A stretch of DNA of 64,000 nt. Origin: Thysanoteuthis rhombus (taxonomy: Eukaryota > Mollusca > Cephalopoda > Oegopsida > Thysanoteuthidae). Every line of letters begins with the position of its first letter. The stretch's first letter is position 1. The stretch is from NCBI GenBank assembly GCA_963457665.1, contig OY735231.1, positions 41,154,024-41,218,023 of the forward strand, written 5' to 3'. Below are positions 1 to 64,000 of the stretch, in pieces. The notes beneath the pieces are model-generated. The model saw only the letters and a program-made list of their open reading frames with translations. It had not been told where the DNA came from and did no database searches. The translations under genes were made by a program, and so were the position numbers.

Positions 1-115
1 AATAATCATCTTCAATCAGAATCAAAGTAGGAGTAGAGTTGGACCCTGCTCTAGCCAGACTTGCTTTTCCTCTATTTCCATGATTAGCAGACCATTGATG
101 ATGAATTCATTTATA
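1..115 (+). repeat. Rep-C interspersed repeat, partial copy cut by the window edge
   Basis: The core 'gagttggaccctgct' followed by 'agccagact' resembles 'gagtttgagccctgc' at about 18.1 kb and the reverse complement of a segment at about 19.6 kb. Those two longer copies define the family, here called Rep-C. Only the right part would lie in this window. Class unknown; no coding potential seen. Confidence 0.4.
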
Positions 116-1320
116 TATTTCTTGTTTCAAGAATAATGTATATTTTAGGTAAAACAAACGTCTATACTTGATTCCAAAACCTAAAATGTTAAAAAAAGAA
201 AACTGAGATAAATTGTAATAAATATTTTCAAAACCACCCAAGCAACATATCCTGCAAAGTGACAAGCTGACAAAAAAGCTGATAGATTACCAACCCATTG
301 ATAAAAGAAGTGTCTGGAACATACTAAGTAATCCATAACAACTAGACAGGAAATCACTTCCTCTTTGGAAGATAAAACACAAAGATCAATAACTAAACCA
401 GGAAAAGAAAAAAGAAAATGAATGGTAATAAGATAAGATGAAGGTTTTGAACCTAGAAAAATAGACCCCCCCCCGCAAATAACGTTCTAAATAAGAATCC
501 AAATAAATCGAATCATTCGACTGAAGAAGCCCTAAAAGGGCCAAAACATAAACAAGTCTGTGTATCCATTAATCCACCATACATTAATATTTGAAGGATG
601 AATTATTTATGCCTGAAGAGTGTTCGATATTGGGAATAGATCATATGTGAATAGGTGTATACATATATAATGATGTTAAGTGAACGAATGTATCGGATAC
701 TTTTTCGTACTTAGTATATATGTACATGTGTGTGTTTACGTGTACAAATGTTCATGTTACTACGTTTATAACTCTATTATGTATTCAAATGAACTACACT
801 TTTTAGCTGAACAGTTGAACTTCAAATTAAACAAAACTGGCTGCTTCAAGGTCAAACTCCACTTTGAAACTAACTATTTTAGACACCAAACCGAATTGAA
901 AAAAAATGTATCCTCTTTATCATTGAGGGACGTGTGGGAGCAATGTTCCAAGTTTCTTCCATCGATAATCTGGGCTGAGAAGAGTAGAAAAAAATAAAAA
1001 AATATATAGTTCATGCGAAAGCATCGTATTTGAAAAGCTGATATTGCCATTTCAACTTACTAAGCGAACTCGTCATGAGTTTCTATATACGTCATCGTTT
1101 TTGTTGAGGGAATATTATTACGTAAGGAAAACAAAGTCAACATTACATGGAGTTGGACGAAAAGTTAAATTCCAATTTAAAACAATAAAAAAACTCTTTA
1201 CAATATGTAATATAAGGTTATAAGTGTGAAGAGATATATATCGTAAGTTTGCAAGCATAAACTAACGTGCATTATAACCACGAAGATATATAATTAGAAA
1301 CGAAACCCAGTTCACATATT
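116..1320. other. AT-rich DNA without recognisable genes
   Basis: Nothing coding is convincing here; the 105-codon ORF at 680-997 has no recognisable motif and is biased towards Tyr, Val and Cys. A lone terminal-inverted-repeat-like motif, 'tatcggatactttttcg' at about 690-707, resembles the right ends of the two TA-flanked MITEs at 22.6 and 25.1 kb. No left end was found, so it may be a solo end or chance. Confidence 0.5.
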
Positions 1321-1324
1321 GTCC

Positions 1325-1600
1325 TTCATTCGGAAATCATGTTGTGCCAAGATTGGTGCCAAATGCTTTTGCATATGATTGTATGTTATCTTACCCAACT
1401 GTGAGGTAATTGCAGTCATTGCTTTATCGATTACTTCTTCGAAGTTACGCAATCTAGAATGGTGAAACCATCAAAGTGTGAAATGTGTCGAATGTCTCGA
1501 CCCTCCAGCGTTTCATAGCAGCCTTCACGACGCTCCAGTACAATTTGTACAATATCGTTCACTTCCAGAGGAATTGAGTTCTACGGGAAATTCGTTTCTA
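1325..1600 (-). pseudogene. Possible decayed protein-coding remnant, family unrecognised
   Basis: The reverse strand carries two adjacent open stretches in different frames. One reads 'VNDIVQIVLERREGCYE' and continues to about 'DGFTILDCVTS'. The next includes 'NFEEVIDKAMTAI' and 'MQKHLAPILAQHDF'. Both have balanced, soluble-protein composition unlike the surrounding AT-rich DNA, and the frame change between them suggests one decayed ORF. The second stretch is loosely reminiscent of the C-terminal region of Tc1-like transposases, but no catalytic motif is visible, so the family stays open. Confidence 0.3.
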
Positions 1601-1605
1601 AAATT

Positions 1606-1760
1606 GTAGTTCAACTTTTTCAAATTGAAACGCAACTTTTAAAAATTGAGATCCAACTTTTTCTCAATTGAAATTTACTTTTTGAAATTGAAATCCGACT
1701 TTTTGATATTTGAGTTAAACTTTTTCAAATTGAAGTTCACCTTTTCCAAATGGAAGCTTT
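1606..1760. repeat. Degenerate tandem array of about 26-bp units
   Basis: Variants of 'caactttttcaaattgaaa' recur about six times with indels and alternating 'aattgaaatcc' spacers. Each unit is partly self-complementary (AATTGAA/TTCAATT). This is a decayed minisatellite with no ORF. Confidence 0.7.
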
Positions 1761-2539
1761 GGAGGTGTAGTTAAAAACAACAGTCATTTATTCGTAATGA
1801 ATTGAACTTTTTAAAAAGCATTGATTTTGAAAATCTCCAATGATACTTGGCTTAGCTTGTAGCTAAGATAGTTGAATATTATCTCCCTGATACCGGTCAG
1901 TGTTAATGCCAAGGTAAAATCCAGGATTTTGAGTGCTGATTTTCAAGGCAGGTAGACAGGTCCCCGTTCACTTAGACAATTAGCTCAAACCCATCTTTCC
2001 ACTTCTATTTTCCATGATTTGACAGGATTCCATACGAATCAAAAACATGAAATAACTAGCTACATATCCGACACTACCCGGGAAAAAACTGTAAATCTGA
2101 CAACACTGGAAAGCAAATGATATTTTTTAGAGACACAGACCCCACAGAAATTGACAAATATTTTTTACAATATTCGATCTGAAGACACATGATGTAAGTA
2201 GTTTGAGATCTTCTGATTTCTTATACGTCTTAATTTCACGTCTGTGATGTGTAGTTTTCGACATTCGAGAGCACAAATAAATTTGATCACTTTATAATGA
2301 AGAGACTTGGTCATAATTGAACTGAAGTGATACCTAATGAAGGGAAAAGTTCTGATAGTTGATAATGTGTGCCCAGCAGTTTAGTTTGATTAAGCAAGTA
2401 AATGTATTAGAAAGGGTTGCTAAATTTCAGAAAATATACATAAATATAACAACGAAACCATTTTACATGCAGAGTGAAGTAATTAGATTTAATCATATGC
2501 AACACAGACTTAATAATTGACACCAATACTCAATTAGCC
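1761..2539. other. AT-rich DNA, nothing recognised
   Basis: No ORF above background, no clear inverted or tandem repeat and no match to the repeat families defined elsewhere in the window. Confidence 0.5.
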
Positions 2540-2795
2540 CTTTTCTAGAAATGTTTTTTGCTTTTCTTTCTTTTGGAGAAGAAGATTTTTGGACCTTTCC
2601 AGGGTTTGTTGATAACATTTAAATTATCTAGAAGTTTTTTTTTACTACATTTTAGATGCTTTCGAGTGGGAAATGCCAGTAATGTCATAAATAGAATTTA
2701 CTCCGACCAAATTTATTCTTCAATAAAATGATTTACATGACTTCAAATTTTAACGCTACGGTTGTCCAATTATTGACTGTGATGGCGAATATTAC
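2540..2795 (+). repeat. Rep-B interspersed repeat, 5'-shortened copy
   Basis: The copy ends in the family hallmark 'gctacggttgtccaattatt' followed by 'gactgtgatggcga', preceded by 'aatgtcataaatagaattta' and 'ccgaccaaatttatt'. The same ordered blocks occur at 32.7-33.0, 47.7-48.1 and 56.3-56.7 kb, and in reverse at 55.6 kb. No protein is encoded; the class is undetermined. Confidence 0.7.
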
Positions 2796-3495
2796 TTTGC
2801 TTTTATTTTGATTTTCATGCTTCAGAATGTAGCTAATTTAGATACTTTGTATCTAAATCTAGATCAATTGCCAATTTATATATATTATACCTCGATTAGG
2901 ATTAATTGCTAACTTAGATATTTTGTACCTCGATAGAGTCAATAGATGAACAACTGTAGCGTCAATTTTTTTCCGCTGATTATTTTCCGGCATTCTATCT
3001 TTCAGAATAACAAGGGTATATCGACATTACCGCGATAATCACCAATTCTAGCTTTTTTCCCCTCATTACAGTCGCGAAATGTCAAAAATAGTCAACGAAT
3101 GAACTACCCGTGGTGAAAGAATTCTGTCTGTGGATTGCTCTCAGATGTGAATAAGGCAGTCGAATACTCTACACATTACTTTATAACGGCTTTACTGATC
3201 GGCCAATTCAACAAAATTGGGGTTATCTACATTTCAAATGGTTTGCAGTAACATGACTACCCGTAATGCACAAATGGGCATCATATTAATATTCCAGGCT
3301 TTGTCCAGACGGCTGTAGAATGGATCGTCCGAAACGTTATGATAACAACATTAACAACGTACAAAAAAATCAATTGTTCATTGCTTTCAATGTTTGTCTT
3401 ATACTGCAGTGCAATGTTCGATAGGCAAATGCGGATGTTCTTGAATAAAGACATCACTCTGCAGGAAATAACAGTCTTGGCATTCTTCTGTCTCA
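2796..3495. other. AT-rich DNA, nothing recognised
   Basis: Contains two imperfect direct repeats of a 'tagatactttgtatctaaat'-like segment at about 2838-2935. Otherwise no gene or element is recognised. Confidence 0.5.
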
Positions 3496-3502
3496 GAAGA
3501 CA

Positions 3503-3616
3503 ATGGGGAAGGGGCCTAAAGCCTGTGTATTATCCAGCTGCAGTGCCAACTGTGCCTGTGCAGCCCAGACCAACAAACCCAATTTCTGCAGGTGTTGCCT
3601 ACGTCTGGCCATGTAA
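3503..3616 (+). CDS. Candidate Cys-rich micro-ORF or terminal exon, 37 codons
   Basis: This forward frame begins at an ATG and ends at TAA. It carries seven cysteines spaced C-x4-C-x3-C-x-C-x9-C-x-C-C, including 'CACAAQTNKPNFCRCC'. It sits in a locally GC-richer patch (about 3480-3800). A pyrimidine-rich tract ending 'ttctgtctcag' lies just upstream at 3484-3495, so the frame could be a last coding exon read from an acceptor at 3496. No family was recognised. A longer ORF (3339-3629) overlaps in another frame with less distinctive composition. The small size makes chance quite possible. Confidence 0.25.
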   Translation: MGKGPKACVLSSCSANCACAAQTNKPNFCRCCLRLAM

Positions 3617-4631
3617 ATGCTGTTACTGACCCCCTCAACCGCCTGCATTCTCTTTACTCTGCTTATCAGTCCTCTTGGCTCTTTTCACTCGTCTAGATAT
3701 CTGCCTTGATGGTAATTCTCCATCTACTGCAGTCTGTGGCTACAGTCTCACAGCAGGCAGGATTGTTGCCTGCCTTCAGTTCTCTTTTACGAACGTCTCT
3801 TTAATGGAGGACAAACTTTACTGCAGGTTTAAAGCCAGTGACTATTCCGCCATACAAAATGATTTGACCGAACCATTCTGAGGCAATGATATAATTGTTG
3901 AATGAGTGTAACGCAATTACTGTCAGGCAATGACATTATGTCAGCAATTACGCTACACATGTCAAGCGATTATGACAAGCAATTAGGATACCAGTCAATA
4001 AGAATCAAAGGAATAAATGAAAACTGCTGACTGAGCATTTGAAAATCTAACTGATCCCAATTTCCTTTCTAATGAATATTAGCGCAATCATTCGCAATCA
4101 TTCACTCATTTTCTAGAAAAAAAAAGACATAAAATGCAATTTCCGATAACTGTTCGATCGCCCATCATCAAAAATTATTTATTACATTTAGAATTAAACA
4201 TTTAGAATCACATTTAGAATAATGATCAGACATTGTTGGCTATTCCATAGTATATTTCCTCATCTGAGTTGATGATAATCCGATTCTAATCAGTTATGCC
4301 GAAACCAGCTTAGGAACAAAACCACGGTATTCGACTTTGATTGGAAATATTTTAGTCGTCAAGATATTTCTCGATTATATTGTTACTTTTCCAGCTTGCA
4401 ATTTTGTGCACAGTCAATATTTTTTTCAAAATGAATTAATGTAGATTTTTTGATACAACATATTAATTGGTTTACCCTACAACTTAATAAGGTGAATAAC
4501 TACCTGCTGTTCGGTACCTTTTATTTACTTGCTAGTTTATTATCCTTTATTATAGGCTTCCAGAAGGTTGATCAAAGTTTCGGCTTTCCAACTGTTTTGA
4601 TAAATATGTTTGTTTATAAAGTTCAAGTCCG
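3617..4631. other. GC-richer patch then AT-rich DNA
   Basis: 3617-3800 remains GC-richer than its surroundings and may belong with the Cys-rich ORF or with an unrecognised repeat. At about 3895-4000 there is a degenerate array of short blocks like 'tgtcaggcaatgacattatg'. Nothing else was recognised. Confidence 0.4.
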
Positions 4632-4912
4632 ATCACTGTGACCCAGGAGTGGAATACTTACTTCCAGTTTGGTATGCAGTTGTTTAATCCACCGCTGAGT
4701 CATAACACAGACTTCAAAAATGGTGCTCAATGTTCCTCCGCTAAGCATTCAGCAAAAAGACTAGGATTGAAGAACCTCTCTCCGAGACTGAAGGGTTATA
4801 GCTAAAATCACGATGGATACACCGGCTCGCTTGTAATCATTGAAGTTATGCGACGTCAAGACTAGTCTGTACCTAGATGAATGACCATTGGGGAAAACTG
4901 GGTACGTCAGTA
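4632..4912 (+). repeat. Composite SINE: tRNA-like head plus 5S-rRNA-like body (copy 1)
   Basis: The head (about 4632-4703) reads like a tRNA with box-A-like 'cccaggagtggaatactta' and box-B-like 'gttgtttaatccacc'. A linker with 'gactaggattgaagaac' follows. From about 4793 the sequence follows a 5S rRNA: 'ggatacaccggctcgct', 'gaagttatgcgacgtc', then 'gtacctagatgaatgacc'. These match the 5S internal control elements with many substitutions. Copies with the same order occur at 41.5 kb (forward) and at 25.6 and 52.6 kb (reverse), so this looks like one transposed unit and not a chance juxtaposition. Confidence 0.75.
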
Positions 4913-5339
4913 GAACGAGGCTTTAATGGACTTGGCAAGCCGGAAATGGATATTAGTAACAATGGACACTCTCAATGAGGATATAATCTGAGAATAACAA
5001 TATATACACAAAATGAAGGATTTTCCTTCGGGGATAATATAAAAAATGTAAGAAAACAAAAAAAAGTGGCTTGCCTGAGCAATCAAAACATTCTACCCAT
5101 TATATTCGCAGACATCATTACTGTTAGTCCGTCTGAAATACCTTAGAAAGATTCATAAAATGCCGGCAGTTATGCTGTATTTATTCGTATTGATTCCTCC
5201 CTTGTGTGTGGTTTGGAATAACGATTGTATATTTTTGGCTTTTGTAAGTTGATCTCTAATAACTATTGGGTCAAAAAAGTGTCATCAACTGATTATAAGT
5301 GTTTGTCTATGCAGTATAGAGGTTGTATATCCTCGATAA

Positions 5340-5600
5340 TAATCGATTACCGTGGCTTTGCAATAGAGTGCTCACCTCCAGTCTGGTAGGTCGTGGGTTT
5401 AATCAATGGTAAAGTCTATCAAATACTTTCAGAATTATACCCAATGCCTCTCTGGTTGGCATTTAGCATAAAAAGTAAGATTGAAGAAGGTTGGAGAGGG
5501 ATAATCTCTCGCACAAAACTCAACAAAGATGGGTGACCCAAGACAAGATAAATGGAACCGAACCCCTGCACTGAGTTACGGGACAATGGACAGATAGACA
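5340..5600 (+). repeat. SINE with the same tRNA-like head but a different body (copy 1)
   Basis: 'ttgcaatagagtgctcacct' (A-box side) and 'ggtcgtgggtttaatcaa' (B-box side) form a tRNA-like Pol III head close to that of the composite SINE. The body is not 5S-like: it ends 'cccctgcactgagttacggg', matching 'ccctgtactgacttacgag' in the copy at 35.5 kb. This suggests body exchange around a shared head. Confidence 0.65.
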
Positions 5601-6475
5601 AATGTTGGAGGGAGTCAGTATCCGTACGGCTATCCAACTCAAGACACATCCATGAACACTCCTGTACTGGATTGCACAACTAAGGACAAAAGACCCTCAT
5701 GATATCACGACCAAGTTTAGCAGATGTCAATAACCCTTGGATCACAAAGACGGGTTTAGAGTTGTCAGCATTTTGCATTTTTTTCACAAAAGATCAAAAG
5801 ACTTTTAAAGCAGTTATATATTGAACCCATATTGTAAAAATCGGGATGAGATAAGTAGAAAAGAAGACAGAAAGAGTGGACAGAGAGAGAGATTTTTTTC
5901 ACATCACGGTATGTAATTTATTTCTTTTGTTAAGTTGATTCTCGATATGGAAAGGAATATTACGTTAGAAATTTCCTTCGAAATTCTGGAAGCTATTAAC
6001 ATCATATTGTAAGCGTACACTTATGACCTATAATCGATAGGGAACACAAATAGAAACACACTCCTTAGATGGGGACAACAATATTGCAAGATCTAAGAAA
6101 AACAAGTCCATGACGTTATGTAAGAATTAAACAAGATAAGAATGATTGTGTCCACACATGCAAATAGAAGTGAAGACAAAAGTAATCATATATTATGAAC
6201 TTTTTATGACGAAGTAACATTTGAATGCAAGATGGATACAAACGTTTAGGTGCTATGAACATTTTCAGAGAGTGCTTTTTTTAAAATCATGTATTATCTT
6301 TACATTATTCTTTTTTTAATCAATTGTAAATAAATAGTTTTATTACAAAAACAAATGATATCCAAAAAAAACTCCTTTTCAGATGCTGCGTAGTGGTAGA
6401 TTTATGAAAATTTTCAAGGATGTAGCCCCAAAGATGTGACCAGCGGCTCCTGGGACACCCATCCGCTTGCACTCG
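5601..6475. other. AT-rich DNA, nothing recognised
   Basis: Apart from a short GA-rich tract near 5868-5892, no repeat family, ORF or structural motif was found. Confidence 0.5.

Positions 6476-6523
<48 letters not shown>
6476..6523. repeat. (GATA)n microsatellite
   Basis: About twelve near-perfect tandem tetranucleotides. Reverse-strand ORFs crossing it, with repeating 'YLSI', are artefacts of the repeat. Confidence 0.95.
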
Positions 6524-7504
6524 CTGAAAAACCGTAGAATCTGTGACTAAGATGACTGTTCCATTGCGAACAGCTTTTCCGGAGATACGGTGATTCGAAA
6601 ACGCCACAGGTTTTGGGCAGTATCTGCTCTTTTTCTTGTTTAGGTAAGAGAGGATAACTACATAAAGGTTTTTGGTACACTTAACCCTCACAAACGATAA
6701 GAGTACTTGCTTCACTGCACAAACATCATTAAATTCACACCGAAAAGAAGCCAGGGTTATTTCCCTTGATGGTCCCAGGCGAATAACTCAGCTGACAATA
6801 ACTGCGCTCTTTTGACATTCTCTACAGATTATCTATCCTCCTAAGGGACATTTGTGGTCAAATAATAATACTGAGAAGATTCCTTTCTGTTTTAGACGAT
6901 ACTATTTTTATTAAAACCTTACCATTCTCTGAACAGAACTCTAGAATAGATAGACATATCATCAATTTATATTTGTCTTAATGTTGGTAATAATTCACCT
7001 TGAAGCTATCAATGGCCAGACGAGATAGTTACCTATGGAGTAGTGTTTCTCAAACTGGTGAATGATTCCCCTAAGAATGAATGAAATTATTTTGGATATG
7101 AATAAAACTACAAGGGTAAATGAAGGTTGAATAAAATATTAAATCTGAATGAAATATGAGGGGTGAATGACTTTATTTTCTCAGATACTCATATTTTACC
7201 CTCTATCTTTGAAAAAAAGTAGTATTTGTCATTAACGTATACAATAAGAAAAAACATTATTTCTAAAAAATCAAATTTCGAGTTTTCAGAATATTATTTG
7301 TTAACTTCATGCGAGCCCCGAAACATTCTGATACTTTTTTGTGTTGACTTTTTTTTGTCATTCATCGTCTTTAAGATATTCGAACAACATAGATAAAATG
7401 AACACTTCTAAATGTTCAAATGTTCGGAGTCTGATTTAGAAAACATTTGTAGTATTTGTGATATTCAAGACATAGAAAACAATCCATCCAAAAGTGATCA
7501 AATA
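6524..7504. other. AT-rich DNA, nothing recognised
   Basis: Around 7060-7170, 'gaatga'-type words are repeated loosely, which may be a decayed tandem repeat. No gene is supported. Confidence 0.45.
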
Positions 7505-7690
7505 TAATCCTGAATACTCTCTCAATTAAATTGTTTCATACACTTAAATAAACAATACTTTGTACATTCAATAACACTATTTTACACCTCATTGAACCAT
7601 TTTATATATACTCAATTAAGACTATTTGGATCAGCCAATTGAACCAATTTTCATACACTCGATTAAACCGTTTTTTGTACACTAATTTAC
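7505..7690. repeat. Degenerate tandem array of about 25-35-bp units
   Basis: Variants of 'acactcaattaaaccatttt' recur about six times (for example 'tactcaattaagactatttg' and 'acactcgattaaaccgtttt'). No ORF. Confidence 0.6.
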
Positions 7691-8354
7691 ATTTTAATTT
7701 TTGTTTTCAATCCCCTATCTCTCTCTCTCTCGGATCACAAGGCCTTGGTTTACTCAGCCTAATGGTTGATTTGCCACTACTTCTATGTTGCTTATGAGCC
7801 AATCTAAGTATGAGTGAACTAATGAAATAATCGATATCTACACAGATCCATGGGAAATGATATCAGAAAACAATGGATATAAAATATGAATACTTCATTG
7901 CCATGTACAGACTGCATCAATTTTAATCACATGTAATAAAAAAAACACACAATGCCATCAGTAGTCACACTCAGATGATCAAATTAATGAAAATGTTTTG
8001 AATATCTTTTTCAGTCTGCAACTTTATCACAAGGTGACACCGTTATAACTATCGTTCATCTTAATGATCAAAGTTTTTTATTTGATTTTACCGGAAGATT
8101 GTTAACCTCGTCGACGTTGTTAATTTTTTCACAACGTTTCAATCATAAATCAACTGACTCGGGTGCTCTTTTGCCTGAGATGGGAAATTACTTCCTGGAA
8201 CGTATGTTCTCTTTCGTATTCTACAATCCAGATCAAAGAACACCCAAAGAAGGCCGGTAGGTTCACGGCCGGAACATGATGAAATAATGAACAAGGTAGA
8301 CGAGGAAATCAGCCCGACTATATGGAGCTTAAACATGGAACCAAAGCAAAGGAT
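7691..8354. other. AT-rich DNA, nothing recognised
   Basis: A short (CT)n run lies at 7719-7730. The reverse ORF covering 8139-8411 overlaps the start of the LINE fragment on the other strand and has no motif of its own. Confidence 0.45.
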
Positions 8355-8700
8355 TCTCCCCCAGACAGAGGACCATGTAACGTGCACAGGAAGAATTATG
8401 TCCATCCTCATACTGAGAGCTCACAAGACAACACATTGAATTATAAAACAAACAAGAGTCAGAAATATCATAGAATTCATTAGAAAACCCAAAATGACAA
8501 AGGGCAGGTCATGTCGCAAGAACATCAAACAACAGCTACACATCTGGACTCACAACGTCGATCCTCCGAGAGAATATCTTAAACTGTAGCCAGCAATAAC
8601 AAGATGACGAATTCAGAATGTATTGATCCTGCAATGCCCATGATAGAAAGTTCTGGCGAATCTTGAGGGAGGTCCATGACCAACAACACTGATGATATTA
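8355..8700 (+). pseudogene. RTE-like LINE 3' fragment, heavily decayed
   Basis: Reading forward, conceptual pieces align by eye with the best copy at 57.3-57.7 kb. They are 'accatgtaacgtgcacagga' (the 'TMQRAHE' region), 'agctcacaagacaacacatt' (the 'RDHKTAQYI' region), and 'aatgacaaagggcaggtcat' then 'gtcgcaagaac' (the 'WAGHVAR' region). The end, 'atgaccaacaacactgatga', approaches the family's ATG-rich tail. Several stops and indels are present, and it is a 5'-truncated dead copy. Confidence 0.65.
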
Positions 8701-9949
8701 TTTGTAATGAATAAAACAGAAAGATGGTGATAGTAAACAAATTTAATGACCAGATTTTTTTTTGTTTTCTACGAAAACTTATTTGAATGGATTGATTATT
8801 TCGTGGTAAATAAGTGTCTGTGAACAAAGTTTCAAGCTGATCTTGGGAAACATCTCCTGATTTGAAAATTAATATTTCCGATAAATAGCGGAATTGAGTT
8901 TGAACGATTTTAGATTTGCATTCTTCTCCTTCTCGTTTTTTGGGAGATTTACATAATTCCAAATCCGGTGCTTATCAGAATCGGTAAAATTCTCGGATAA
9001 TTATTCAAAACAATTGATGTTATTTTTTCTCTGTTGTCTGCTTTCAATCCTTAATTCAATAAAAGCAATAATATATTTCCAGGACATTTGTTTAATTCTC
9101 AACTGATCAAGAGAACGTAAAAAGAAATCCGCTTTCCTCAAACAAAATCAATACTGAAAAGATCGATTACACTTATTTTTTTTACTCATATATTACTTAT
9201 ATAAAGTTCTTTTTTTTTCTTGATTTGTAACAACTTTTCATCCAGACTTCTCTCACTTTTTTGTTGTTTTTTGTAGAAAAGCCTAACACCTATTTTTCAG
9301 CACATGCAATTCAAAACTATATCGGATTAACGCCGGATCATACGACGTTCAGTAAATACAAATTCCAATACTATATATCTCAGTCATTGGCGGTCCTATG
9401 GTTGATGTAACCCATGGCAGAAACTCATTGTGTACATTTTGAACTCTTTGAGATATCTGTTGGATAGTCATGAGCATATACATAAATGTAGGAAGAAAAA
9501 AAGCGTAAAAATATCTCTCTATCAAAAAATTCATTCGGTGCTTCTGGAGATACAGATTTGGGGAATTTGATCATAGATTTATGCTCGTCAAAGCTTTATT
9601 CTACCGGTTCCACCTATTAGCTACTATGTGTATAGTGGTCAGAGAATCTCTATGTATTCTAACAGCTAACATCAACTGTGTGGACCGACACATGTTTCAT
9701 AAAAAAAAAGAATTAAAAAAAACTTCCTAAAAATTATAGGAAATTCAGTCACCTTGGTGTCACTCCCTCTGATGATGTCAGCCTCTTTAATAGCGACCGC
9801 CAGTCCTCCCCCTTGGCCCGCCATTAATCTCGGTCAAGTCATTTCATCATTACATCTTGATCAATAATTAGAAACCAATATCCAAACCTGTCAACATAGG
9901 ATTCCAATATAGGTCTATACAGTCTTAAAGTGACTCTGCCTGGCTGTTT
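8701..9949. other. AT-rich DNA, nothing recognised
   Basis: Reverse ORFs at 8579-8962 and 9349-9534 lack recognisable motifs; the former partly overlaps the LINE fragment in antisense. T-rich tracts occur at about 9175-9220. Confidence 0.45.
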
Positions 9950-10453
9950 ATGTATATATATGGCTACACCAATGGAGCTAGAGGGCTGGATATTTGAACA
10001 TGAAATCCTTATCATAGGATCAGTGTTTGCATATGAATCCCGAGAGGATGGTATTTGAAAGACAACATAGGGAGCAAATTTGTGTTAAAATGACACAATG
10101 AATTGTTTCATTTTCAACAACAGTTTGCTTTTCATGTTGTATTCCCGATATCATCATTAATGTCTGCAGAAAAGATCTTTTTTTCAAATTCCCTTATTAA
10201 GATAATTCTTTTTAGGGTTTCAATTCACAATGTAAGTTTCTGCTGGATTGGACCCTTACTTTATGGGAAGCGCTCACGCTTATTTCTTGAAAAAATCGAA
10301 CGTTTCAGTGATCCAACAAAAGACGACAGATGTGACTTATTCGTTGATCATCCCTTTTCTTAAGCTTTTAATTGATCAACTTAACCTGGCCTGCTACACA
10401 AGGACGTTTGTTACGTGACAGTTTTTAGTAAGTGATTAACCAGACCTGTTACA
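9950..10453 (+). repeat. Rep-A interspersed repeat, near full-length copy
   Basis: Ordered Rep-A landmarks are visible: 'tggagctagagggctg', 'tttcaattcacaatgtaagt', 'gcgctcacgcttatttcttg', 'cagtgatccaacaaaagacg', 'cttttaattgatcaac' and a right end 'gtgattaaccagacctgtta'. The proximal 'ctgtcaacc' end is not seen. No coding sequence fits, so the family is non-autonomous (SINE or MITE-like); the class is open. Confidence 0.75.
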
Positions 10454-10837
10454 TCTAAATATCAGCTCTCCCCTTTAGCGGTACGTTTCTTGCTTGAGCT
10501 AAAGGATGGTGAACTGAAAATCTGATTTGAGAGATCAGCAGCGACTTGTGTATCCGCGTATTCTTTGCAGGTAAGGCAAAAACGTCAAAAGTTTTTTAAA
10601 CTTGTCATCTATGATTACGGAGAAGGAACCAAGTTTTTTCCGGTTAATAATCCAAATATTCCATCTTAATGAAATAGAAAATGCATGACCAAAACTGGGC
10701 CTAAATACCAACAACTCAGGTAGTTGCCTAGGGTGCCAAATACTAGGAGCACCTCCCTGCGTCGGAGAGATTAGGTCTTTCTAGATAAAATGCGAAAGTA
10801 AGAAAAATGAATAAATTGAACAAAATCAATGTCTTGA
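10454..10837. other. Spacer between opposed Rep-A copies
   Basis: No gene recognised. Together with the flanking Rep-A copies it forms a large imperfect inverted arrangement. Confidence 0.5.
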
Positions 10838-11160
10838 TAGTCCCTCAATAGAAACCAACATCTTCTGGCAGCATGCTGCGTTGGGTTTGATCAATCAAAA
10901 GATTGGATTAAAGGGTGATCAAAGAATAAATTACTTTTCTCGCCCTTTGATGGATCACAGAAAAAAACAAACAGGCACGAACTTACATGGTGAATTAAAC
11001 CACCTAAAAACCTATTTAGGGTGGGAAATCTGAAAAACAAAACCTTATCTGCTTGACTCGAAAATAAAAAATTTCTAATTTTCCAACCTGTGAGTTCTAT
11101 TGCAGCAGGTAGACCAACTTAAAATACGAAGAAACCTATTTGTACAGTTTGGGGAAATAT
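10838..11160 (-). repeat. Rep-A interspersed repeat, reverse copy
   Basis: In plus-strand reading the copy begins 'caatagaaaccaacatcttc', then 'ggcagcatgctgcgttggg', 'gatcaaagaataaattactt' and, near its far end, 'taaaatacgaagaaacctat'. It is internally diverged but collinear with the other reverse copies. Confidence 0.75.
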
Positions 11161-11520
11161 AATTGGTCAACGTTCTCTAACAATAGAAAGAAGAAAACTC
11201 CTTGAAGTCAGATTTTTTAGGAATGTCTGAAAGATATCCTCTATTGAGGTAAACCTGAGAGAGATAATATGAAAAAAAGATGTTAATAATCGAGGATAAG
11301 TCGATGGAATTTAAATCATGGATATCTATTATCAATCAGCACAGTGTACTTTTGTCTCAATTCAAAACACGAATACATAAATAAGGTAATGCTGTACCTT
11401 ACATGGCGCTGGGGCAACCAAGAACCCTAGCGCCGATCAGAGAATGTTCTGGCAGAAAAGTAGTGCTCAGAACAACAATGATGAAGATACAATTTCAAAT
11501 AACCCATGTGATAAAAATCA
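11161..11520. other. AT-rich DNA, nothing recognised
   Basis: No clear element or gene. The 60-codon ORF starting at 11403 runs into the 5S-like segment and has no independent support. Confidence 0.45.
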
Positions 11521-11590
11521 CATTAACAATTGCAAGATCACTGAAGTTAAGCAATGATGAGCCTGGTCAGTGCGTCGTTCGGTAATAATA
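11521..11590 (+). pseudogene. 5S rRNA-like fragment
   Basis: 'gatcactgaagttaagcaat' followed by 'gagcctggtcagtgcg' matches the middle of a 5S rRNA (box A region and beyond). The 5' third and the 3' end are absent or unrecognisable. Confidence 0.6.
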
Positions 11591-12316
11591 CAGGAATACT
11601 AAATGCTGTGAGAGAACAAAGCAGCGACAAGCCAAACAAGCCGGCATTGGATCTTACAAAATCTTGCCCGTAAGTACTTAACGAATGGAGTTATAAGCGG
11701 TCAACGAAGGTTCATTCATAGATTAATGGAAATCTGTGAAGATTTGAAGAACAATATCGATCTCAAAGGCTGGAAACTTTGGTAGCAGCTTCATCGTTTG
11801 AAAAGATCTTTAAAATCAAAGTTGCGTGGAAAAAACGAAAGAATAATAATTATAAAAGGGAAAATGGTATCACCTAGACGGAAGAAATTTTGAAAAGTAG
11901 TCATGATGAGCGATTTAATAGCTTGCCTTAATGCTGAACTACAATTCCTTCTTTGAAAAAAAAAAATAAACAAGCAAATAGCCCCCGCCCTGCAGTAATT
12001 CATTATAACTAGCCCCTAAAGAAAATTATCACATTTCTTCCTTTCGGCCTTTTCAATTCTATACCTTTCAAAGTGATCAAAATGATCTAGTGATAAAGAA
12101 CTTGTTTCTAGTTTAGTGAGCTGTTTAAGGACATGAAACATTTAAATAGGATTAATCTATTTCAGATTCCAGCCGAAAGGTGTTATTTAACGTGAGTATT
12201 TTGATATTTGTGTTTACAGTGATCGTTTAGTTAGTGTCTCACATTTCTTGCCGTTACACGGTAACATTTCCCTTTTTAAAGGTTAAGTGTTGCAGCATAA
12301 AGAGAAATTGAATTGA
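11591..12316. other. Region upstream of the 147-codon ORF
   Basis: AT-rich with no recognised repeat. A donor-like 'gtgagt' (12192) and an acceptor-like 'tgtgtttacag' (to about 12219) lie within about 30 bp, too close for a normal intron. The second could be an acceptor for an exon leading into the ORF. A reverse ORF at 11791-12003 has no motif. Confidence 0.35.
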
Positions 12317-12760
12317 ATGAACATTGTAAACAGAAGCAGTCTTTCTCCAGCTCAGTTCCTGCAACGGCTTCCAGATTTAACTGAACCCATTGGCCTCGCA
12401 TCGTGTTACCAAATGATTTCAAAATATCCGATGCATTATTTAAGTGAACAGGTAGGAAAGAGAGGAGACAGTTTTCATGCTCTCGTACGTTTGACGCCGA
12501 TCACAGTGGCTGAATGTTTGTCTCCGGTTCAGGAGTCCGTGGTTCAATCAACCAAAGACTTTGGTTTATTCATTCCGTGGACTATGATTGAGGAACTTCC
12601 CCTAAGAAGTTACGTCTTAATCAAGTTGAAAACACGGATTCTCGTGAAGAATACCAAAGGTGAGAAACGTTGCGCCTTGGTTGACGCATTGGGAAATACC
12701 AGGTGCCCTGCCGAGCTGGAAGTGGATCTTATTAAAAAAAAGCTACCCATTTGTACCTAA
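12317..12760 (+). CDS. Uncharacterised 147-residue protein or large single exon
   Basis: This is the strongest protein-coding candidate. It is a complete ATG-to-TAA frame of 147 codons, free of simple repeats, with mixed soluble-protein composition and a higher G+C than its flanks. The product looks globular with no signal peptide or membrane segment. It includes 'SPAQFLQRLPDLTEPIG' near the N-terminus, 'DFGLFIPWTMIEELP' in the middle, and alternating hydrophobic residues ('YVLIKLKTRILV') followed by a lysine-rich C-terminus. I do not recognise the family. The third-base pattern and absence of stops argue for recent selection. The ATG lies just before 'gtaaacag', so an acceptor there is an alternative to initiation. 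It could be an intronless gene, an exon, or part of an unrecognised element. Confidence 0.5.
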   Translation: MNIVNRSSLSPAQFLQRLPDLTEPIGLASCYQMISKYPMHYLSEQVGKRGDSFHALVRLTPITVAECLSPVQESVVQSTKDFGLFIPWTMIEELPLRSYVLIKLKTRILVKNTKGEKRCALVDALGNTRCPAELEVDLIKKKLPICT

Positions 12761-13184
12761 CCCTGCAGCACCTTCAATGTGAATACATACATTGTATTTC
12801 TATGAAATGATTTTTAAGGAAAAGAAACTATTTAATGCATTTCAGTAGAAAATTCTATTGTTTCAAATGGAGGGTAAAAAGACACTTTTATCAGCAAAAT
12901 TACGTTGAAGTGGATGAGTTCATTGTTACGGACAAAATGATTTTTGAAAATCGCACTAATCATTATACAAGTAGATTTGCTTAATAGTTTTTACAATTAA
13001 GAACAAGAGAATCACTGAATAAATATTCATACGCGACGTTGTTCCATACCATTGTGTCTTTGGCACTGACAACATGTAATACAAAACTATGTTCATGACG
13101 CAGTAAAATCGATAATAATCATTGCATTTAAGCGACAACCAAGTCTACTTCGAACCTAACAGTTGGAGATTGAAGAACAGTATC
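12761..13184. other. AT-rich DNA downstream of the ORF
   Basis: No clear polyadenylation cassette beyond common A/T-rich words. A 60-codon reverse ORF here is not credible. Confidence 0.4.
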
Positions 13185-13755
13185 AGAAATTTTCAGTTTT
13201 CAAGCTTATCCAGCTGGCTATGAATGTATACAACGGACATGCCGTACCAATGAAACTATGTATGTATACAACGGACATGCCGTACCAATGAAACTATGTA
13301 TGTATACAACAGACATGTCGTACCAATGAAACTATGTATACAACGGACATGTCGTACCAATGAAACTAAAGGTTTGAAAATATGAACGCCTACCCTGTCT
13401 AAAAGTAGGTTTTAGTAGGAATTGAATTTGCACAGTAAATGTATGCTAAATTGGTCCTTTAGTTTGTGTCCAGAGGCATTCATTTTTGTTTTTCAATTTC
13501 TCAGTTTCTTTCTAGGTAAGTTTTTTTGAATTCCTCTCTTGAAAAGGTTTTTAGATGTGTCTGTTTATGCAATTGATCCCTTCGTCTGTGTCCATCAGGA
13601 TTCAGGCTTGTGTTTGGTAAATTGAGACTTATTTTCAGTAATCACAACAAAAGGCGAGAAAAGTAACTTATTGATTTTTTAACTGATCAAACCAAACTCG
13701 GGATGTTGCCAAAATTACCAAAAAAGTGATTCATCAGACTGGTTTCTTTCTAGTG
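13185..13755 (+). repeat. Rep-A interspersed repeat, expanded copy
   Basis: Forward landmarks include 'ttttcagttttcaagcttat', 'ccagctggctatgaatgta', 'tttagtttgtgtccagaggc', 'gcgagaaaagtaacttatt' and an end near 'gattcatcagactgg'. It is longer than other copies for two reasons. A 38-bp unit is tandemly repeated at 13219-13366, and the middle segment ('ttgtgtccag' and 'tctgtgtccatcag') is partly duplicated. Confidence 0.7.
13219..13366. repeat. 38-bp tandem repeat (about 3.9 copies) inside Rep-A
   Basis: The unit contains 'gtatacaacggacatgccgt' and 'accaatgaaac'. Boundaries are near 13219-13256, 13257-13294, 13295-13332 and 13333-13366; the last unit is 34 bp. Units differ by only one to three substitutions apart from the shortened last copy, so the expansion is much younger than the surrounding element. 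Confidence 0.9.
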
Positions 13756-14040
13756 TTCCTTCGATAATTTCCATTCTTGGTTTTTGAATTGCTATAGAAT
13801 CAGTGCCTCCAATCAACCATAATTGGTCGAAAATGTACCACCTGGAATGTGTCTCTTTCTTCCTGAAGATGCTGTCTGTGACCAGGTGTTTTGTACGAGA
13901 GAAAAGAAATCTCAAAAAACAGGTACTGTATTGCAGCGTCATTTTTGTAAATTAAACACTACCATCTTTTTGTGCAATAATAGCCTCAAGAAATCTTTGG
14001 GAACAACCTGACTGAAAAAAAGCATTGATTTTATCAAAAG
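13756..14040. other. AT-rich DNA, nothing recognised
   Basis: Overlapping 60-75-codon ORFs on both strands are present, but neither has a recognisable motif. Confidence 0.4.
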
Positions 14041-14215
14041 TGCTACGTACTTCTATTAATGGAATATTTTTTCTCTTTTTGCCACCAACGGAAAAAGCCA
14101 TGGATGTCTGTCCGTCGTCGTCCTCGTCGTCGTCGTCCTCGTCGTCATCGTCGTTTCATTTTTCTCAATTAGATAACTCTAATATATTTCATTGAAATTT
14201 TGTTCGTAAAGTGGT
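14041..14215 (+). repeat. Rep-D repeat with (CGT)n tract
   Basis: The block 'ttctcaattagataactcta' followed by 'atatatttcattgaaatttt' recurs at 15445-15500. A (TCG/TCC)n trinucleotide tract occupies 14111-14154. The flanks resemble one another only over about 60-80 bp. Confidence 0.5.
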
Positions 14216-14580
14216 GGAAAGATTCCACCAGGGGTATAGCAAATAACAGACGATCTGATTATTTGTTTACACTGGATAAACAAAAATATTTATAGTTCGA
14301 AATTGGTAAAATTTTGCTGATATTTGGCTATGATGTTGACGAAACCCAAAGAGTTAACAAAATTATGAGTTACCAGTGATCATACTATTTGTTTACGTTT
14401 TATATATAAATAACCATACGTCAACATGCGAAAAATATTGAACTTCGGAAATGCTCAACCGATTAGAATGAAAATTGTTATACGTTGGGCGCCTAATTAC
14501 TGGGAAAAAATTTACGAATCTTATGGTTTGAAAAATAAAATCGGGACACAGAGTCAACGGTGTTAATAAACAACTAAGTA
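14216..14580. other. AT-rich DNA, nothing recognised
   Basis: May be the continuation of Rep-D, but no second copy of this part was found in the window. Confidence 0.4.
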
Positions 14581-14666
<86 letters not shown>

Positions 14667-14700
14667 CATATATATATATATATATTACATAAATATTTAT

Positions 14701-14733
<33 letters not shown>
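14581..14733. repeat. (TC)n-(TA)n compound microsatellite
   Basis: A short pyrimidine dinucleotide run passes into long alternating TA with one interruption ('ttacataaatatttattaca' at about 14685-14704). Confidence 0.95.
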
Positions 14734-14735
<2 letters not shown>

Positions 14736-14935
14736 TTGAAATTCTAAGCTATATCGTAGTCTAGTTGGACAGTGTGTTGGTGCACAGCTTTTGGAAATCG
14801 AGAAGTGGTTGAAGGTCATCTTGAATGGTCCAGTAAAGCTCATATCTAAACCCTAATAAATACATGGATCAGTAATGATGAGAGAACTTCCTTAGAGAGA
14901 GATTGTATAACCATCGAAGAGATGAAAGAGACTGG
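14734..14935. other. AT-rich spacer
   Basis: No recognised element. The far part may be flank of the LINE fragment that follows. Confidence 0.4.
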
Positions 14936-15150
14936 CTAAAATTCAACGTCATCATCACCAGTAACAACCTTCTAACGTCCATCATTAGACAAAGACCTTC
15001 TTCAGGATTCATTGGACCTCTCCATTGCAGGCGTACCAATATCCCATGAACCTCTTCATTTTGTTTGCTACAATTCTGCATATGATATGAGATATCATAG
15101 AATCCATCAAAAAACTCAGATGCCAATCGGCTGGTGTTATTGCAAGACAA
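14936..15150 (-). pseudogene. RTE-like LINE 3' fragment, reverse copy
   Basis: Read on the reverse strand, the piece ends with the family hallmarks: a diverged 'FRKYW'-like stretch ('FMGYW'), then 'ILKKV', then 'WTLEG'. The tail is ATG-rich and appears as 'catcatcacc' on the plus strand. 'taacgtccatcattagacaa' is the antisense of the conserved 3' terminal segment also seen at 29.2 and 57.6 kb. Stops interrupt the frame. Confidence 0.65.
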
Positions 15151-15419
15151 GCATTTAGACCATGGGGATGCTTTTGAACAGTGTTGGAACCTTGCGACCT
15201 TTATACATCACTGGACTGGAAATGCAATTGAGAACAATGCCCACAATACTGAATACTGATCATTTTCAATGGAAAGTATTTTGTTTTATTTTGAATAAAT
15301 GTATCAGTCCATTTTTCAGTCATTCTCTTCACTTTTCGTCAATTACGTCCATTTTAGGTTTGTGTTCCAGATGTTCTTGAATTGAGATACTTTACTTCCA
15401 GTTGATCACGGTCATTTTA
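15151..15419. other. Spacer, nothing recognised
   Basis: A 72-codon forward ORF (15162-15380) shows no motif and overlaps no known element. Confidence 0.4.
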
Positions 15420-15560
15420 GACTTATTGTCGTCATTGTTCCTTTTTTTCTCAATTAGATAACTTACCTAATCCGTAATATATTTCATTGGGATTTTTTTT
15501 AGGGTTGTGCAAATTTTTGGGGTGGATATACTTTATTTCTGGTTGATCACAGTCATTTTA
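15420..15560 (+). repeat. Rep-D repeat, second copy
   Basis: 'ctcaattagataacttacct' and 'aatatatttcattgggattt' parallel the 14.16-kb copy. Here the trinucleotide tract is reduced to 'ttgtcgtcattg'. Confidence 0.45.
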
Positions 15561-16155
15561 GGCTTGTATTTGAAAGGTTCTCAGACAGAGATAATGAAAT
15601 GATATAAATCATTTTCTTTTTCTTTTTTTGAACAATTAAAAGCTTTATACTTTCGGATAATGAATTTATCATTCTTTCTTTCTTTTGTTTTTAAGGTTTC
15701 TGTCGCAATCAAATTTATCTGTATTTGGTTGTCTGGAGAATTTGATGTATTGATCTTAAACTTGATTATCTGTCTATTAGACAAAGTGTTTTAATTATCG
15801 TATAAGGTTCATTTTGTATGATATACTCGTCGTTAAAAAAATAAGCTAAGAAATTTGTCCAGACGAACAACGTAATCAAAATCTTCTCTTGTTCGAATAT
15901 AGTTTCTGTTCGTAGATAATTTTTTGAAAATGACTATTCCAAGTATTTTTATTTTTATTTTAGTTTTGTTAAAATAGAATCTTTTTTTGTGTAGCTTTGC
16001 TCGTTTGTGTTTGTTGTACAACTGCTGTCAGCAAATTTTAAAATTGCTAGAAAATCGCTGATAGCAAAAAAAATGTATCTCTATTCAAAAGCTTCAATCA
16101 ATTTGAAAAATAGACGGAAAGAAAGTACTTTTTTGTTCGAAGATAAAGGTACATA
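15561..16155. other. AT-rich, A/T-homopolymer-rich DNA
   Basis: Several Lys/Ile/Asn-rich reverse ORFs reflect base composition. No gene is supported. Confidence 0.5.
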
Positions 16156-16345
16156 GGTAAAGTTACGTACTTTATCTTTTGTGGAACCGAGTAACGACAC
16201 GCAGAATGAATTTGGCGAGCCGAGCTCGAACTCCGGCTGGGTCAGTTTGTGTTCACTTCGCACCAGTGTTCTTGAAGAAGGCATGAATTGATCTCTTCCC
16301 TCTGCCTTAAGTGAAATAGTGAATGACTCCTCTAATGCAGTCTCC
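16156..16345 (+). repeat. tRNA-derived SINE, second family (SINE-U), copy 1
   Basis: The B-box-like 'gagctcgaactccggc' is followed by 'tgtgttcacttcgcaccagt', 'gaaggcatgaattgatctct' and 'tccctctgcctta'. The same order appears at 21.3 and 49.9 kb, which defines a family distinct from the tRNA+5S SINE. Confidence 0.6.
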
Positions 16346-16734
16346 AAGTCCAATTGACATTCTCTAAATAAGCCGAGTAATTAGTAATGTGAAACAAGGA
16401 GCCCAAGTAAGGATAGCGGGAGCTGTAGCCAGCGGTGGGAAACTATTTGGTATATCCTATCTTTTGATTTTTCTTCTGAGAAGACTACAGAAAGCAGTTG
16501 GATGAAAGAATAATTACAGCCGCTGAAAGTTGCAGTTGGACTGATAGGCGGATCAACAGGGAAATCGAAAACTTCTGAAACGAGGAAACGATAAAGGGGA
16601 AGAAAAACTACTGTAGGGATATTCCAGGAGACAATTAGAAGAAAGTGCAAATTGATATGATTCTGAAGACATCTAAAGATGGAAACTGAATACACATGTA
16701 GGCCAAAAATAATTCTATGAGAACAAGTCTGGCT
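16346..16734. other. Spacer, nothing recognised
   Basis: The 119-codon reverse ORF here is long for this composition but has no motif and no partner element. Treated as chance. Confidence 0.4.
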
Positions 16735-17190
16735 AGTCAATCAATATATACCGTCACGTAACAAACGTTTTTTGGTAGCATGCTGTGTCGGGGTGATCGG
16801 TTAAAAAAATTGGAAAGGGGGATAATCAATGAACAAGCTCCTCTGCCTTTCTTAGGGCACGTTGGGCAATGGTCCTTAAACAAACTGAATTGGAAAAAAG
16901 TTGGAAAAAAAAGCGAGCGTAAATACTGCTTGAAACAAAATGAGGCATTAACTTACACTGCACATTGAACCCTCAATTTAAAAAAACAAATTAGATTAAT
17001 TAAATTAATTGTTTTTGCGAGGCATACTAGCGAGTAAATGTTTCGATTTTTAGCCCTGAATCTCCATTGATGCGGCCCGAACTCGTGATAAATTCATACA
17101 CCGGCTGGCTGGCCGGCTGCCAGCCAGCCAGAGCAACTTAAAAACTGCAGAAACCTATTTTAGTGACAGTTTTGGCAGACAGTTTCTGAT
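16735..17190 (-). repeat. Rep-A interspersed repeat, near full-length reverse copy
   Basis: In plus-strand reading: 'ctggctagtcaatcaatata', 'ccgtcacgtaacaaacg', 'ggtagcatgctgtgtcgggg', 'aaaactgcagaaacctattt' and an end near 'cagacagtttctgat'. It contains the perfect-looking palindrome at 17102-17131. Confidence 0.8.
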
Positions 17191-17870
17191 TGACACGATT
17201 GTGGGGACATCTGAAGAGCGGAACAGGATATCCATATATGTGGGCCAAAAATAACCTTATTAGAACAGGAGCGGGAACCTATCACAAAAGCAAAAAGCCC
17301 GAGGAGGAAGAAAGCCGTGGAGACAGAGTTATTTGCGCTTCTTCTTTTGTACGCATATCAATACATTCGTTGTGTATCTGGTAATAGAGGAGAGTCCAGT
17401 TATTTCCTATGATGTTAATATTACAAAGGCATACTCTCGATAAACTTATTTTTTGAATAGCTTTTTTGGTCTTGTCATGTGGTCTTAACAGGTTCAGGTC
17501 TTTGCGCTTGAGCCGCTATGCCTGGATGTCTCATATGAACTGTTTGCCTGCGTTTCATTTCCCTTATTTTCAACTGTGCCGAATGCTTCCTAAGGAAAGA
17601 GGTGCTCAATAAGTTTGAAGATCAACAACACCACAAGCGACGCCAGTTGAAAGTCTCTATATAGCATAACAATTTAATAATCATGGCGTAAAACAAAGAA
17701 TAAGTAATACTAACAAATAATTCATCTTTCTCTAATATTGTAATAGCAGCAAAGTATCCATAATAGATATAAATTCATACTTTATATTTGTCAATAAACA
17801 CTTATATTAACCAAACTCAAAAACTGAAGTTAACAACAACAAGAATAATGAGAGCAAACCTCACAAAAAA
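17191..17870. other. AT-rich DNA, nothing recognised
   Basis: No element could be paired with another copy. The left part of Rep-C may extend into 17.7-17.87 kb. Confidence 0.4.
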
Positions 17871-18160
17871 TAGGGATGTAAACCGATTTGTAAAATTCAC
17901 ATTCCACTAAAATGACTTAAACTTATGAACAACTACCAGGAGGCTATCATACTAACTGGACTAAATTGCAAGTCTTAAACATTCATCTATTTTCTATTCA
18001 CCATGCAGATATTCTCAGGCTTATTTCATTCTAACAATTTTTTTATTTATTTATTATATCTACGATACAAAAGTTGTAGAAGTCATTTTCAGTCGGAGTA
18101 GAAGTTTGAGTGGAGTTTGAGCCCTGCAGCAACCAGTCTTTTTTGTTATTTTATTGAAAG
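17871..18160 (+). repeat. Rep-C interspersed repeat, forward copy
   Basis: 'accaggaggctatcatacta', 'tattctcaggcttatttcat', 'atttatttattatatctacg' and 'gtggagtttgagccctgc' occur in order. They reappear in reverse at 19.6-19.9 kb, forming a widely spaced inverted pair. Confidence 0.65.
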
Positions 18161-18344
18161 CCACTTTTGAAGAATTCTAATCAGGTGATTTTAATCTGAA
18201 ACATGGAAGCATCGAAAATTTAATATTTATTAAAATTGTTCAATCACCGAGTGATTCAGTTTTCGCTTCATCATTTTGTATTTGTTACCAGCGGGAATTG
18301 TATGGAAGCAAAAATAATTAGTAAACAAACATAGTTAGTTATTC
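18161..18344. other. Spacer
   Basis: Short AT-rich stretch with no feature recognised. Confidence 0.5.
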
Positions 18345-18790
18345 AATAGCAACCATCGTGCGACTAATAGTTTTGGCAGGTGTTGGGATGATCAATTAAA
18401 AAAATTGGAAAAAAAAAGGTAAATCAATGAAAAGATTATTCTCTTGCTATTGTTGGGAAGTGATCAATAAAAGTATGAATTTTCCAAAAAAAAATAAGTG
18501 TGAATGCTGTCAGACACAAAGTAAGGGATCAATTTGGTATAAACGTATATTTTAGATTGACCCCCGCCCCCGAGGGAAGACAAGAAAATTCGTAAATATC
18601 ATCAGAAGTAAAAACGTTGTAAGTTTCAACCCTCTGGAGCCATTGGTTCCAGGTGTACGGATGATACATAGATATGTACATACATAGCCAGCCAGAGCAA
18701 CTTAAAAACTGAACAAAGCTATTTCAGTGATGGAATGGTTTAACAGTTTTAAATAATAAGTTAAAAAAAACTTTCTGATTGATTCATCAG
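18345..18790 (-). repeat. Rep-A interspersed repeat, reverse copy
   Basis: In plus-strand reading: 'ggcaggtgttgggatgatca', 'gaagtgatcaataaaagtat', 'aagggatcaatttggtataa', 'cagccagagcaacttaaaaa' and 'ctgaacaaagctatttcagt'. Confidence 0.75.
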
Positions 18791-19594
18791 TGCAGACGGT
18801 GAGATTATGAAACTAGTGATATCGCGAAATCCCTGGGTATCATGTGAAATCAACATTCCATGAAATCCTTAGTTAATCAATCAGAGATTTTATCTTCACT
18901 GGTGCCTCTCTACTGTTGACCTTGTGTCAAACTAAGCTGTGTATACACTGTAAATTCTGAAGGAGGATTCGCTTGGCATCTCTAAACTTAATTCAGTTTG
19001 ACGCAAGTAATGGGACACCCAATAAGGATAAAATTCATTACAGTAGTGATGGTAAGCATCACAACCTTGTCAACCATTACTATACTAATGGTAAAAATAG
19101 GGATTTTCAGGGATCCAATTTGTTTATTCTATTTTGTATTCATTTTAATTAGATGAGGTACTGTAAATTTTTTGCTACTATCTCATGTTGAATATATTCT
19201 TTATTCCAATCTGTGCGATCAACTCATTAATATAGTCCAGCTGCAACATAAAGGCAACAGCATGAAGAAGGTAAATAGTAGCTATATTATAGATAATGAT
19301 GATGATCAATAATTTCCCACGGTAACATAGCCATGCAAAAGATTTTCTCTTTCAAATTAGTTTCTTCATAAGAGACAACAGGACAGGCATGAAATTATAT
19401 TTAAAACCTTGTTTCAGTAATAAATTAACTGGAAGATTTTGATAGTGTGAGACGCTAATTATCTTTTCTCACTTCACATTTGGAGGTCAGCATCACAGAT
19501 GAGATTTTCAACTAGGTGAGATTGTTACCTTGTAATGTTTGACTATTCTTACTTTGGTATGCGCGATTCAATAAACAGACTTTACTCATAAACA
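18791..19594. other. Spacer inside the Rep-C inverted pair
   Basis: AT-rich with no ORF of interest. It lies between the opposed Rep-C copies together with a Rep-A insertion. Confidence 0.4.
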
Positions 19595-19950
19595 AGCCTC
19601 GTTGATGCAGGGTCAAACTCCATAATTTCCACTGAAGATGAGTACAGAAACTATGTACTGTACATATAATAAATAAAAAGATATGAAAATATGTTTTATG
19701 TATAAATGTATTTATTCATTAGAATAAAATAAGCCCATGCATATAAGTATGGCAAATTTCTATTGCTATCTAAGATTGGTAGATTTAGCTAAATCAGTAT
19801 GACAGCCTCCTGGCAATCGGTTGATCGTGAATACAAATTAATGAAATTGAATTTGAAATTTAAACCTCTGATTTTGGTAAGAATTGTCTCTATGCTTCTT
19901 GTTCTTGTTATAGTGGGAAAATAAAATCAGCTCCAGTTTTGGATTAGACA
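19595..19950 (-). repeat. Rep-C interspersed repeat, reverse copy
   Basis: In plus-strand reading: 'gatgcagggtcaaactccat', 'aataagcccatgcatataag', 'gtatgacagcctcctggcaa'. This is the reverse complement order of the 17.9-kb copy. Arms are about 300 bp and moderately diverged. Confidence 0.6.
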
Positions 19951-21018
19951 ACTTATTGCCTTTATTCTTGTGTAGCCGTTCCTGCCTGGATAACAAATAT
20001 CACTCGTTTTATCACACCCTTTCTGTCTTCGAGGTATGCATCATGTGATAATTGACTGAGATACAACTAACGCCAAAAGTGGTGTCGCTCACTATTTTCC
20101 CTACCGGGGAGATGGATTCATGCCTTTCTTAAAACCATTATTGTGAGATGAACGTAGGTTGTCTGAGTCAAGGTTCGAGTCTTGCTCGACGATTGTATTA
20201 TCCGCACAGCCAATCGTTTAGCCATGAGCACCTCCTTATCTATTAAGAAATGACAACGTAAAAATTGCTGATGTCATTTTAAACTACAATAAAAGTCGAC
20301 AGATCTATGACTGCCGAAACGTTTTTTGCTCATACAAAATCTGAATCAGTTTATAGCATTCATAAGGCAAAAAAGGATAGAGAGAGCAAGCGAAGGGAGA
20401 ATGTTTTTTCACATCCCACTACTTCATATTATTTCTTACTTCTCAAGATGAAAAAGATAAGAAGTTCAAGAAAGAAAGCGTTTATAACTAATGTAACCAC
20501 CTAAATATGTTTATATATCTCATTTTCCAATGCATCATCTTTTTGTTTTAGTCACAATGATTTTTTTTGTTTCTAAAGTTTCAACGAAGATTAACTTGGA
20601 AACTCAGTTAGAAGCAAATAGTTTTATTATTGAAATAGATGTTGACGAATGCAGGCAAAACTTATTGATACCATGTCATAGATTTTTTTCTTGTTTACCA
20701 TGATGATTATTTAAGAACTATAAGAAATGAGTAGATATTTGTTGGAATTCACTTCATTTGGGTAAAGAAAGCATTTCTAAAGATTTACGCTGGAATCAAG
20801 CTAACTATCCATACCTTGCAAGATCAGCATGATTTCTACAGCACAGTAACTCGGGAATTAGCCAATAATTCATCCCTGAATCACTCTGTCGATTAATAAG
20901 CATGACTTCCACCTTACCGATTATTTTTCCAAACTAAAAATATAATGTAAGCAAATTTCAATGGATATCTCGTTGCATCGCCAATATTTCCCGAACATGT
21001 TTAAATCATCACACCATC
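19951..21018. other. AT-rich DNA, one weak tRNA-like motif
   Basis: 'caaggttcgagtcttgctc' at about 20169-20187 resembles a T-arm/B box, but no matching D-arm or acceptor stem was found. Nothing else recognised. Confidence 0.35.
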
Positions 21019-21255
21019 TTATTTCATAGCAAACATAGTTCTGCTTACGATCAATGGGGATAGAGCAGTTGTCTGACCTTCTTGTAACACAGCCTGTCCA
21101 GTGCTATCTGAGATTTGTAATCGATTATATATCCTTTTCTCTAATATAATGTGCGTATAGTCCCTCCATCGGACGCCCAGCATGATACCCTCCTGTGCAC
21201 GTTGCACGGTTCATAGTGGAAGGGCCAATCGTTCAGTTACGTTCCAAGTTTGGTC
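21019..21255 (-). pseudogene. RTE-like LINE fragment
   Basis: The reverse frame reads 'MQRAQEGIMLGVRWRDYT', directly comparable to 'MQRAHERIMLGLTWRDH' in the 57.3-kb copy. It then decays past a 'IYNRLQIS' stretch. Upstream and downstream parts are missing, and only the region near the conserved RAxE-IML motif is clear. Confidence 0.7.
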
Positions 21256-21289
21256 GAGGGTAATACTTCATCGTAAAGTCTTCTATGGA

Positions 21290-21420
21290 TGTGGCCAAAT
21301 AGTTAGCATCCTGGATAATGGAATCAATGAGCACAGTTCAAACACGGGCTGAGGCAGTTGGCATTTATTTCACACAAATATCCTTGCGAAAGACATGAAT
21401 CCAATCCTCTCAAGTAATTA
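21290..21420 (+). repeat. SINE-U, copy 2
   Basis: 'ctggataatggaatcaatga', 'cacagttcaaacacgggctg' and 'cgaaagacatgaatccaatc' match the order of the 49.9-kb and 16.2-kb copies. Confidence 0.55.
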
Positions 21421-22562
21421 TGCTAAAGTAACATGGAATATTTGACTCCTTGGTCTAGGAGACGAGCAACTTCGATTTCGAACCAGGAAAGTCCAACCCC
21501 TCAGCTAGCGTCATGAGAGGCAGGAAACATATAGAGTAGAGTATGTGCACCTGATATACGCTTGCGCTGGCTACGGCTTCCGTCGTCCCTGATTAGGCTT
21601 CTTATATCACTATACTTAGCACCTTTACGATTTGTGAAATAGACTTTGGGGCGACAATGATCTGATGTGGCGTCACTCACTTCACTCAGTGTTATTTTAC
21701 CCATAATCGAAGGGTAAAATAAATCCATCCCTTTCCCAAGGAAACACGAACAGTCGCCGTCTGAGTTTCTCCAAACTATTATCTGCTCGGTCACCTGCGC
21801 TTCCAATGTTTAAATCTTTCTTCACCTTCAGAATGAATCATATAAGTCAATGAAAAGTACGTCTTTCGTACGTCAAGAGATATAAGTAAAAAAATTATAA
21901 AAATCTCTTTCTTGAGATGACAGATATTGATACTCTTGGGACATGGGTCTTTTTTTACCAAATCCCCGAACATTAATGCTAAATACCAAAAATAAAACAC
22001 CATCATTAGAGACACATTGTTGCTGAAGATAATTGGATTTCTTCAAGTTAGCCTGGGAAATAAACTGCAATAAAAAAAAAACTAATTGAAATATCTGTAC
22101 CTTGCATGAAGGAATCGACGTAGTTTGTGCGTGTACCAGAAATATCTAAAAGTAATTATCCAAAATTATCTTTCAAAAATAGACCAAACTCCACCAAAAT
22201 TATCAAAGGAAGAGATCTTTTATCTGAACTTATAGAAAAAAATTGTTTTATTTAGCATTATCTTTGAAAGAACGTTGCGATATGACCAAAGAGATACCCA
22301 AAATCATTTTCTTTTTTTAAGACAAAAAATCATTTTAGATGGTGCCTAACAGTGTGCTTTTGCACATTTTCAAAGGTGGGGCAGCAAGCACGTGATAAGG
22401 AGTCCCCTGGGGACACACGAAGACCGACGGACACTCAAAGAGAAATTATTCTGTAGACCAATTAGCTGGTTGATTAGCCATTTGTGGGGCTACAGTAATT
22501 CGATTAAAAGAAAAAATACAATACCTATAATCTATTTATCTATCTCTTTCTCTTTTCCGCTG
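21421..22562. other. AT-rich DNA, nothing recognised
   Basis: Overlapping reverse ORFs at 21501-22070 lack motifs and lie in A/T-biased sequence. No repeat partner was found. Confidence 0.45.
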
Positions 22563-22814
22563 TACAGTGGTTGCAAAAAGTATCTGATATATTGCAAAAA
22601 CTTTTATTTCGCTTCAAAATTGGCAGAAATTGAGAATATGATTTCTGATTTTTGTACCTAAGTTTTCAATGCGAGATCTCCTTTCAATATTTCTTATTCT
22701 CATACACTAATTAATCATTTGATTATGATAATAGGTTCGAATCCGTCGATTTTTTAAATATATGGCAAATCAAGCATTTTGGCAGTGTATCCGATACTTT
22801 TTGCACGAAATTTA
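22563..22814. mobile_element. Tc1/mariner-type MITE, TA-flanked
   Basis: The left end, 'cagtggttgcaaaaagtatc', and the reverse complement of the right end, 'cgtgcaaaaagtatcggata', share a core 'tgcaaaaagtatc'. A TA lies immediately outside each end (22563-22564 and 22813-22814), as expected for Tc1/mariner target duplication. Element length is about 248 bp with no ORF. Confidence 0.65.
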
Positions 22815-22836
22815 CATGCTACAGAACGAAATGACA

Positions 22837-23493
22837 TTAGGTTGCCCCAACTGAAATGGCCGTTAATGAAAGGAAAAAAAATAACTTAAAATTTAAACAA
22901 GCCAGGATTTAAGTCAAAATGGGCACGATTTTCTTACATAACCTTTTCCCACCGGGCTTCAAATGTATAGATGCTTTTCTTATAGAAATTGGTGTCTTTT
23001 GAAACTAAATATTGTTCAAATGCTCTCATTACCAATCCTTTACTGAGAACACATTTACTGCGTATTAAAGCCCAAAGTATTGGTCTGGTGAATATGGATG
23101 ATATTATACTTCATAATTAAGTTGTAGCAACTTTAATTTTGTCGGATTGCCAATGTGAGGTGTAGTATTATTGAAAAATCGTTCTATGTGCATTGGATGC
23201 TTTCTGTCCAATTTTGAATGCATTTCATCTATTTGCAATATGATTGAACTTCCAATTGTAAAATTGATTTTCTTGGGAGCTTGAACTCACACGAATACAA
23301 ATTCCCTTTGAGTATGGCAACTTCAACAGTGGGTGATTATGTTAATTAAACTTCATGATGAATCATAAGTTGAAAATTTATAAGATTATTTTCTATAATC
23401 ATGTACAACTAGATTTTATGCTTCGGAATTTGTCTAAATTGCATCATAAATACAAATGTCATAAATGGCCATTTCAGATGGGACAACCTGATA
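22837..23493 (-). pseudogene. Mariner-like element carcass with terminal inverted repeats
   Basis: Left end 'ttaggttgccccaactgaaa' and right end (reverse complement) 'tcaggttgtcccatctgaaa' are inverted repeats of about 28 bp ending around 'atggcc'; TA follows the right end. Reverse-strand translation gives mariner C-terminal motifs: 'FFNNTTPHIGNPTKLKLL', then 'YHPYSPDQY', then 'SKDTNFYKKSIY' and 'RWEKV'. In the family the first motif normally carries DN before the RPH/TPH; here it reads NN, so a catalytic Asp is lost. The unit is about 655 bp, half the usual 1.3 kb. It lacks the N-terminal DNA-binding half and has stops. It is non-functional. Confidence 0.85.
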
Positions 23494-24289
23494 CAGTACA
23501 ATGATAGAACATTAGATCAACTGTCTTTATAGAAAAAATTCTGGTCGATAGAGAAAAATCACAGGAGATATTAATGTAATACCAGAAGTCTGTAGACAGC
23601 ATTCAATCAGAGGATAGGATATCAGGTTTTCCAGATTGAAAAAAATGACAGAAAAGAATGTTCTATTCCTAATGGGTTCTTAACATAGTGTCACCTGATC
23701 GCCGATGCTAAAACAGCTGCTTCATCATCCAATTAGTGGATATTTGATATTGGCAGGTGCTTTAACCAAGAAAGAAGACTGCACTGATTTTAAACAAAGA
23801 CAGTCACTCTTGGCTTTGTTGGTCGGTTTGTCAGTCTGATATATAAGAGAAAAGCGATTACCACGTCGTTGTATTTAGCTTAATAATTGGGAAGAGTTTT
23901 TTCTGTCCTTTGAAGTTATTAAATTCGATATGCATATTTACTGGACATAGGGGTAAGTTTTATTGCGAAAGATTATGATAGAATCAATCCTGACTGAAAC
24001 CTTTCATGACTCTCTCTCTCTCCCCTCTCTCTATATATATATAGTTAATAATGTATTTTTTAGTTCGTAAGAATACAAAAAGAAAGAAAGAAGAAAAACA
24101 GATCTTATCCGTTTTTGATGATATTCAATCACAGTCAAACAGAGCTATTTATCAACATGGATTAGGTTTACAAGGATAAATACAACATGCGCACTCTTTA
24201 GTAACGGGTATTATGCTTATCCTTATATATTAGGCACAAAATATCCCCCTCGTATAGATCCTTATAAATCTTATTTATATACTCACACT

Positions 24290-24326
<37 letters not shown>

Positions 24327-24744
24327 CAACTCACAATAAGGTCAAAAATGTCTTTTCATTGAATTTCATTGAAGAATCTAAAATCAAAATGCTAAAAACT
24401 GGGCTCTTCCAGAATATTTCCTTTATAAAAGAGTTCCTTGAATTTTCCAAGTCTCGAAACCAATGCATTTTAATCTTATCATAAAAGACATTCATTTGAG
24501 TCTTAACCTCCTAACAGTGTAAACGGTTACTCATCTTAAAATTTCATTCAAATTATCTACGTAAATTTTGGTTTCTTTGAGTGAAATAAGATTTCCTCAT
24601 CAGCTAATTAGCTTCCGTTTTTCAAGCAGGTTCCATCAAAATCCAGCCAATTATCGATCAGATTTTTATAAATGCAACCACTAGAATTACTAAAATTGTA
24701 CTTATAGCACTGGATATTTGAAAATAAAGTTGAAAAATGTTTTT
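23494..24744. other. AT-rich DNA with short microsatellites
   Basis: Contains a (CT)n/(TA)n patch at 24011-24045 and (AC)n at 24292-24326. No ORF or shared repeat was recognised. Confidence 0.5.
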
Positions 24745-25012
24745 TTAGAAACTGTCAACCAAAACTGCCAACATAAACATAGGTTTCTTCCGTTTTCAAT
24801 TCGGTCTGGATGGCTGGCTATGTATGTATAAAAGGCATACTAATCGAAATTCAGATTTTTTTGGTGATCACTGCTCAACAAATGGTGAAAAAAGTAATTT
24901 ATTCATTGATCAACTTTTCTTTAAAATTTTTAATTGATCCCCCCACCCCTAGATGACATGCTGCCAAAAGACGATGGGGATGAAGTGGTTTCTATTAGAT
25001 GACTAATCTGAC
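24745..25012 (+). repeat. Rep-A interspersed repeat, internally deleted copy
   Basis: The left end is clear: 'aaactgtcaaccaaaactgc', 'aacataggtttcttccg', 'ggctggctatgtatgta'. It then jumps to 'tttggtgatcactgctcaac', 'tttttaattgatcc' and ends 'gactaatctgacccg'. About 200 bp of the middle are missing. Confidence 0.8.
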
Positions 25013-25082
25013 CCGTATGGGATACGCGTTCGTATACTCATGTGGATGAGTTTGTACGCGTCTCTTTTTGCATAATTTTGTA

Positions 25083-25318
25083 TACAGTGAGTGCCAAGAA
25101 ATGCATTTCAACAACCTTTTACAGCTTTATATGGGACAGAACGTGAACAAAGATTTATACGATACAAGTAGCACAAGATATTAGAACAAGTTTAGACATC
25201 GAAAAGTAATTTGCAAGTATCAGCAATCTTTGGTTCAAATTCTGCCAATTTCAAAATTCAAAGCTGCTAGCGTAGCTTTTTTTTTTTAATGTATAGGATA
25301 CTTTTTGCACTAACTGTA
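25083..25318. mobile_element. Tc1/mariner-type MITE, same family as 22.6 kb
   Basis: Left 'cagtgagtgccaagaaatgc' and right (reverse complement) 'cagttagtgcaaaaagtatc' are imperfect inverted repeats, with TA on both outer sides. About 232 bp, non-coding. Confidence 0.65.
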
Positions 25319-25479
25319 TCTCTCAGGAGATATTTTTCTGAGCCAATTGAGACTCTTGGGATGACATCATATATCTGGTTTTGCTCACAAAAATCGAGGG
25401 TGATGCATGGTCAAGTAAACACGAGTAATTGTAAGTAAGATCGATTCCCGGCTCGCCAGAGTCGTCAACGTTTCGTTCT
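25319..25479. other. Spacer
   Basis: No feature recognised. Confidence 0.5.
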
Positions 25480-25760
25480 GCTTATGGCACTCGGTATTTT
25501 GTGAACGTCACCCATCTGGATACTGACCAGGCTCGACGTTGTTTAATTCAGCTGAATTTACGAGAACCGGTCTATCCAACATGATTTGCTCATAGGACCT
25601 GGCTTCATTTAATCCCTGTGCTCTGTCTTAATCCTCGTACTGATTGCTTACAAGAGAGTTATTACTTTTATTTTAAAAGTCCTTGGTATAACTTGGTGTA
25701 TTGAACGACGGCCTATCATATTGGAGACGAGCACTCTACCACTATGTCTCTGTGATCGGT
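25480..25760 (-). repeat. Composite tRNA+5S SINE, reverse copy (copy 2)
   Basis: On the reverse strand a tRNA-like head (25690-25760) shows 'catagtggtagagtgctcg' and a B-box-like 'cgtcgttcaatacacc'. A linker with 'acgaggattaagac' follows, then a 5S-like body (25600-25480). Plus-strand landmarks of the body are 'cacccatctggatactgacc', 'aggctcgacgttg' and 'gagaaccggtctatccaac'. Order matches copies at 4.7, 41.6 and 52.6 kb. Confidence 0.8.
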
Positions 25761-26040
25761 TGACACACTCCAATACGTCTGTTATTCCATAATGTTCTAA
25801 AGAGCTCTTGAATGTTGACCAAATTTGCCATTACCGAGCAGAAATCTAGTATAAATTTTCTCTCTGTTGTGTTTTGACACGACTAAAATTTTATGCAACG
25901 TTTTGAAATAGAAGTTGTATTACCAATATCTTATTGGGTTGAATAGAACGTGCAGAGCCACATTATTCAGTATTTAAGGTCCCTCCTTAGCTGTAAGGAA
26001 TTGAGTAATGCTCACTAACAATGAGTCCACTCAGGCACTC
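25761..26040. other. Spacer
   Basis: No feature recognised. Confidence 0.5.
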
Positions 26041-26350
26041 TGTACGTGTGTGTGAATACATCTTTGAGTGTGTATGCGTGTGTCTGTGTGTATCTGCATG
26101 TCTATGTGTATATACCAATATGTGTGTCCATGTGCAGCTATAGATGTGTCTACAAGAGTGTGCATGTGTGTGTCTATGTGTAGTTCTATGTGCGCTTATG
26201 TGTTTATCAATGTGTACTTATGTTTGAGTCTGTGCGTGTATATGAGTGTGTCTATGTGCACTTATGTGTATGTCCGTGAGTGAGTGTGTATGTGTATATG
26301 TGTGTCTATGTATCTGTACATGGATGTGCATATGCATGTGTGTGTTTGTA
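26041..26350. repeat. Degenerate (TG)n-rich minisatellite
   Basis: Alternating purine-pyrimidine DNA with recurring words such as 'tgtgtctatgtgta' and 'gtgtgtatgtg'. The forward 71-codon Cys/Val/Met-rich ORF is a product of this repeat. Confidence 0.85.
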
Positions 26351-27429
26351 AAGTACGTCTAACACAAAAATTGAATAATTACCAGGTGATCTCAGGTGTG
26401 ACTTTTTAAGAAATTTTCGAGGAAGACAAGAATTTCTTGTCAATTGATCATTTCAGATTTATGTTCCGCAGCCAGAAAAAAGAAGTATCCAAATATATTC
26501 AAACAGGTTTTAGAGGAAAACTTTGTATCAATCAACAAAATGAAAATAAATTTATTCACTGTCTCAGAATCATTCTTTCGTTGTTGCTGAATTCTTAAAA
26601 CGAAATTATCTCATCAGTGTTGATTCTCAAAGTTTCAGTATCGACTGAACTGGGTAATGTTTATGTGAACGTAACTGCTTCTAACTCCAGAAATGTGTTT
26701 AGAACGTTTCACTCAGTGATCCTTAGAGTGTGGCAATTTTGAATTTGGATGCAAAGAGGCTTCTCAGTCTTGAACTGGCTTGAGTTGTGAAAATTTCGAC
26801 TATTCTCTCAAAACAACATCGAACAGACAGGAATTTTAGAAGGAGTTTTGAAACTTTTTAATTCCAACCCCATATACTCTATACAAACACCTTAATCTCT
26901 TAGCCATCTTTTCTATCTGCTTTAACCCCTTGAGTAGGCCATACTATATTTACCAACCAGAAAACAATAGAGTCAATCTATTTTGATAATGGACTGACTG
27001 CAAAATTTCGAAGATACGATATACAACTCTACTCATGAAGCTCTCGGAACCCTTCTTTGGCCCAAGGCTCCTGTGGAACCACCTCTCAGGAGCCCTGACT
27101 CTAACTATAAATTATAACAATTCTGACTGAGAAGCAGATTGTCTTTTATCTGTTATTTCCATGAGCCACAATGCAGAAAACATTCCGATAAGAATGATCA
27201 ATTTACGCAAATTATCAATTCACGAATGAAAAAACTGAATTAAAGATCGTGCATGTTCGGCTGAATATGTTTACGCACGCATGCGTGCTCAAATACAATA
27301 GGTCAGCCATGTTTATGGACTTTTCTCAGTTAATTTTTTATCAGTTGATAAGTTTAATTTTGTATTACGCGTGACTAATTTTGAGAGAAAGGATATTGTA
27401 GTCACAAGTTCTCCGAGTGAGATGTGCCT
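26351..27429. other. AT-rich DNA, nothing recognised
   Basis: No ORF above 60 codons outside the simple repeat and no repeat partner. Confidence 0.5.
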
Positions 27430-27431
27430 GC

Positions 27432-27474
<43 letters not shown>
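27430..27474. repeat. (TA)n-(TG)n compound microsatellite
   Basis: Alternating TA passes directly into TG; the same composition recurs at 28.5, 31.8 and 42.5 kb. Confidence 0.95.
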
Positions 27475-28206
27475 GGTGCGTTAAATTTAGGCAGCAGGTC
27501 TTCTTTTATGTATGTTTCATTGATAGTATCGCTATCTCTTGTCGATTCGACCTTCTCGTAAGCTTCTCTAATTTTCGATGTTATTCTTTACTGCTGGCTT
27601 GAAGAACTGTAAGAATTTTAGAAGATTCATGTCGTATATAGAATAGGATAACTAAAGACGACACACGGAACATGAATTTTTGAAAACCCATACACTGCTT
27701 CCAGCCAACAGTAAAGGATACCATCCAAAAATCGGTGAAGCTTACTAGAAGGTCAGATCGACAAGAAATGTCGATACTGTTTCATGAAACACACACACAT
27801 GCATATATATGTATATAGAGAGAAAAAGACAGAGAAGAGAAAGAAGGAGAGAGCAATTTGTATGCGACATTAGAACCCACCTTTTCAAAACCAATTAAAT
27901 ATTCTGGACTTAGGCCAACAGAATTACTGCCAAGTGATTTGTGTTTTTCGCTCCGTGGGATAACGTAATATAACAAAAAGTAATCTTCACATGATCTAGG
28001 AATTGCACCATTCGCAACAGTCGCATGACATCAATACTTGATCTGATATTTAACTGAAAGTGAATACTAAAAAAATGTTAGTTTGATGGAATAATTATGT
28101 ACACTTTAGCGGGAATTTTTTAATGTATCGTTCATTGGAAATGCTAGGCCAGAAGCATCTTTTTCATCTTTTAGTAATCCTTTATTGTTTTTGTGTAAGT
28201 GAACAG
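27475..28206. other. AT-rich DNA with small microsatellites
   Basis: (AC)n at 27789-27798 and a GA-rich tract at 27815-27854. No gene recognised. A 122-codon forward ORF starting at 28123 has a hydrophobic start, but from 28207 it lies within inverted-repeat DNA. Confidence 0.4.
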
Positions 28207-28315
28207 ATCTTTGGTTTCAATGAATATAAACATATCCGAAAGGAAAAGGAAGATAGTACTGCCGGAGGCGCTCTACTTTTTCGGAAATATTTAAATTCAT
28301 TGAAACCAAAGATTC
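28207..28315. repeat. Imperfect hairpin (inverted repeat)
   Basis: 'atctttggtttcaatgaat' at 28208-28226 pairs with 'attcattgaaaccaaagat' at 28294-28312. Pairing continues inward with mismatches ('tatccgaaagg' against 'tttttcggaaata'). The predicted foldback spans about 105 bp with a central loop. Confidence 0.75.
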
Positions 28316-28331
28316 ATTCACTCAACGGAAA

Positions 28332-28423
28332 TATTCTTAAAAAATTAGATAGATGCTCCTTGTTTGCCAGTCTTAATGAGAGAATCATACACACACACAC
28401 AACACACACACACACACACACAT

Positions 28424-28478
<55 letters not shown>

Positions 28479-28542
28479 TGTGTTTGCGTAAATCCTTCAT
28501 TAAGAATGGCAAACAAGGAGCATCTATCTAATTTTTTAAAGA

Positions 28543-28546
<4 letters not shown>
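28332..28546. repeat. Long inverted repeat with a microsatellite centre
   Basis: The left arm 28332-28380 ('ttagatagatgctccttgtt', then 'tgccagtcttaatga') is matched in reverse by 28498-28544 ('cattaagaatggcaaacaag', then 'gagcatctatcta'). The arms are about 47 bp with one or two differences. Between them lie (AC)n, a long (TA)n, and 'gcgtgtgtttgcg', which extend the self-complementarity. Two extended forward/reverse ORFs cross this block and are artefacts. Confidence 0.85.
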
Positions 28547-28591
<45 letters not shown>

Positions 28592-28592
28592 A
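28547..28592. repeat. (TA)n-(TG)n microsatellite
   Basis: Directly abuts the right arm of the inverted repeat. Confidence 0.95.
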
Positions 28593-29195
28593 ACAATAGG
28601 GAATGAGATAGAGCCAGGAGTAAAAGAACTTGAATACTTTATTTGAAAGTTAACTAATTCATAGATTAATAAATTAGCATGCCATACATGTTTTGGGGGT
28701 CCCATCTTCCATAGTGTGTGTGTACTTATCAGTGGCTTAATGGTTTCCCCAGAAAACAAATTTAGCATCTGATGCCCTCCTTTAAAAGGAAAAATGGAAT
28801 TCAAAAAAAGATGATTCCTCAGAGATCAAAACGGTGAATGTGGAATGTATTTTGTCTGTGAAAAAATCTATGGAGGTATTGTTGGATATTCTGTTGGAAG
28901 TAGGAGCAGCAATTATGGGTATTTTATTAATTGGGATGGGCTTTTTTGAGTATCGGTTGTCATGGATATTAGAGAACCAGATAGTAGTTAACTGTTAGAC
29001 TGTTTGACTGCTTGGTAAATTTTAGATGGAGCTTTATCTACTGTAAATCAAGATATTGGGGTGAGGGGGTCTTTGCTATGTATGATCGAATATCTTTAGG
29101 GAAATGCATGTTCTGTATCCTTAATAGTCATTGTAGATGTTCTGAAAAGTCTCGTGGCTTTGAGCTGTACAAATGAAATACGGTACGTAAGATTT
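28593..29195. other. AT-rich DNA, nothing recognised
   Basis: No element or gene recognised. Confidence 0.5.
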
Positions 29196-29310
29196 TATAT
29201 CATCATCTTTTTAACGTCCGTCGTTAAACATAGACCTTCCCCAAATTTGCCAGATCTTTTGACCACGACTGTCACGAAGCTGAAATTTTCTGAACTCGTC
29301 TAGATGCTCA
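29196..29310 (-). pseudogene. RTE-like LINE 3' end, short fragment
   Basis: Plus-strand 'catcatctttttaacgtccg' and 'tcgttaaacatagaccttcc' are the antisense of the 57.6-kb terminal segment. The reverse frame reads 'IWQIWGRS', comparable with 'VWQILGKV' there. Confidence 0.7.
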
Positions 29311-29933
29311 ACCCTTCCTAATTTTTTCTGGCCACAATTATGGATACGATCTCTGGGGATTCATGTTGTAACCAGCAGTTGTCTAACATTCTGGTTAATT
29401 ACCAATCTGTTACAATTCATTATTGAAGAAAATCGCATTAATTTTGAAAAGAATGGCCTATAATCAATGCATCCTCTCGATAGTCACCTATTGATTGCAT
29501 GTTCACCATTTGTAATCTAAACAAGGGAAGGAAATGAGGTAAAAATTATTTGCGATAGGAAAAAGAAATTTCGGTTGATAAAAAATCGTTTTGGCGTGAA
29601 AAAAAAAAACGGAATTTTTTCTATATATAAATTTACAATTGGTGGTTTTGGCGTTGCAGGAAAAAGGAAAATGTAAAGAGGAAAGAAATATCTCAAGGAA
29701 CTGACCTATTGTCGGAATAGGGAACACATGAAAATGAAAAATCTTCCTCTTGATTATTAGTTGAAATCAGTTCTGTGAGCTACTATGAGAAACCCAGTTA
29801 TTAACAGAAATCCTTTTTACAAAATATCCCAAGTTATTGAATATTAAAAAGTTTCAAACAAGTGTGGTTTTAACTTACTTTTTACTGATCTCTTACATTT
29901 ATTGAATCCTTTTTGCTGAATTCTAGTACCTTT

Positions 29934-29936
<3 letters not shown>
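29311..29936. other. AT-rich DNA, nothing recognised
   Basis: The 74-codon reverse ORF at 29503-29727 is Phe-rich and unsupported. Confidence 0.45.
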
Positions 29937-29993
<57 letters not shown>

Positions 29994-30012
29994 TCATATA
30001 TATATATGTGTA
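29937..30012. repeat. (TA)n microsatellite
   Basis: Long alternating TA with minor interruptions, ending in a TG/TA mixture. Confidence 0.95.
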
Positions 30013-30071
30013 TGTGTGCGTATGTATGAATATTTATGCCCATGATCGTAAGATAGAGAAATGAATGATAT

Positions 30072-30140
30072 TAGTATGCACTCATAAGTTAAGGCAGATA
30101 TAGTAAGTTGTAGGTTTGATTCCAGCAAAACGCACATTTC
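30072..30140 (+). repeat. tRNA-like segment, probable SINE head
   Basis: 'gcactcataagttaaggcag' resembles a D-arm/A box and 'gtaggtttgattccagc' a B box, separated by a plausible distance. No acceptor stem forms. Solitary in this window. Confidence 0.35.
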
Positions 30141-30224
30141 TCTATTTATTTACACAATCTACATCGTAATATCGGTCCCAAGCAAAATAAGTTCCCAAAA
30201 TACGTTTTCATAATTATCACACAC

Positions 30225-30310
30225 AAACAAACATATATGTATATGCATGTTTGTATGGTTGTACGTGAGAGTGTGTGTGTGTGTGCGTATGTGTTTGCAT
30301 GTTTGTGCGT
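30225..30310. repeat. Imperfect (TG)n/(TA)n tract
   Basis: Includes 'gagagtgtgtgtgtgtgtgc'. Reverse His/Thr-rich ORFs here are artefacts. Confidence 0.85.
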
Positions 30311-30418
30311 AACAGTAAAATTGCAAAACCAGTAAATTGTGGAATCCCAAGTGATCTGGTAAATCCTGGGACATTTCAGTGATTTGATCAAATCCTTTCT
30401 TCCACGATCAGTTTAGTA

Positions 30419-30555
30419 ATGGTTAACAAGCTTGTGATCCTGACTATTGCTACAGTGATGATTTCCATCTTCACTGGGTCCAACGCTGCTGTGATTTTGG
30501 GTAAAGCTAAGCGAAATTTAGAAGACATCAACTACATTCCGATTCAGTACTTACA
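30419..30555 (+). CDS. Candidate first coding exon with a signal peptide
   Basis: The ATG has purine at -3 and G at +4. The first 23 residues look like a secretory signal: a basic start 'MVNK', a hydrophobic core 'LVILTIATVMISIF', then 'TGSNA' as a plausible peptidase site. About 22 further residues follow, including 'GKAKRNLEDINYIP' with a Lys-Arg-like basic step. The frame then meets 'gtatat' at 30556, which could be a splice donor, but this is also where (TA)n and (TTA)n begin. The long Tyr/Ile run downstream is microsatellite, not protein. An acceptor-like 'gacatttcag' ends at about 30379. No homologue recognised. Could be a short secreted protein's first exon, or chance. Confidence 0.35.
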
Positions 30556-30607
<52 letters not shown>

Positions 30608-30614
30608 ATTATTA

Positions 30615-30655
<41 letters not shown>

Positions 30656-30676
30656 GATATCATCATTATTATCAGC
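30556..30676. repeat. (TA)n-(TTA)n tract at the tail of a reverse-strand LINE
   Basis: On the reverse strand the LINE 3' UTR runs into 'gataataatgatgatatc' and (AAT)n, then (TA)n. An AAT-rich tail also ends the related copy at 54.6 kb. Confidence 0.85.
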
Positions 30677-30851
30677 AATTTCTCACTAGTAGCCTGGGGG
30701 TTACTTCTAGAGGTTGAGTGACAGCAAGTCTCCTCAAGTCTCCAGTACTGCTCTCCACACTCTCATCGTCAACAGCAGTTGACCGATGGTTATCGCTGAA
30801 CACTGAGTGACAGTCTGTCACCTCAGGTCTCCAGACCTCCTCTTATCTCAA

Positions 30852-30888
<37 letters not shown>

Positions 30889-31170
30889 CTATCACAGCAG
30901 TGCTGCAGTTTGCACCTCCACCACCATTTGGGTGTTTTTCTCCCTCCTCTGTGAGGCCACAGCTGGGGTCGTAGATCTAATATTTCTGGCACTTTCCACA
31001 GTATTTGTGTGTTCTGTAAGGTCTCAATCCTTCCTTTTATCCCTAGTTCCTCCAATTTCACCTTCAGTGTCTTTGGTACAGTTCTGAGTACACCTATTAT
31101 TACTGGTACTACCCTGCCTTTCATGTTCGAGACATCCGACAGAATTATTTCAGAGGTACAAAACTGCAAC
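30677..31170 (-). pseudogene. LINE C-terminal fragment plus 3' UTR, reverse strand
   Basis: The reverse frame reads 'MKGRVVPVIIGVLRTVPK', then 'LEELGIKGRIETLQNTQIL' and 'RKTPKW'. The order matches a widespread LINE ORF2 C-terminal tail also seen at 51.7 kb ('SIIVGTLGTVPKPL', 'LEELWIRKRSETMQ'). A purine-rich (GA)n tract follows. The next segment, antisense of 'aagtctcctcaagtctccag' and 'gggttacttctagaggttga', is shared with the 54.5-kb copy. Clade is uncertain (CR1/L2-like is a guess). 5'-truncated. Confidence 0.75.
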
Positions 31171-31795
31171 AGAATGATGTTATAAGTAAGATTTCTCTAT
31201 TCACTTTAAAATGTTCCGTTAGTCAAACATAAAATATCCCGAAGATATAAGCTCTGACTATCGAAACCTTTTCTAATATATAAGGAAAAGAGACAGAGAT
31301 TCAGAGATGCAAAAACAAAAATGGCAGCCGGAGTGAAAAAGGCCAAATGAGCAACAGATATGTGTGACTATGAATTTAGTCAATCGTGGTATAGAAATAT
31401 TTGTAAAGAGATGGAAACAAATTGTATCTGTTAAACAAAGACACTGAAAAATCTGGGTTTCAATTTTTGTCCTTTACTCAACGATTTAGTTGTGCAGATT
31501 CAGATCTTCATATTTATATACGTATCAAATTATGAGAACAAATTATATCCAAACTTATCTTCCCATCTCCCATGTATATTTACGTTCGTACGTAAATATA
31601 TATTTATATACAAGATGTCGAGTTAATCACAATTTGGGAAATCTTTCAAATGGTAATTTTTTCCATCTTCGATGATGCGTTCCGCTATAAAAGATCTATT
31701 CGAAAAGGCTATGATATAGCGAACCCCATCGGCCACGAGAAAATACGATTTGAAAGATTCTCCACTTTTCATCAAATTAGTACAAATGTACACAT
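31171..31795. other. AT-rich DNA, nothing recognised
   Basis: No motif or repeat partner; overlapping 61- and 97-codon ORFs are unsupported. Confidence 0.45.
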
Positions 31796-31835
31796 CGATA
31801 TATATACATACACACGCATATATATATATATAGCG

Positions 31836-31869
<34 letters not shown>

Positions 31870-31870
31870 A
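31796..31870. repeat. (TA)n-(TG)n compound microsatellite
   Basis: Interrupted once by 'tagcga'. Confidence 0.95.
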
Positions 31871-32130
31871 TGAAATGTTATTTTTAGTGAGAACTCTTTT
31901 CGATACAACACATTGTTTCGTCACGTTAGATATATATAATTGAGATTATATTATTATCATCATAATTATTCAGTTCGATTGAAAATCATTATCTCAAGTA
32001 TCATTTTTTTTCTTCAAAATAATTTCCTGTGTTAAGGGAACAACAAAAGTGCTGATATTGGCAGTAGATAACAAGACGAGATTAGGTAAGTAGCAATTAT
32101 TTGAACTTCCAATGAACAGTTGACTGCTTT
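31871..32130. other. AT-rich spacer
   Basis: No feature recognised. Confidence 0.5.
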
Positions 32131-32215
32131 AGGCAGACGGTGGAGCGGTATTGCGTTAAGATGCCCCCCTTTGTTGGACACAGCTTCGATCCCTGCGGTT
32201 GGCTATTTCTTTACT
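32131..32215 (+). repeat. tRNA-like segment, probable SINE head
   Basis: 'ggtggagcggtattgcgtta' resembles an A-box region and 'agcttcgatccctgcgg' a B box. The segment between lacks a convincing anticodon arm and no acceptor stem pairs, so this is not a functional tRNA gene. Confidence 0.45.
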
Positions 32216-32697
32216 GTTTATTTATGCACCTTAGTGTAATTGGCATATCTTAACCGTGTAAAATGAGGGTATCGGTGCAAAGCTACAAAAAATCATGTTT
32301 TGTAATTATTCCGTCGGATTAAATATCCATTTCTCTATAGAATATGTATGTAATGCGCTAGATTTTTATATGTGCATTTCAGACACATGCCTTAATAGAC
32401 TCAGTTGCTCTTGTGTCATACGTTGCATGGGGCAGTTAAGGTCCTCTACTGTGTAAGGTTTCTGGACAGTCTGCTGGTGTTGTTCCAGCTACTTTTTACC
32501 AGTCGGAGGTCAAACTTTGGCTGTACTCACATTTTTTTACTATTAGCGTCCTTGTGATTGTTTGATTTGTAGATCTTGTTGAGGGGAACCTTAAGACTTT
32601 GAATAGTTTTATTTACACCATATAATTTCGTCATTAAACCAGCTTCAGTTAAGATTGTGCTGGATTCAACTAATAAGAAAATAGAATAGCCATAGCA
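32216..32697. other. AT-rich spacer
   Basis: Possibly the body of the preceding tRNA-like element; no second copy in the window to confirm it. Confidence 0.4.
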
Positions 32698-33035
32698 ATC
32701 AAAGTTGGAGGAAGGTTCAATTTTTTTATATGTGCGTTTGTTTGTTTGTTTGTTTGTTCCTGCGCTCCTGGTCATACAGTTTTGTCTACAGACTTGAAAA
32801 TTGGTATAATTACTCCACGAGAACTGTGGCTTTACGGGTTCATCAATAACATTTAGATTCTGAAGGGGTTTCTAGATTTCTTTCCTCTCTATTTTACATG
32901 TTTCCCGTGGAAAACGCTAATGATGGCAAAAATAGGATTTATCCTGACCATATTTATTTTTTGATAGCATCTTGTTACATTAATTCAAACTGAGACGCTA
33001 CGGCTGTCCAATTATTGACTATGGTGACGAGCTGG
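32698..33035 (+). repeat. Rep-B interspersed repeat, longer copy
   Basis: Starts near 'ttggaggaaggttcaat', then (TTTG)n, 'gctcctggtcatacagtttt', 'tctacagacttgaaaattgg', 'ggaaaacgctaatgatggca' and the terminal block 'gctgtccaattattgactat'. Collinear with the 47.7- and 56.3-kb copies. Confidence 0.8.
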
Positions 33036-33747
33036 TTGTTTAATCAGGTACGACCTATATCAGAATAAAGACTATTTTTCAAAATATTGACGTTCTCAAA
33101 CATGACCCTCTTTTCTCTCAGGCTGTCGGGTGCATTTGTTGTACTTGCCCAGGGGATTTTTTTCAAACACCAGTGAAGGTCTGACCTCTGGCTGTGTCCT
33201 CTGGTTTTACTTCACATGTAGTCAGCCTTTTCCTATGAGGGCGTTTTGAGTAATGAGCGTCTGTATCAACGTTTGCGCCTTTCTTCAGATAGAATTGTGT
33301 CTAATTTTCAAGTTTAAGATAAATCCCCAAGCCTCAGAATGGTCTTCGTGGCTCTCGTCTCTGCTTCCTCTTTGACATCTGAGTTGTACTCCAGGTTTTA
33401 TGACGATTGGCAGCATCAATTTTCATTCACAGATAGTCTATAGCGTTCTCTTAGAAATATCTTTATTGACACTTTATTACTGCTTCCCGATAATTTGGCT
33501 ATTGAATTTAATGAGAATAAAGATCAAAGTTCAAAGAGGAATTGATTCTTTGCTTGGAGTAAATCAGTAAATACGATTTTTTTCTCTGGAAGGAACTTTG
33601 CCAAAATCGATGCTTAGGGAATATACAATACTCACTGATATACGAGACAGGCTAGTTCACTAAGCTCTGTGGAATAAAAAGCATATTTAGGATTCAGTAT
33701 ATACAGATCACCTTTCCAATCATGGAATAAAAAATATCTCTTCAGAA
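33036..33747. other. AT-rich DNA, nothing recognised
   Basis: No ORF or repeat partner recognised. Confidence 0.5.
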
Positions 33748-33816
<69 letters not shown>

Positions 33817-33831
33817 CATTATTATTATTAT
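33748..33831. repeat. (TTA)n microsatellite
   Basis: About 28 trinucleotide units. It directly adjoins the left arm of an inverted repeat and reads as an (AAT)n tail on the reverse strand. Confidence 0.95.
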
Positions 33832-33837
33832 ACTTTT

Positions 33838-34008
33838 TACCTTCATCTCAAAGTTTTCTTGCTGTGCTATCACAACTAAACTCAGGCCATTTTCCCTTCG
33901 GCGGTAAATAAATAAATCAACAGCACTATTCATTATTTATTCACTACCGAAGGGGAAACTGGTCTGAGTGTAGTTGCAATAAAAGCTACAAAAATAGAGA
34001 TGAAAGTA
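33838..34008. repeat. Large inverted repeat (foldback), arms of about 77 bp
   Basis: The left arm (33838-33915) includes 'accttcatctc', 'ctaaactcaggccattttcc' and 'cttcggcggtaaataaataa'. The right arm (33932-34008) includes 'atttattcactaccgaaggg', 'gaaactggtctgagtgtagt' and 'atagagatgaaagta'. The arms match with moderate divergence around a loop of about 16 bp. With the adjoining (TTA)n this may be two head-on copies of one retroelement 3' end. Confidence 0.8.
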
Positions 34009-34028
34009 AATAGTGGAAAAAAGTTGAT

Positions 34029-34425
34029 AATCAGCAGCATCAGCAGCGGCCTTTTGACATCCATTGTTGGACATAGACCTTCTGTAAGATTCACCAGACT
34101 TCTCTATCATGAGCGTTGCAGAGCGAATACTTTCTGAATTTGTCTCGTTTGTCATGCTATCTTATTTTCTGCCGGCTACAGTTTCGCATATGATTCACGT
34201 TGTGAATCGTGATGTCCACCGGTCGTCTGACATTCTTGCAACATAAATAGCCCATTGCTATTTGAGTTTTCTAATGGATTCTGTGAGACCTGTTTATTCT
34301 CTAATATACTGTGCTATCTTATGATCTCTGCATGAGATGTTCAGCATGATTCTCTCTTGTGCTCGATGCATGGTTCTCAGTTGAAGAGTCAATCTTTTGG
34401 TTATGTTTCAGCACCTAGGCGTCTA
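34029..34425 (-). pseudogene. RTE-like LINE 3' fragment, longer reverse copy
   Basis: Plus-strand landmarks are 'agcagcatcagcagcggcct' (tail side), 'cattgttggacatagacctt', 'gcataactcgagcaca'-type antisense of the 'MxRAQERIML' region near 34340-34375, and 'gacattcttgcaacataaat' ('WAxxVARMS' region). The gene order equals that of the 57.3-57.7-kb copy, with several frameshifts. Confidence 0.75.
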
Positions 34426-34659
34426 CCGGGAGGGTGCATTGGTTATATGGCCTTCAATTCACGATTTAAAAAAAAAGTCCTTGTGAATTTTTTCATATGA
34501 TCTTTGAGTTCATCAAAAAACATATATTTAATGACAACTTGATATATCACGAGAACTATACATAGAAGCACTGCAACACTTTTCCTGTTAGTGTATCATC
34601 TCATAGAGTGATCAGAATGTTAAAATACTCCCAGAAAAGTGAACAAATTTGCAATTGTC
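34426..34659. other. Spacer
   Basis: No feature recognised. Confidence 0.5.
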
Positions 34660-35165
34660 ACGTGATTAGTCACTCAAAAGGAACTGTCACGTGACCAATG
34701 TTTGGGGGTAGCATACTGTGTTGGAATTGAAGAATTTTTCTTTAAAAATCGAAAAAAAAGGTGATCAATGAATTAGCAACTTCTCTCGATTTTTGTAGGG
34801 CAGTGATCATAAGAATGTCTAAATTCAAATTCAAGATAACCAAGTGTGGATGCTGCCGGACATGAACTAAGGGACCAATTTAGTATAAACATACATTGCA
34901 AATTGAACCTTCCCCTCGAAACCTATTTGGGGAGAGCTTAAAAAACAAACAAGAAATGGATATATTATTTGACGGAATTATTACAGATGCATATATATAT
35001 ATATATATATATATACGTGTGTGTGTGTGTGCGTGTGTGTGTATGTGTGTGTGTGTACTTGATAAAGTTTGAATTTTGAAAAATTCTTTTCTCTCGCTCC
35101 ATTGGTACGGTTTGTATGCGTGACACATAAATAGCAAGCCAGACCAACTTATGTTGACATTTATA
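34660..35165 (-). repeat. Rep-A interspersed repeat interrupted by microsatellite
   Basis: In plus-strand reading: 'aactgtcacgtgaccaatgt', 'ggggtagcatactgtgttgg', 'taagggaccaatttagtata', 'cattgcaaattgaacctt', and past the microsatellite 'gcaagccagaccaacttatg'. A (TA)n-(TG)n block at about 34986-35056 sits inside the element. Confidence 0.8.
34986..35056. repeat. (TA)n-(TG)n microsatellite within Rep-A
   Basis: Alternating dinucleotides replace part of the Rep-A left half. Reverse Thr/His-rich ORFs are artefacts. Confidence 0.95.
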
Positions 35166-35534
35166 TATTTCCTGTGTCACCCTTCCGACAATAGCAAATG
35201 AATCCCCAATGAATGTACATAATTTTGATGCATATATTTCAACACAACCGATATCTCAAGAGTGCTACAAGCCAAGTTAACGATTTTTTGTCATTTTACT
35301 TTCTATGTGTACTTGATGTGTCACGGGGGAGACTGAGACAGTGTTTTATAACTAAGTGGGTTGCATTTGTGATGGACAGGCCATCGGGCTTGACCGTTTT
35401 CGCCTTTCTGCCACTAGCGAGGTCATCTTCTGGCCCAGACTTCTGACTTTCTGTCATTGTAAGCTCTGAACGATTGAAGGGGGGGGGCTTACATAGATAT
35501 TTTCAAGATTAGGGTAAATTTGATATGATTTATA
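35166..35534. other. Spacer, nothing recognised
   Basis: A 77-codon forward ORF (35213-35446) has no motif. A poly-G run lies at 35480-35487. Confidence 0.4.
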
Positions 35535-35790
35535 GAGTACTCGTCGATCACTGTGACCCAGTGGTGGAATGCTCGCCATCGATTTGGTAGGTTAGGGTTC
35601 AATACATGGCAGGTCCATCCAATCAAATATAAGACAATTTCCCTTCTAAGCACTGAATATAAAGAATCAGAGTGAGGAAGCCTACAGAGCTCTGTCAGGC
35701 CCAAAACACATTTGTGAAAAATTGTTTTCCAGCGATACAGTATAGAGAATGGAAAGCCCTGTACTGACTTACGAGACCAAAATCAATGAC
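35535..35790 (+). repeat. SINE with the shared tRNA-like head, alternative body (copy 2)
   Basis: The head 'gatcactgtgacccagtggt', then 'ggaatgctcgcc' and 'gttagggttcaatacatggc', is very close to the composite SINE head. The tail 'ggaaagccctgtactgactt' parallels the 5.3-kb copy and not 5S rRNA. Confidence 0.7.
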
Positions 35791-36082
35791 TAAGGGTAGA
35801 GCCCCTTTAATAATAGATTGTAGCACTAGCAATGTCTATATAATCGCACTGACAAGAATATACATTTTTTTCTAAGGTAGGACTACAACCAATGCGTCCC
35901 CCCGATAGTCACTTATGTAGCTGAACTTACAACTTAATCAACTAAGACGCACAAGAGAAGAGGTCACAATACAAAATATTTTAGTAAAAAGCAAGAAGGG
36001 GTTAGATATTAAAGAAACCAACAGAAACTGAAATGGCTACGGACACACCATGTTGCAAAAATTCCAGACAACTGCTCGACAT
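35791..36082. other. Spacer
   Basis: No feature recognised. Confidence 0.5.
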
Positions 36083-36165
36083 TACAAACACACATACACA
36101 CACACACACACACATGTATATATATATATAGAGAGAGAGAGACAGACAGACAGACAGAGAGAATA
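36083..36165. repeat. (AC)n-(TA)n-(GA)n compound microsatellite with GACA tract
   Basis: Runs of AC, TA, GA and 'gacagacagacagaca' follow one another. Overlapping ORFs on both strands here are artefacts. Confidence 0.95.
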
Positions 36166-36257
36166 TTACATTTATATCGACAACAGAGACAGAAATAATC
36201 AAGCACTGAAGACGAACGGTACTATTCCTCTATCAAGAACAATGGACTAAAAAAATG

Positions 36258-37504
36258 ATGTCTGCCGTTATGATGTCTCTATGGGTAGTCTCGATTCAGC
36301 CGAGACGTCGGATCTAATCGGTCTGTATGTTTTATATAACCACACCAGAAAACTAGATTCCAAAAAATTTGGACCATAACGAGATGACAGCCTACTAATC
36401 ATCGAAAATAGTAATGTGCAAAAATGCGAAAATTGAAAAAAAAAATTTCATAGAAGAAATAAAGAAAATGAACTTCAAAGTTGAGATCAAGGCTAATCTT
36501 AGAATTTTACACTTCTTTGGTGTTACTTTTAATTAAAATAACAACAACTATGAACTATATCGAGAAAAAAAATCTGTCATTAGGTTCATTAACGCTAGCA
36601 CTACCAACCTAAATGAAATCACGAAAAAGATCCCAAAATCTATACAAAACTGGATTGATAAACAACTCCACAAAGGAAATAATATTCAACAAAGTCAGGG
36701 ATGACAATAAAAAGCCCTTAAGAATAATGGTTTCACTTGAACAAACTTTACATATGATGAAAAAAGTGAAATCCAATGGTAAAAAAACAAAGCAACAGCA
36801 AAAATTCGGGTTAGAAAAATCATCTGATACATGCCACCGTTTAACCTACAAGTAAACGCTAACTTCGGTAAAATATTAATCCATCTAATAGAAAAAACAC
36901 TCCATCCAAGTAAATCACCAAGTTGAATATTCAACAAAAAAAACTGAAAGTTAGCTTCAGTTGTACTGAAGATGTTAATGTACTCATAACAAAACATAGC
37001 AATAGAGTAGTTAGAATGAATATTAACGAAGAAAGCATAAATAAACAAAAATGCAATTGTACGAACAAAAATAATAACCTTCTGCAAAACAAATGTTTCA
37101 AATCAAATATTGTATAAGAAGCAGAAATATTACCCCCCCCCAAAAAAAAAATAAACTAGAATTGATGTATTTTGTAGGAATACCGGAAACACCCTTTAAG
37201 ATTGGATCATTGAACCATATATCATCCTTTACTAATGAAAAATATAGAAATAGTATGTCATTATCTACATGTTACAAGGAAAAGCACAAAAAATACAAGT
37301 CAACTGTGAAATGGATAATTTCAAAACAGACCCATGTATGCCAAAATATTGAAACTACATTCCACCTATCCCTAAATGAGAAATTTGAAATACTTTCTGG
37401 TGCGGAAAAAACCCCCAAAAAACTCAAAACTAATTAAACAGAAAAAAGAATTGACGTTCGAATACCGGCACTGCTCAGAATTTTTGTTAACGAATATAAC
37501 TTAA
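36258..37504 (+). pseudogene. Decayed retroelement: RT palm remnant plus GIY-YIG-like C-terminal domain
   Basis: Forward translation across shifting frames gives an ordered series of motifs. From 36269: 'YDVSMGSLDSAETSDLIGLY'. Near 36380: 'RDDSLLIIENSN', a YRDD-type RT catalytic box whose Tyr position is now a stop codon. Then 'FFGVTFN', 'EITKKIPKSIQNWIDKQ', 'ALKNNGFT', 'LQVNANFGKILIHLIEKT', 'KVSFSCTEDVNVLITKHS', 'CNCTNKNN', and from 37166 'MYFVGIPETPFK'. 'NHISSFTNEKYRNS' and 'LNEKFEIL' follow, and finally 'KKELTFEYRHCSEFLLTNI' to a stop. The last block matches the GIY-YIG-type tail common after Penelope-like or related RTs, though its usual Arg after 'FK' is missing and the first GIY strand is lost. 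Several frameshifts; 5'-truncated and dead. Exact clade unresolved. Confidence 0.8.
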
Positions 37505-37865
37505 TTACCCACACAAACATACTAACAATAACATGGATATTTTTCACAAAGCAACCTCAAAAAAACACTTAATCAATATTGTCTACTTCTTTTTGTCTAA
37601 GGGTAATTAAGAATCATACAACCCAACATGGTCATAATGAATCTTAGGATATCTAAGTAAAAATAAAACATTTCGAGTTAGAACAAACAGAACCAGCAAC
37701 CAATTACTGATAACTCTGGCACTAATACCATTCACTCCGGCAAGTAATTTATAACCACAAACAAAAACATATGAACTACTGATCTAACGAACCAAAACAA
37801 CAAAAGAGAAAACTTAGACGTATTTATGTAGAAAATCCCCATTCTACTATATATGTATACGCACA
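37505..37865. other. Probable 3' flank or 3' UTR of the RT/GIY-YIG retroelement
   Basis: The A-rich composition continues to the (TA)n at 37866, without ORF or second copy. The element boundary cannot be fixed by eye. Confidence 0.35.
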
Positions 37866-37867
37866 CA

Positions 37868-37917
<50 letters not shown>
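37866..37917. repeat. (TA)n microsatellite
   Basis: Long uninterrupted alternating TA. Confidence 0.95.
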
Positions 37918-37918
<1 letters not shown>

Positions 37919-38570
37919 GAGTAACATCTGTTGTTATTCGTTGGTCAAATATGTTGGGGTCTTTTTTTATGATTTACGTAAGTAAGCCATTTGTTAGAAA
38001 ACAATAATGTGTTGTATAAAAACAACCATATACAATACTATATTACCCTACATAAAATAAGAAACTACATGTATTATGACATAACCTTAAAAATAATTTT
38101 TCAAACAGCTTCATATATATAATAATTATTCGACAATTTGGCAAATCGACAAAATTTTCATAATTTCCTTATTTCCGGTTATGCTTTTTGTATCAGTGGC
38201 AGCATCAGATTGGATTTGAATAATCCTCAAAAAATATATGAGGTCCAGCCTTGTTAAGGGGACCACGTGATATTAGGTTTCGGTGGTGTTATTTGGTTCC
38301 CGCTTTGATATTTCAATTTTTTTGGATTCTATAAGAATTTTGGCTCGATACGTGATTCCATCACTTTGGCGAGCATTATGTAAGTAACAGAATGAAAGAA
38401 AAGTAATATGATTTTGAAACCTATCACTCATACTTAAATTTTACTTGAGTAAATATTCACGTTTGATATTTTAGTTAGATTCATCATTCATGACAAGTAA
38501 GCAGTTTACGTTTCATTCCTGTCCTGAATAACCGGCATTTTATCAACATCCTTCATGCAAATATCGTCTA
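37918..38570. other. AT-rich DNA, nothing recognised
   Basis: No ORF, repeat partner or structure recognised. Confidence 0.5.
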
Positions 38571-38650
38571 TTCATGCCGCCAAACTGGCAACACGTACCG
38601 TGTCGCAGATAACACATACAGTGTCGCCGATTGTTGAGTTTGGCCATGAA
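38571..38650. repeat. Inverted-repeat arms enclosing two direct repeats
   Basis: Arms 'ttcatgccgccaaactggca' (38571) and, in reverse, 'ttcatggccaaactcaaca' (38632-38650) enclose two tandem 19-mers at 38592-38610 and 38613-38631. The 19-mers are 'cacgtaccgtgtcgcagat' and 'cacatacagtgtcgccgat', identical at 16 of 19 positions. The block is CpG-rich compared with its surroundings. No protein; could be a regulatory element or a small foldback. Confidence 0.6.
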
Positions 38651-39714
38651 TAATACCTGATAATATCAATTTTGATCGTATAATGTTCTACTTGAAATAA
38701 AACAAATCCATCTATGTTTGGTTTGAATCTAAATTCACTTTCTATAAAAATAAAGCAGTAGAGGTGTACTCATTTATGGGTGATACTGTACAAATTAAAG
38801 TTAGAAACATAATACATATACATTAGTGATAGCAACATGACACGTATACATGAGAGATAGCACATGGAGAAGGATATGTATCGCGAATGTCCATATGCAA
38901 ATTGCCTGGAAGAGCAATATTCTCATTTTTCTGTCTCTGTCAAAAGAAAGTCTCAGGAGGATTAACTAAGGTAAACTTTAATATCAGCGTTAAATTGGTA
39001 TATTATCTGGATGTTTCTGCAAACATGACAGAAATTCGATATCCGATCATTTTCTCATTACTCTCTCTAATAATAATGATATAAACGCATACGAGGATCC
39101 TTCGTATACACATGTGATCATGACACCAGTTTATCAGTGTGGATTGTAGTTAATCAGACAATATGAGAGACATATGAAATGACATTATGAGAAAGCCATG
39201 CTGTACAAATGATTTGTTTTCGTTTTGGCTTTTCGTCAGAGCTGGCTGTATTAAGAATATGGAAGTATAATAGAAATGGTCTTTTTTTTTTATAATTAGC
39301 CTATGACTCCCTTTGAGGTGCTGTGATAATCTATCAACTAGTGTGTCAAGTCCCAAAGGAGATTTTTGCATCCTGGTGACGAGTTGGTGGTTATGGGGGG
39401 CATCAGAAGACAAGGGGTGATGAGGCGGTATAGGGAAATTAATACTAATTTCATTCCCGATGTATAATTTTTGACTGACTTTATAGAAGGAGTACTGATG
39501 GAATATATGATATAAATGTAGGCAGGAGTTCAGAACACTGTGTTACACTGGTATACGTGGTTTGCACGTTTCCCACTTTCTCATACCCTGTCATGTCTGC
39601 AATCATTTTCCTTTCCAGCCAGCTTACTTAATTCAATAACAAAGTCTGATCTATTTCTCTGCGTAGATATTTACTGTTTTCCCGTCTTTTCTCAATCTTC
39701 GCGTGTATATACTT
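38651..39714. other. AT-rich DNA, nothing recognised
   Basis: Small ORFs at 38887-39084 (+) and 39150-39413 (-) have no motif. Confidence 0.45.
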
Positions 39715-40190
39715 GTTAGAAGCCGTCAACCAGAACTGTCACCAAAACTGTCAATGTAGGTTTCTTCAGTTTTTATGCTGGTCTATCTGGCTGACAATAT
39801 ATGTATGCATATTTCACGTGTATTGGCCAGATTAATGGCGTTATAGAGGGTTGAGGATGTCAATATTTTGTCCATGTTTAGCAAAAACTCATTTTGGCTT
39901 CCCCCCCTCTCATGGGTTTGAAGCATGGGGGTTCCATTTGCAATTAAGGTTTCTGCTGAATTGAGCCCTCAGTTTATCCCCAACGGGGTTCAAGATTCTT
40001 TTTATAAAAAATTCAGGCTCTCTTTGGTGAACCGTCTCCCAAAAAAAGATAGGATAAGTAATTTGATAACTGATCACTTCTTGTTATATATATATATTTT
40101 TTTTTTTTGTTGATTACCCCAACACTGCATGCAACCAGAAGATACGTTGGTGGCATGACAATTTATATTGAGTGACTAACCAAACCTGTT
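39715..40190 (+). repeat. Rep-A interspersed repeat, near full-length copy
   Basis: 'caaccagaactgtcaccaaa', 'tgtaggtttcttcagttttt', 'gggggttccatttgcaatta', 'accccaacactgcatgcaac' and the end 'gagtgactaaccaaacctg' are in order. A (TA)n-T run at 40084-40110 lies near the right end. Confidence 0.8.
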
Positions 40191-40244
40191 TATTTTTCGT
40201 TTTGTTTCACCTTTTCAAATCATTTGATTGATTGGTATTCAAAT

Positions 40245-40337
40245 TTTCAAATTATTTATTGATCACCACCAACTCAGCACGTCAAAAGACGTTGGTCACG
40301 AGACGGTTTTTACTGAGTGACAAACTAAACCTGTCTC
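40245..40337 (+). repeat. Rep-A right-end fragment
   Basis: 'attgatcaccaccaactcag', 'acgttggtcacgagacggtt' and 'gagtgacaaactaaacctg' repeat the right end of the adjacent copy, giving two right ends in tandem. Confidence 0.75.
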
Positions 40338-40493
40338 TGATTCATTAGTCTTGGGACACAGTCACGAGATGTCATCATTTCAGGTGTCCAGTGTCTAGTT
40401 ATACCAAAGTCTTTCAGATTCTTCTAAGAGATTTTTCTCCTAGTTGTGTGTACTTGTTAATCTACTCTCCGTTTGTTTGTTGTTCATCTGTAA

Positions 40494-40688
40494 ATGGCTT
40501 TACAGTTTCCAGTGTTTATCATGATACTCTTTCTGTTCTCCTACGTATATATCCTGAGTCTTATTATAGCATCTGTGACTCCCAACGGGGATGGGGCGTT
40601 GAAGAGGACAATGCTAAACGTACTGGCCAGAAAGCGTGACTTGAGACTTCATACCTCAGCGGCAGTCCGTTGCATTCTCATAACTTGA
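40494..40688 (+). CDS. Candidate small prepropeptide-like ORF, 64 codons
   Basis: A complete ATG-to-TGA frame in unique DNA. Residues 1-27 look like a signal peptide or membrane anchor ('MALQFPVFIMILFLFSYVYI', then 'LSLIIAS'). The rest is polar with two dibasic steps: a KR at about residues 37-38 ('GALKRTML') and 'ARKRDLRL' at about 45-52. This layout resembles a short neuropeptide or hormone precursor. The predicted C-terminus 'VRCILIT' is hydrophobic and has a single Cys, and there is no amidation Gly before the basic sites. No family recognised. An overlapping 82-codon frame is less convincing. Chance cannot be excluded at this length. Confidence 0.25.
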   Translation: MALQFPVFIMILFLFSYVYILSLIIASVTPNGDGALKRTMLNVLARKRDLRLHTSAAVRCILIT

Positions 40689-40940
40689 TTCTGCATATCT
40701 CATAACACTCGCGCCACAGAGGATGGTCTATGTCGGCAAGTTTCGATCCATCGTAAACAAATCCATGCCATTGGCACTTCTACTTACTGATCTATCTAAA
40801 GATCTTCCTGGCCAATAAAAAGCAAAATACACGGAAACGAGATTAGCCGACGTGAACGTGAGGTTACAGCAAATTTAACGGTGTCTTCGATTTTGATGTA
40901 TTTACTTCTTTCTTCTTGTCTATTTTTATAGAGTCTGTCT
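40689..40940. other. Spacer
   Basis: No feature recognised. Confidence 0.5.
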
Positions 40941-41052
40941 ATACCGCCAAATTGCATCGGATACAGCAGTTCTCATATGATCATCGGTTAAGCAACATCA
41001 AGGAACTAGATGGGTGACCAACTGTGCATACAAGACACTGCAAGCAGCTGGG
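40941..41052 (+). pseudogene. 5S rRNA-like element without a visible tRNA head
   Basis: 'taccgccaaattgcatcgga', 'gttctcatatgatcatcgg', 'ttaagcaacatcaagg' and 'ctagatgggtgacc' follow 5S rRNA order. The 3' end retains 'tgcaagcagctgggg', as in the 58.9-kb copy, indicating a shared body extending beyond 5S. Confidence 0.75.
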
Positions 41053-41474
41053 GGTCATGTAGAGACCCTCCGGTGACGATCAAGTTGATCTTCTCAAAGA
41101 GAGGACAGAATGCTACGATCGATAACGCAAAAATCCCCAGACGACCCAAACCCCTTGATTGGCCTGACTGCTTGCGACAATAAATCAATAAATGAATAGA
41201 GTCTGACTGTATCATTTCTGAAATGTAGAGTATTGTGCAACGTCATTAATTTCCTGGTCCTTCGATCCATCTTAAATCGAAAGGTGCAGCGTATCTCACG
41301 AGTGATAATTGCCATGTATTGATCGATGCTTATCAGACTTCTGCCTTTGTGTCTTCTCTACAAGATCTCGCTAATTTTCATGAGGTAATCATTTCCCAGT
41401 TGCTCTTTTGTTCTTTGCTATCTTATTGAAGCACATTCAACGGTCGTTCGCGCTCAATGTACTAATTGAGGAAT
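41053..41474. other. Spacer
   Basis: No feature recognised; short reverse ORFs overlap the 5S-like flank. Confidence 0.45.
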
Positions 41475-41746
41475 CATACCAGTGCCCCTGTGTTAGTGTT
41501 TGTCTTCAGTTCTGCGGGCCATGGTTCAATCCACTGCCGAGCCATCGTAAAGACTTTGAAATTGTAATCAATGTATCTCCGCAACGTACAGACTAGGATT
41601 GTAGACCCCCCCCCCCACCTCAGGCTACGGGATTACGGTCAAATCATGTAGGATAAACCGGTTCTCGTGAGATCACCGAAGTTGGGTAAGGCAAAGCTCG
41701 GTCAGTGCTTAGATCGGTGACCAATGGGTTATACCAGGCGCCGAAT
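41475..41746 (+). repeat. Composite tRNA+5S SINE, forward copy (copy 3)
   Basis: The head (about 41475-41552) has a B-box-like 'ccatggttcaatccact'. The linker reads 'cagactaggattgtagacc', nearly the same as copy 1. A 5S-like body follows from 41631: 'acggtcaaatcatgtaggat', 'ccggttctcgtgagatcacc', 'gaagttgggtaaggc', 'ggtcagtgcttagatcgg'. It is among the clearest copies of the composite. Confidence 0.85.
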
Positions 41747-41989
41747 AACATTTCAAGAAGCCTGGCTGGCTACGAGTTGGCCTAACTATTGTTCGTGTGT
41801 AGTTAACCCTGATTCACCGGGAATAAGCGGAGAACTATGATGCATGGTGATATGGCAGTTTGATTCCACCAATAACGATGTGTTTCTTTTTATTCATAGC
41901 TAATTGCTAATGTCTTATACTGAGTTCTATTCCTATGTTGTAGTGTTTTTTTCTGAAGTCCTGCTTGAAACAATGCTTCAACCACTTTT
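41747..41989. other. Spacer
   Basis: No feature recognised. Confidence 0.5.
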
Positions 41990-42440
41990 CAAAAAATGTC
42001 AGCTAAAGCTGTCAACACCACTTTCTTCTGGTTTCCATTTTGACAGGCTGGTTCAGTATGTATTTAGGAATCATGCGTGCAGGTATCAAGTGTACAGGCA
42101 GGAGGTAGACGACTAAAAAATTAGATATTCACTCCTTGTTAGGTCTAATATAAACATTTCTTTTCTTTTGGAATACCTCCATAAGTAGGTTTCAGTGAGA
42201 AGTTCAATGTGCGATGTAAATGCGATGTCAAGTTGAACTTTTAGTTTCGTGTCTGGTATCATTCACACTTGCTTTTTGAATATTCAGACTCTTTTTTTCA
42301 GTGATCACTGCCTAACAAATGAAGTGAGAAGTGACTCATTCACTGCCCTTCCCCTGTTTTTCCATTTTCTCAATGATCAGCCCAAACACAACAGACTGCC
42401 AAATGTGTCAGTTCCATCGAGTGACTCGCCAGACCTCGTT
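41990..42440 (+). repeat. Rep-A interspersed repeat, forward copy
   Basis: 'tgtcagctaaagctgtcaac', 'tttcagtgagaagttcaatg', 'cagtgatcactgcctaacaa' and 'cgagtgactcgccagacctc' in order. Confidence 0.75.
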
Positions 42441-42489
42441 ATGAATGATTTGAAATCAAACATGTACAATTGGTTGTCGATTCGTTTTG

Positions 42490-42549
<60 letters not shown>

Positions 42550-42718
42550 GTGTATATGTGCTTGTGTGTGTGTGCGTAGTCCACAAAGCTCACAGCTTTG
42601 AACATCAAAGACGTAACAGAATTTTTCCAAATTTATGCTATTTCAATCATTATTTGTTGATGCAATGGGAGTTTTACAAAGGGCGTTATGTTTCAAACAG
42701 AATTATTTATTATGGTAG

Positions 42719-42780
<62 letters not shown>
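42441..42780. repeat. Two (TA)n blocks around a short unique segment
   Basis: (TA)n at 42491-42546 followed by TG-rich sequence, and (TA)n at 42722-42777. Between them about 140 bp of unique DNA. The 157-codon ORF across the first block is a repeat artefact. Confidence 0.9.
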
Positions 42781-43190
42781 TGCACCTTCACTAAAGTTCC
42801 GCTACCTCTTTCACATCCGTAGGAGAAGCAAAAATTATGGGAGTAAACTCAGAAACTCCAGTGTAAAGCCCCTCAATGCGGTTGGATGTCAACTTGGACT
42901 CCCATCCAGCAGCTTCTGCGGCCAAGCAGGTGCCAAATGTATCGACCCGTTCTGCTAACCATTCGAATTTATCAGCGAGGCCGAGAGGGGGGATTCTGCC
43001 GACTGGACATCCAAGGAAACAACTTGCCTTGGATTTTACTCTGCTGAGGCCACTCTAGTTACTCTGCTAGTGCCTGTAGGCTGCAGCTCAATTATCAACC
43101 CATCTCAGGTGCACGCTCTTTTGTTTTCCCAAGACAGAGAAAGGTCAGCTACAACAACAAATTGGTAAATTGGTCACCGCTTCTCCATTT
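42781..43190. other. GC-richer unclassified segment
   Basis: Local G+C is clearly higher than its surroundings ('ccgaggcagaa'-like words and 'ggccgagaggggggattctg'). Two 60-codon forward ORFs overlap in different frames without recognisable motifs. Possibly an unrecognised repeat or a decayed exon. Confidence 0.35.
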
Positions 43191-43404
43191 TCTTAAGATT
43201 ATAGATTTGATGGTTAACAGTGGAGACTGCGAAACATCCTGGGAGACTACTCGACTGGAGATCTTCCTGCGATAATTCAGTCAACTTTTTGCTCCTTTAT
43301 CGACTTGGGTATCAACTTTATAATTGATCCAGTGAGATTGATCATTTTAACGCTTTGAATTATTTTGGTTTGAGAAATTATATTCTATGCTTTTTGATGT
43401 CAAT
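43191..43404. other. Spacer
   Basis: No feature recognised. Confidence 0.5.
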
Positions 43405-43850
43405 TAAAAAACTGTCAACCAAAACTATCATTGAAGCATAGTTTTCTTCAGTTTTTAAGCAGATCTGGCTGGTTATGTATTTATTTTTCGCCCGTACAGT
43501 TCTCACCAAAGAAGGTGGACGAGCTGAAAAAATCCACTCCTTACAATATATGTAGAAAAAAGACCACTGTTTTCGCTTTTTGGAAATTTCACCTTAGCAG
43601 TTTTTTTATGAGGAAGGGTTAAATCTTCAATGTAAATTTATGATAAATTAGTCCTTTGGTTAGCATTCGGCAGAATTCACGCTCGGTTTTCAGAAATTCG
43701 AACCATTTTAGTGATCACTGCTAAACAGAAGAGAGAATTTATTTATTGAGTACATTTTTTTCTAATTTTTAATTGATCATCCCAACACGGCATGATACAA
43801 AAATACTTTGCTGGCATGACAATTTCTATTGTAACCAGACCAGTTTATTT
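43405..43850 (+). repeat. Rep-A interspersed repeat, forward copy
   Basis: 'aaactgtcaaccaaaactat', 'agttttcttcagtttttaag', 'tttagtgatcactgctaaac', 'tttaattgatcatcccaaca' and 'ttgtaaccagaccag'. Both ends are visible. Confidence 0.8.
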
Positions 43851-45970
43851 TTCGTTTTGTTTCAACTTTAAAAATCCTTTGATGAATATTCAGTTCCAGG
43901 TCATCCAGACTTGATAATCCTTCCTCAACATCTGTTCGGTTCTTTTGACATCAATGCTCTTCTTTCCGACGAATGGTAGATTTTCGCTTCTATTTCTGAA
44001 CAGCAATATGGACACCAAGGTATTAAATGATTCGGATACCTGGTCAAAATGGCAATTGACCAACCACTTTGAGTGACTCTAATGTCAGAAATCCAGATGT
44101 CCAGGCAAGAAGATGACCTTGCAGTCGTTGGATTGCGGGCGTGGCAGAAATGCTAAATTTCTACATCCCATCTGTCACAAAGTGATCAATCAAGTCATTA
44201 ACCATCGTTTCCATGACACCTCACTTCTCAGATCAAGAACAAAAAATGATCACTTGTAATTGACTCATTAGAGGTAAGCAATATATAGATTTGTGATAGT
44301 GATGAACATATGGGTATGGATTAATTGTTAATTCCACAGTGTGTGGGTAAAATGACAATATCGGAAGACTGTTTAAGACAAATAACTCTTTATTCATATT
44401 AGCGATTACTTTTGTTTGTTCACTTTTCAATATACTTTATGGATTACCATTGTTCCGACTCTAATCCTCCCCTCTGACACTCTTCCTTCTGGAAGTTTCG
44501 CAGTAGCTGGACGAGTCTATTACTGTAGTACGTATTGTAGATTTATTGAACTGCAATCCATGTATTTTGTCTCGTACGGGTCCCTTCCAGTTGGCAAGTT
44601 TCCGTGGGTGTTTTCAGACGAGATGCATTAATTTGGATTTTTCTGCTTCATAATCCAAGTAATATTTTTTTTTTGTTGATTATTTCGTCGATTGTTATTT
44701 CTCATGTATTCATATTTTATTTCAAATTGTGGGTTTAAATTTTGTTTTATGCTCCCATTTGCTTCCCTGCAAATGCCATTATTATTCACTGCTACCCATA
44801 AAAGACCTGTTTAAAACTGATGCTGGGTGTAGGTTGATCTGTTATTTATATGTATATATGTTATCTATCATCTCATCCTTTTCTCCACAAAACAGCATTT
44901 GCTGTTTTGTCGATCTTCGCCCTGAATAGTTTATCCTGATGTATTTGTTTTCGGTTTCCATGATGAGGATTTCTGTTTCTCTCTTCAGCGATTCTTTGCG
45001 AAGCCATGTCTATGATGTATCATCTGTGATACTTTCTTTCTTTCCAATCGTTTATGGAGTCTTTCATTCTCATTTATATTCCCTAGTTTTCATCAACGTC
45101 TCTTTTGCTATATCTTAATTATTTGTCGTCCCGCGTCGAGCGTTTTCCCGAATATATTCAAAGCTTGCGATTATGAGTTTTTCTGATTCTTTTTTTGCAA
45201 TTTGAACAGTCTTCTATTCCGACAGGTTCTTTCATGCGTCTGCATATATATACCAGGTATCTGGTTAATTACTTAAATGGGGGGGGGCCTACCGATGTTT
45301 AATCTGGAAATTAGGAATTATTTACCCAAACGTGTGAATCTAAAAATATTTTTCAGTATAAATCTATTTGCAGCGAAGAAAAAAAACATAAATAGAGTTT
45401 GTAGTCGATGGAGAAAAATTAGCAGACTACGGCCAGAAGTAGGTGGTTGTTGCGAGGCAACTTCTGAACTGATACTATTTGTTGAAGTTTCAACGGGATC
45501 ACACAATTACGAAATTGTTTACGTATGGATAAATCATACAAATATATATTTCAGTATAAATATATTTATTGTCGTCGGCAAGATAAACAAGGTGCTACTT
45601 GACCTTTCTTCCTTTTCAGGTACTTTGAAATACTTTAGTTTTCAGTCTGACCTAAAACTTCTCGGAACCCTTTGAAAAAATAGTTTAAAACCGGACCGAG
45701 TAAAATATGTTTGGCATAGAACCATTTTCTTGGGGCAAAACGTAAGTTTCAGGGGAGAGTCGACACACGCGAGTCCAAGTCAGGGACTCGTGGGTCGGTG
45801 GCAATCGAGGTGACCCCAGGGCGCCTTTTTCGTTTGCTACTATCTTTTTTTGAAATTGGGGAGGGCGTGACACCATTCTCAATTTTCTATCCTAATCACA
45901 CGGTCAAAGGTACCCTCAGTTAGCTGCCAAGAGCATAGAGAAATCAGTCCTAATGAAGTGTTTTCTACAC
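43851..45970. other. AT-rich DNA, nothing recognised
   Basis: Several 60-130-codon ORFs lie here on both strands (the longest 45277-45675, forward), but none shows a family motif. The longest begins in a poly-G run and is Ile/Asn/Phe-rich towards its end. No interspersed repeat copy was recognised. Confidence 0.45.
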
Positions 45971-46062
45971 TCTTCGCTTATCCCGGGAATCGAACCTGGA
46001 TCCTTTTGCATATAAGTCAGAAAACATGACTATCGTACCATCTGAGCGGAGGAAATAACAAG
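45971..46062 (-). repeat. tRNA-like pseudogene or SINE head
   Basis: The reverse strand reads 'cgctcagatggtacgatagt' (D-arm/A box), a stretch including 'ctgacttatatgc' at the anticodon position, and 'ccaggttcgattcccggg' (T-arm/B box). The T stem has one mismatch. The presumed acceptor strands do not pair, so this is not a functional tRNA gene. Confidence 0.6.
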
Positions 46063-46354
46063 AAAAAAGACAATTTTCTATCACTAAAAGATATCTGTCA
46101 CCATTTTCACGCCCGTGTTGTTCAGTTCTTTTATATGGTTGGTTTTGACATATTGCAAAAGCCCATTGACATGTTCGGTTACATTTTTCACTTATGCCCG
46201 TAAGGGATGGTAGTGGATTATTCTCTTCTTTCATTGTTTTCTTTCAGGATTTTTTGTATCCAAGCTTTCATCTTTACCACTTGGAGTGACCGCTTGCTGC
46301 AATCAATTTTGGTTATCTCTTCCCAAAGGTTTCAGCGATCAATGCAGACATTTT
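46063..46354. other. Spacer
   Basis: No feature recognised. Confidence 0.5.
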
Positions 46355-46752
46355 TATCAGAGACAGTTAACCCAAACTGCCAACGTGCGTTTCTTCAGTT
46401 TTTAAATGATTCTGCCTGCCTGAATGCCTACGTAAGTTTGTGTCACGTGAACAGGCCACATAAATGAAGCTAGATGGCAGAACATTCAAACATCTACTAC
46501 ATCGCTTGAAAAACACCCCCCATCAGTATTACGTAAGGTTCGATTTACAATGTAATTTTATGTTACCTTATTTTGTGCCTAGCAGCGTTCACGCTTGTTT
46601 TGAAAATTCAGACTTTCTAGTGATGCAACAAAAAGTGATAGAAGTAATCTATTTATCGATCACACCGTTTTCTAATGTTTTAATTGATCTACCCCAACAC
46701 AACATTCACCCAAAAAACATTGGTCAAGTGATGGTTTCTATTGAGTGACGGA
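46355..46752 (+). repeat. Rep-A interspersed repeat, well-preserved forward copy
   Basis: Carries both ends and the middle: 'gacagttaacccaaactgcc', 'gtttcttcagtttttaaatg', 'cgttcacgcttgttttgaaa', 'attgatctaccccaacacaa', 'ggtcaagtgatggtttctat' and 'gagtgacggaccagatct'. At about 390-400 bp it helps set family length. Confidence 0.85.
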
Positions 46753-47720
46753 CCAGATCTTTTCTTCATTATTATTGTTCCTCAATCTGCATTACTCTTT
46801 TGAATGATCATTAACTGTGTTTTGTTTTCTCATTATCAAAACAATCCTATCAAATCACCGTAAGCCCACCAGTGGACAAGACGACAAACCACCAAAATGG
46901 GCGACAGATTCTCCTCTCTTTCAGTGTGTGTGCGTGTATGTATGTGTGTGCCCGGGTGCACCTGGTCACGTTTTTGGGGACACAACCTTGTAAATATGCC
47001 GGAGTATACCACTGTGCATCAACTAAAAATCTTTTCAAAAAGAAATGCTTTCATTGGTATCAATGACCATTTTGGACCAACAATGCCCAATTTTTTTTTA
47101 GATGTCTTTTCAAAAAAAGATCTATTCTTATATGATTGTACATAGTTCTTTTTAGAAAATTAGTTCTAGTTAACGCATGGGATACGGTGAATCATCTACG
47201 CGAGGTGTTGATATACGGATTACTTTTAGTTAATTAATGTTATTCGTTTGAAAAAAAATGATTTACACAATCTGTTGAGTTACTGTATAAATATAATAAG
47301 GTTTATAAATCAATTCATTAATTTCAATATATTAAAACTCTATTCGTTGAACAGATGAAAAATATGATTGCCAACCTCGTCGTTAGCATAATTATTGCCA
47401 TCATTCTTCCGCTTAAGAAATCAAAAAAAATCAATCACAAAGGACAACAAACGAAATTCAATAAAATTACAAAATAAAAAAATTGCTATCATTACAGCAA
47501 GAAATGTAATTTCAATTTTTTTTCCTTTCTTAGGTAATGTGTTAAACAACGAACAAGAAGGATAAGCTCGACTAATTCTATCGCAACTGAAGATGATTCT
47601 TTTGGACTGAATCTGTAATATCTTTTTAAATAGTCTAGGTATATATGACTAGTCAGTTGAGAGGACAACCACTCTGTAATCGTTACATTGTGATTTCAAA
47701 TCACAGCTGGGAAATATGAT
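46753..47720. other. AT-rich DNA with a short (TG)n tract
   Basis: TG-rich at 46924-46951. At about 47650-47715, 'gtcagttgagaggacaacca' and 'gatttcaaatcacagc' are faintly tRNA-like. No gene supported. Confidence 0.4.
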
Positions 47721-48140
47721 TTTTAGGTAAAGGTTTAATTGAATGTCACATCAAAGATGGCAAAGGGTTTTATCTATTTTTAATGTGTGTTTGTTCATGC
47801 CTTTTTGTGTTACACTGCTCCTGGCCAATACATTTTGTTTACAGACATTAAAATTGGCATCAGCACTCTACTGGGACAGCCTCAGAAATTATGGGGGAGG
47901 CTTGTTGAATTATGGGGGGGGGGACTTGTCGATCGTTTAGGGGCTTTATTCTGACTGATATAGTCCATCAATAGCATTCGCATTCTCCAGATTTTTTTTA
48001 CTCTATTCCAGATGATTCCATATGGAGAACGCCAGTGATGTCATAAATAGAATTTATTCTGACCATATTTAATTGTTAATGGGATTTGGGGGGGGCAAAT
48101 TTTGTCGCTACAGTTGTTAAATTATTGACTATGATGGCGA
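47721..48140 (+). repeat. Rep-B interspersed repeat, near full-length copy
   Basis: 'atcaaagatggcaaagggtt', 'ctgctcctggccaatacatt', 'tacagacattaaaattggca', 'ggagaacgccagtgatgtca' and 'ctacagttgttaaattattg' are collinear with the 32.7- and 56.3-kb copies. A poly-G interruption lies at 47917-47925. Confidence 0.8.
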
Positions 48141-48570
48141 GTTTGATTTTTTTTCTCTGTTTACAAAAAACATGAAAATAGTACAAAATGAAAATTAAAT
48201 TCTGTGCGCGTTTTTTTTTTTTTTTGTTTATTAACTGATTGTGTGACCCAGTAGAATAAGCTTCCGTCATCATTTCGGTAATGTCACAATAGGAAAAAAG
48301 ATATCTCAAATATCTCAAATTTTCAAATATCTCCTCAATGAACTCTTCCGTTTAGAATCAATCATCTCTTTGGTAACAGAATTCATGGCGTCGTTCGAAT
48401 TGCATGTGCGTATGCGAATTGGAAATAATGCTTAGATAAGGAACTGAGCAGTAATGAAGTATGAGCCGGGGGATTTCACTCTGGTGTGCGCTGATAAAAT
48501 CGGGAAAAAAAGATGCTGTTACTTTTTATGGTGATTGTGCATGCGCAGTAGTCACATAATTGTTGAACAC
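48141..48570. other. AT-rich spacer
   Basis: A short 'atctcaaatatctcaaat' direct repeat at 48302-48320. Otherwise nothing recognised. Confidence 0.45.
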
Positions 48571-48838
48571 TATCAACAAAAACTGTTACCATTTGAGCCG
48601 AACATTTACTCCTCATTTTGTCTGAAGAAAACTTTTATTTCATATCTCATCCCCGGAGGAGTTCAATTTAAGTTATAAGTTTATACTGAATTGATGCCTT
48701 AGTTTGTGTCCAGAAACATCCACGTTTGTTATTTGAATATTCTGAATTTTTAGGGATCGTAGCCCCCAAGAAGGGCTAGAGAATTTCCATTTCTTTCAAT
48801 TGTGATGGCTTCAGTTCAGTGATTAACCAGACTGGTCT
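48571..48838 (+). repeat. Rep-A interspersed repeat, internally deleted copy
   Basis: 'aacactatcaacaaaaactg', 'gccttagtttgtgtccagaa', 'catccacgtttgttatttga' and the end 'gtgattaaccagactgg' are present; the 'gatcaccccaacac' region is missing. Confidence 0.7.
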
Positions 48839-49934
48839 TTGTATTTGGTTAAATTTCGTTTCAACACAAACAAACTACCGTTCTTCTATATCTTTTTAAA
48901 ATTTGTTCATTCCTTTTATTCCGTTCAGTTTTTGGCGACGCTTTTCCTCCTATAGTTTTCGGTATATCAACGATATTCCAATGCTAATTGTTGTCTCCTG
49001 ATGCCGTTCATTAAGTACTTTTTTTTCAAGTTAAATTTTGGTCTTTCATGTACAATGTGTGTAATGCTAAAGCGGACCCTTGCTTTCCGTCATTGGAATA
49101 TCTGCTTTGGGAAATCTTTTTTAGTCGATCTGATACATCAAAGGTGTTCTCGCTTTTGTTGAATTGCACTGACGATGCTGTAGACTTTAATTTGGTTGTC
49201 TCGAAAACATGACTGGTTTATTGCCACCTGATGGTGCGAAACAAGATTCTTCCAGTAATTGCACCTGGTGTAGTTTTTCGTGAAAGAACTCGATTCTGAG
49301 TGGAATGCAACATTCCTGAGTATGTGCACAATTCAGTGAGAGACGATGATCTTATTTTTGTTGTTGATACATTGGAAAGGGTGTCATGTAATGAAAATGT
49401 GTCACACGTCATTATCTGTTTATCTCAAAGCAATATTTATCATATCTAATCATAAATTTACTTCGAGACAAACTAATGAATTTAGGTGTAACAAATTACA
49501 CTGAAAAAAGTTTCACCTGGTAAAACTTTTGAATTGCTCTAATTTGTCACAATTAAATTCATCAGTTTATCCTGGAGAAATATGTATATTTAATCATAAG
49601 TTTTCTTTGAGACATAATAATAAACTTAGGTTGACAATTTTATTTTCTCAACTAAGTAATTTTTTCAAGTTGGTCTGATTTTAACCTATTTCAGACAATA
49701 TCAGCCATTCTAAAAACGGTTTTTAGCTTTAAGTAAGAAACCATACTCGGCAAAACTTATCTTTCACTTATTTTCCTCTTTCGATCTGCACGCCCACTAT
49801 ATCAGCAAATTAGAGGCCTGCTCCCACAAATAAAACCATTAAGTACGCCCCTTCACTTATTACTTTGTTACCAGTGTACATAAAGCTGTATTTTATACCG
49901 ATAAGTATACACTTTATTTGAAAGGTTTGATGCG
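48839..49934. other. AT-rich DNA, nothing recognised
   Basis: A pair of similar segments near 49450-49500 and 49555-49640 ('gagacaaactaatgaattta' and 'gagacataataataaactta') suggests an old local duplication. No gene. Confidence 0.4.
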
Positions 49935-50070
49935 ATCGTAACGGCTCGGATAATGGAACCGGCGAACTGAGTTCAAACTCTGACCGGGGTGTTCTATGTG
50001 CAATTTGCACTAATGCACTTAGGAGAGGCATGAATCTATTTCATCTCTCAGCTGTAGATAAATTAGCAGG
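49935..50070 (+). repeat. SINE-U, copy 3
   Basis: 'cggataatggaaccggcgaa', 'gagttcaaactctgaccggg', 'tgcactaatgcacttaggag' and 'aggcatgaatctatttcatc' match the 16.2- and 21.3-kb copies. The sequence to about 50340 may be further body, but it has no partner here. Confidence 0.65.
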
Positions 50071-51595
50071 GCATATTGGGCTCTCTATCCTTGGGATGGC
50101 AACCAGTCTAAGAGAAAGACAACTCTAATTCAAGACCAGGGTATGATGCTCCTTAAGGAGGGTGAACACCTAATTTGACGTCTTTCAGGCGGGACCTTTG
50201 CCAAGCTGATGGTTGACGTAACACTCTGTTTAGGACTTCGACAGGCTGAGATTAGTCTTTTGGTAACTGGGCGTCCTGAAATCTCCATACGCTTCACCCA
50301 GGCATGCACCCAGTAGGGGACGTTCAAATGTCTGTAAGGTATTGTTGACTAAATTTCTTGTTTTCATTTTGTATTGAATTTAAAAGAAGCAAGAAACCGA
50401 GATGTAGACTATTTGGCCTTGGGCTGTACTGTCGTTAAATTGTTGTAAGTGGGTTTTGTTCATGATCACGAATGGAAAAATATCTGATATTATTTCCTTC
50501 AATTATATAGGAACAGAATTGATTGTTCACTTAGATATTGAATAAGATATCATAAAATTAAATGAGGAGAGTTCTTACGTTAACACAAGAACCATAAGTT
50601 CTATGATGCGTCCAATACCCAATGTGATAGTAGTAACGGGACGAGGAGAAGGAAGAAGAATGAGTTGTCTTTCTTGAGTCTCATACGTAAAAAAAATCGT
50701 TAATGGCCATTTTTGGCATTTTTTAAAATCATTTTTTGGCTCTTTAAATAAAAAGTTGCAGAGCTCGTACATTTGACTGTGATGTCAGAACAGCTGGTAA
50801 AAGAATAATTGATTAGAGTAGATGCTTTTTTAATGATGTCATATCACTGAATGTCATCACTCATCTCCCTTCCTTCCTCTGTCTACTTTTCAACGTAACA
50901 GGGCCCGACAGACCAACCAAACAGTGTCTCGCTGAGATATGTCGACACATCAAAAAATAATACTACCAAGTAACCTTTTCATGAATAGATTCAGTGATCA
51001 AGGAGAAAATACCGAATGTTTTAATAAATATTATCGGGATTTAAACAACAAAAAAAACTTTATAGAGTTGTTCCCCTTTGCTAAACGTCGTGACAGACAG
51101 ACAAACGTATTGCTTATTATAATAAAAAATATAGATGGATGATTGAGACATAAATTTGCGTAGATGTGGATTTTCCTACGTAGCTTATACAAAACTAGTG
51201 CATATTTTTTCTGCATTGATAAATATGAACGTTGGTCACGCAACATGATATTGAATCATTCGGAAAGGGGTACATGTTTGCATCCATCCGAGTTAGCAAG
51301 GTGAAAAGCAATAGAATCACGGCACATTGATTTTAGCATCTATCTTCTCCTAGCCCTTCTACCTAGATTCATCACTACTGTTATTGATAGTTATACGAGT
51401 TTCTTGGAAAACCATAACGTGAGTTCTCCACTTTCAGACCACAGGTCTTCTTCATATTAAAGATTTAGCAAATAGAAGTCTGTTTCCAGTTCTGTCCTGA
51501 AAAGCAGAAGCCATAAAGTATTCTGAGATATCGTCATCCAAACTGACCGCCATATATGAGAAAGAGAAAGAATACCGGATCTGGTAGGAGTAGAT
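50071..51595. other. AT-rich DNA, nothing recognised
   Basis: Short unsupported ORFs only. The reverse 65-codon ORF at 50130-50327 lies in a GC-richer patch but shows no motif. Confidence 0.4.
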
Positions 51596-52120
51596 AAGGA
51601 AAGCTGGACTTACCAAATAATAGACCTGCGGATCATAGAGTGTATACAAAAGTGTGAAAAACTAGAAAAATTCAATGACTTGGCCCTGAGAAAGGCGTGG
51701 AACATGAATGTCAGGTTGATATCAATAATAGTGGGTACGCTGGGAACTGTGCCGAAGCCATTGACGTCAAGATTGGAGGAGTTGTGGATAAGAAAGAGGA
51801 GTGAGACAATGCAGACCACAGCGCTGCTGGTATTTGCAGGGAATTCTATGGAGGAGAACTCTAGAAAGCTGAAACTGAAGTCCTTGAGTCTAAAAGCACC
51901 CGTCAAGTCACCAACAATGGATAAATAGTTAGAATTAACCTATCATCAGTATTACAGAACCGGGAGGAAGTTTGGATGCCTGATGTAAAAATACAGAAAA
52001 AGAAAGGACAGAGACTGTTCAAGCCATGGTAGAGCTTGGGTCGGTGAGAATACTGAGGAAGGTGCTGCAGATCTGAGGAGATCCGTTTTTGCCCTATCTT
52101 CTGTCACAACCATCATATAC
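51596..52120 (+). pseudogene. LINE C-terminal fragment (same broad family as 31.1 kb)
   Basis: Forward frame from about 51600: 'YQIIDLRIIECIQKCEKL', then 'LALRKAWNMNVRLISIIV', 'GTLGTVPKPLTSRLEELW' and 'RKRSETMQTTALL'. This is the characteristic C-terminal region of many invertebrate LINE ORF2 proteins (cysteine-rich/zinc-like tail following the RT). RT itself is absent, so the copy is 5'-truncated. After a stop near 51928 the non-coding 3' part runs to an AAT-rich tail. Confidence 0.8.
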
Positions 52121-52149
52121 CTAGTGTTAACATGCAAATACAGGAAATG

Positions 52150-52315
52150 ACAATTATCCCAGTAATGAAATTGAAAATGATAATAATAAAAAACAACAAC
52201 AATAATGATAAAGAATATACTAATTATTATCATTATTATTATTATTACTATTATTATAATCATTATTATCATTGTTATCATCATTATTATCATAATTATT
52301 ATCATTATTGAAAGA
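52150..52315. repeat. AAT/ATT-rich LINE tail
   Basis: 'gataataataaaaaacaaca', then 'attattatcattattattat'. It is consistent with the tail of the preceding LINE and parallels 54.6 kb. Confidence 0.85.
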
Positions 52316-52479
52316 ACTTGAAGAAAAAGAATAAAAGTAAAAAAAAAGAAATTAGGTGAAGTACAAGTATGTTTCATTGTTTCTGCTTATACCTTCTTTG
52401 AGGAAATTGTAGGGTTAGATACAACCGGAAATTCGTCTGTAAGACCCACCTCCAGCTTGCCAGGCTAATCATACCATTG
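52316..52479. other. Spacer
   Basis: No feature recognised. Confidence 0.5.
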
Positions 52480-52764
52480 TTCTGCTGGTATACCTGGTAT
52501 TCCCTAATATTCCTATCGAGATACTGACCAGGCTCGACGATGCTTAATGTAGGTGACCTTAAAAAAAATATTGTATCAAAACAACATGATTTGGGCCTCA
52601 ACCCTTTAGCCTCGCATACCGGTCCTGCAATCCTAATCCTTGAGCTGAGTGTCTAGCCGGTCGGCATTGAGCAACATTTTGGCCGTCTTGACTCGCCGGC
52701 AGATTGAACCACGCCAAACCAGCCCGGACATGAGCACTCTACCACTCAAGCACTGTGATCGGTG
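52480..52764 (-). repeat. Composite tRNA+5S SINE, reverse copy (copy 4)
   Basis: The reverse-strand head (52764-52690) reads 'cttgagtggtagagtgctca', 'gcgtggttcaatctgccgg'. The linker contains 'ggattaggattgcagg'. The 5S-like body (52597-52480) shows plus-strand landmarks 'tcgagatactgaccaggctc', 'gacgatgcttaa' and 'tacctggtattccct'; its 5' part is disrupted by an A-rich insertion. Confidence 0.8.
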
Positions 52765-53005
52765 ATGAAAGATGAGTATGATATCGAAATGAAAAAAAAT
52801 ATCCGTTGAGTAAAACAATTTAATCACCTGTATCATTATTTGACCTCTAAGAATAATGGAAACATAGCCTGACAAAAAAACTTAAGTAAATAATCTTTTC
52901 TCATATCAATATGTCAGAGAAAATCCAAACATACATAAATGAAAACAATATCTCCAGATGTTTGCTGAGTAGATATATACAACACAGACAGCTGTTCACA
53001 AGTAA
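52765..53005. other. Spacer
   Basis: No feature recognised. Confidence 0.5.
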
Positions 53006-53108
53006 CTACGGCTTAATCGCGTTGAGTACATCGGTTCTCATACGATCACCGGAGTTAAGCAACATATGGTTGATGGGTGACCGCCAGGGAATAGCAGGTG
53101 ATGTAAGC
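53006..53108 (+). pseudogene. 5S rRNA-like element, best-preserved control region
   Basis: 'ctacggcttaatcgcgttga', 'atcggttctcatacgatcac', 'cggagttaagcaaca' and 'gatgggtgaccgccagggaa' follow 5S rRNA closely; about 8 bases are missing after 'aagcaacat'. No tRNA-like head upstream. Confidence 0.8.
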
Positions 53109-53834
53109 AGCTAGCATCATATAGAGAGCCTACTATAGCGATCCAGTTATTTTCCTCCCAGGCAGAGACTGATCTCTACACTTCGCTCATTCAGCTTCCC
53201 CTTTTCAATCCTACACCATGAAGGAAAATAGCCGTTGGGGATAACAATCTGGAATCCGCGTTAGTGTTTGACCAATGAGAATAATCGAAAAAAAGCAAGG
53301 CGGAAAATATAGGTAAGCAACCTTTCCTGAAATCAATACGTTTGATCAAAGAAAATCCTATATACGTTATGGAAACAATCTCCTCAGATGTTTTCAGAAT
53401 AGATAGATAACCCAGAGATTCAATCAACAAGTTTTGAGTTAGGGTATCTCCACAGCTTCCTGTAAAGACAGAAATGACAACAGCAAAGCTACAAATGATA
53501 TTATAAACAAAGAACAAACAGTGTCATTGCAGTCCCCACGCGATCGAACGTTGACGTAAACATAGGCAGGATACTACAAAAACAGAAATAAAAACCTGTG
53601 GAAAGTGAAAGCGAAAGCGAAAGTGAAGGTAGCTGCAATCGTTGGGAGAACACAAGGGACAAAAACGGAAAGGATGTAGAATAAATTGAAAGGAGTTGAT
53701 ATGAGGGAAAAAAAAGAATTTCTATTCTACACACATGAAGCATCCTCTGAAAAGAACTTGAGATTTCTAAAGGCTGCTTGTTTCCAAATGTCATCAAATG
53801 AAATATATTGCCAAGAGTTCAGTATATTGTTGTA
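53109..53834. other. AT-rich DNA, nothing recognised
   Basis: A short purine tract ('gtgaaagcgaaagcgaaagt') at 53607-53626 and unsupported reverse ORFs. Confidence 0.45.
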
Positions 53835-53934
53835 GTTTTCATCATCATCATCATTATTATTACTATTATTACTACTGTTATTATTATTATTACTATTATT
53901 ATTATCATCATTATTATTATTATCATTAAAAGAA

Positions 53935-53965
<31 letters not shown>

Positions 53966-53970
53966 AAGAA
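53835..53970. repeat. (ATT)n/(ATC)n followed by (GAA)n microsatellite
   Basis: ATT/ATC/ACT trinucleotides run into about twelve GAA units. ORFs rich in Ile or Arg here are artefacts. On the reverse strand the first part could be another LINE tail. Confidence 0.9.
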
Positions 53971-53995
53971 TCTATCGTAAAGAATTTTCCAAAGA

Positions 53996-54825
53996 GCTGT
54001 GTTCGTTTCACATACAATTATCTGGGATTTCACGATTCACTTAGATCAGACACTCCAGGCAAGAAAACCAGATTTCATAGTTTTGAACAAAGAGAAGAGA
54101 ATGTGCCAAATGATAGATTTTGCTACACCAGCATACCACAAGGTGAAGGTGGGGAAGGAACCAAAGAGAAAGACTGAAAGAACAGAGAGTCTCTGGGTGA
54201 GAGCAATTGAAAATGGGAGAGAATGAAATGCATGAAAAATTTTAGGACCTTGCCAAGGAGCTGATAAAAGTGTGAAACAAATAATAGTTGATGTGCCTTG
54301 GACCGACCTCATAACACCAGGAGCGACATTAGGTGAATAAAAAATTAAAGGAAGAGGCGATATTGTTTGGATCACAGCGTTGCTAGTGTCTGCAAGTGTA
54401 CTCAGTTAATTATGATTGATCCTCTATGATTTAAAAACAGTCGACATTTTTTATGACAGTGGTAGACAACTGGGCAACCGGTGTGAAACTATAAACTGCA
54501 GTATCACTGTGGCCTATGAGTACTAGGGGAGAAGGGCTGGAGATTTGAGAAGACTTGCTGTCACTTAAACTCCAGCGGTTACCACCAGGCAACTGATGTG
54601 AGATTGCAAATAATAATAAGAATAAGGAGAATGATAAGAAGAAGAATGAGGATGATAACACTGATAATAATAAGAATAATACCAATAATAATGATAACAC
54701 TAGTAATAACAATGAAAATGATAACACTAATGATAATAGAAAGAATACTACAACTACGAATAATAATGATAATAATATTAATGATGATTATGATAATATT
54801 AATATTGATATAATAATATTACCGT
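53996..54825 (+). pseudogene. LINE C-terminal fragment with 3' UTR and AAT-rich tail
   Basis: The forward frame reads 'IIWDFTIHLDQTLQARKPDF', then 'VLNKEKRMCQMIDFATPAYH' and 'KVKVGKEPKRK'. This is the 'WDF-T...QARRPD...IIDFAVP' block of a common LINE ORF2 C-terminus. The frame decays towards 54400. The 3' UTR at about 54460-54600 has 'ctggagatttgagaagactt', 'gctgtcacttaaactccagc' and 'ttaccaccaggcaactgatg', shared with the reverse-strand copy at 30.7 kb. An imperfect AATAAG/AATGAT tail fills 54600-54825. Clade uncertain. Confidence 0.8.
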
Positions 54826-54924
54826 GACCCAATGCATGGAATGACGGAATGTTGGGTTAGAGATTGTGTCGATAGTCATTGAACTTTGAAAACAGAAAGT
54901 GTAGGCGGAACAAATATTCGAAAA
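54826..54924. other. Spacer
   Basis: No feature recognised. Confidence 0.5.
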
Positions 54925-55295
54925 AACAGGTCTGGCTTGTCACTCAAGAGAAACCGTCAGATAACCATGATTTTTGGCATCGTGCTGTGTTGGGGGTGAT
55001 GAATTAAAACATCGGGAAAAGAAAAGGTGATCAATGAATAAGTTACTACTCTTGCCTTTTGTCGCGAAATGACCACTAAGAAGTCTGAATTGGACAGGAA
55101 CTAATGATCAATTTAGCTCAAACTTGATTACTGAAACCCAAGCTAAAAAAAATTCATTTAGTGGGGACCCCCCCTCCCCCCAAAACTCGGGGTTTTTTTT
55201 AGACATAATCAGTGACCACTAAAAAAAGGGTCTTGAAACTTGAAAACTAATGAAAGCTATGTTGAGAGTTTTGGTGACAGTTCTGGTTGACTGTT
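54925..55295 (-). repeat. Rep-A interspersed repeat, reverse copy
   Basis: In plus-strand reading: 'aacaggtctggcttgtcact', 'caagagaaaccgtcagataa', 'gcatcgtgctgtgttggggg', and at the far end 'gttttggtgacagttctggt' with 'tgactgttcc'. Both ends visible; internal poly-C/poly-T tract at 55168-55200. Confidence 0.8.
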
Positions 55296-55594
55296 CCCAA
55301 TTACAAGATTCTTAGAAATTGCCAAACTTCAAAAGATTCAGGGTATATTTAGAACGAAAATTGATCCTGGAGAAGAGTTGGCGTCACTCTGTCTTCAACA
55401 AGATCTATCAAATGCTTCTGGCTAAAATATAACATTTGCAACGATGAAAAATTGTGCGAAAACTGAAAATTCAAACAAAGTATGAGGGAACAAACATCAA
55501 TTAATTGCAGAAGTGTTGGGAAAATGAACAAATACCATGTTTGGGGAAAGAAAAAAACAAAGCAAAGATGCCATTTTCTGAGCAGGGCTAAAAA
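55296..55594. other. Spacer
   Basis: No feature recognised. Confidence 0.5.
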
Positions 55595-55734
55595 AAATTG
55601 CCAGCACAGTCAATAATTGAACAACCGTAGCGTAAAAATACGAAGCCCCTTAAAAAGTTTCATCGATGAATAGATATGGTCTGAATGAATTCTATCTGTG
55701 ACGGCAATGACATTTTTATAAGGGGTTTAGTGGA
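55595..55734 (-). repeat. Rep-B interspersed repeat, reverse fragment
   Basis: 'cacagtcaataattgaacaa' followed by 'ccgtagcgt' is the reverse complement of the Rep-B end; 'gtctgaatgaattctatctg' continues into the body. The left half is missing. Confidence 0.75.
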
Positions 55735-56072
55735 GTACTGATTACTTTTTGGGAGCATGCTGTACTGGGGTTGATCAATAAAAAAAATTGAAAAGGGGTG
55801 ATAAAGTCCCTTGTTTCATATTTTGCTGGTCAGTGATCACTAAAAAAATCTGATTTTTTGAAAATCAAGCATGAATACAACCAAACACAAACTAAGAGAT
55901 CAATTAAGATAAACTCACATTGTAAAGTGAAACTCTCACTGATAAAAAAAATAAAAAAATAAATAAATTTTTAAATTTTCAGCCCTCTAGCTCGATGGGA
56001 CCAACTTGAAAACTGGAAAAATTTATGTTGACAGTTTTTTGTGACAGTTTTGGCTGACGTTTTCTTGCAAGA
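55735..56072 (-). repeat. Rep-A interspersed repeat, reverse copy
   Basis: In plus-strand reading: 'gattactttttgggagcatg', 'ctgtactggggttgatcaat', 'cagtgatcactaaaaaaatc', 'aactaagagatcaattaaga' and 'gtgacagttttggctgacgt'. A 5S-like segment starts within about 10 bp of its end. Confidence 0.8.
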
Positions 56073-56079
56073 AACCAGT

Positions 56080-56195
56080 TTACGGCCAAATCACATTAGA
56101 TACACCGGTTTTCCGTGTGATCACCGAAGTGAAGCAACGTCGACCCTGTTCAGTACTTATATTGGTGACCGTTCGGGATAACCGGGTGCAATACA
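56080..56195 (+). pseudogene. 5S rRNA-like element next to Rep-A
   Basis: 'tttacggccaaatcacatta', 'gatacaccggttttccgtg', 'tgatcaccgaagtgaagcaa', 'cgtcgaccctgttcagtact' and 'gataaccgggtgcaa' follow the whole length of 5S rRNA with few gaps. It is among the fullest copies. No tRNA-like head upstream. Confidence 0.85.
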
Positions 56196-56299
56196 TCAGC
56201 TCCTCAGTTGCTCGTTGCCAGTAAGTCTACTTTACATAGATATTTGCGCTACGGGAAACCTTGGCCGGGACAAATGATGCCATAGCCGGGGCACCAGCT
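56196..56299. other. Spacer
   Basis: No feature recognised. Confidence 0.5.
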
Positions 56300-56655
56300 A
56301 AACAAGAAACTGAATTGAATACCCGAAGCCACCAAAGGTGGCGAGAGGTTCTATCCACTTTATACATGTGCATCTGTTTAATTGTTTATGTATCTGTGCT
56401 TCTAAGTGCTCTTGGTCATAGCGTTTTATCTACAGACTTGAAAATCGGCATCACAACACCACTAGACTTTTTTTTCGATTTTTGGAAAAAAAAGCTTTTT
56501 GACTTTCTGGGTTTTTCATTTTGACGTATTTATTAATAACATCAAGATTATCCAGGATTTTTTCAAACCATACGTATTTTTTCGATGGAATTTTCAACAT
56601 GACTTCTAGTTTGGACGCTACAGTTGTTCAATTATTGACTGTAATGAAGAGTTAT
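56300..56655 (+). repeat. Rep-B interspersed repeat, near full-length copy
   Basis: 'agccaccaaaggtggcgaga' (a short palindrome), 'tgctcttggtcatagcgttt', 'tacagacttgaaaatcggca' and 'ctacagttgttcaattattg' are collinear with other copies. The middle has a T/A-rich replacement. Confidence 0.8.
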
Positions 56656-56892
56656 TAATGATTTTAGAGATGAAACGAAGTAATTGGAATCAAAATTGAC
56701 GGATGATGTAGCTCTGCGAAATAGAACAGTTGTGAGTTACTTGTAACTTGCAGCCGTTCAAGACAGGGGGTTAGGGGCTAGGGGATTTTGGTCTGTCTCA
56801 TTGAGCAGTGTGCAGAGATTGGTCTCTTTCCCACAAGGAATAAAGATAATGATACAGGCTTTCTACATTATCGGAAGCTGCTAACAACAACT
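56656..56892. other. Spacer
   Basis: No feature recognised. Confidence 0.5.
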
Positions 56893-56968
56893 GGTGTTGC
56901 CAGATGTTCACCCATCTATGCTCTGACCAAACTCAACGTTGCTCAACTTCGGTGATCGCACGGGAAGT
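56893..56968 (-). pseudogene. 5S rRNA-like fragment, reverse strand
   Basis: Plus-strand 'gttcacccatctatgctctg', 'accaaactcaacgttgctca' and 'acttcggtgatcgca' is the antisense of the 5S box A to box C region. Ends incomplete. Confidence 0.7.
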
Positions 56969-57294
56969 TGCTTGCCTAACGCGAATTCATTGCAACATAG
57001 CTTCGAGGTCAAGCGAGTTTATTACAGTTGCGGGAAGGGTTTCTCATTAGAAGAGCTTCCCAACTTCATTAACAAAAGGAAGCTCAACATAGTTCTTGGG
57101 GCGTGCAATGAGAATTCCCAAATAAAATTGGCTTGGAATTCACAAGCGGAAATGTAAGTCTTGTTGGTGATGGTTTCACATAGTTGGTCGATATCTAACC
57201 CTCATTCTCTTATGATAACACAACGCCTAGGGTTGATTAGCATGTTTTGGGACTGATAAAATTAGGGTCTCACTAATCCTTCAAAAAGAGACAG
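56969..57294. other. Spacer or flank before the LINE
   Basis: No element boundary could be fixed; short ORF only. Confidence 0.4.
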
Positions 57295-57665
57295 TCCCGT
57301 GAATTGAGAACCATGCAACGTGCACATGAAAGAATAATGCTGGGCCTCACATGGAGAGACCACAAGACAGCACAGTACATCCAAGAAAAGACAAGAGTCA
57401 GGGACATCATAAAATCCATTGAAAATCTCAAATGGCGGTGGGCTGGCCATGTTGCAAGAATGGCAGACAACCGATGGACCACACGACTCACGACATGGAT
57501 CCCCCGAGATCACATGTGCAACCGAGGCTGGCAGAATATTAGATGGCGAGACGAGCTAGACAAGTTCAGGAAGTACTGGCTCCGCGACGCCCATGATAGA
57601 CAAGTGTGGCAAATCCTGGGGAAGGTCAATGTCCTACGACGGACGTTAAAAGACTGATGATGATA

Positions 57666-57712
<47 letters not shown>
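57295..57712 (+). pseudogene. RTE-like LINE 3' end, best-preserved copy, with (ATG)n tail
   Basis: The 117-codon frame (57304-57657) is the C-terminal tail of an endonuclease/RT-type LINE protein. It reads 'RTMQRAHERIMLGLTWRD', 'TRVRDIIKSIENLKWRW' with 'AGHVARM', then 'RWRDELDKFRKYW' and 'DRQVWQILGKVNVLRRTLKD' to a stop. The stop overlaps the start of an ATG-trinucleotide tail ('tgatgatgataatgatgatg'), as in RTE-clade elements where short tandem repeats replace poly-A. All endonuclease and RT domains are missing by 5' truncation, so the copy is inactive although this frame is open. Clade assignment is by motif and tail only. Confidence 0.85.
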
Positions 57713-58844
57713 CAAAGGTGTCAACATACGATTGCATCCTCCCGCTGACGTTTTGTATTTGTCCTTCAGAAGGTGATAACCAGATGTGATGATATCACGC
57801 TGATTGCTATATTTCGATAAATATGTATATCCAATATTTTTTATGATTACCGTACTTTTCGGCGTATCGGACCTGCCTTTTTTTCAAGTTCTGTCTCGAG
57901 AAGCGAACGCTTTGTCGGTTGTTTGCCAACCTTATATCGCTCCGTAAATAATGAAAACAGCTGTGGGGATTAATTTGGATTTGAATAGATAAGATTCGAA
58001 TAAGCCGATAGTATGAAAGGCTATCAAGACCGTGCAAAAAGTGAGTCGTTTCATTTTTTTTTCCAAGAATAGACCAGCAAAACTATTGTGGTCATGTGCT
58101 TTATACCCCAGAAAATACGGTAATCCTCAAAAATTAATAGAACAATCGTCATTTTTTCGTTCTTATTGTATATAACACAATGACAATGTTTTTATCGTCT
58201 GCAAAGAGTCGCCTGTTGCACTCATAAGTAAATTTACCCATCAGAGAATGCAATTACCATGTTTGTTTTTTTTAATTACTCTTTTCATTTGAACTGAATA
58301 AGTATCATTTGAATCAACCTATTCCCCGACTACTAAGCAAGTCCAAGTCACCAACTCTACGGTGTCATTTTTTCTTCCCGTCACAGCTATTTATCACATT
58401 TCTGATCTATTACCAAATAGATTTAAAGGAAGAAGTTCGTCTTACCAGGCACGAAACATGGTATATCATTTCGAATAACTATCCTCCCTTTATACTGTTT
58501 TTTTTTCTTTTCTAATGTGTGAGATCTATTGTTTATAAACTGATATTATGATTATATTTTTGTCAATTCTACTCGGGAGAAAATTTCTGGATGGTTACCA
58601 AATGTGAATAATTCTTGCCAGAAGGTTGAGCGACTGAAACCTGTTGATGAAGAATACAGGAAACGCAAAAAGGGGTACGAAAGAATCAGTAAGAGAGTAT
58701 AATTTTTCATGATAAGAAATAGTTCACATTCACCGTCGCTGGAAGGTATCAGCTTTGCTGTGAAGCACGCCGTTAGTGTTATCTTTCATCTTATGTGGTA
58801 TTTGGTATAATTTTTTAGGTTATTTTCTGTCTGGGAAATGTAAA
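57713..58844. other. AT-rich DNA, nothing recognised
   Basis: Unsupported small ORFs on both strands; no repeat partner. Confidence 0.45.
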
Positions 58845-58966
58845 GTTACAACCAAATTGCATTGGACACACTAGTTCTTGTACGAGCAACAAAGTTAAGC
58901 ATCTTTAGGCCTGGTCCGTATCTAGATGGATGTCCAATCGGGAATATCTGGTGCTGCAAGCAGCTT
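58845..58966 (+). pseudogene. 5S rRNA-like element
   Basis: 'acaaccaaattgcattggac', 'cactagttcttgtacgagca', 'acaaagttaagcatctttag' and 'gcctggtccgtatctagatg' follow 5S rRNA order. The end 'ggtgctgcaagcagcttggg' is shared with the 41.0-kb copy. Confidence 0.75.
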
Positions 58967-59756
58967 GGGGACATGTACAGAGCTTCCCGTTGCTTTTGTA
59001 CACTTTGCACAAAAATACAAGAATGTCCCCCTACTCCCCTGAACCCACTTGTTAAGTTGGCTGCGAGTGATCAAAAATTAATCAATAAGGATTTCATTAC
59101 ATAAATTAATGGGGACTGCTTCTTCAGGTTGCGTTATTTCGGCGTTAATCACTTCTTCACTTCAAGCTCTTTCACCATTCCCCATTTTTGTCAATAAGAT
59201 TATTAGTTTTCCTCGTTCCATTCAAGTTACACCAAAAAGATAATTATTTTATTGCACGTATAATTGGACAGCTTCACGATAAGAATCATTCATTAAAAAC
59301 AATGGAACCAATTGAGGAGAACGACCAAAAGATAACACTATAACTGGAGTCTAAATAATTTCAATAAACAACACCGGGAAGAAAAATCCAGACTTTTTGT
59401 TACGCAATCATATTCTGTCTTGCATCACACATCCTCATTTCCCTGAGGCCAAAAGCATTCACAACGACTTCTGTTTTTTACTAAATAGCCTTATCCTTCA
59501 GTTTGGACAACCTAAATTCCCCCTCCCCTGGTTTGGAACTAATTTTTTAGATGTTTGCATTAGTAAAGCTAATCATTAATTTGCAGTCTACTCTTAAGCA
59601 TTGACTTAGTAATGAGGTTGTAAAGGCGAAACTATCAATAATTTCTGAAAACAAAAATAAGGGGAGGATTTTGATGATCATATCCTTGGATGCTGCGGAT
59701 CTTAAATATAACTGAATAGATGATTCAAATGGAATTGAAAATTAGGGGTGATTCCT
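58967..59756. other. AT-rich DNA, nothing recognised
   Basis: No feature recognised. Confidence 0.5.
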
Positions 59757-59828
59757 CTGGCCAAGTGGTGAGAATGTGTGTGTTACGATTAAAAACTTTG
59801 CTTCGAATACCTACTGTTAGTACCCAAC
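59757..59828 (+). repeat. tRNA-like segment, probable SINE head
   Basis: 'tggccaagtggtgagaatgt' resembles the D-arm of a long-variable-arm tRNA, and 'tgcttcgaatacctactg' the B box. No pairing acceptor stem. Confidence 0.45.
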
Positions 59829-60394
59829 TCAAGTAAAAGTTACAACGCGCTCCTAGTCATGCGTACATATAATGTTGGTTTTTTTACGTCTTTTTATATC
59901 TACACATGATGACTGATAATTGCAAAATAATTTTGAGTCCCGGTGACATCTTAGCGGTTATCAAATCGGTGTTGCAAGAGTGTCTTGAGTGAGTGAGCTC
60001 AAATTATAAGTATGGCTTGGTGTCAAAACTTGTTTACACGAACAAATATTAGGTACCTGCCACTTTGGCTTGAATTCATTGTGGTGGTATTGCCACTTGC
60101 TAAAATAGTAAGCAAACCATAACCCTCAATGAGAATCAAGTTTCATTCGCAACACCATTAATCAAATTGACCAAATATATAGTAACAGTTCAATTTATAT
60201 GAAATAAAAAGGCAGAGTCAAGTGATTTTCATAGATTTAGTTTTCAGCTCCTCTAATAGGTTTTAAAGGGAATATTTTTTGATCGCTACTCATTCAAATA
60301 TTTTTGTGTGATTAGAGCCAATTTACACTTTTTTCTTAGAGTTCCCGTACTGAAAACGGTTCGGGGTCAGTTTTAAAAGCAACTGAAGTCGTCA
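59829..60394. other. AT-rich DNA, nothing recognised
   Basis: No feature recognised. Confidence 0.5.
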
Positions 60395-60570
60395 TAATCA
60401 CTAAAACATCTGAATTTTCAAAGAATAAGAGTAGATGTTGTTAGGTACAAACTAAGAGATCAATTTAGAATAAACATACATTGCAAATTGAACCCTCAAT
60501 TAAATCACATATGGAACAATAAGGAATTAATCTTGAAAATTCCAGCCTCCCTAGCTACAGTTTCTCTTGA
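60395..60570 (-). repeat. Rep-A middle fragment, reverse copy
   Basis: 'ataatcactaaaacatctga', 'aactaagagatcaatttaga', 'ataaacatacattgcaaatt' and 'gaaccctcaatt' match the Rep-A middle; both ends are missing. Confidence 0.75.
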
Positions 60571-60772
60571 TGGTTTCTAACAATATATTCAATAGGATGT
60601 ATTTACTTATTTGGGTCACCAAAACTGAGGGTTTTATTTTCAGAATCTACGCTCATGGCTGGGGTGCTATATGACCCTGGAGGCCCATACGAAGGTGTGC
60701 CTCCTCCTGGTTGACAAATAGTACTTACAGACGAATCTCACTAAGTGCTGGGAAGGTTCCTTAAAAGTGCCA
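60571..60772. other. Spacer
   Basis: No feature recognised. Confidence 0.5.
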
Positions 60773-60948
60773 AGCAGTGTTGCCAACTTGACGTGAAATT
60801 GACCTCGGAAAAACGTAGAATAAACGCCACAACATTGCAAAAAATAAAACCATTTGCTTTCTAATCGAATTTCTGATCACTGGAAATGGCTATATTTTTT
60901 CTTTAATGGCCAGATAATAGCTGGAAATTGGCTAACACTGCTAAAAAA
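60773..60948. mobile_element. Possible hAT-like MITE
   Basis: The left end 'agcagtgttgccaactt' and the reverse complement of the right end, 'agcagtgttagccaattt', are imperfect inverted repeats about 175 bp apart, with a 'CAGTGTT' start typical of some hAT elements. No matching 8-bp target duplication was found, so the call is tentative. Confidence 0.35.
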
Positions 60949-61390
60949 TAGAGTGACGAAATGGCAACATTAGAGCCAATCCTCACCCTGGCCACGAAAT
61001 TTCTAGCTACGCCACTTTTACTGTCTCAGACCAAGCTATTGCAGAGGACGGGCAAAATCAAAAACACCGCCGGCGGATATTCTATTTAGCCAGTTGATGT
61101 TGCTAAGGCTAATCTAATCAAATATATTTATTGGATCAGTTAGTTGAGATCGCAGCATGAAAGCTGTCATGGAACCTTTCACGCTTTTCATGAAACGTCC
61201 ATTTATCTTATTAATCGGAAACATCTCGTCTCAACTAAGTGATGTAAACATGGGCATCCACTGCAACTTTTACAAGGAATACAAAAGTTTTCAGGAAGGC
61301 AAAAGGATATATTTCTGCGGGGAAGGGCCGAAAAGTTATGTTCGAAATATATCTAAGTGGCAACCCTCGATATCATATGATATTTATTTC
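60949..61390. other. Spacer
   Basis: A second 'gtcatggaacctttcacgct' region and an 89-codon ORF (61157-61426) that runs into the 5S-like element; neither supports a gene. Confidence 0.4.
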
Positions 61391-61508
61391 AGGGGGTTTA
61401 CGGTCAAATTACATTGGATGCACTAGTTCTCTTACGAACACCACTTTAAGTAGCATCCAGCCTCGTCAGTACCTAGATGACTGCTTGGGAATACCAGGCG
61501 CAGTAAGC
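61391..61508 (+). pseudogene. 5S rRNA-like element
   Basis: 'tttacggtcaaattacattg', 'gatgcactagttctcttacg', 'cctcgtcagtacctagatga' and 'gggaataccaggcgcagtaa' follow 5S rRNA; the box A region is diverged. Confidence 0.75.
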
Positions 61509-61537
61509 TGGAATACTGAGTGAAGCCACTTCAGGTT

Positions 61538-61595
61538 CTTGTCTCCGTCAAGTCTATTTCTCATATTGTGATATGTGAAATAGACTTGAGACAAG
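61538..61595. repeat. Strong short hairpin
   Basis: The left arm 61538-61566 contains 'caagtctatttctcatat'; the right arm 61571-61595 contains 'atatgtgaaatagacttg'. Stem is about 25 bp with one mismatch and a 4-base bulge ('ccgt'); loop is 4 bases. It lies 30 bp downstream of the 5S-like element. Confidence 0.85.
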
Positions 61596-61665
61596 GTATG
61601 TGGTACTAAATTTTTGTTTCAGAGACGTGCAAAAGGTAACCTCCTTCAAGAGTCAGTCTAAATCG

Positions 61666-61669
<4 letters not shown>

Positions 61670-61699
<30 letters not shown>

Positions 61700-61826
61700 A
61701 GCGAAGGTTTCAATCCTACCTCGTGGTACTGGATGGGATAATGGAAAGTCTATAACAACACTGAAGAGTTGTAATACAACGAAACAGCTGTCTGTGGATG
61801 ACATAATATATATATATATATACATA
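61670..61826. repeat. Two (TA)n tracts
   Basis: (TA)n at 61668-61696 and 61806-61822, with about 110 bp of unique DNA between. Confidence 0.9.
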
Positions 61827-62109
61827 TTTATAGACATGTATGTATATTAAGCTGACACATATATGTAGAGATACACTTGCTTACTTGAACATTTTCAGCT
61901 ACATGGGCACTCCATCAGTATTTAGACATAAAAAGGAGATTAAAAGAAGAGTACAGAAAGGCTTAACCCATAATAAAATGACATCGTAAAAAATGAGTTT
62001 CTCTCAGTTGCAGAGAAACCTATGCGAATAAAACTAGCGTTATTACATACGTATATACAAAAACAGAAACATGCATACATACATACACACATATCTAAAT
62101 ATATCATTA
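61827..62109. other. Spacer
   Basis: No feature recognised. Confidence 0.5.
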
Positions 62110-62595
62110 AATAACGTACAAGTCTGGTTATTCAATCAATGTAAACTCTTACGTGACCATCATCTTTTAACGGCATGTCATTTTGGGGATGATCAATCAA
62201 AAAGTTGGGAAAAGCGTTGATCAATGAATTAGTTACTTTTGTCGCATTTTGTTGGGCAGGGATCACTAAAAAATCTGAATTAAAAAAATCAAACAAACGT
62301 GAATGACCCCGGACAAAATCCATGGGATCGATTTAGCATGAACTTATTAATATTGAAATCTCAACCAAAAAGCTTTTTAAGGGGGATTAAAAAAAACAAA
62401 AAAAAATAACGTTTTCCAAGATACATTAAGGAAAAAAAAGTTGCAATTTTCATCCCTTCAATTTCATTGGTGTAGCCTTTCCATGTGATACATACGTAGC
62501 CAACAAGCCAGACAAACTTAAAAACTGCAAAAACCCGTGTTGATACGATGCTGATGTTGAAAGATTCGGTTGGCAGTTTCCAACAAGTGTCTGCA
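62110..62595 (-). repeat. Rep-A interspersed repeat, near full-length reverse copy
   Basis: In plus-strand reading: 'acaagtctggttattcaatc', 'cttacgtgaccatcatcttt', 'gggcagggatcactaaaaaa', 'gggatcgatttagcatgaac', 'aaaactgcaaaaacccgtgt' and 'ggttggcagtttccaac'. Confidence 0.85.
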
Positions 62596-62879
62596 GTGTT
62601 GCATTGTAAACAATGAAGAATGCAAACATAGACACAGTTGTATAAGTGTGTCTCTATGCGTGTGTGTGTGTGTGCGTGTGTGTCTGTGTCTGTGTGTGAT
62701 CATGCGTCTGTTTGAGTACTGCGCACCCAACAATTCACGTAAAAAATAGGATTACATTTGAATTTCTTTCTACCTTATATAAAGCATCTTATAAGAACAC
62801 CGGACAAAGCCTAAAGTAAAGAAACCATTTCATTGCTCGACATAGGATTAACCCAGCGTATGGAATATTCCCGTACACC

Positions 62880-62915
<36 letters not shown>

Positions 62916-62954
62916 TGTGAGCGCGTGTGTTGATTGTTGGAAAGATATGAACGG

Positions 62955-62955
<1 letters not shown>
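62596..62955. other. Spacer with (TG)n and (AC)n tracts
   Basis: (TG)n at 62659-62697 and (AC)n at 62882-62912. No gene. Confidence 0.8.
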
Positions 62956-62956
<1 letters not shown>

Positions 62957-63041
<85 letters not shown>

Positions 63042-63042
63042 T
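62957..63042. repeat. (TA)n-(GA)n compound microsatellite
   Basis: Alternating TA passes directly into a long (GA)n with one 'gata' interruption. Reverse Ser/Leu-rich and Tyr/Ile-rich ORFs are artefacts. Confidence 0.95.
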
Positions 63043-63355
63043 GATCAGACAAAAATAGATAGATTGATTGATCTGTAAATATGAACAGATTGAGATTGAT
63101 GGATGCAAAGAAAGAATTAAAAGTAAGAAAAAATAGATACAATTGATTTTAAAGAATTCGTTTTGGATTGTCAAAATTCTATTAACAATGAAGAAGATAA
63201 AAGATTATTCGATACACTAAGAGATTCTTCAAAATCTAAATCTGTTCCATATTTATCGGATTAGCAAGAAGCATGTTATTGAAAGATCTTTCATTCTCTC
63301 TTTCCCAGTTTCGTCTTGTCAAATATCTACCTGGATTGAAAGATAATTATCAGTG
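63043..63355. other. AT-rich spacer
   Basis: No feature recognised. Confidence 0.5.
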
Positions 63356-63359
63356 GTTA

Positions 63360-63640
63360 TTGATGTATATATCAGCAGCAGCAGCAGTAACAGCAGTTGT
63401 TATGAGTCCGCAGCTGGACAAAGGTCTTCCCAATCTCCTCACATGACGAGCATGATTGTGCTAATCTCACCGGCAAACTTTTCTATCTCGTCCATCCATC
63501 GTGCATTTGATCTCTCCCTACTGAGTTTACCGTCTCACGGTCAACAATCAGTACGATTTCTGCTCCTCACTCATAGGACTGTCTCATCGCATGGGCACAC
63601 AGGGACGTTGCTCAGGAGAGCTAGCTATTTTAGAGGCCCC
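63360..63640 (-). pseudogene. Possible LINE 3' end fragment with CAG/CTG tail
   Basis: The reverse strand reads 'MDEIEKFAGEISTIMLV' and 'RLGRPLSSCGL', positioned like the 'DELDKFRKYW...WQILG' tail of the 57.6-kb LINE. It then has a CTG-rich trinucleotide tail ('cagcagcagcagtaacagca' on plus). Related but not the same subfamily. Confidence 0.5.
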
Positions 63641-63774
63641 GAAATTCATTTTGAAAAATGAAAACCATTTTAATGTGTTTTGTGCAAAGCAGGGTAGGTA
63701 CCCCAATACATAGCTTTTTCTCGGAAAACTTAAATATTTTCACACGCATACACATATGAAAAGATATGCACATG
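63641..63774. other. Spacer
   Basis: No feature recognised. Confidence 0.5.
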
Positions 63775-63888
63775 CATAGCCAAATCACATTGAATCGACC
63801 AATTTTCATGTTAAGCAACGCCCAACCAGGTTGTAACCTCGATGGGTGACCATCTATGAATATCAGGTGCCATACGCAGCAACAGGAT
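63775..63888 (+). pseudogene. 5S rRNA-like element
   Basis: 'agccaaatcacattgaatcg', 'tgttaagcaacgcccaacca' and 'cgatgggtgaccatctatga' then 'atatcaggtgccatacgcag' follow 5S rRNA; the 'ccgatcaccga' segment is deleted. Confidence 0.75.
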
Positions 63889-63894
63889 TGTTAG

Positions 63895-64000
63895 GCATCC
63901 TTCTCAGCCGATGCACAGCCACCGATTAACGGAACAGCTTGCCAAGTTAGGATCGGACTGTGCACCTTAAGCACATGCAGCTCCATTGAGGACACATGAG
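63895..64000 (+). other. Possible LINE zinc-knuckle remnant cut by the window end
   Basis: 'taggatcggactgtgcacct' followed by 'aagcacatgcagctc' reads 'RIGLCTLSTCSS'. It is reminiscent of the 'SRIGL-x-SH-x-R' Cys/His box near the C-terminus of many LINE ORF2 proteins. The second Cys pair is not visible. Weak. Confidence 0.25.

Follow-up and report, generated by a model that had tools for sequence, protein, structure and literature searches.

The closest described systems are SINEs that contain a part derived from 5S rRNA or that join parts of different RNA origin. HaSE3 of Helicoverpa is described as a 5S-headed chimera of 5S rRNA and a tRNA-derived SINE, with which it shares its body and tail (PMC3272025), and PxSE4/5 of Lepidoptera are described as SINEs derived from 5S (PMC8010984). 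Vertebrate SINE3/AmnSINE1 is listed with a 5S origin and CR1 as its partner, and the same source gives springhare Ped-1/Ped-2 as 5S-derived and tRNA-derived SINEs that occur in one genome and depend on one LINE partner (PMC3747384). A 2020 account placed SINE3 in vertebrates and some insects and presents Tu-type elements and GarnAlu as fusions in which a tRNA-derived and a 7SL-derived SINE are joined (PMC7245038). In the 2.7-Gb giant squid genome, ~24,000 5S-derived and ~17,000 tRNA-derived loci were counted, and many of the RNA loci with extreme counts were considered likely SINEs (PMC6962438). Ceph-SINEs, first known from squids, also occur in octopuses (PMC7708342), and a bivalve study names V, Meta, Core, and MIR as SINE lineages of molluscs (PMC10294476).

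We analyzed a 64-kb stretch of Thysanoteuthis rhombus DNA (the window), in which an earlier note had pointed to a SINE with a tRNA-like head and a 5S-like body. This element, here called C, is dispersed in the genome and measures ~405 bp in a consensus of the window copy and 39 aligned genome copies. It consists of a tRNA-like head followed by a central domain (consensus 1–149), a linker, a 5S-like module (~166–286), and a tail of ~118 bp that lies 3′ of the 5S module and ends in ATACATAC (ATAC) repeats. We searched the 281 bases of the window copy against the 2.73-Gb genome and scored 40 matches among 1,201 first-look candidates, which comprised the query itself and 39 others at 71–77% identity, many of them near the full query length. 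These 39 were taken with their flanks and aligned to the window copy to give the consensus and a profile. In this 40-copy alignment, agreement per 60-base block was 0.79–0.86 in the five blocks wholly inside C and 0.44–0.48 outside C, over four blocks on each side; the two blocks at its edges gave 0.70 and 0.66. As is typical of SINEs, the unit is short and present in many scattered copies, with matches on many contigs. The alignment and genome search suggested by the earlier note thus yielded a dispersed family of one structure with a shared 3′ tail. We consider it very probable that C is a composite SINE that arose once, by the joining of parts of two other SINE families (A and B), and that is presumably copied by a LINE by way of its tail.

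Compared with the published cases considered here, the order of modules in C appears new. It does not follow the HaSE3 arrangement, in which a 5S head precedes the tRNA-SINE parts, and its 5′ end is not 5S-derived as in SINE3, because the 5S sequence begins at ~166, behind the head. The suspicion that a tRNA-then-5S order would be unusual holds against these cases, HaSE3 as described having the opposite order. No such SINE appeared among the matches listed in the openly licensed literature; four sequence words were absent from openly licensed paper texts, and a 21-base word taken from the central domain had no exact match in viral contigs. Still, there is a real chance that a catalog lists this order. 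It is possible, though we lean against it, that a catalog such as Repbase or SINEBase already contains the family, or that it has been named as a cephalopod SINE, which would be compatible with a chimeric origin. The giant squid counts, with many high-copy loci likely being SINEs, and the presence of Ceph-SINEs in both squids and octopuses make this more plausible; the lack of the tRNA-then-5S order among the listed matches, and of the sequence words, makes it less so.

The tRNA-like Pol III head described in the earlier note stood up on the C consensus but only weakly on single copies. An A box (TGGCCCAGTGG) lies at position 12 of the consensus and a B box (GGTTCAATCC) at position 54, and both also occur in the A consensus. 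Scored against the usual motif forms, the A box is an exact fit, and the B box fits the 10-letter but not the 11-letter form. With relaxed settings, ARAGORN called a tRNA-Arg at 5–74 of the C consensus and nothing for the A consensus; default settings gave no tRNA on the consensus, and none was called in the 64-kb window. Of 10 genome loci compared with the Rfam tRNA model, 1 matched, with a score below threshold. Both boxes, with at most one mismatch each, were found in 18 of 32 C copies and 13 of 21 A copies and were absent from the window copy under study, and the loose two-box pattern has a background of 0.95 occurrences per shuffled window. Judged from these motifs, C appears to carry a tRNA-derived 5′ head as in SINE2, with a modest likeness, fair for the consensus but weak for individual copies. 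Pol III would transcribe C from the tRNA-type A and B boxes of this head, and the transcript would cover the central domain as well as the 5S module.

The promoter boxes of the 5S module are nearly intact in the C consensus. Compared with the 5S gene, the IE box is identical, 2 of 15 sites differ in box A, and 3 of 18 differ in box C; all three boxes were matched loosely in 14 of 39 C copies. We therefore considered whether C has serial tRNA-type and internal 5S-type promoters and whether its 5S fold binds ribosomal proteins near the nascent reverse transcriptase of a LINE. Alu is thought to use SRP proteins, which is the parallel we propose for this fold. The support for this reading consists of the near-intact consensus boxes and the loose matches, and we regard it as unlikely. 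Copies starting at an inner 5S promoter were sought among 13 loci anchored on the tail. Six of these loci start at or before position 4 (L113 and L114 as split pieces), and the others start at 20, 43, 86, 119, 129, 175, and 227. None begins at 164–170, the nearest start being 175, so there is no sign of 5S promoter use in this sample, which is too small for excluding starts at the 5S module.

Each module of C is also present in another family. Family A begins like C, with this head and central domain, but then has a different 3′ part of ~110 bp without 5S, and its sharing with C stops at positions 130–151 in all 31 rows, which represent 29 distinct copies because L081 and L085 overlap. At one place (L081 1316–1626, the same place in L085), two A heads stand in tandem, ~22 bp apart. 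Family B starts at the 5S sequence, so that its 5′ end is 5S-derived as in SINE3, and continues into a body of ~140 bp that is peculiar to it and has an end resembling AATGAAT. Its best match to C starts at 160–173 and ends at 283–286 in 20 of 20 loci, and the two consensuses have only the 5S in common, bar weak chance-level matches. Copies of A, B, and C were each fetched with queries of their own kind; the clean family borders are therefore partly selected, and the counts for A and B describe these families rather than their abundance. A single locus (L125 163–484) contains two 5S-like modules ~200 bp apart.

The substitutions in the 5S modules link C to B. The 5S genes of this genome form a tandem array of ~297-bp units at C7:10.62–10.75 Mb (covering loci L050, L055–L060, L066–L070, and L073–L077), and we used the commonest sequence of the array as the reference over 118 sites. 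C differs from it at 14 of the 118 sites (~88% identity) and B at 16. At nine sites, B and C have the identical new base, an overlap that 100,000 random placements never reached. Five further sites are changed from the gene in B alone and three in C alone, and all three sequences differ at two. The Rfam 5S consensus at the nine shared sites equals the gene at four, B and C at two, and neither at three, and human 5S matches the array gene at eight of the nine. Because these nine substitutions relative to the 5S genes are common to both families, C looks like a chimera of two SINEs. In the simplest reading, C would have taken its 5S from a B-like SINE, a direction we infer from the sequences; a common ancestral 5S SINE for B and C would fit as well. 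C would have been born once, when the 5′ 149 bp of an A-kind tRNA-headed SINE became joined to the 5S head of a B-kind SINE, most likely via template switching in reverse transcription or via recombination.

Alternatively, C could have gained its module directly from the 5S genes, by capture of a 5S rRNA transcript, with B arising later from C by losing the head and gaining another body. The ~88% identity of its 5S module to the gene is consistent with such a capture, and SINE chimeras made by template switching are discussed in the literature (PMC7245038). However, the body and tail of B are absent from C, so head loss alone would be insufficient to make B. The shared substitutions indicate a common SINE ancestor but carry no direction, and the alternative partly survives them. 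We consider it improbable and favor the joining of an A-kind with a B-kind SINE.

Several results indicate that C moves as one unit, as the earlier note had claimed from the window alone. A 19-base word over the border of the central domain and linker, at the junction of head and 5S, occurs at 108 exact genome places, vs. none for the reversed word. Consensus 140–180 (41 bases), which spans this junction, is represented by 38–46 bases in all 40 copies and by exactly 41 in 27, whereas consensus 270–310 (also 41 bases), which spans the 5S/tail border, is represented by 16–56 bases and by exactly 41 in only 20 of 40. The 5S/tail border is thus less constant than the head/5S junction, and its deletions are scattered. 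A subfamily defined by these deletions was considered and rejected, as the gap ends differ among copies and resemble decay. In all 13 tail-anchored loci, the tail is preceded by the 5S module or a part of it (in L116 only from position 227).

Target-site duplications were scored in 34 near-full-length copies, of which 32 came from genome loci and 2 from the window, with a cut-off score of ≥9 and a control of 272 pairings in which flanks were swapped among copies. In six of the 34, direct repeats of 9–13 bases with no more than one mismatch flank the entire element, compared to 0 of 272 in the control, and the mean score was 6.0 for real flanks vs. 5.0 for swapped ones. Part of the C copies therefore have the duplications round the unit that are expected of a SINE. 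No duplication of score ≥9 was found in the other 28 copies, including the one under study; age would explain this absence, although it does not prove the point. The junction words, the constant junction, and the duplications together indicate that the head and 5S module are not independent insertions, and the fixed junction excludes separate duplications of the two parts as a rule. Although families A and B do occur separately in the same window, the idea that C represents separate SINEs landing repeatedly side by side has virtually no chance, given a junction that varies by no more than a few bases across all 40 copies, a junction word with 108 exact occurrences and none when reversed, duplications that enclose the whole unit in 6 of 34 copies, and a tail that was undetected in the A or B consensus.

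In the window, an nhmmer profile of the 40 copies, which include the copy under study and so match it by construction, found 16 places at E ≤0.01: five long C copies, one 3′ half, two head-plus-central copies, seven 5S-only copies, and one weak head fragment (E 0.009). A blastn search of the window with the reversed consensus gave nothing at E 0.01. The copy under study occupies 4628–5010 on the plus strand (hmm 2–403, E 5.2e-100) with head and central domain, 5S, and tail, and its 5S module lies at 4795–4915 (+), where Rfam RF00001 scored 24.3 bits (E 1.3), short of the gathering cut-off. Further long copies lie at 25370–25760 on the minus strand (hmm 2–373, E 1.2e-64; Rfam 5S at 25479–25597, 32.8 bits), 41472–41850 on the plus strand (hmm 5–400, E 2.1e-66; Rfam 5S at 41633–41749, 33.4 bits), and 52364–52763 on the minus strand (hmm 2–403, E 1.4e-72; Rfam 5S at 52482–52581, 22.7 bits). 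In these four copies, the Rfam 5S_rRNA match falls in the expected half, each below the gathering score of 38 bits.

The earlier note had located these four places correctly, and the profile together with the Rfam 5S positions gave the tRNA-like head and then the 5S body in one order and orientation in all of them. Its 3′ ends were 98–116 bp short of the profile ends because the common tail follows the 5S module. It overlooked a fifth long copy at 12496–12809 (+; hmm 15–382, E 1.7e-36) and a 3′ half at 11510–11720 (+; hmm 201–404, E 1.5e-27), along with two head-only relatives, seven 5S-only relatives, the weak head fragment, the tail of C, and families A and B, which share its modules.

The two head-plus-central places are family A copies on the plus strand, one at 5342–5584 (hmm 3–147, E 6.1e-24; A body at 5507–5584; without 5S) and one at 35543–35779 (hmm 3–149, E 2e-14; A body at 35692–35779). 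Three of the seven 5S-only copies continue into a B body and are 5S-headed family B SINEs: 40934–41189 (+; hmm 170–286, E 3.8e-13; B body at 41046–41189), 56737–57016 (−; hmm 168–286, E 2.6e-18; B body at 56737–56879), and 52995–53189 (+; hmm 167–286, E 2.8e-18; B body at 53116–53189). The other four are headless 5S-like modules without a detectable B body, all on the plus strand, at 56071–56203 (Rfam 5S 58.4 bits; hmm 169–280), 58824–58983 (44.8 bits; hmm 167–286), 61385–61533 (41.8 bits; hmm 165–286), and 63774–63909 (hmm 171–296, E 1.2e-15). A different dispersed repeat lies 3′ of a 5S-like module at 56310–56456 and matches several genome places at 76–79% identity. Rfam microRNA matches to the AT/GT microsatellites at 28402–28491 and 31798–31871 had low E values but scored far below gathering and are probably spurious.

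A LINE reverse transcriptase would copy C into new sites by recognizing its ~118-bp, ATAC-ending tail. A LINE partner was not found through this tail, as the 13 loci fetched from 41 tail matches were all C copies, nor through an open reading frame in the window (57277–57657, +) that we take to be LINE-like, which ends in GATGAT repeats, unlike the ATAC end of C. This frame and four others had no Pfam match. Related fragments were seen at four further places in the window and, not counting the locus of the window itself (L048), in 14 fetched loci. One C copy (L111 571–905) runs from position 119 and has an inverted piece of the C 3′ end at its 5′ break. LINE-driven insertions show 5′ inversions, which this copy recalls.

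The C family is old: no copy exceeded 86% identity to the full consensus among the 40 matches scored of 14,906 first-look candidates (81–86%). The tail alone gave 85–93% identity among its 40 best-scoring matches, reaching 93% over 90–103 bases, so single parts can appear younger than the whole element. Mean identity to the consensus was 0.83 for the head and central domain of C (40 rows), 0.82 for its 5S (40), 0.87 for the head and central domain of A (31 rows), and 0.84 for the 5S of B (20), all from query-selected sets. The exact junction word was present in 2 of 39 query-selected C copies and in 0 of 13 tail-anchored copies. Scaling its 108 genome places by the former share suggests a family of about 2,000 copies or more, with larger numbers if the latter share is nearer the truth.

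In C, a 5S module serves as the body of a tRNA-headed SINE, and because families with both modules persist, one genome suffices to follow how a chimeric SINE was made. In genomes of this kind, SINEs can also inflate the numbers of annotated 5S and tRNA loci. If C and the giant squid loci prove related, C would supply a concrete structure for many squid 5S-like loci, which were reported from a genome of the same size; the source, in the part that reports these loci, gives no element structure. Ped-1 and Ped-2, as listed, are two separate families, whereas C is a single tRNA-5S element. Like C, AmnSINE1/SINE3 (DeuSINEs) as described use a 5S-derived part, and AmnSINE1 itself is presumably a chimera of 5S and tRNA. 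The Tu-type elements and GarnAlu, as described, are fusions like C, but with 7SL in place of 5S. Finally, HaSE3 and PxSE4/5 are described with the 5S at the 5′ end as promoter head, whereas C has kept its tRNA head and carries the 5S internally.
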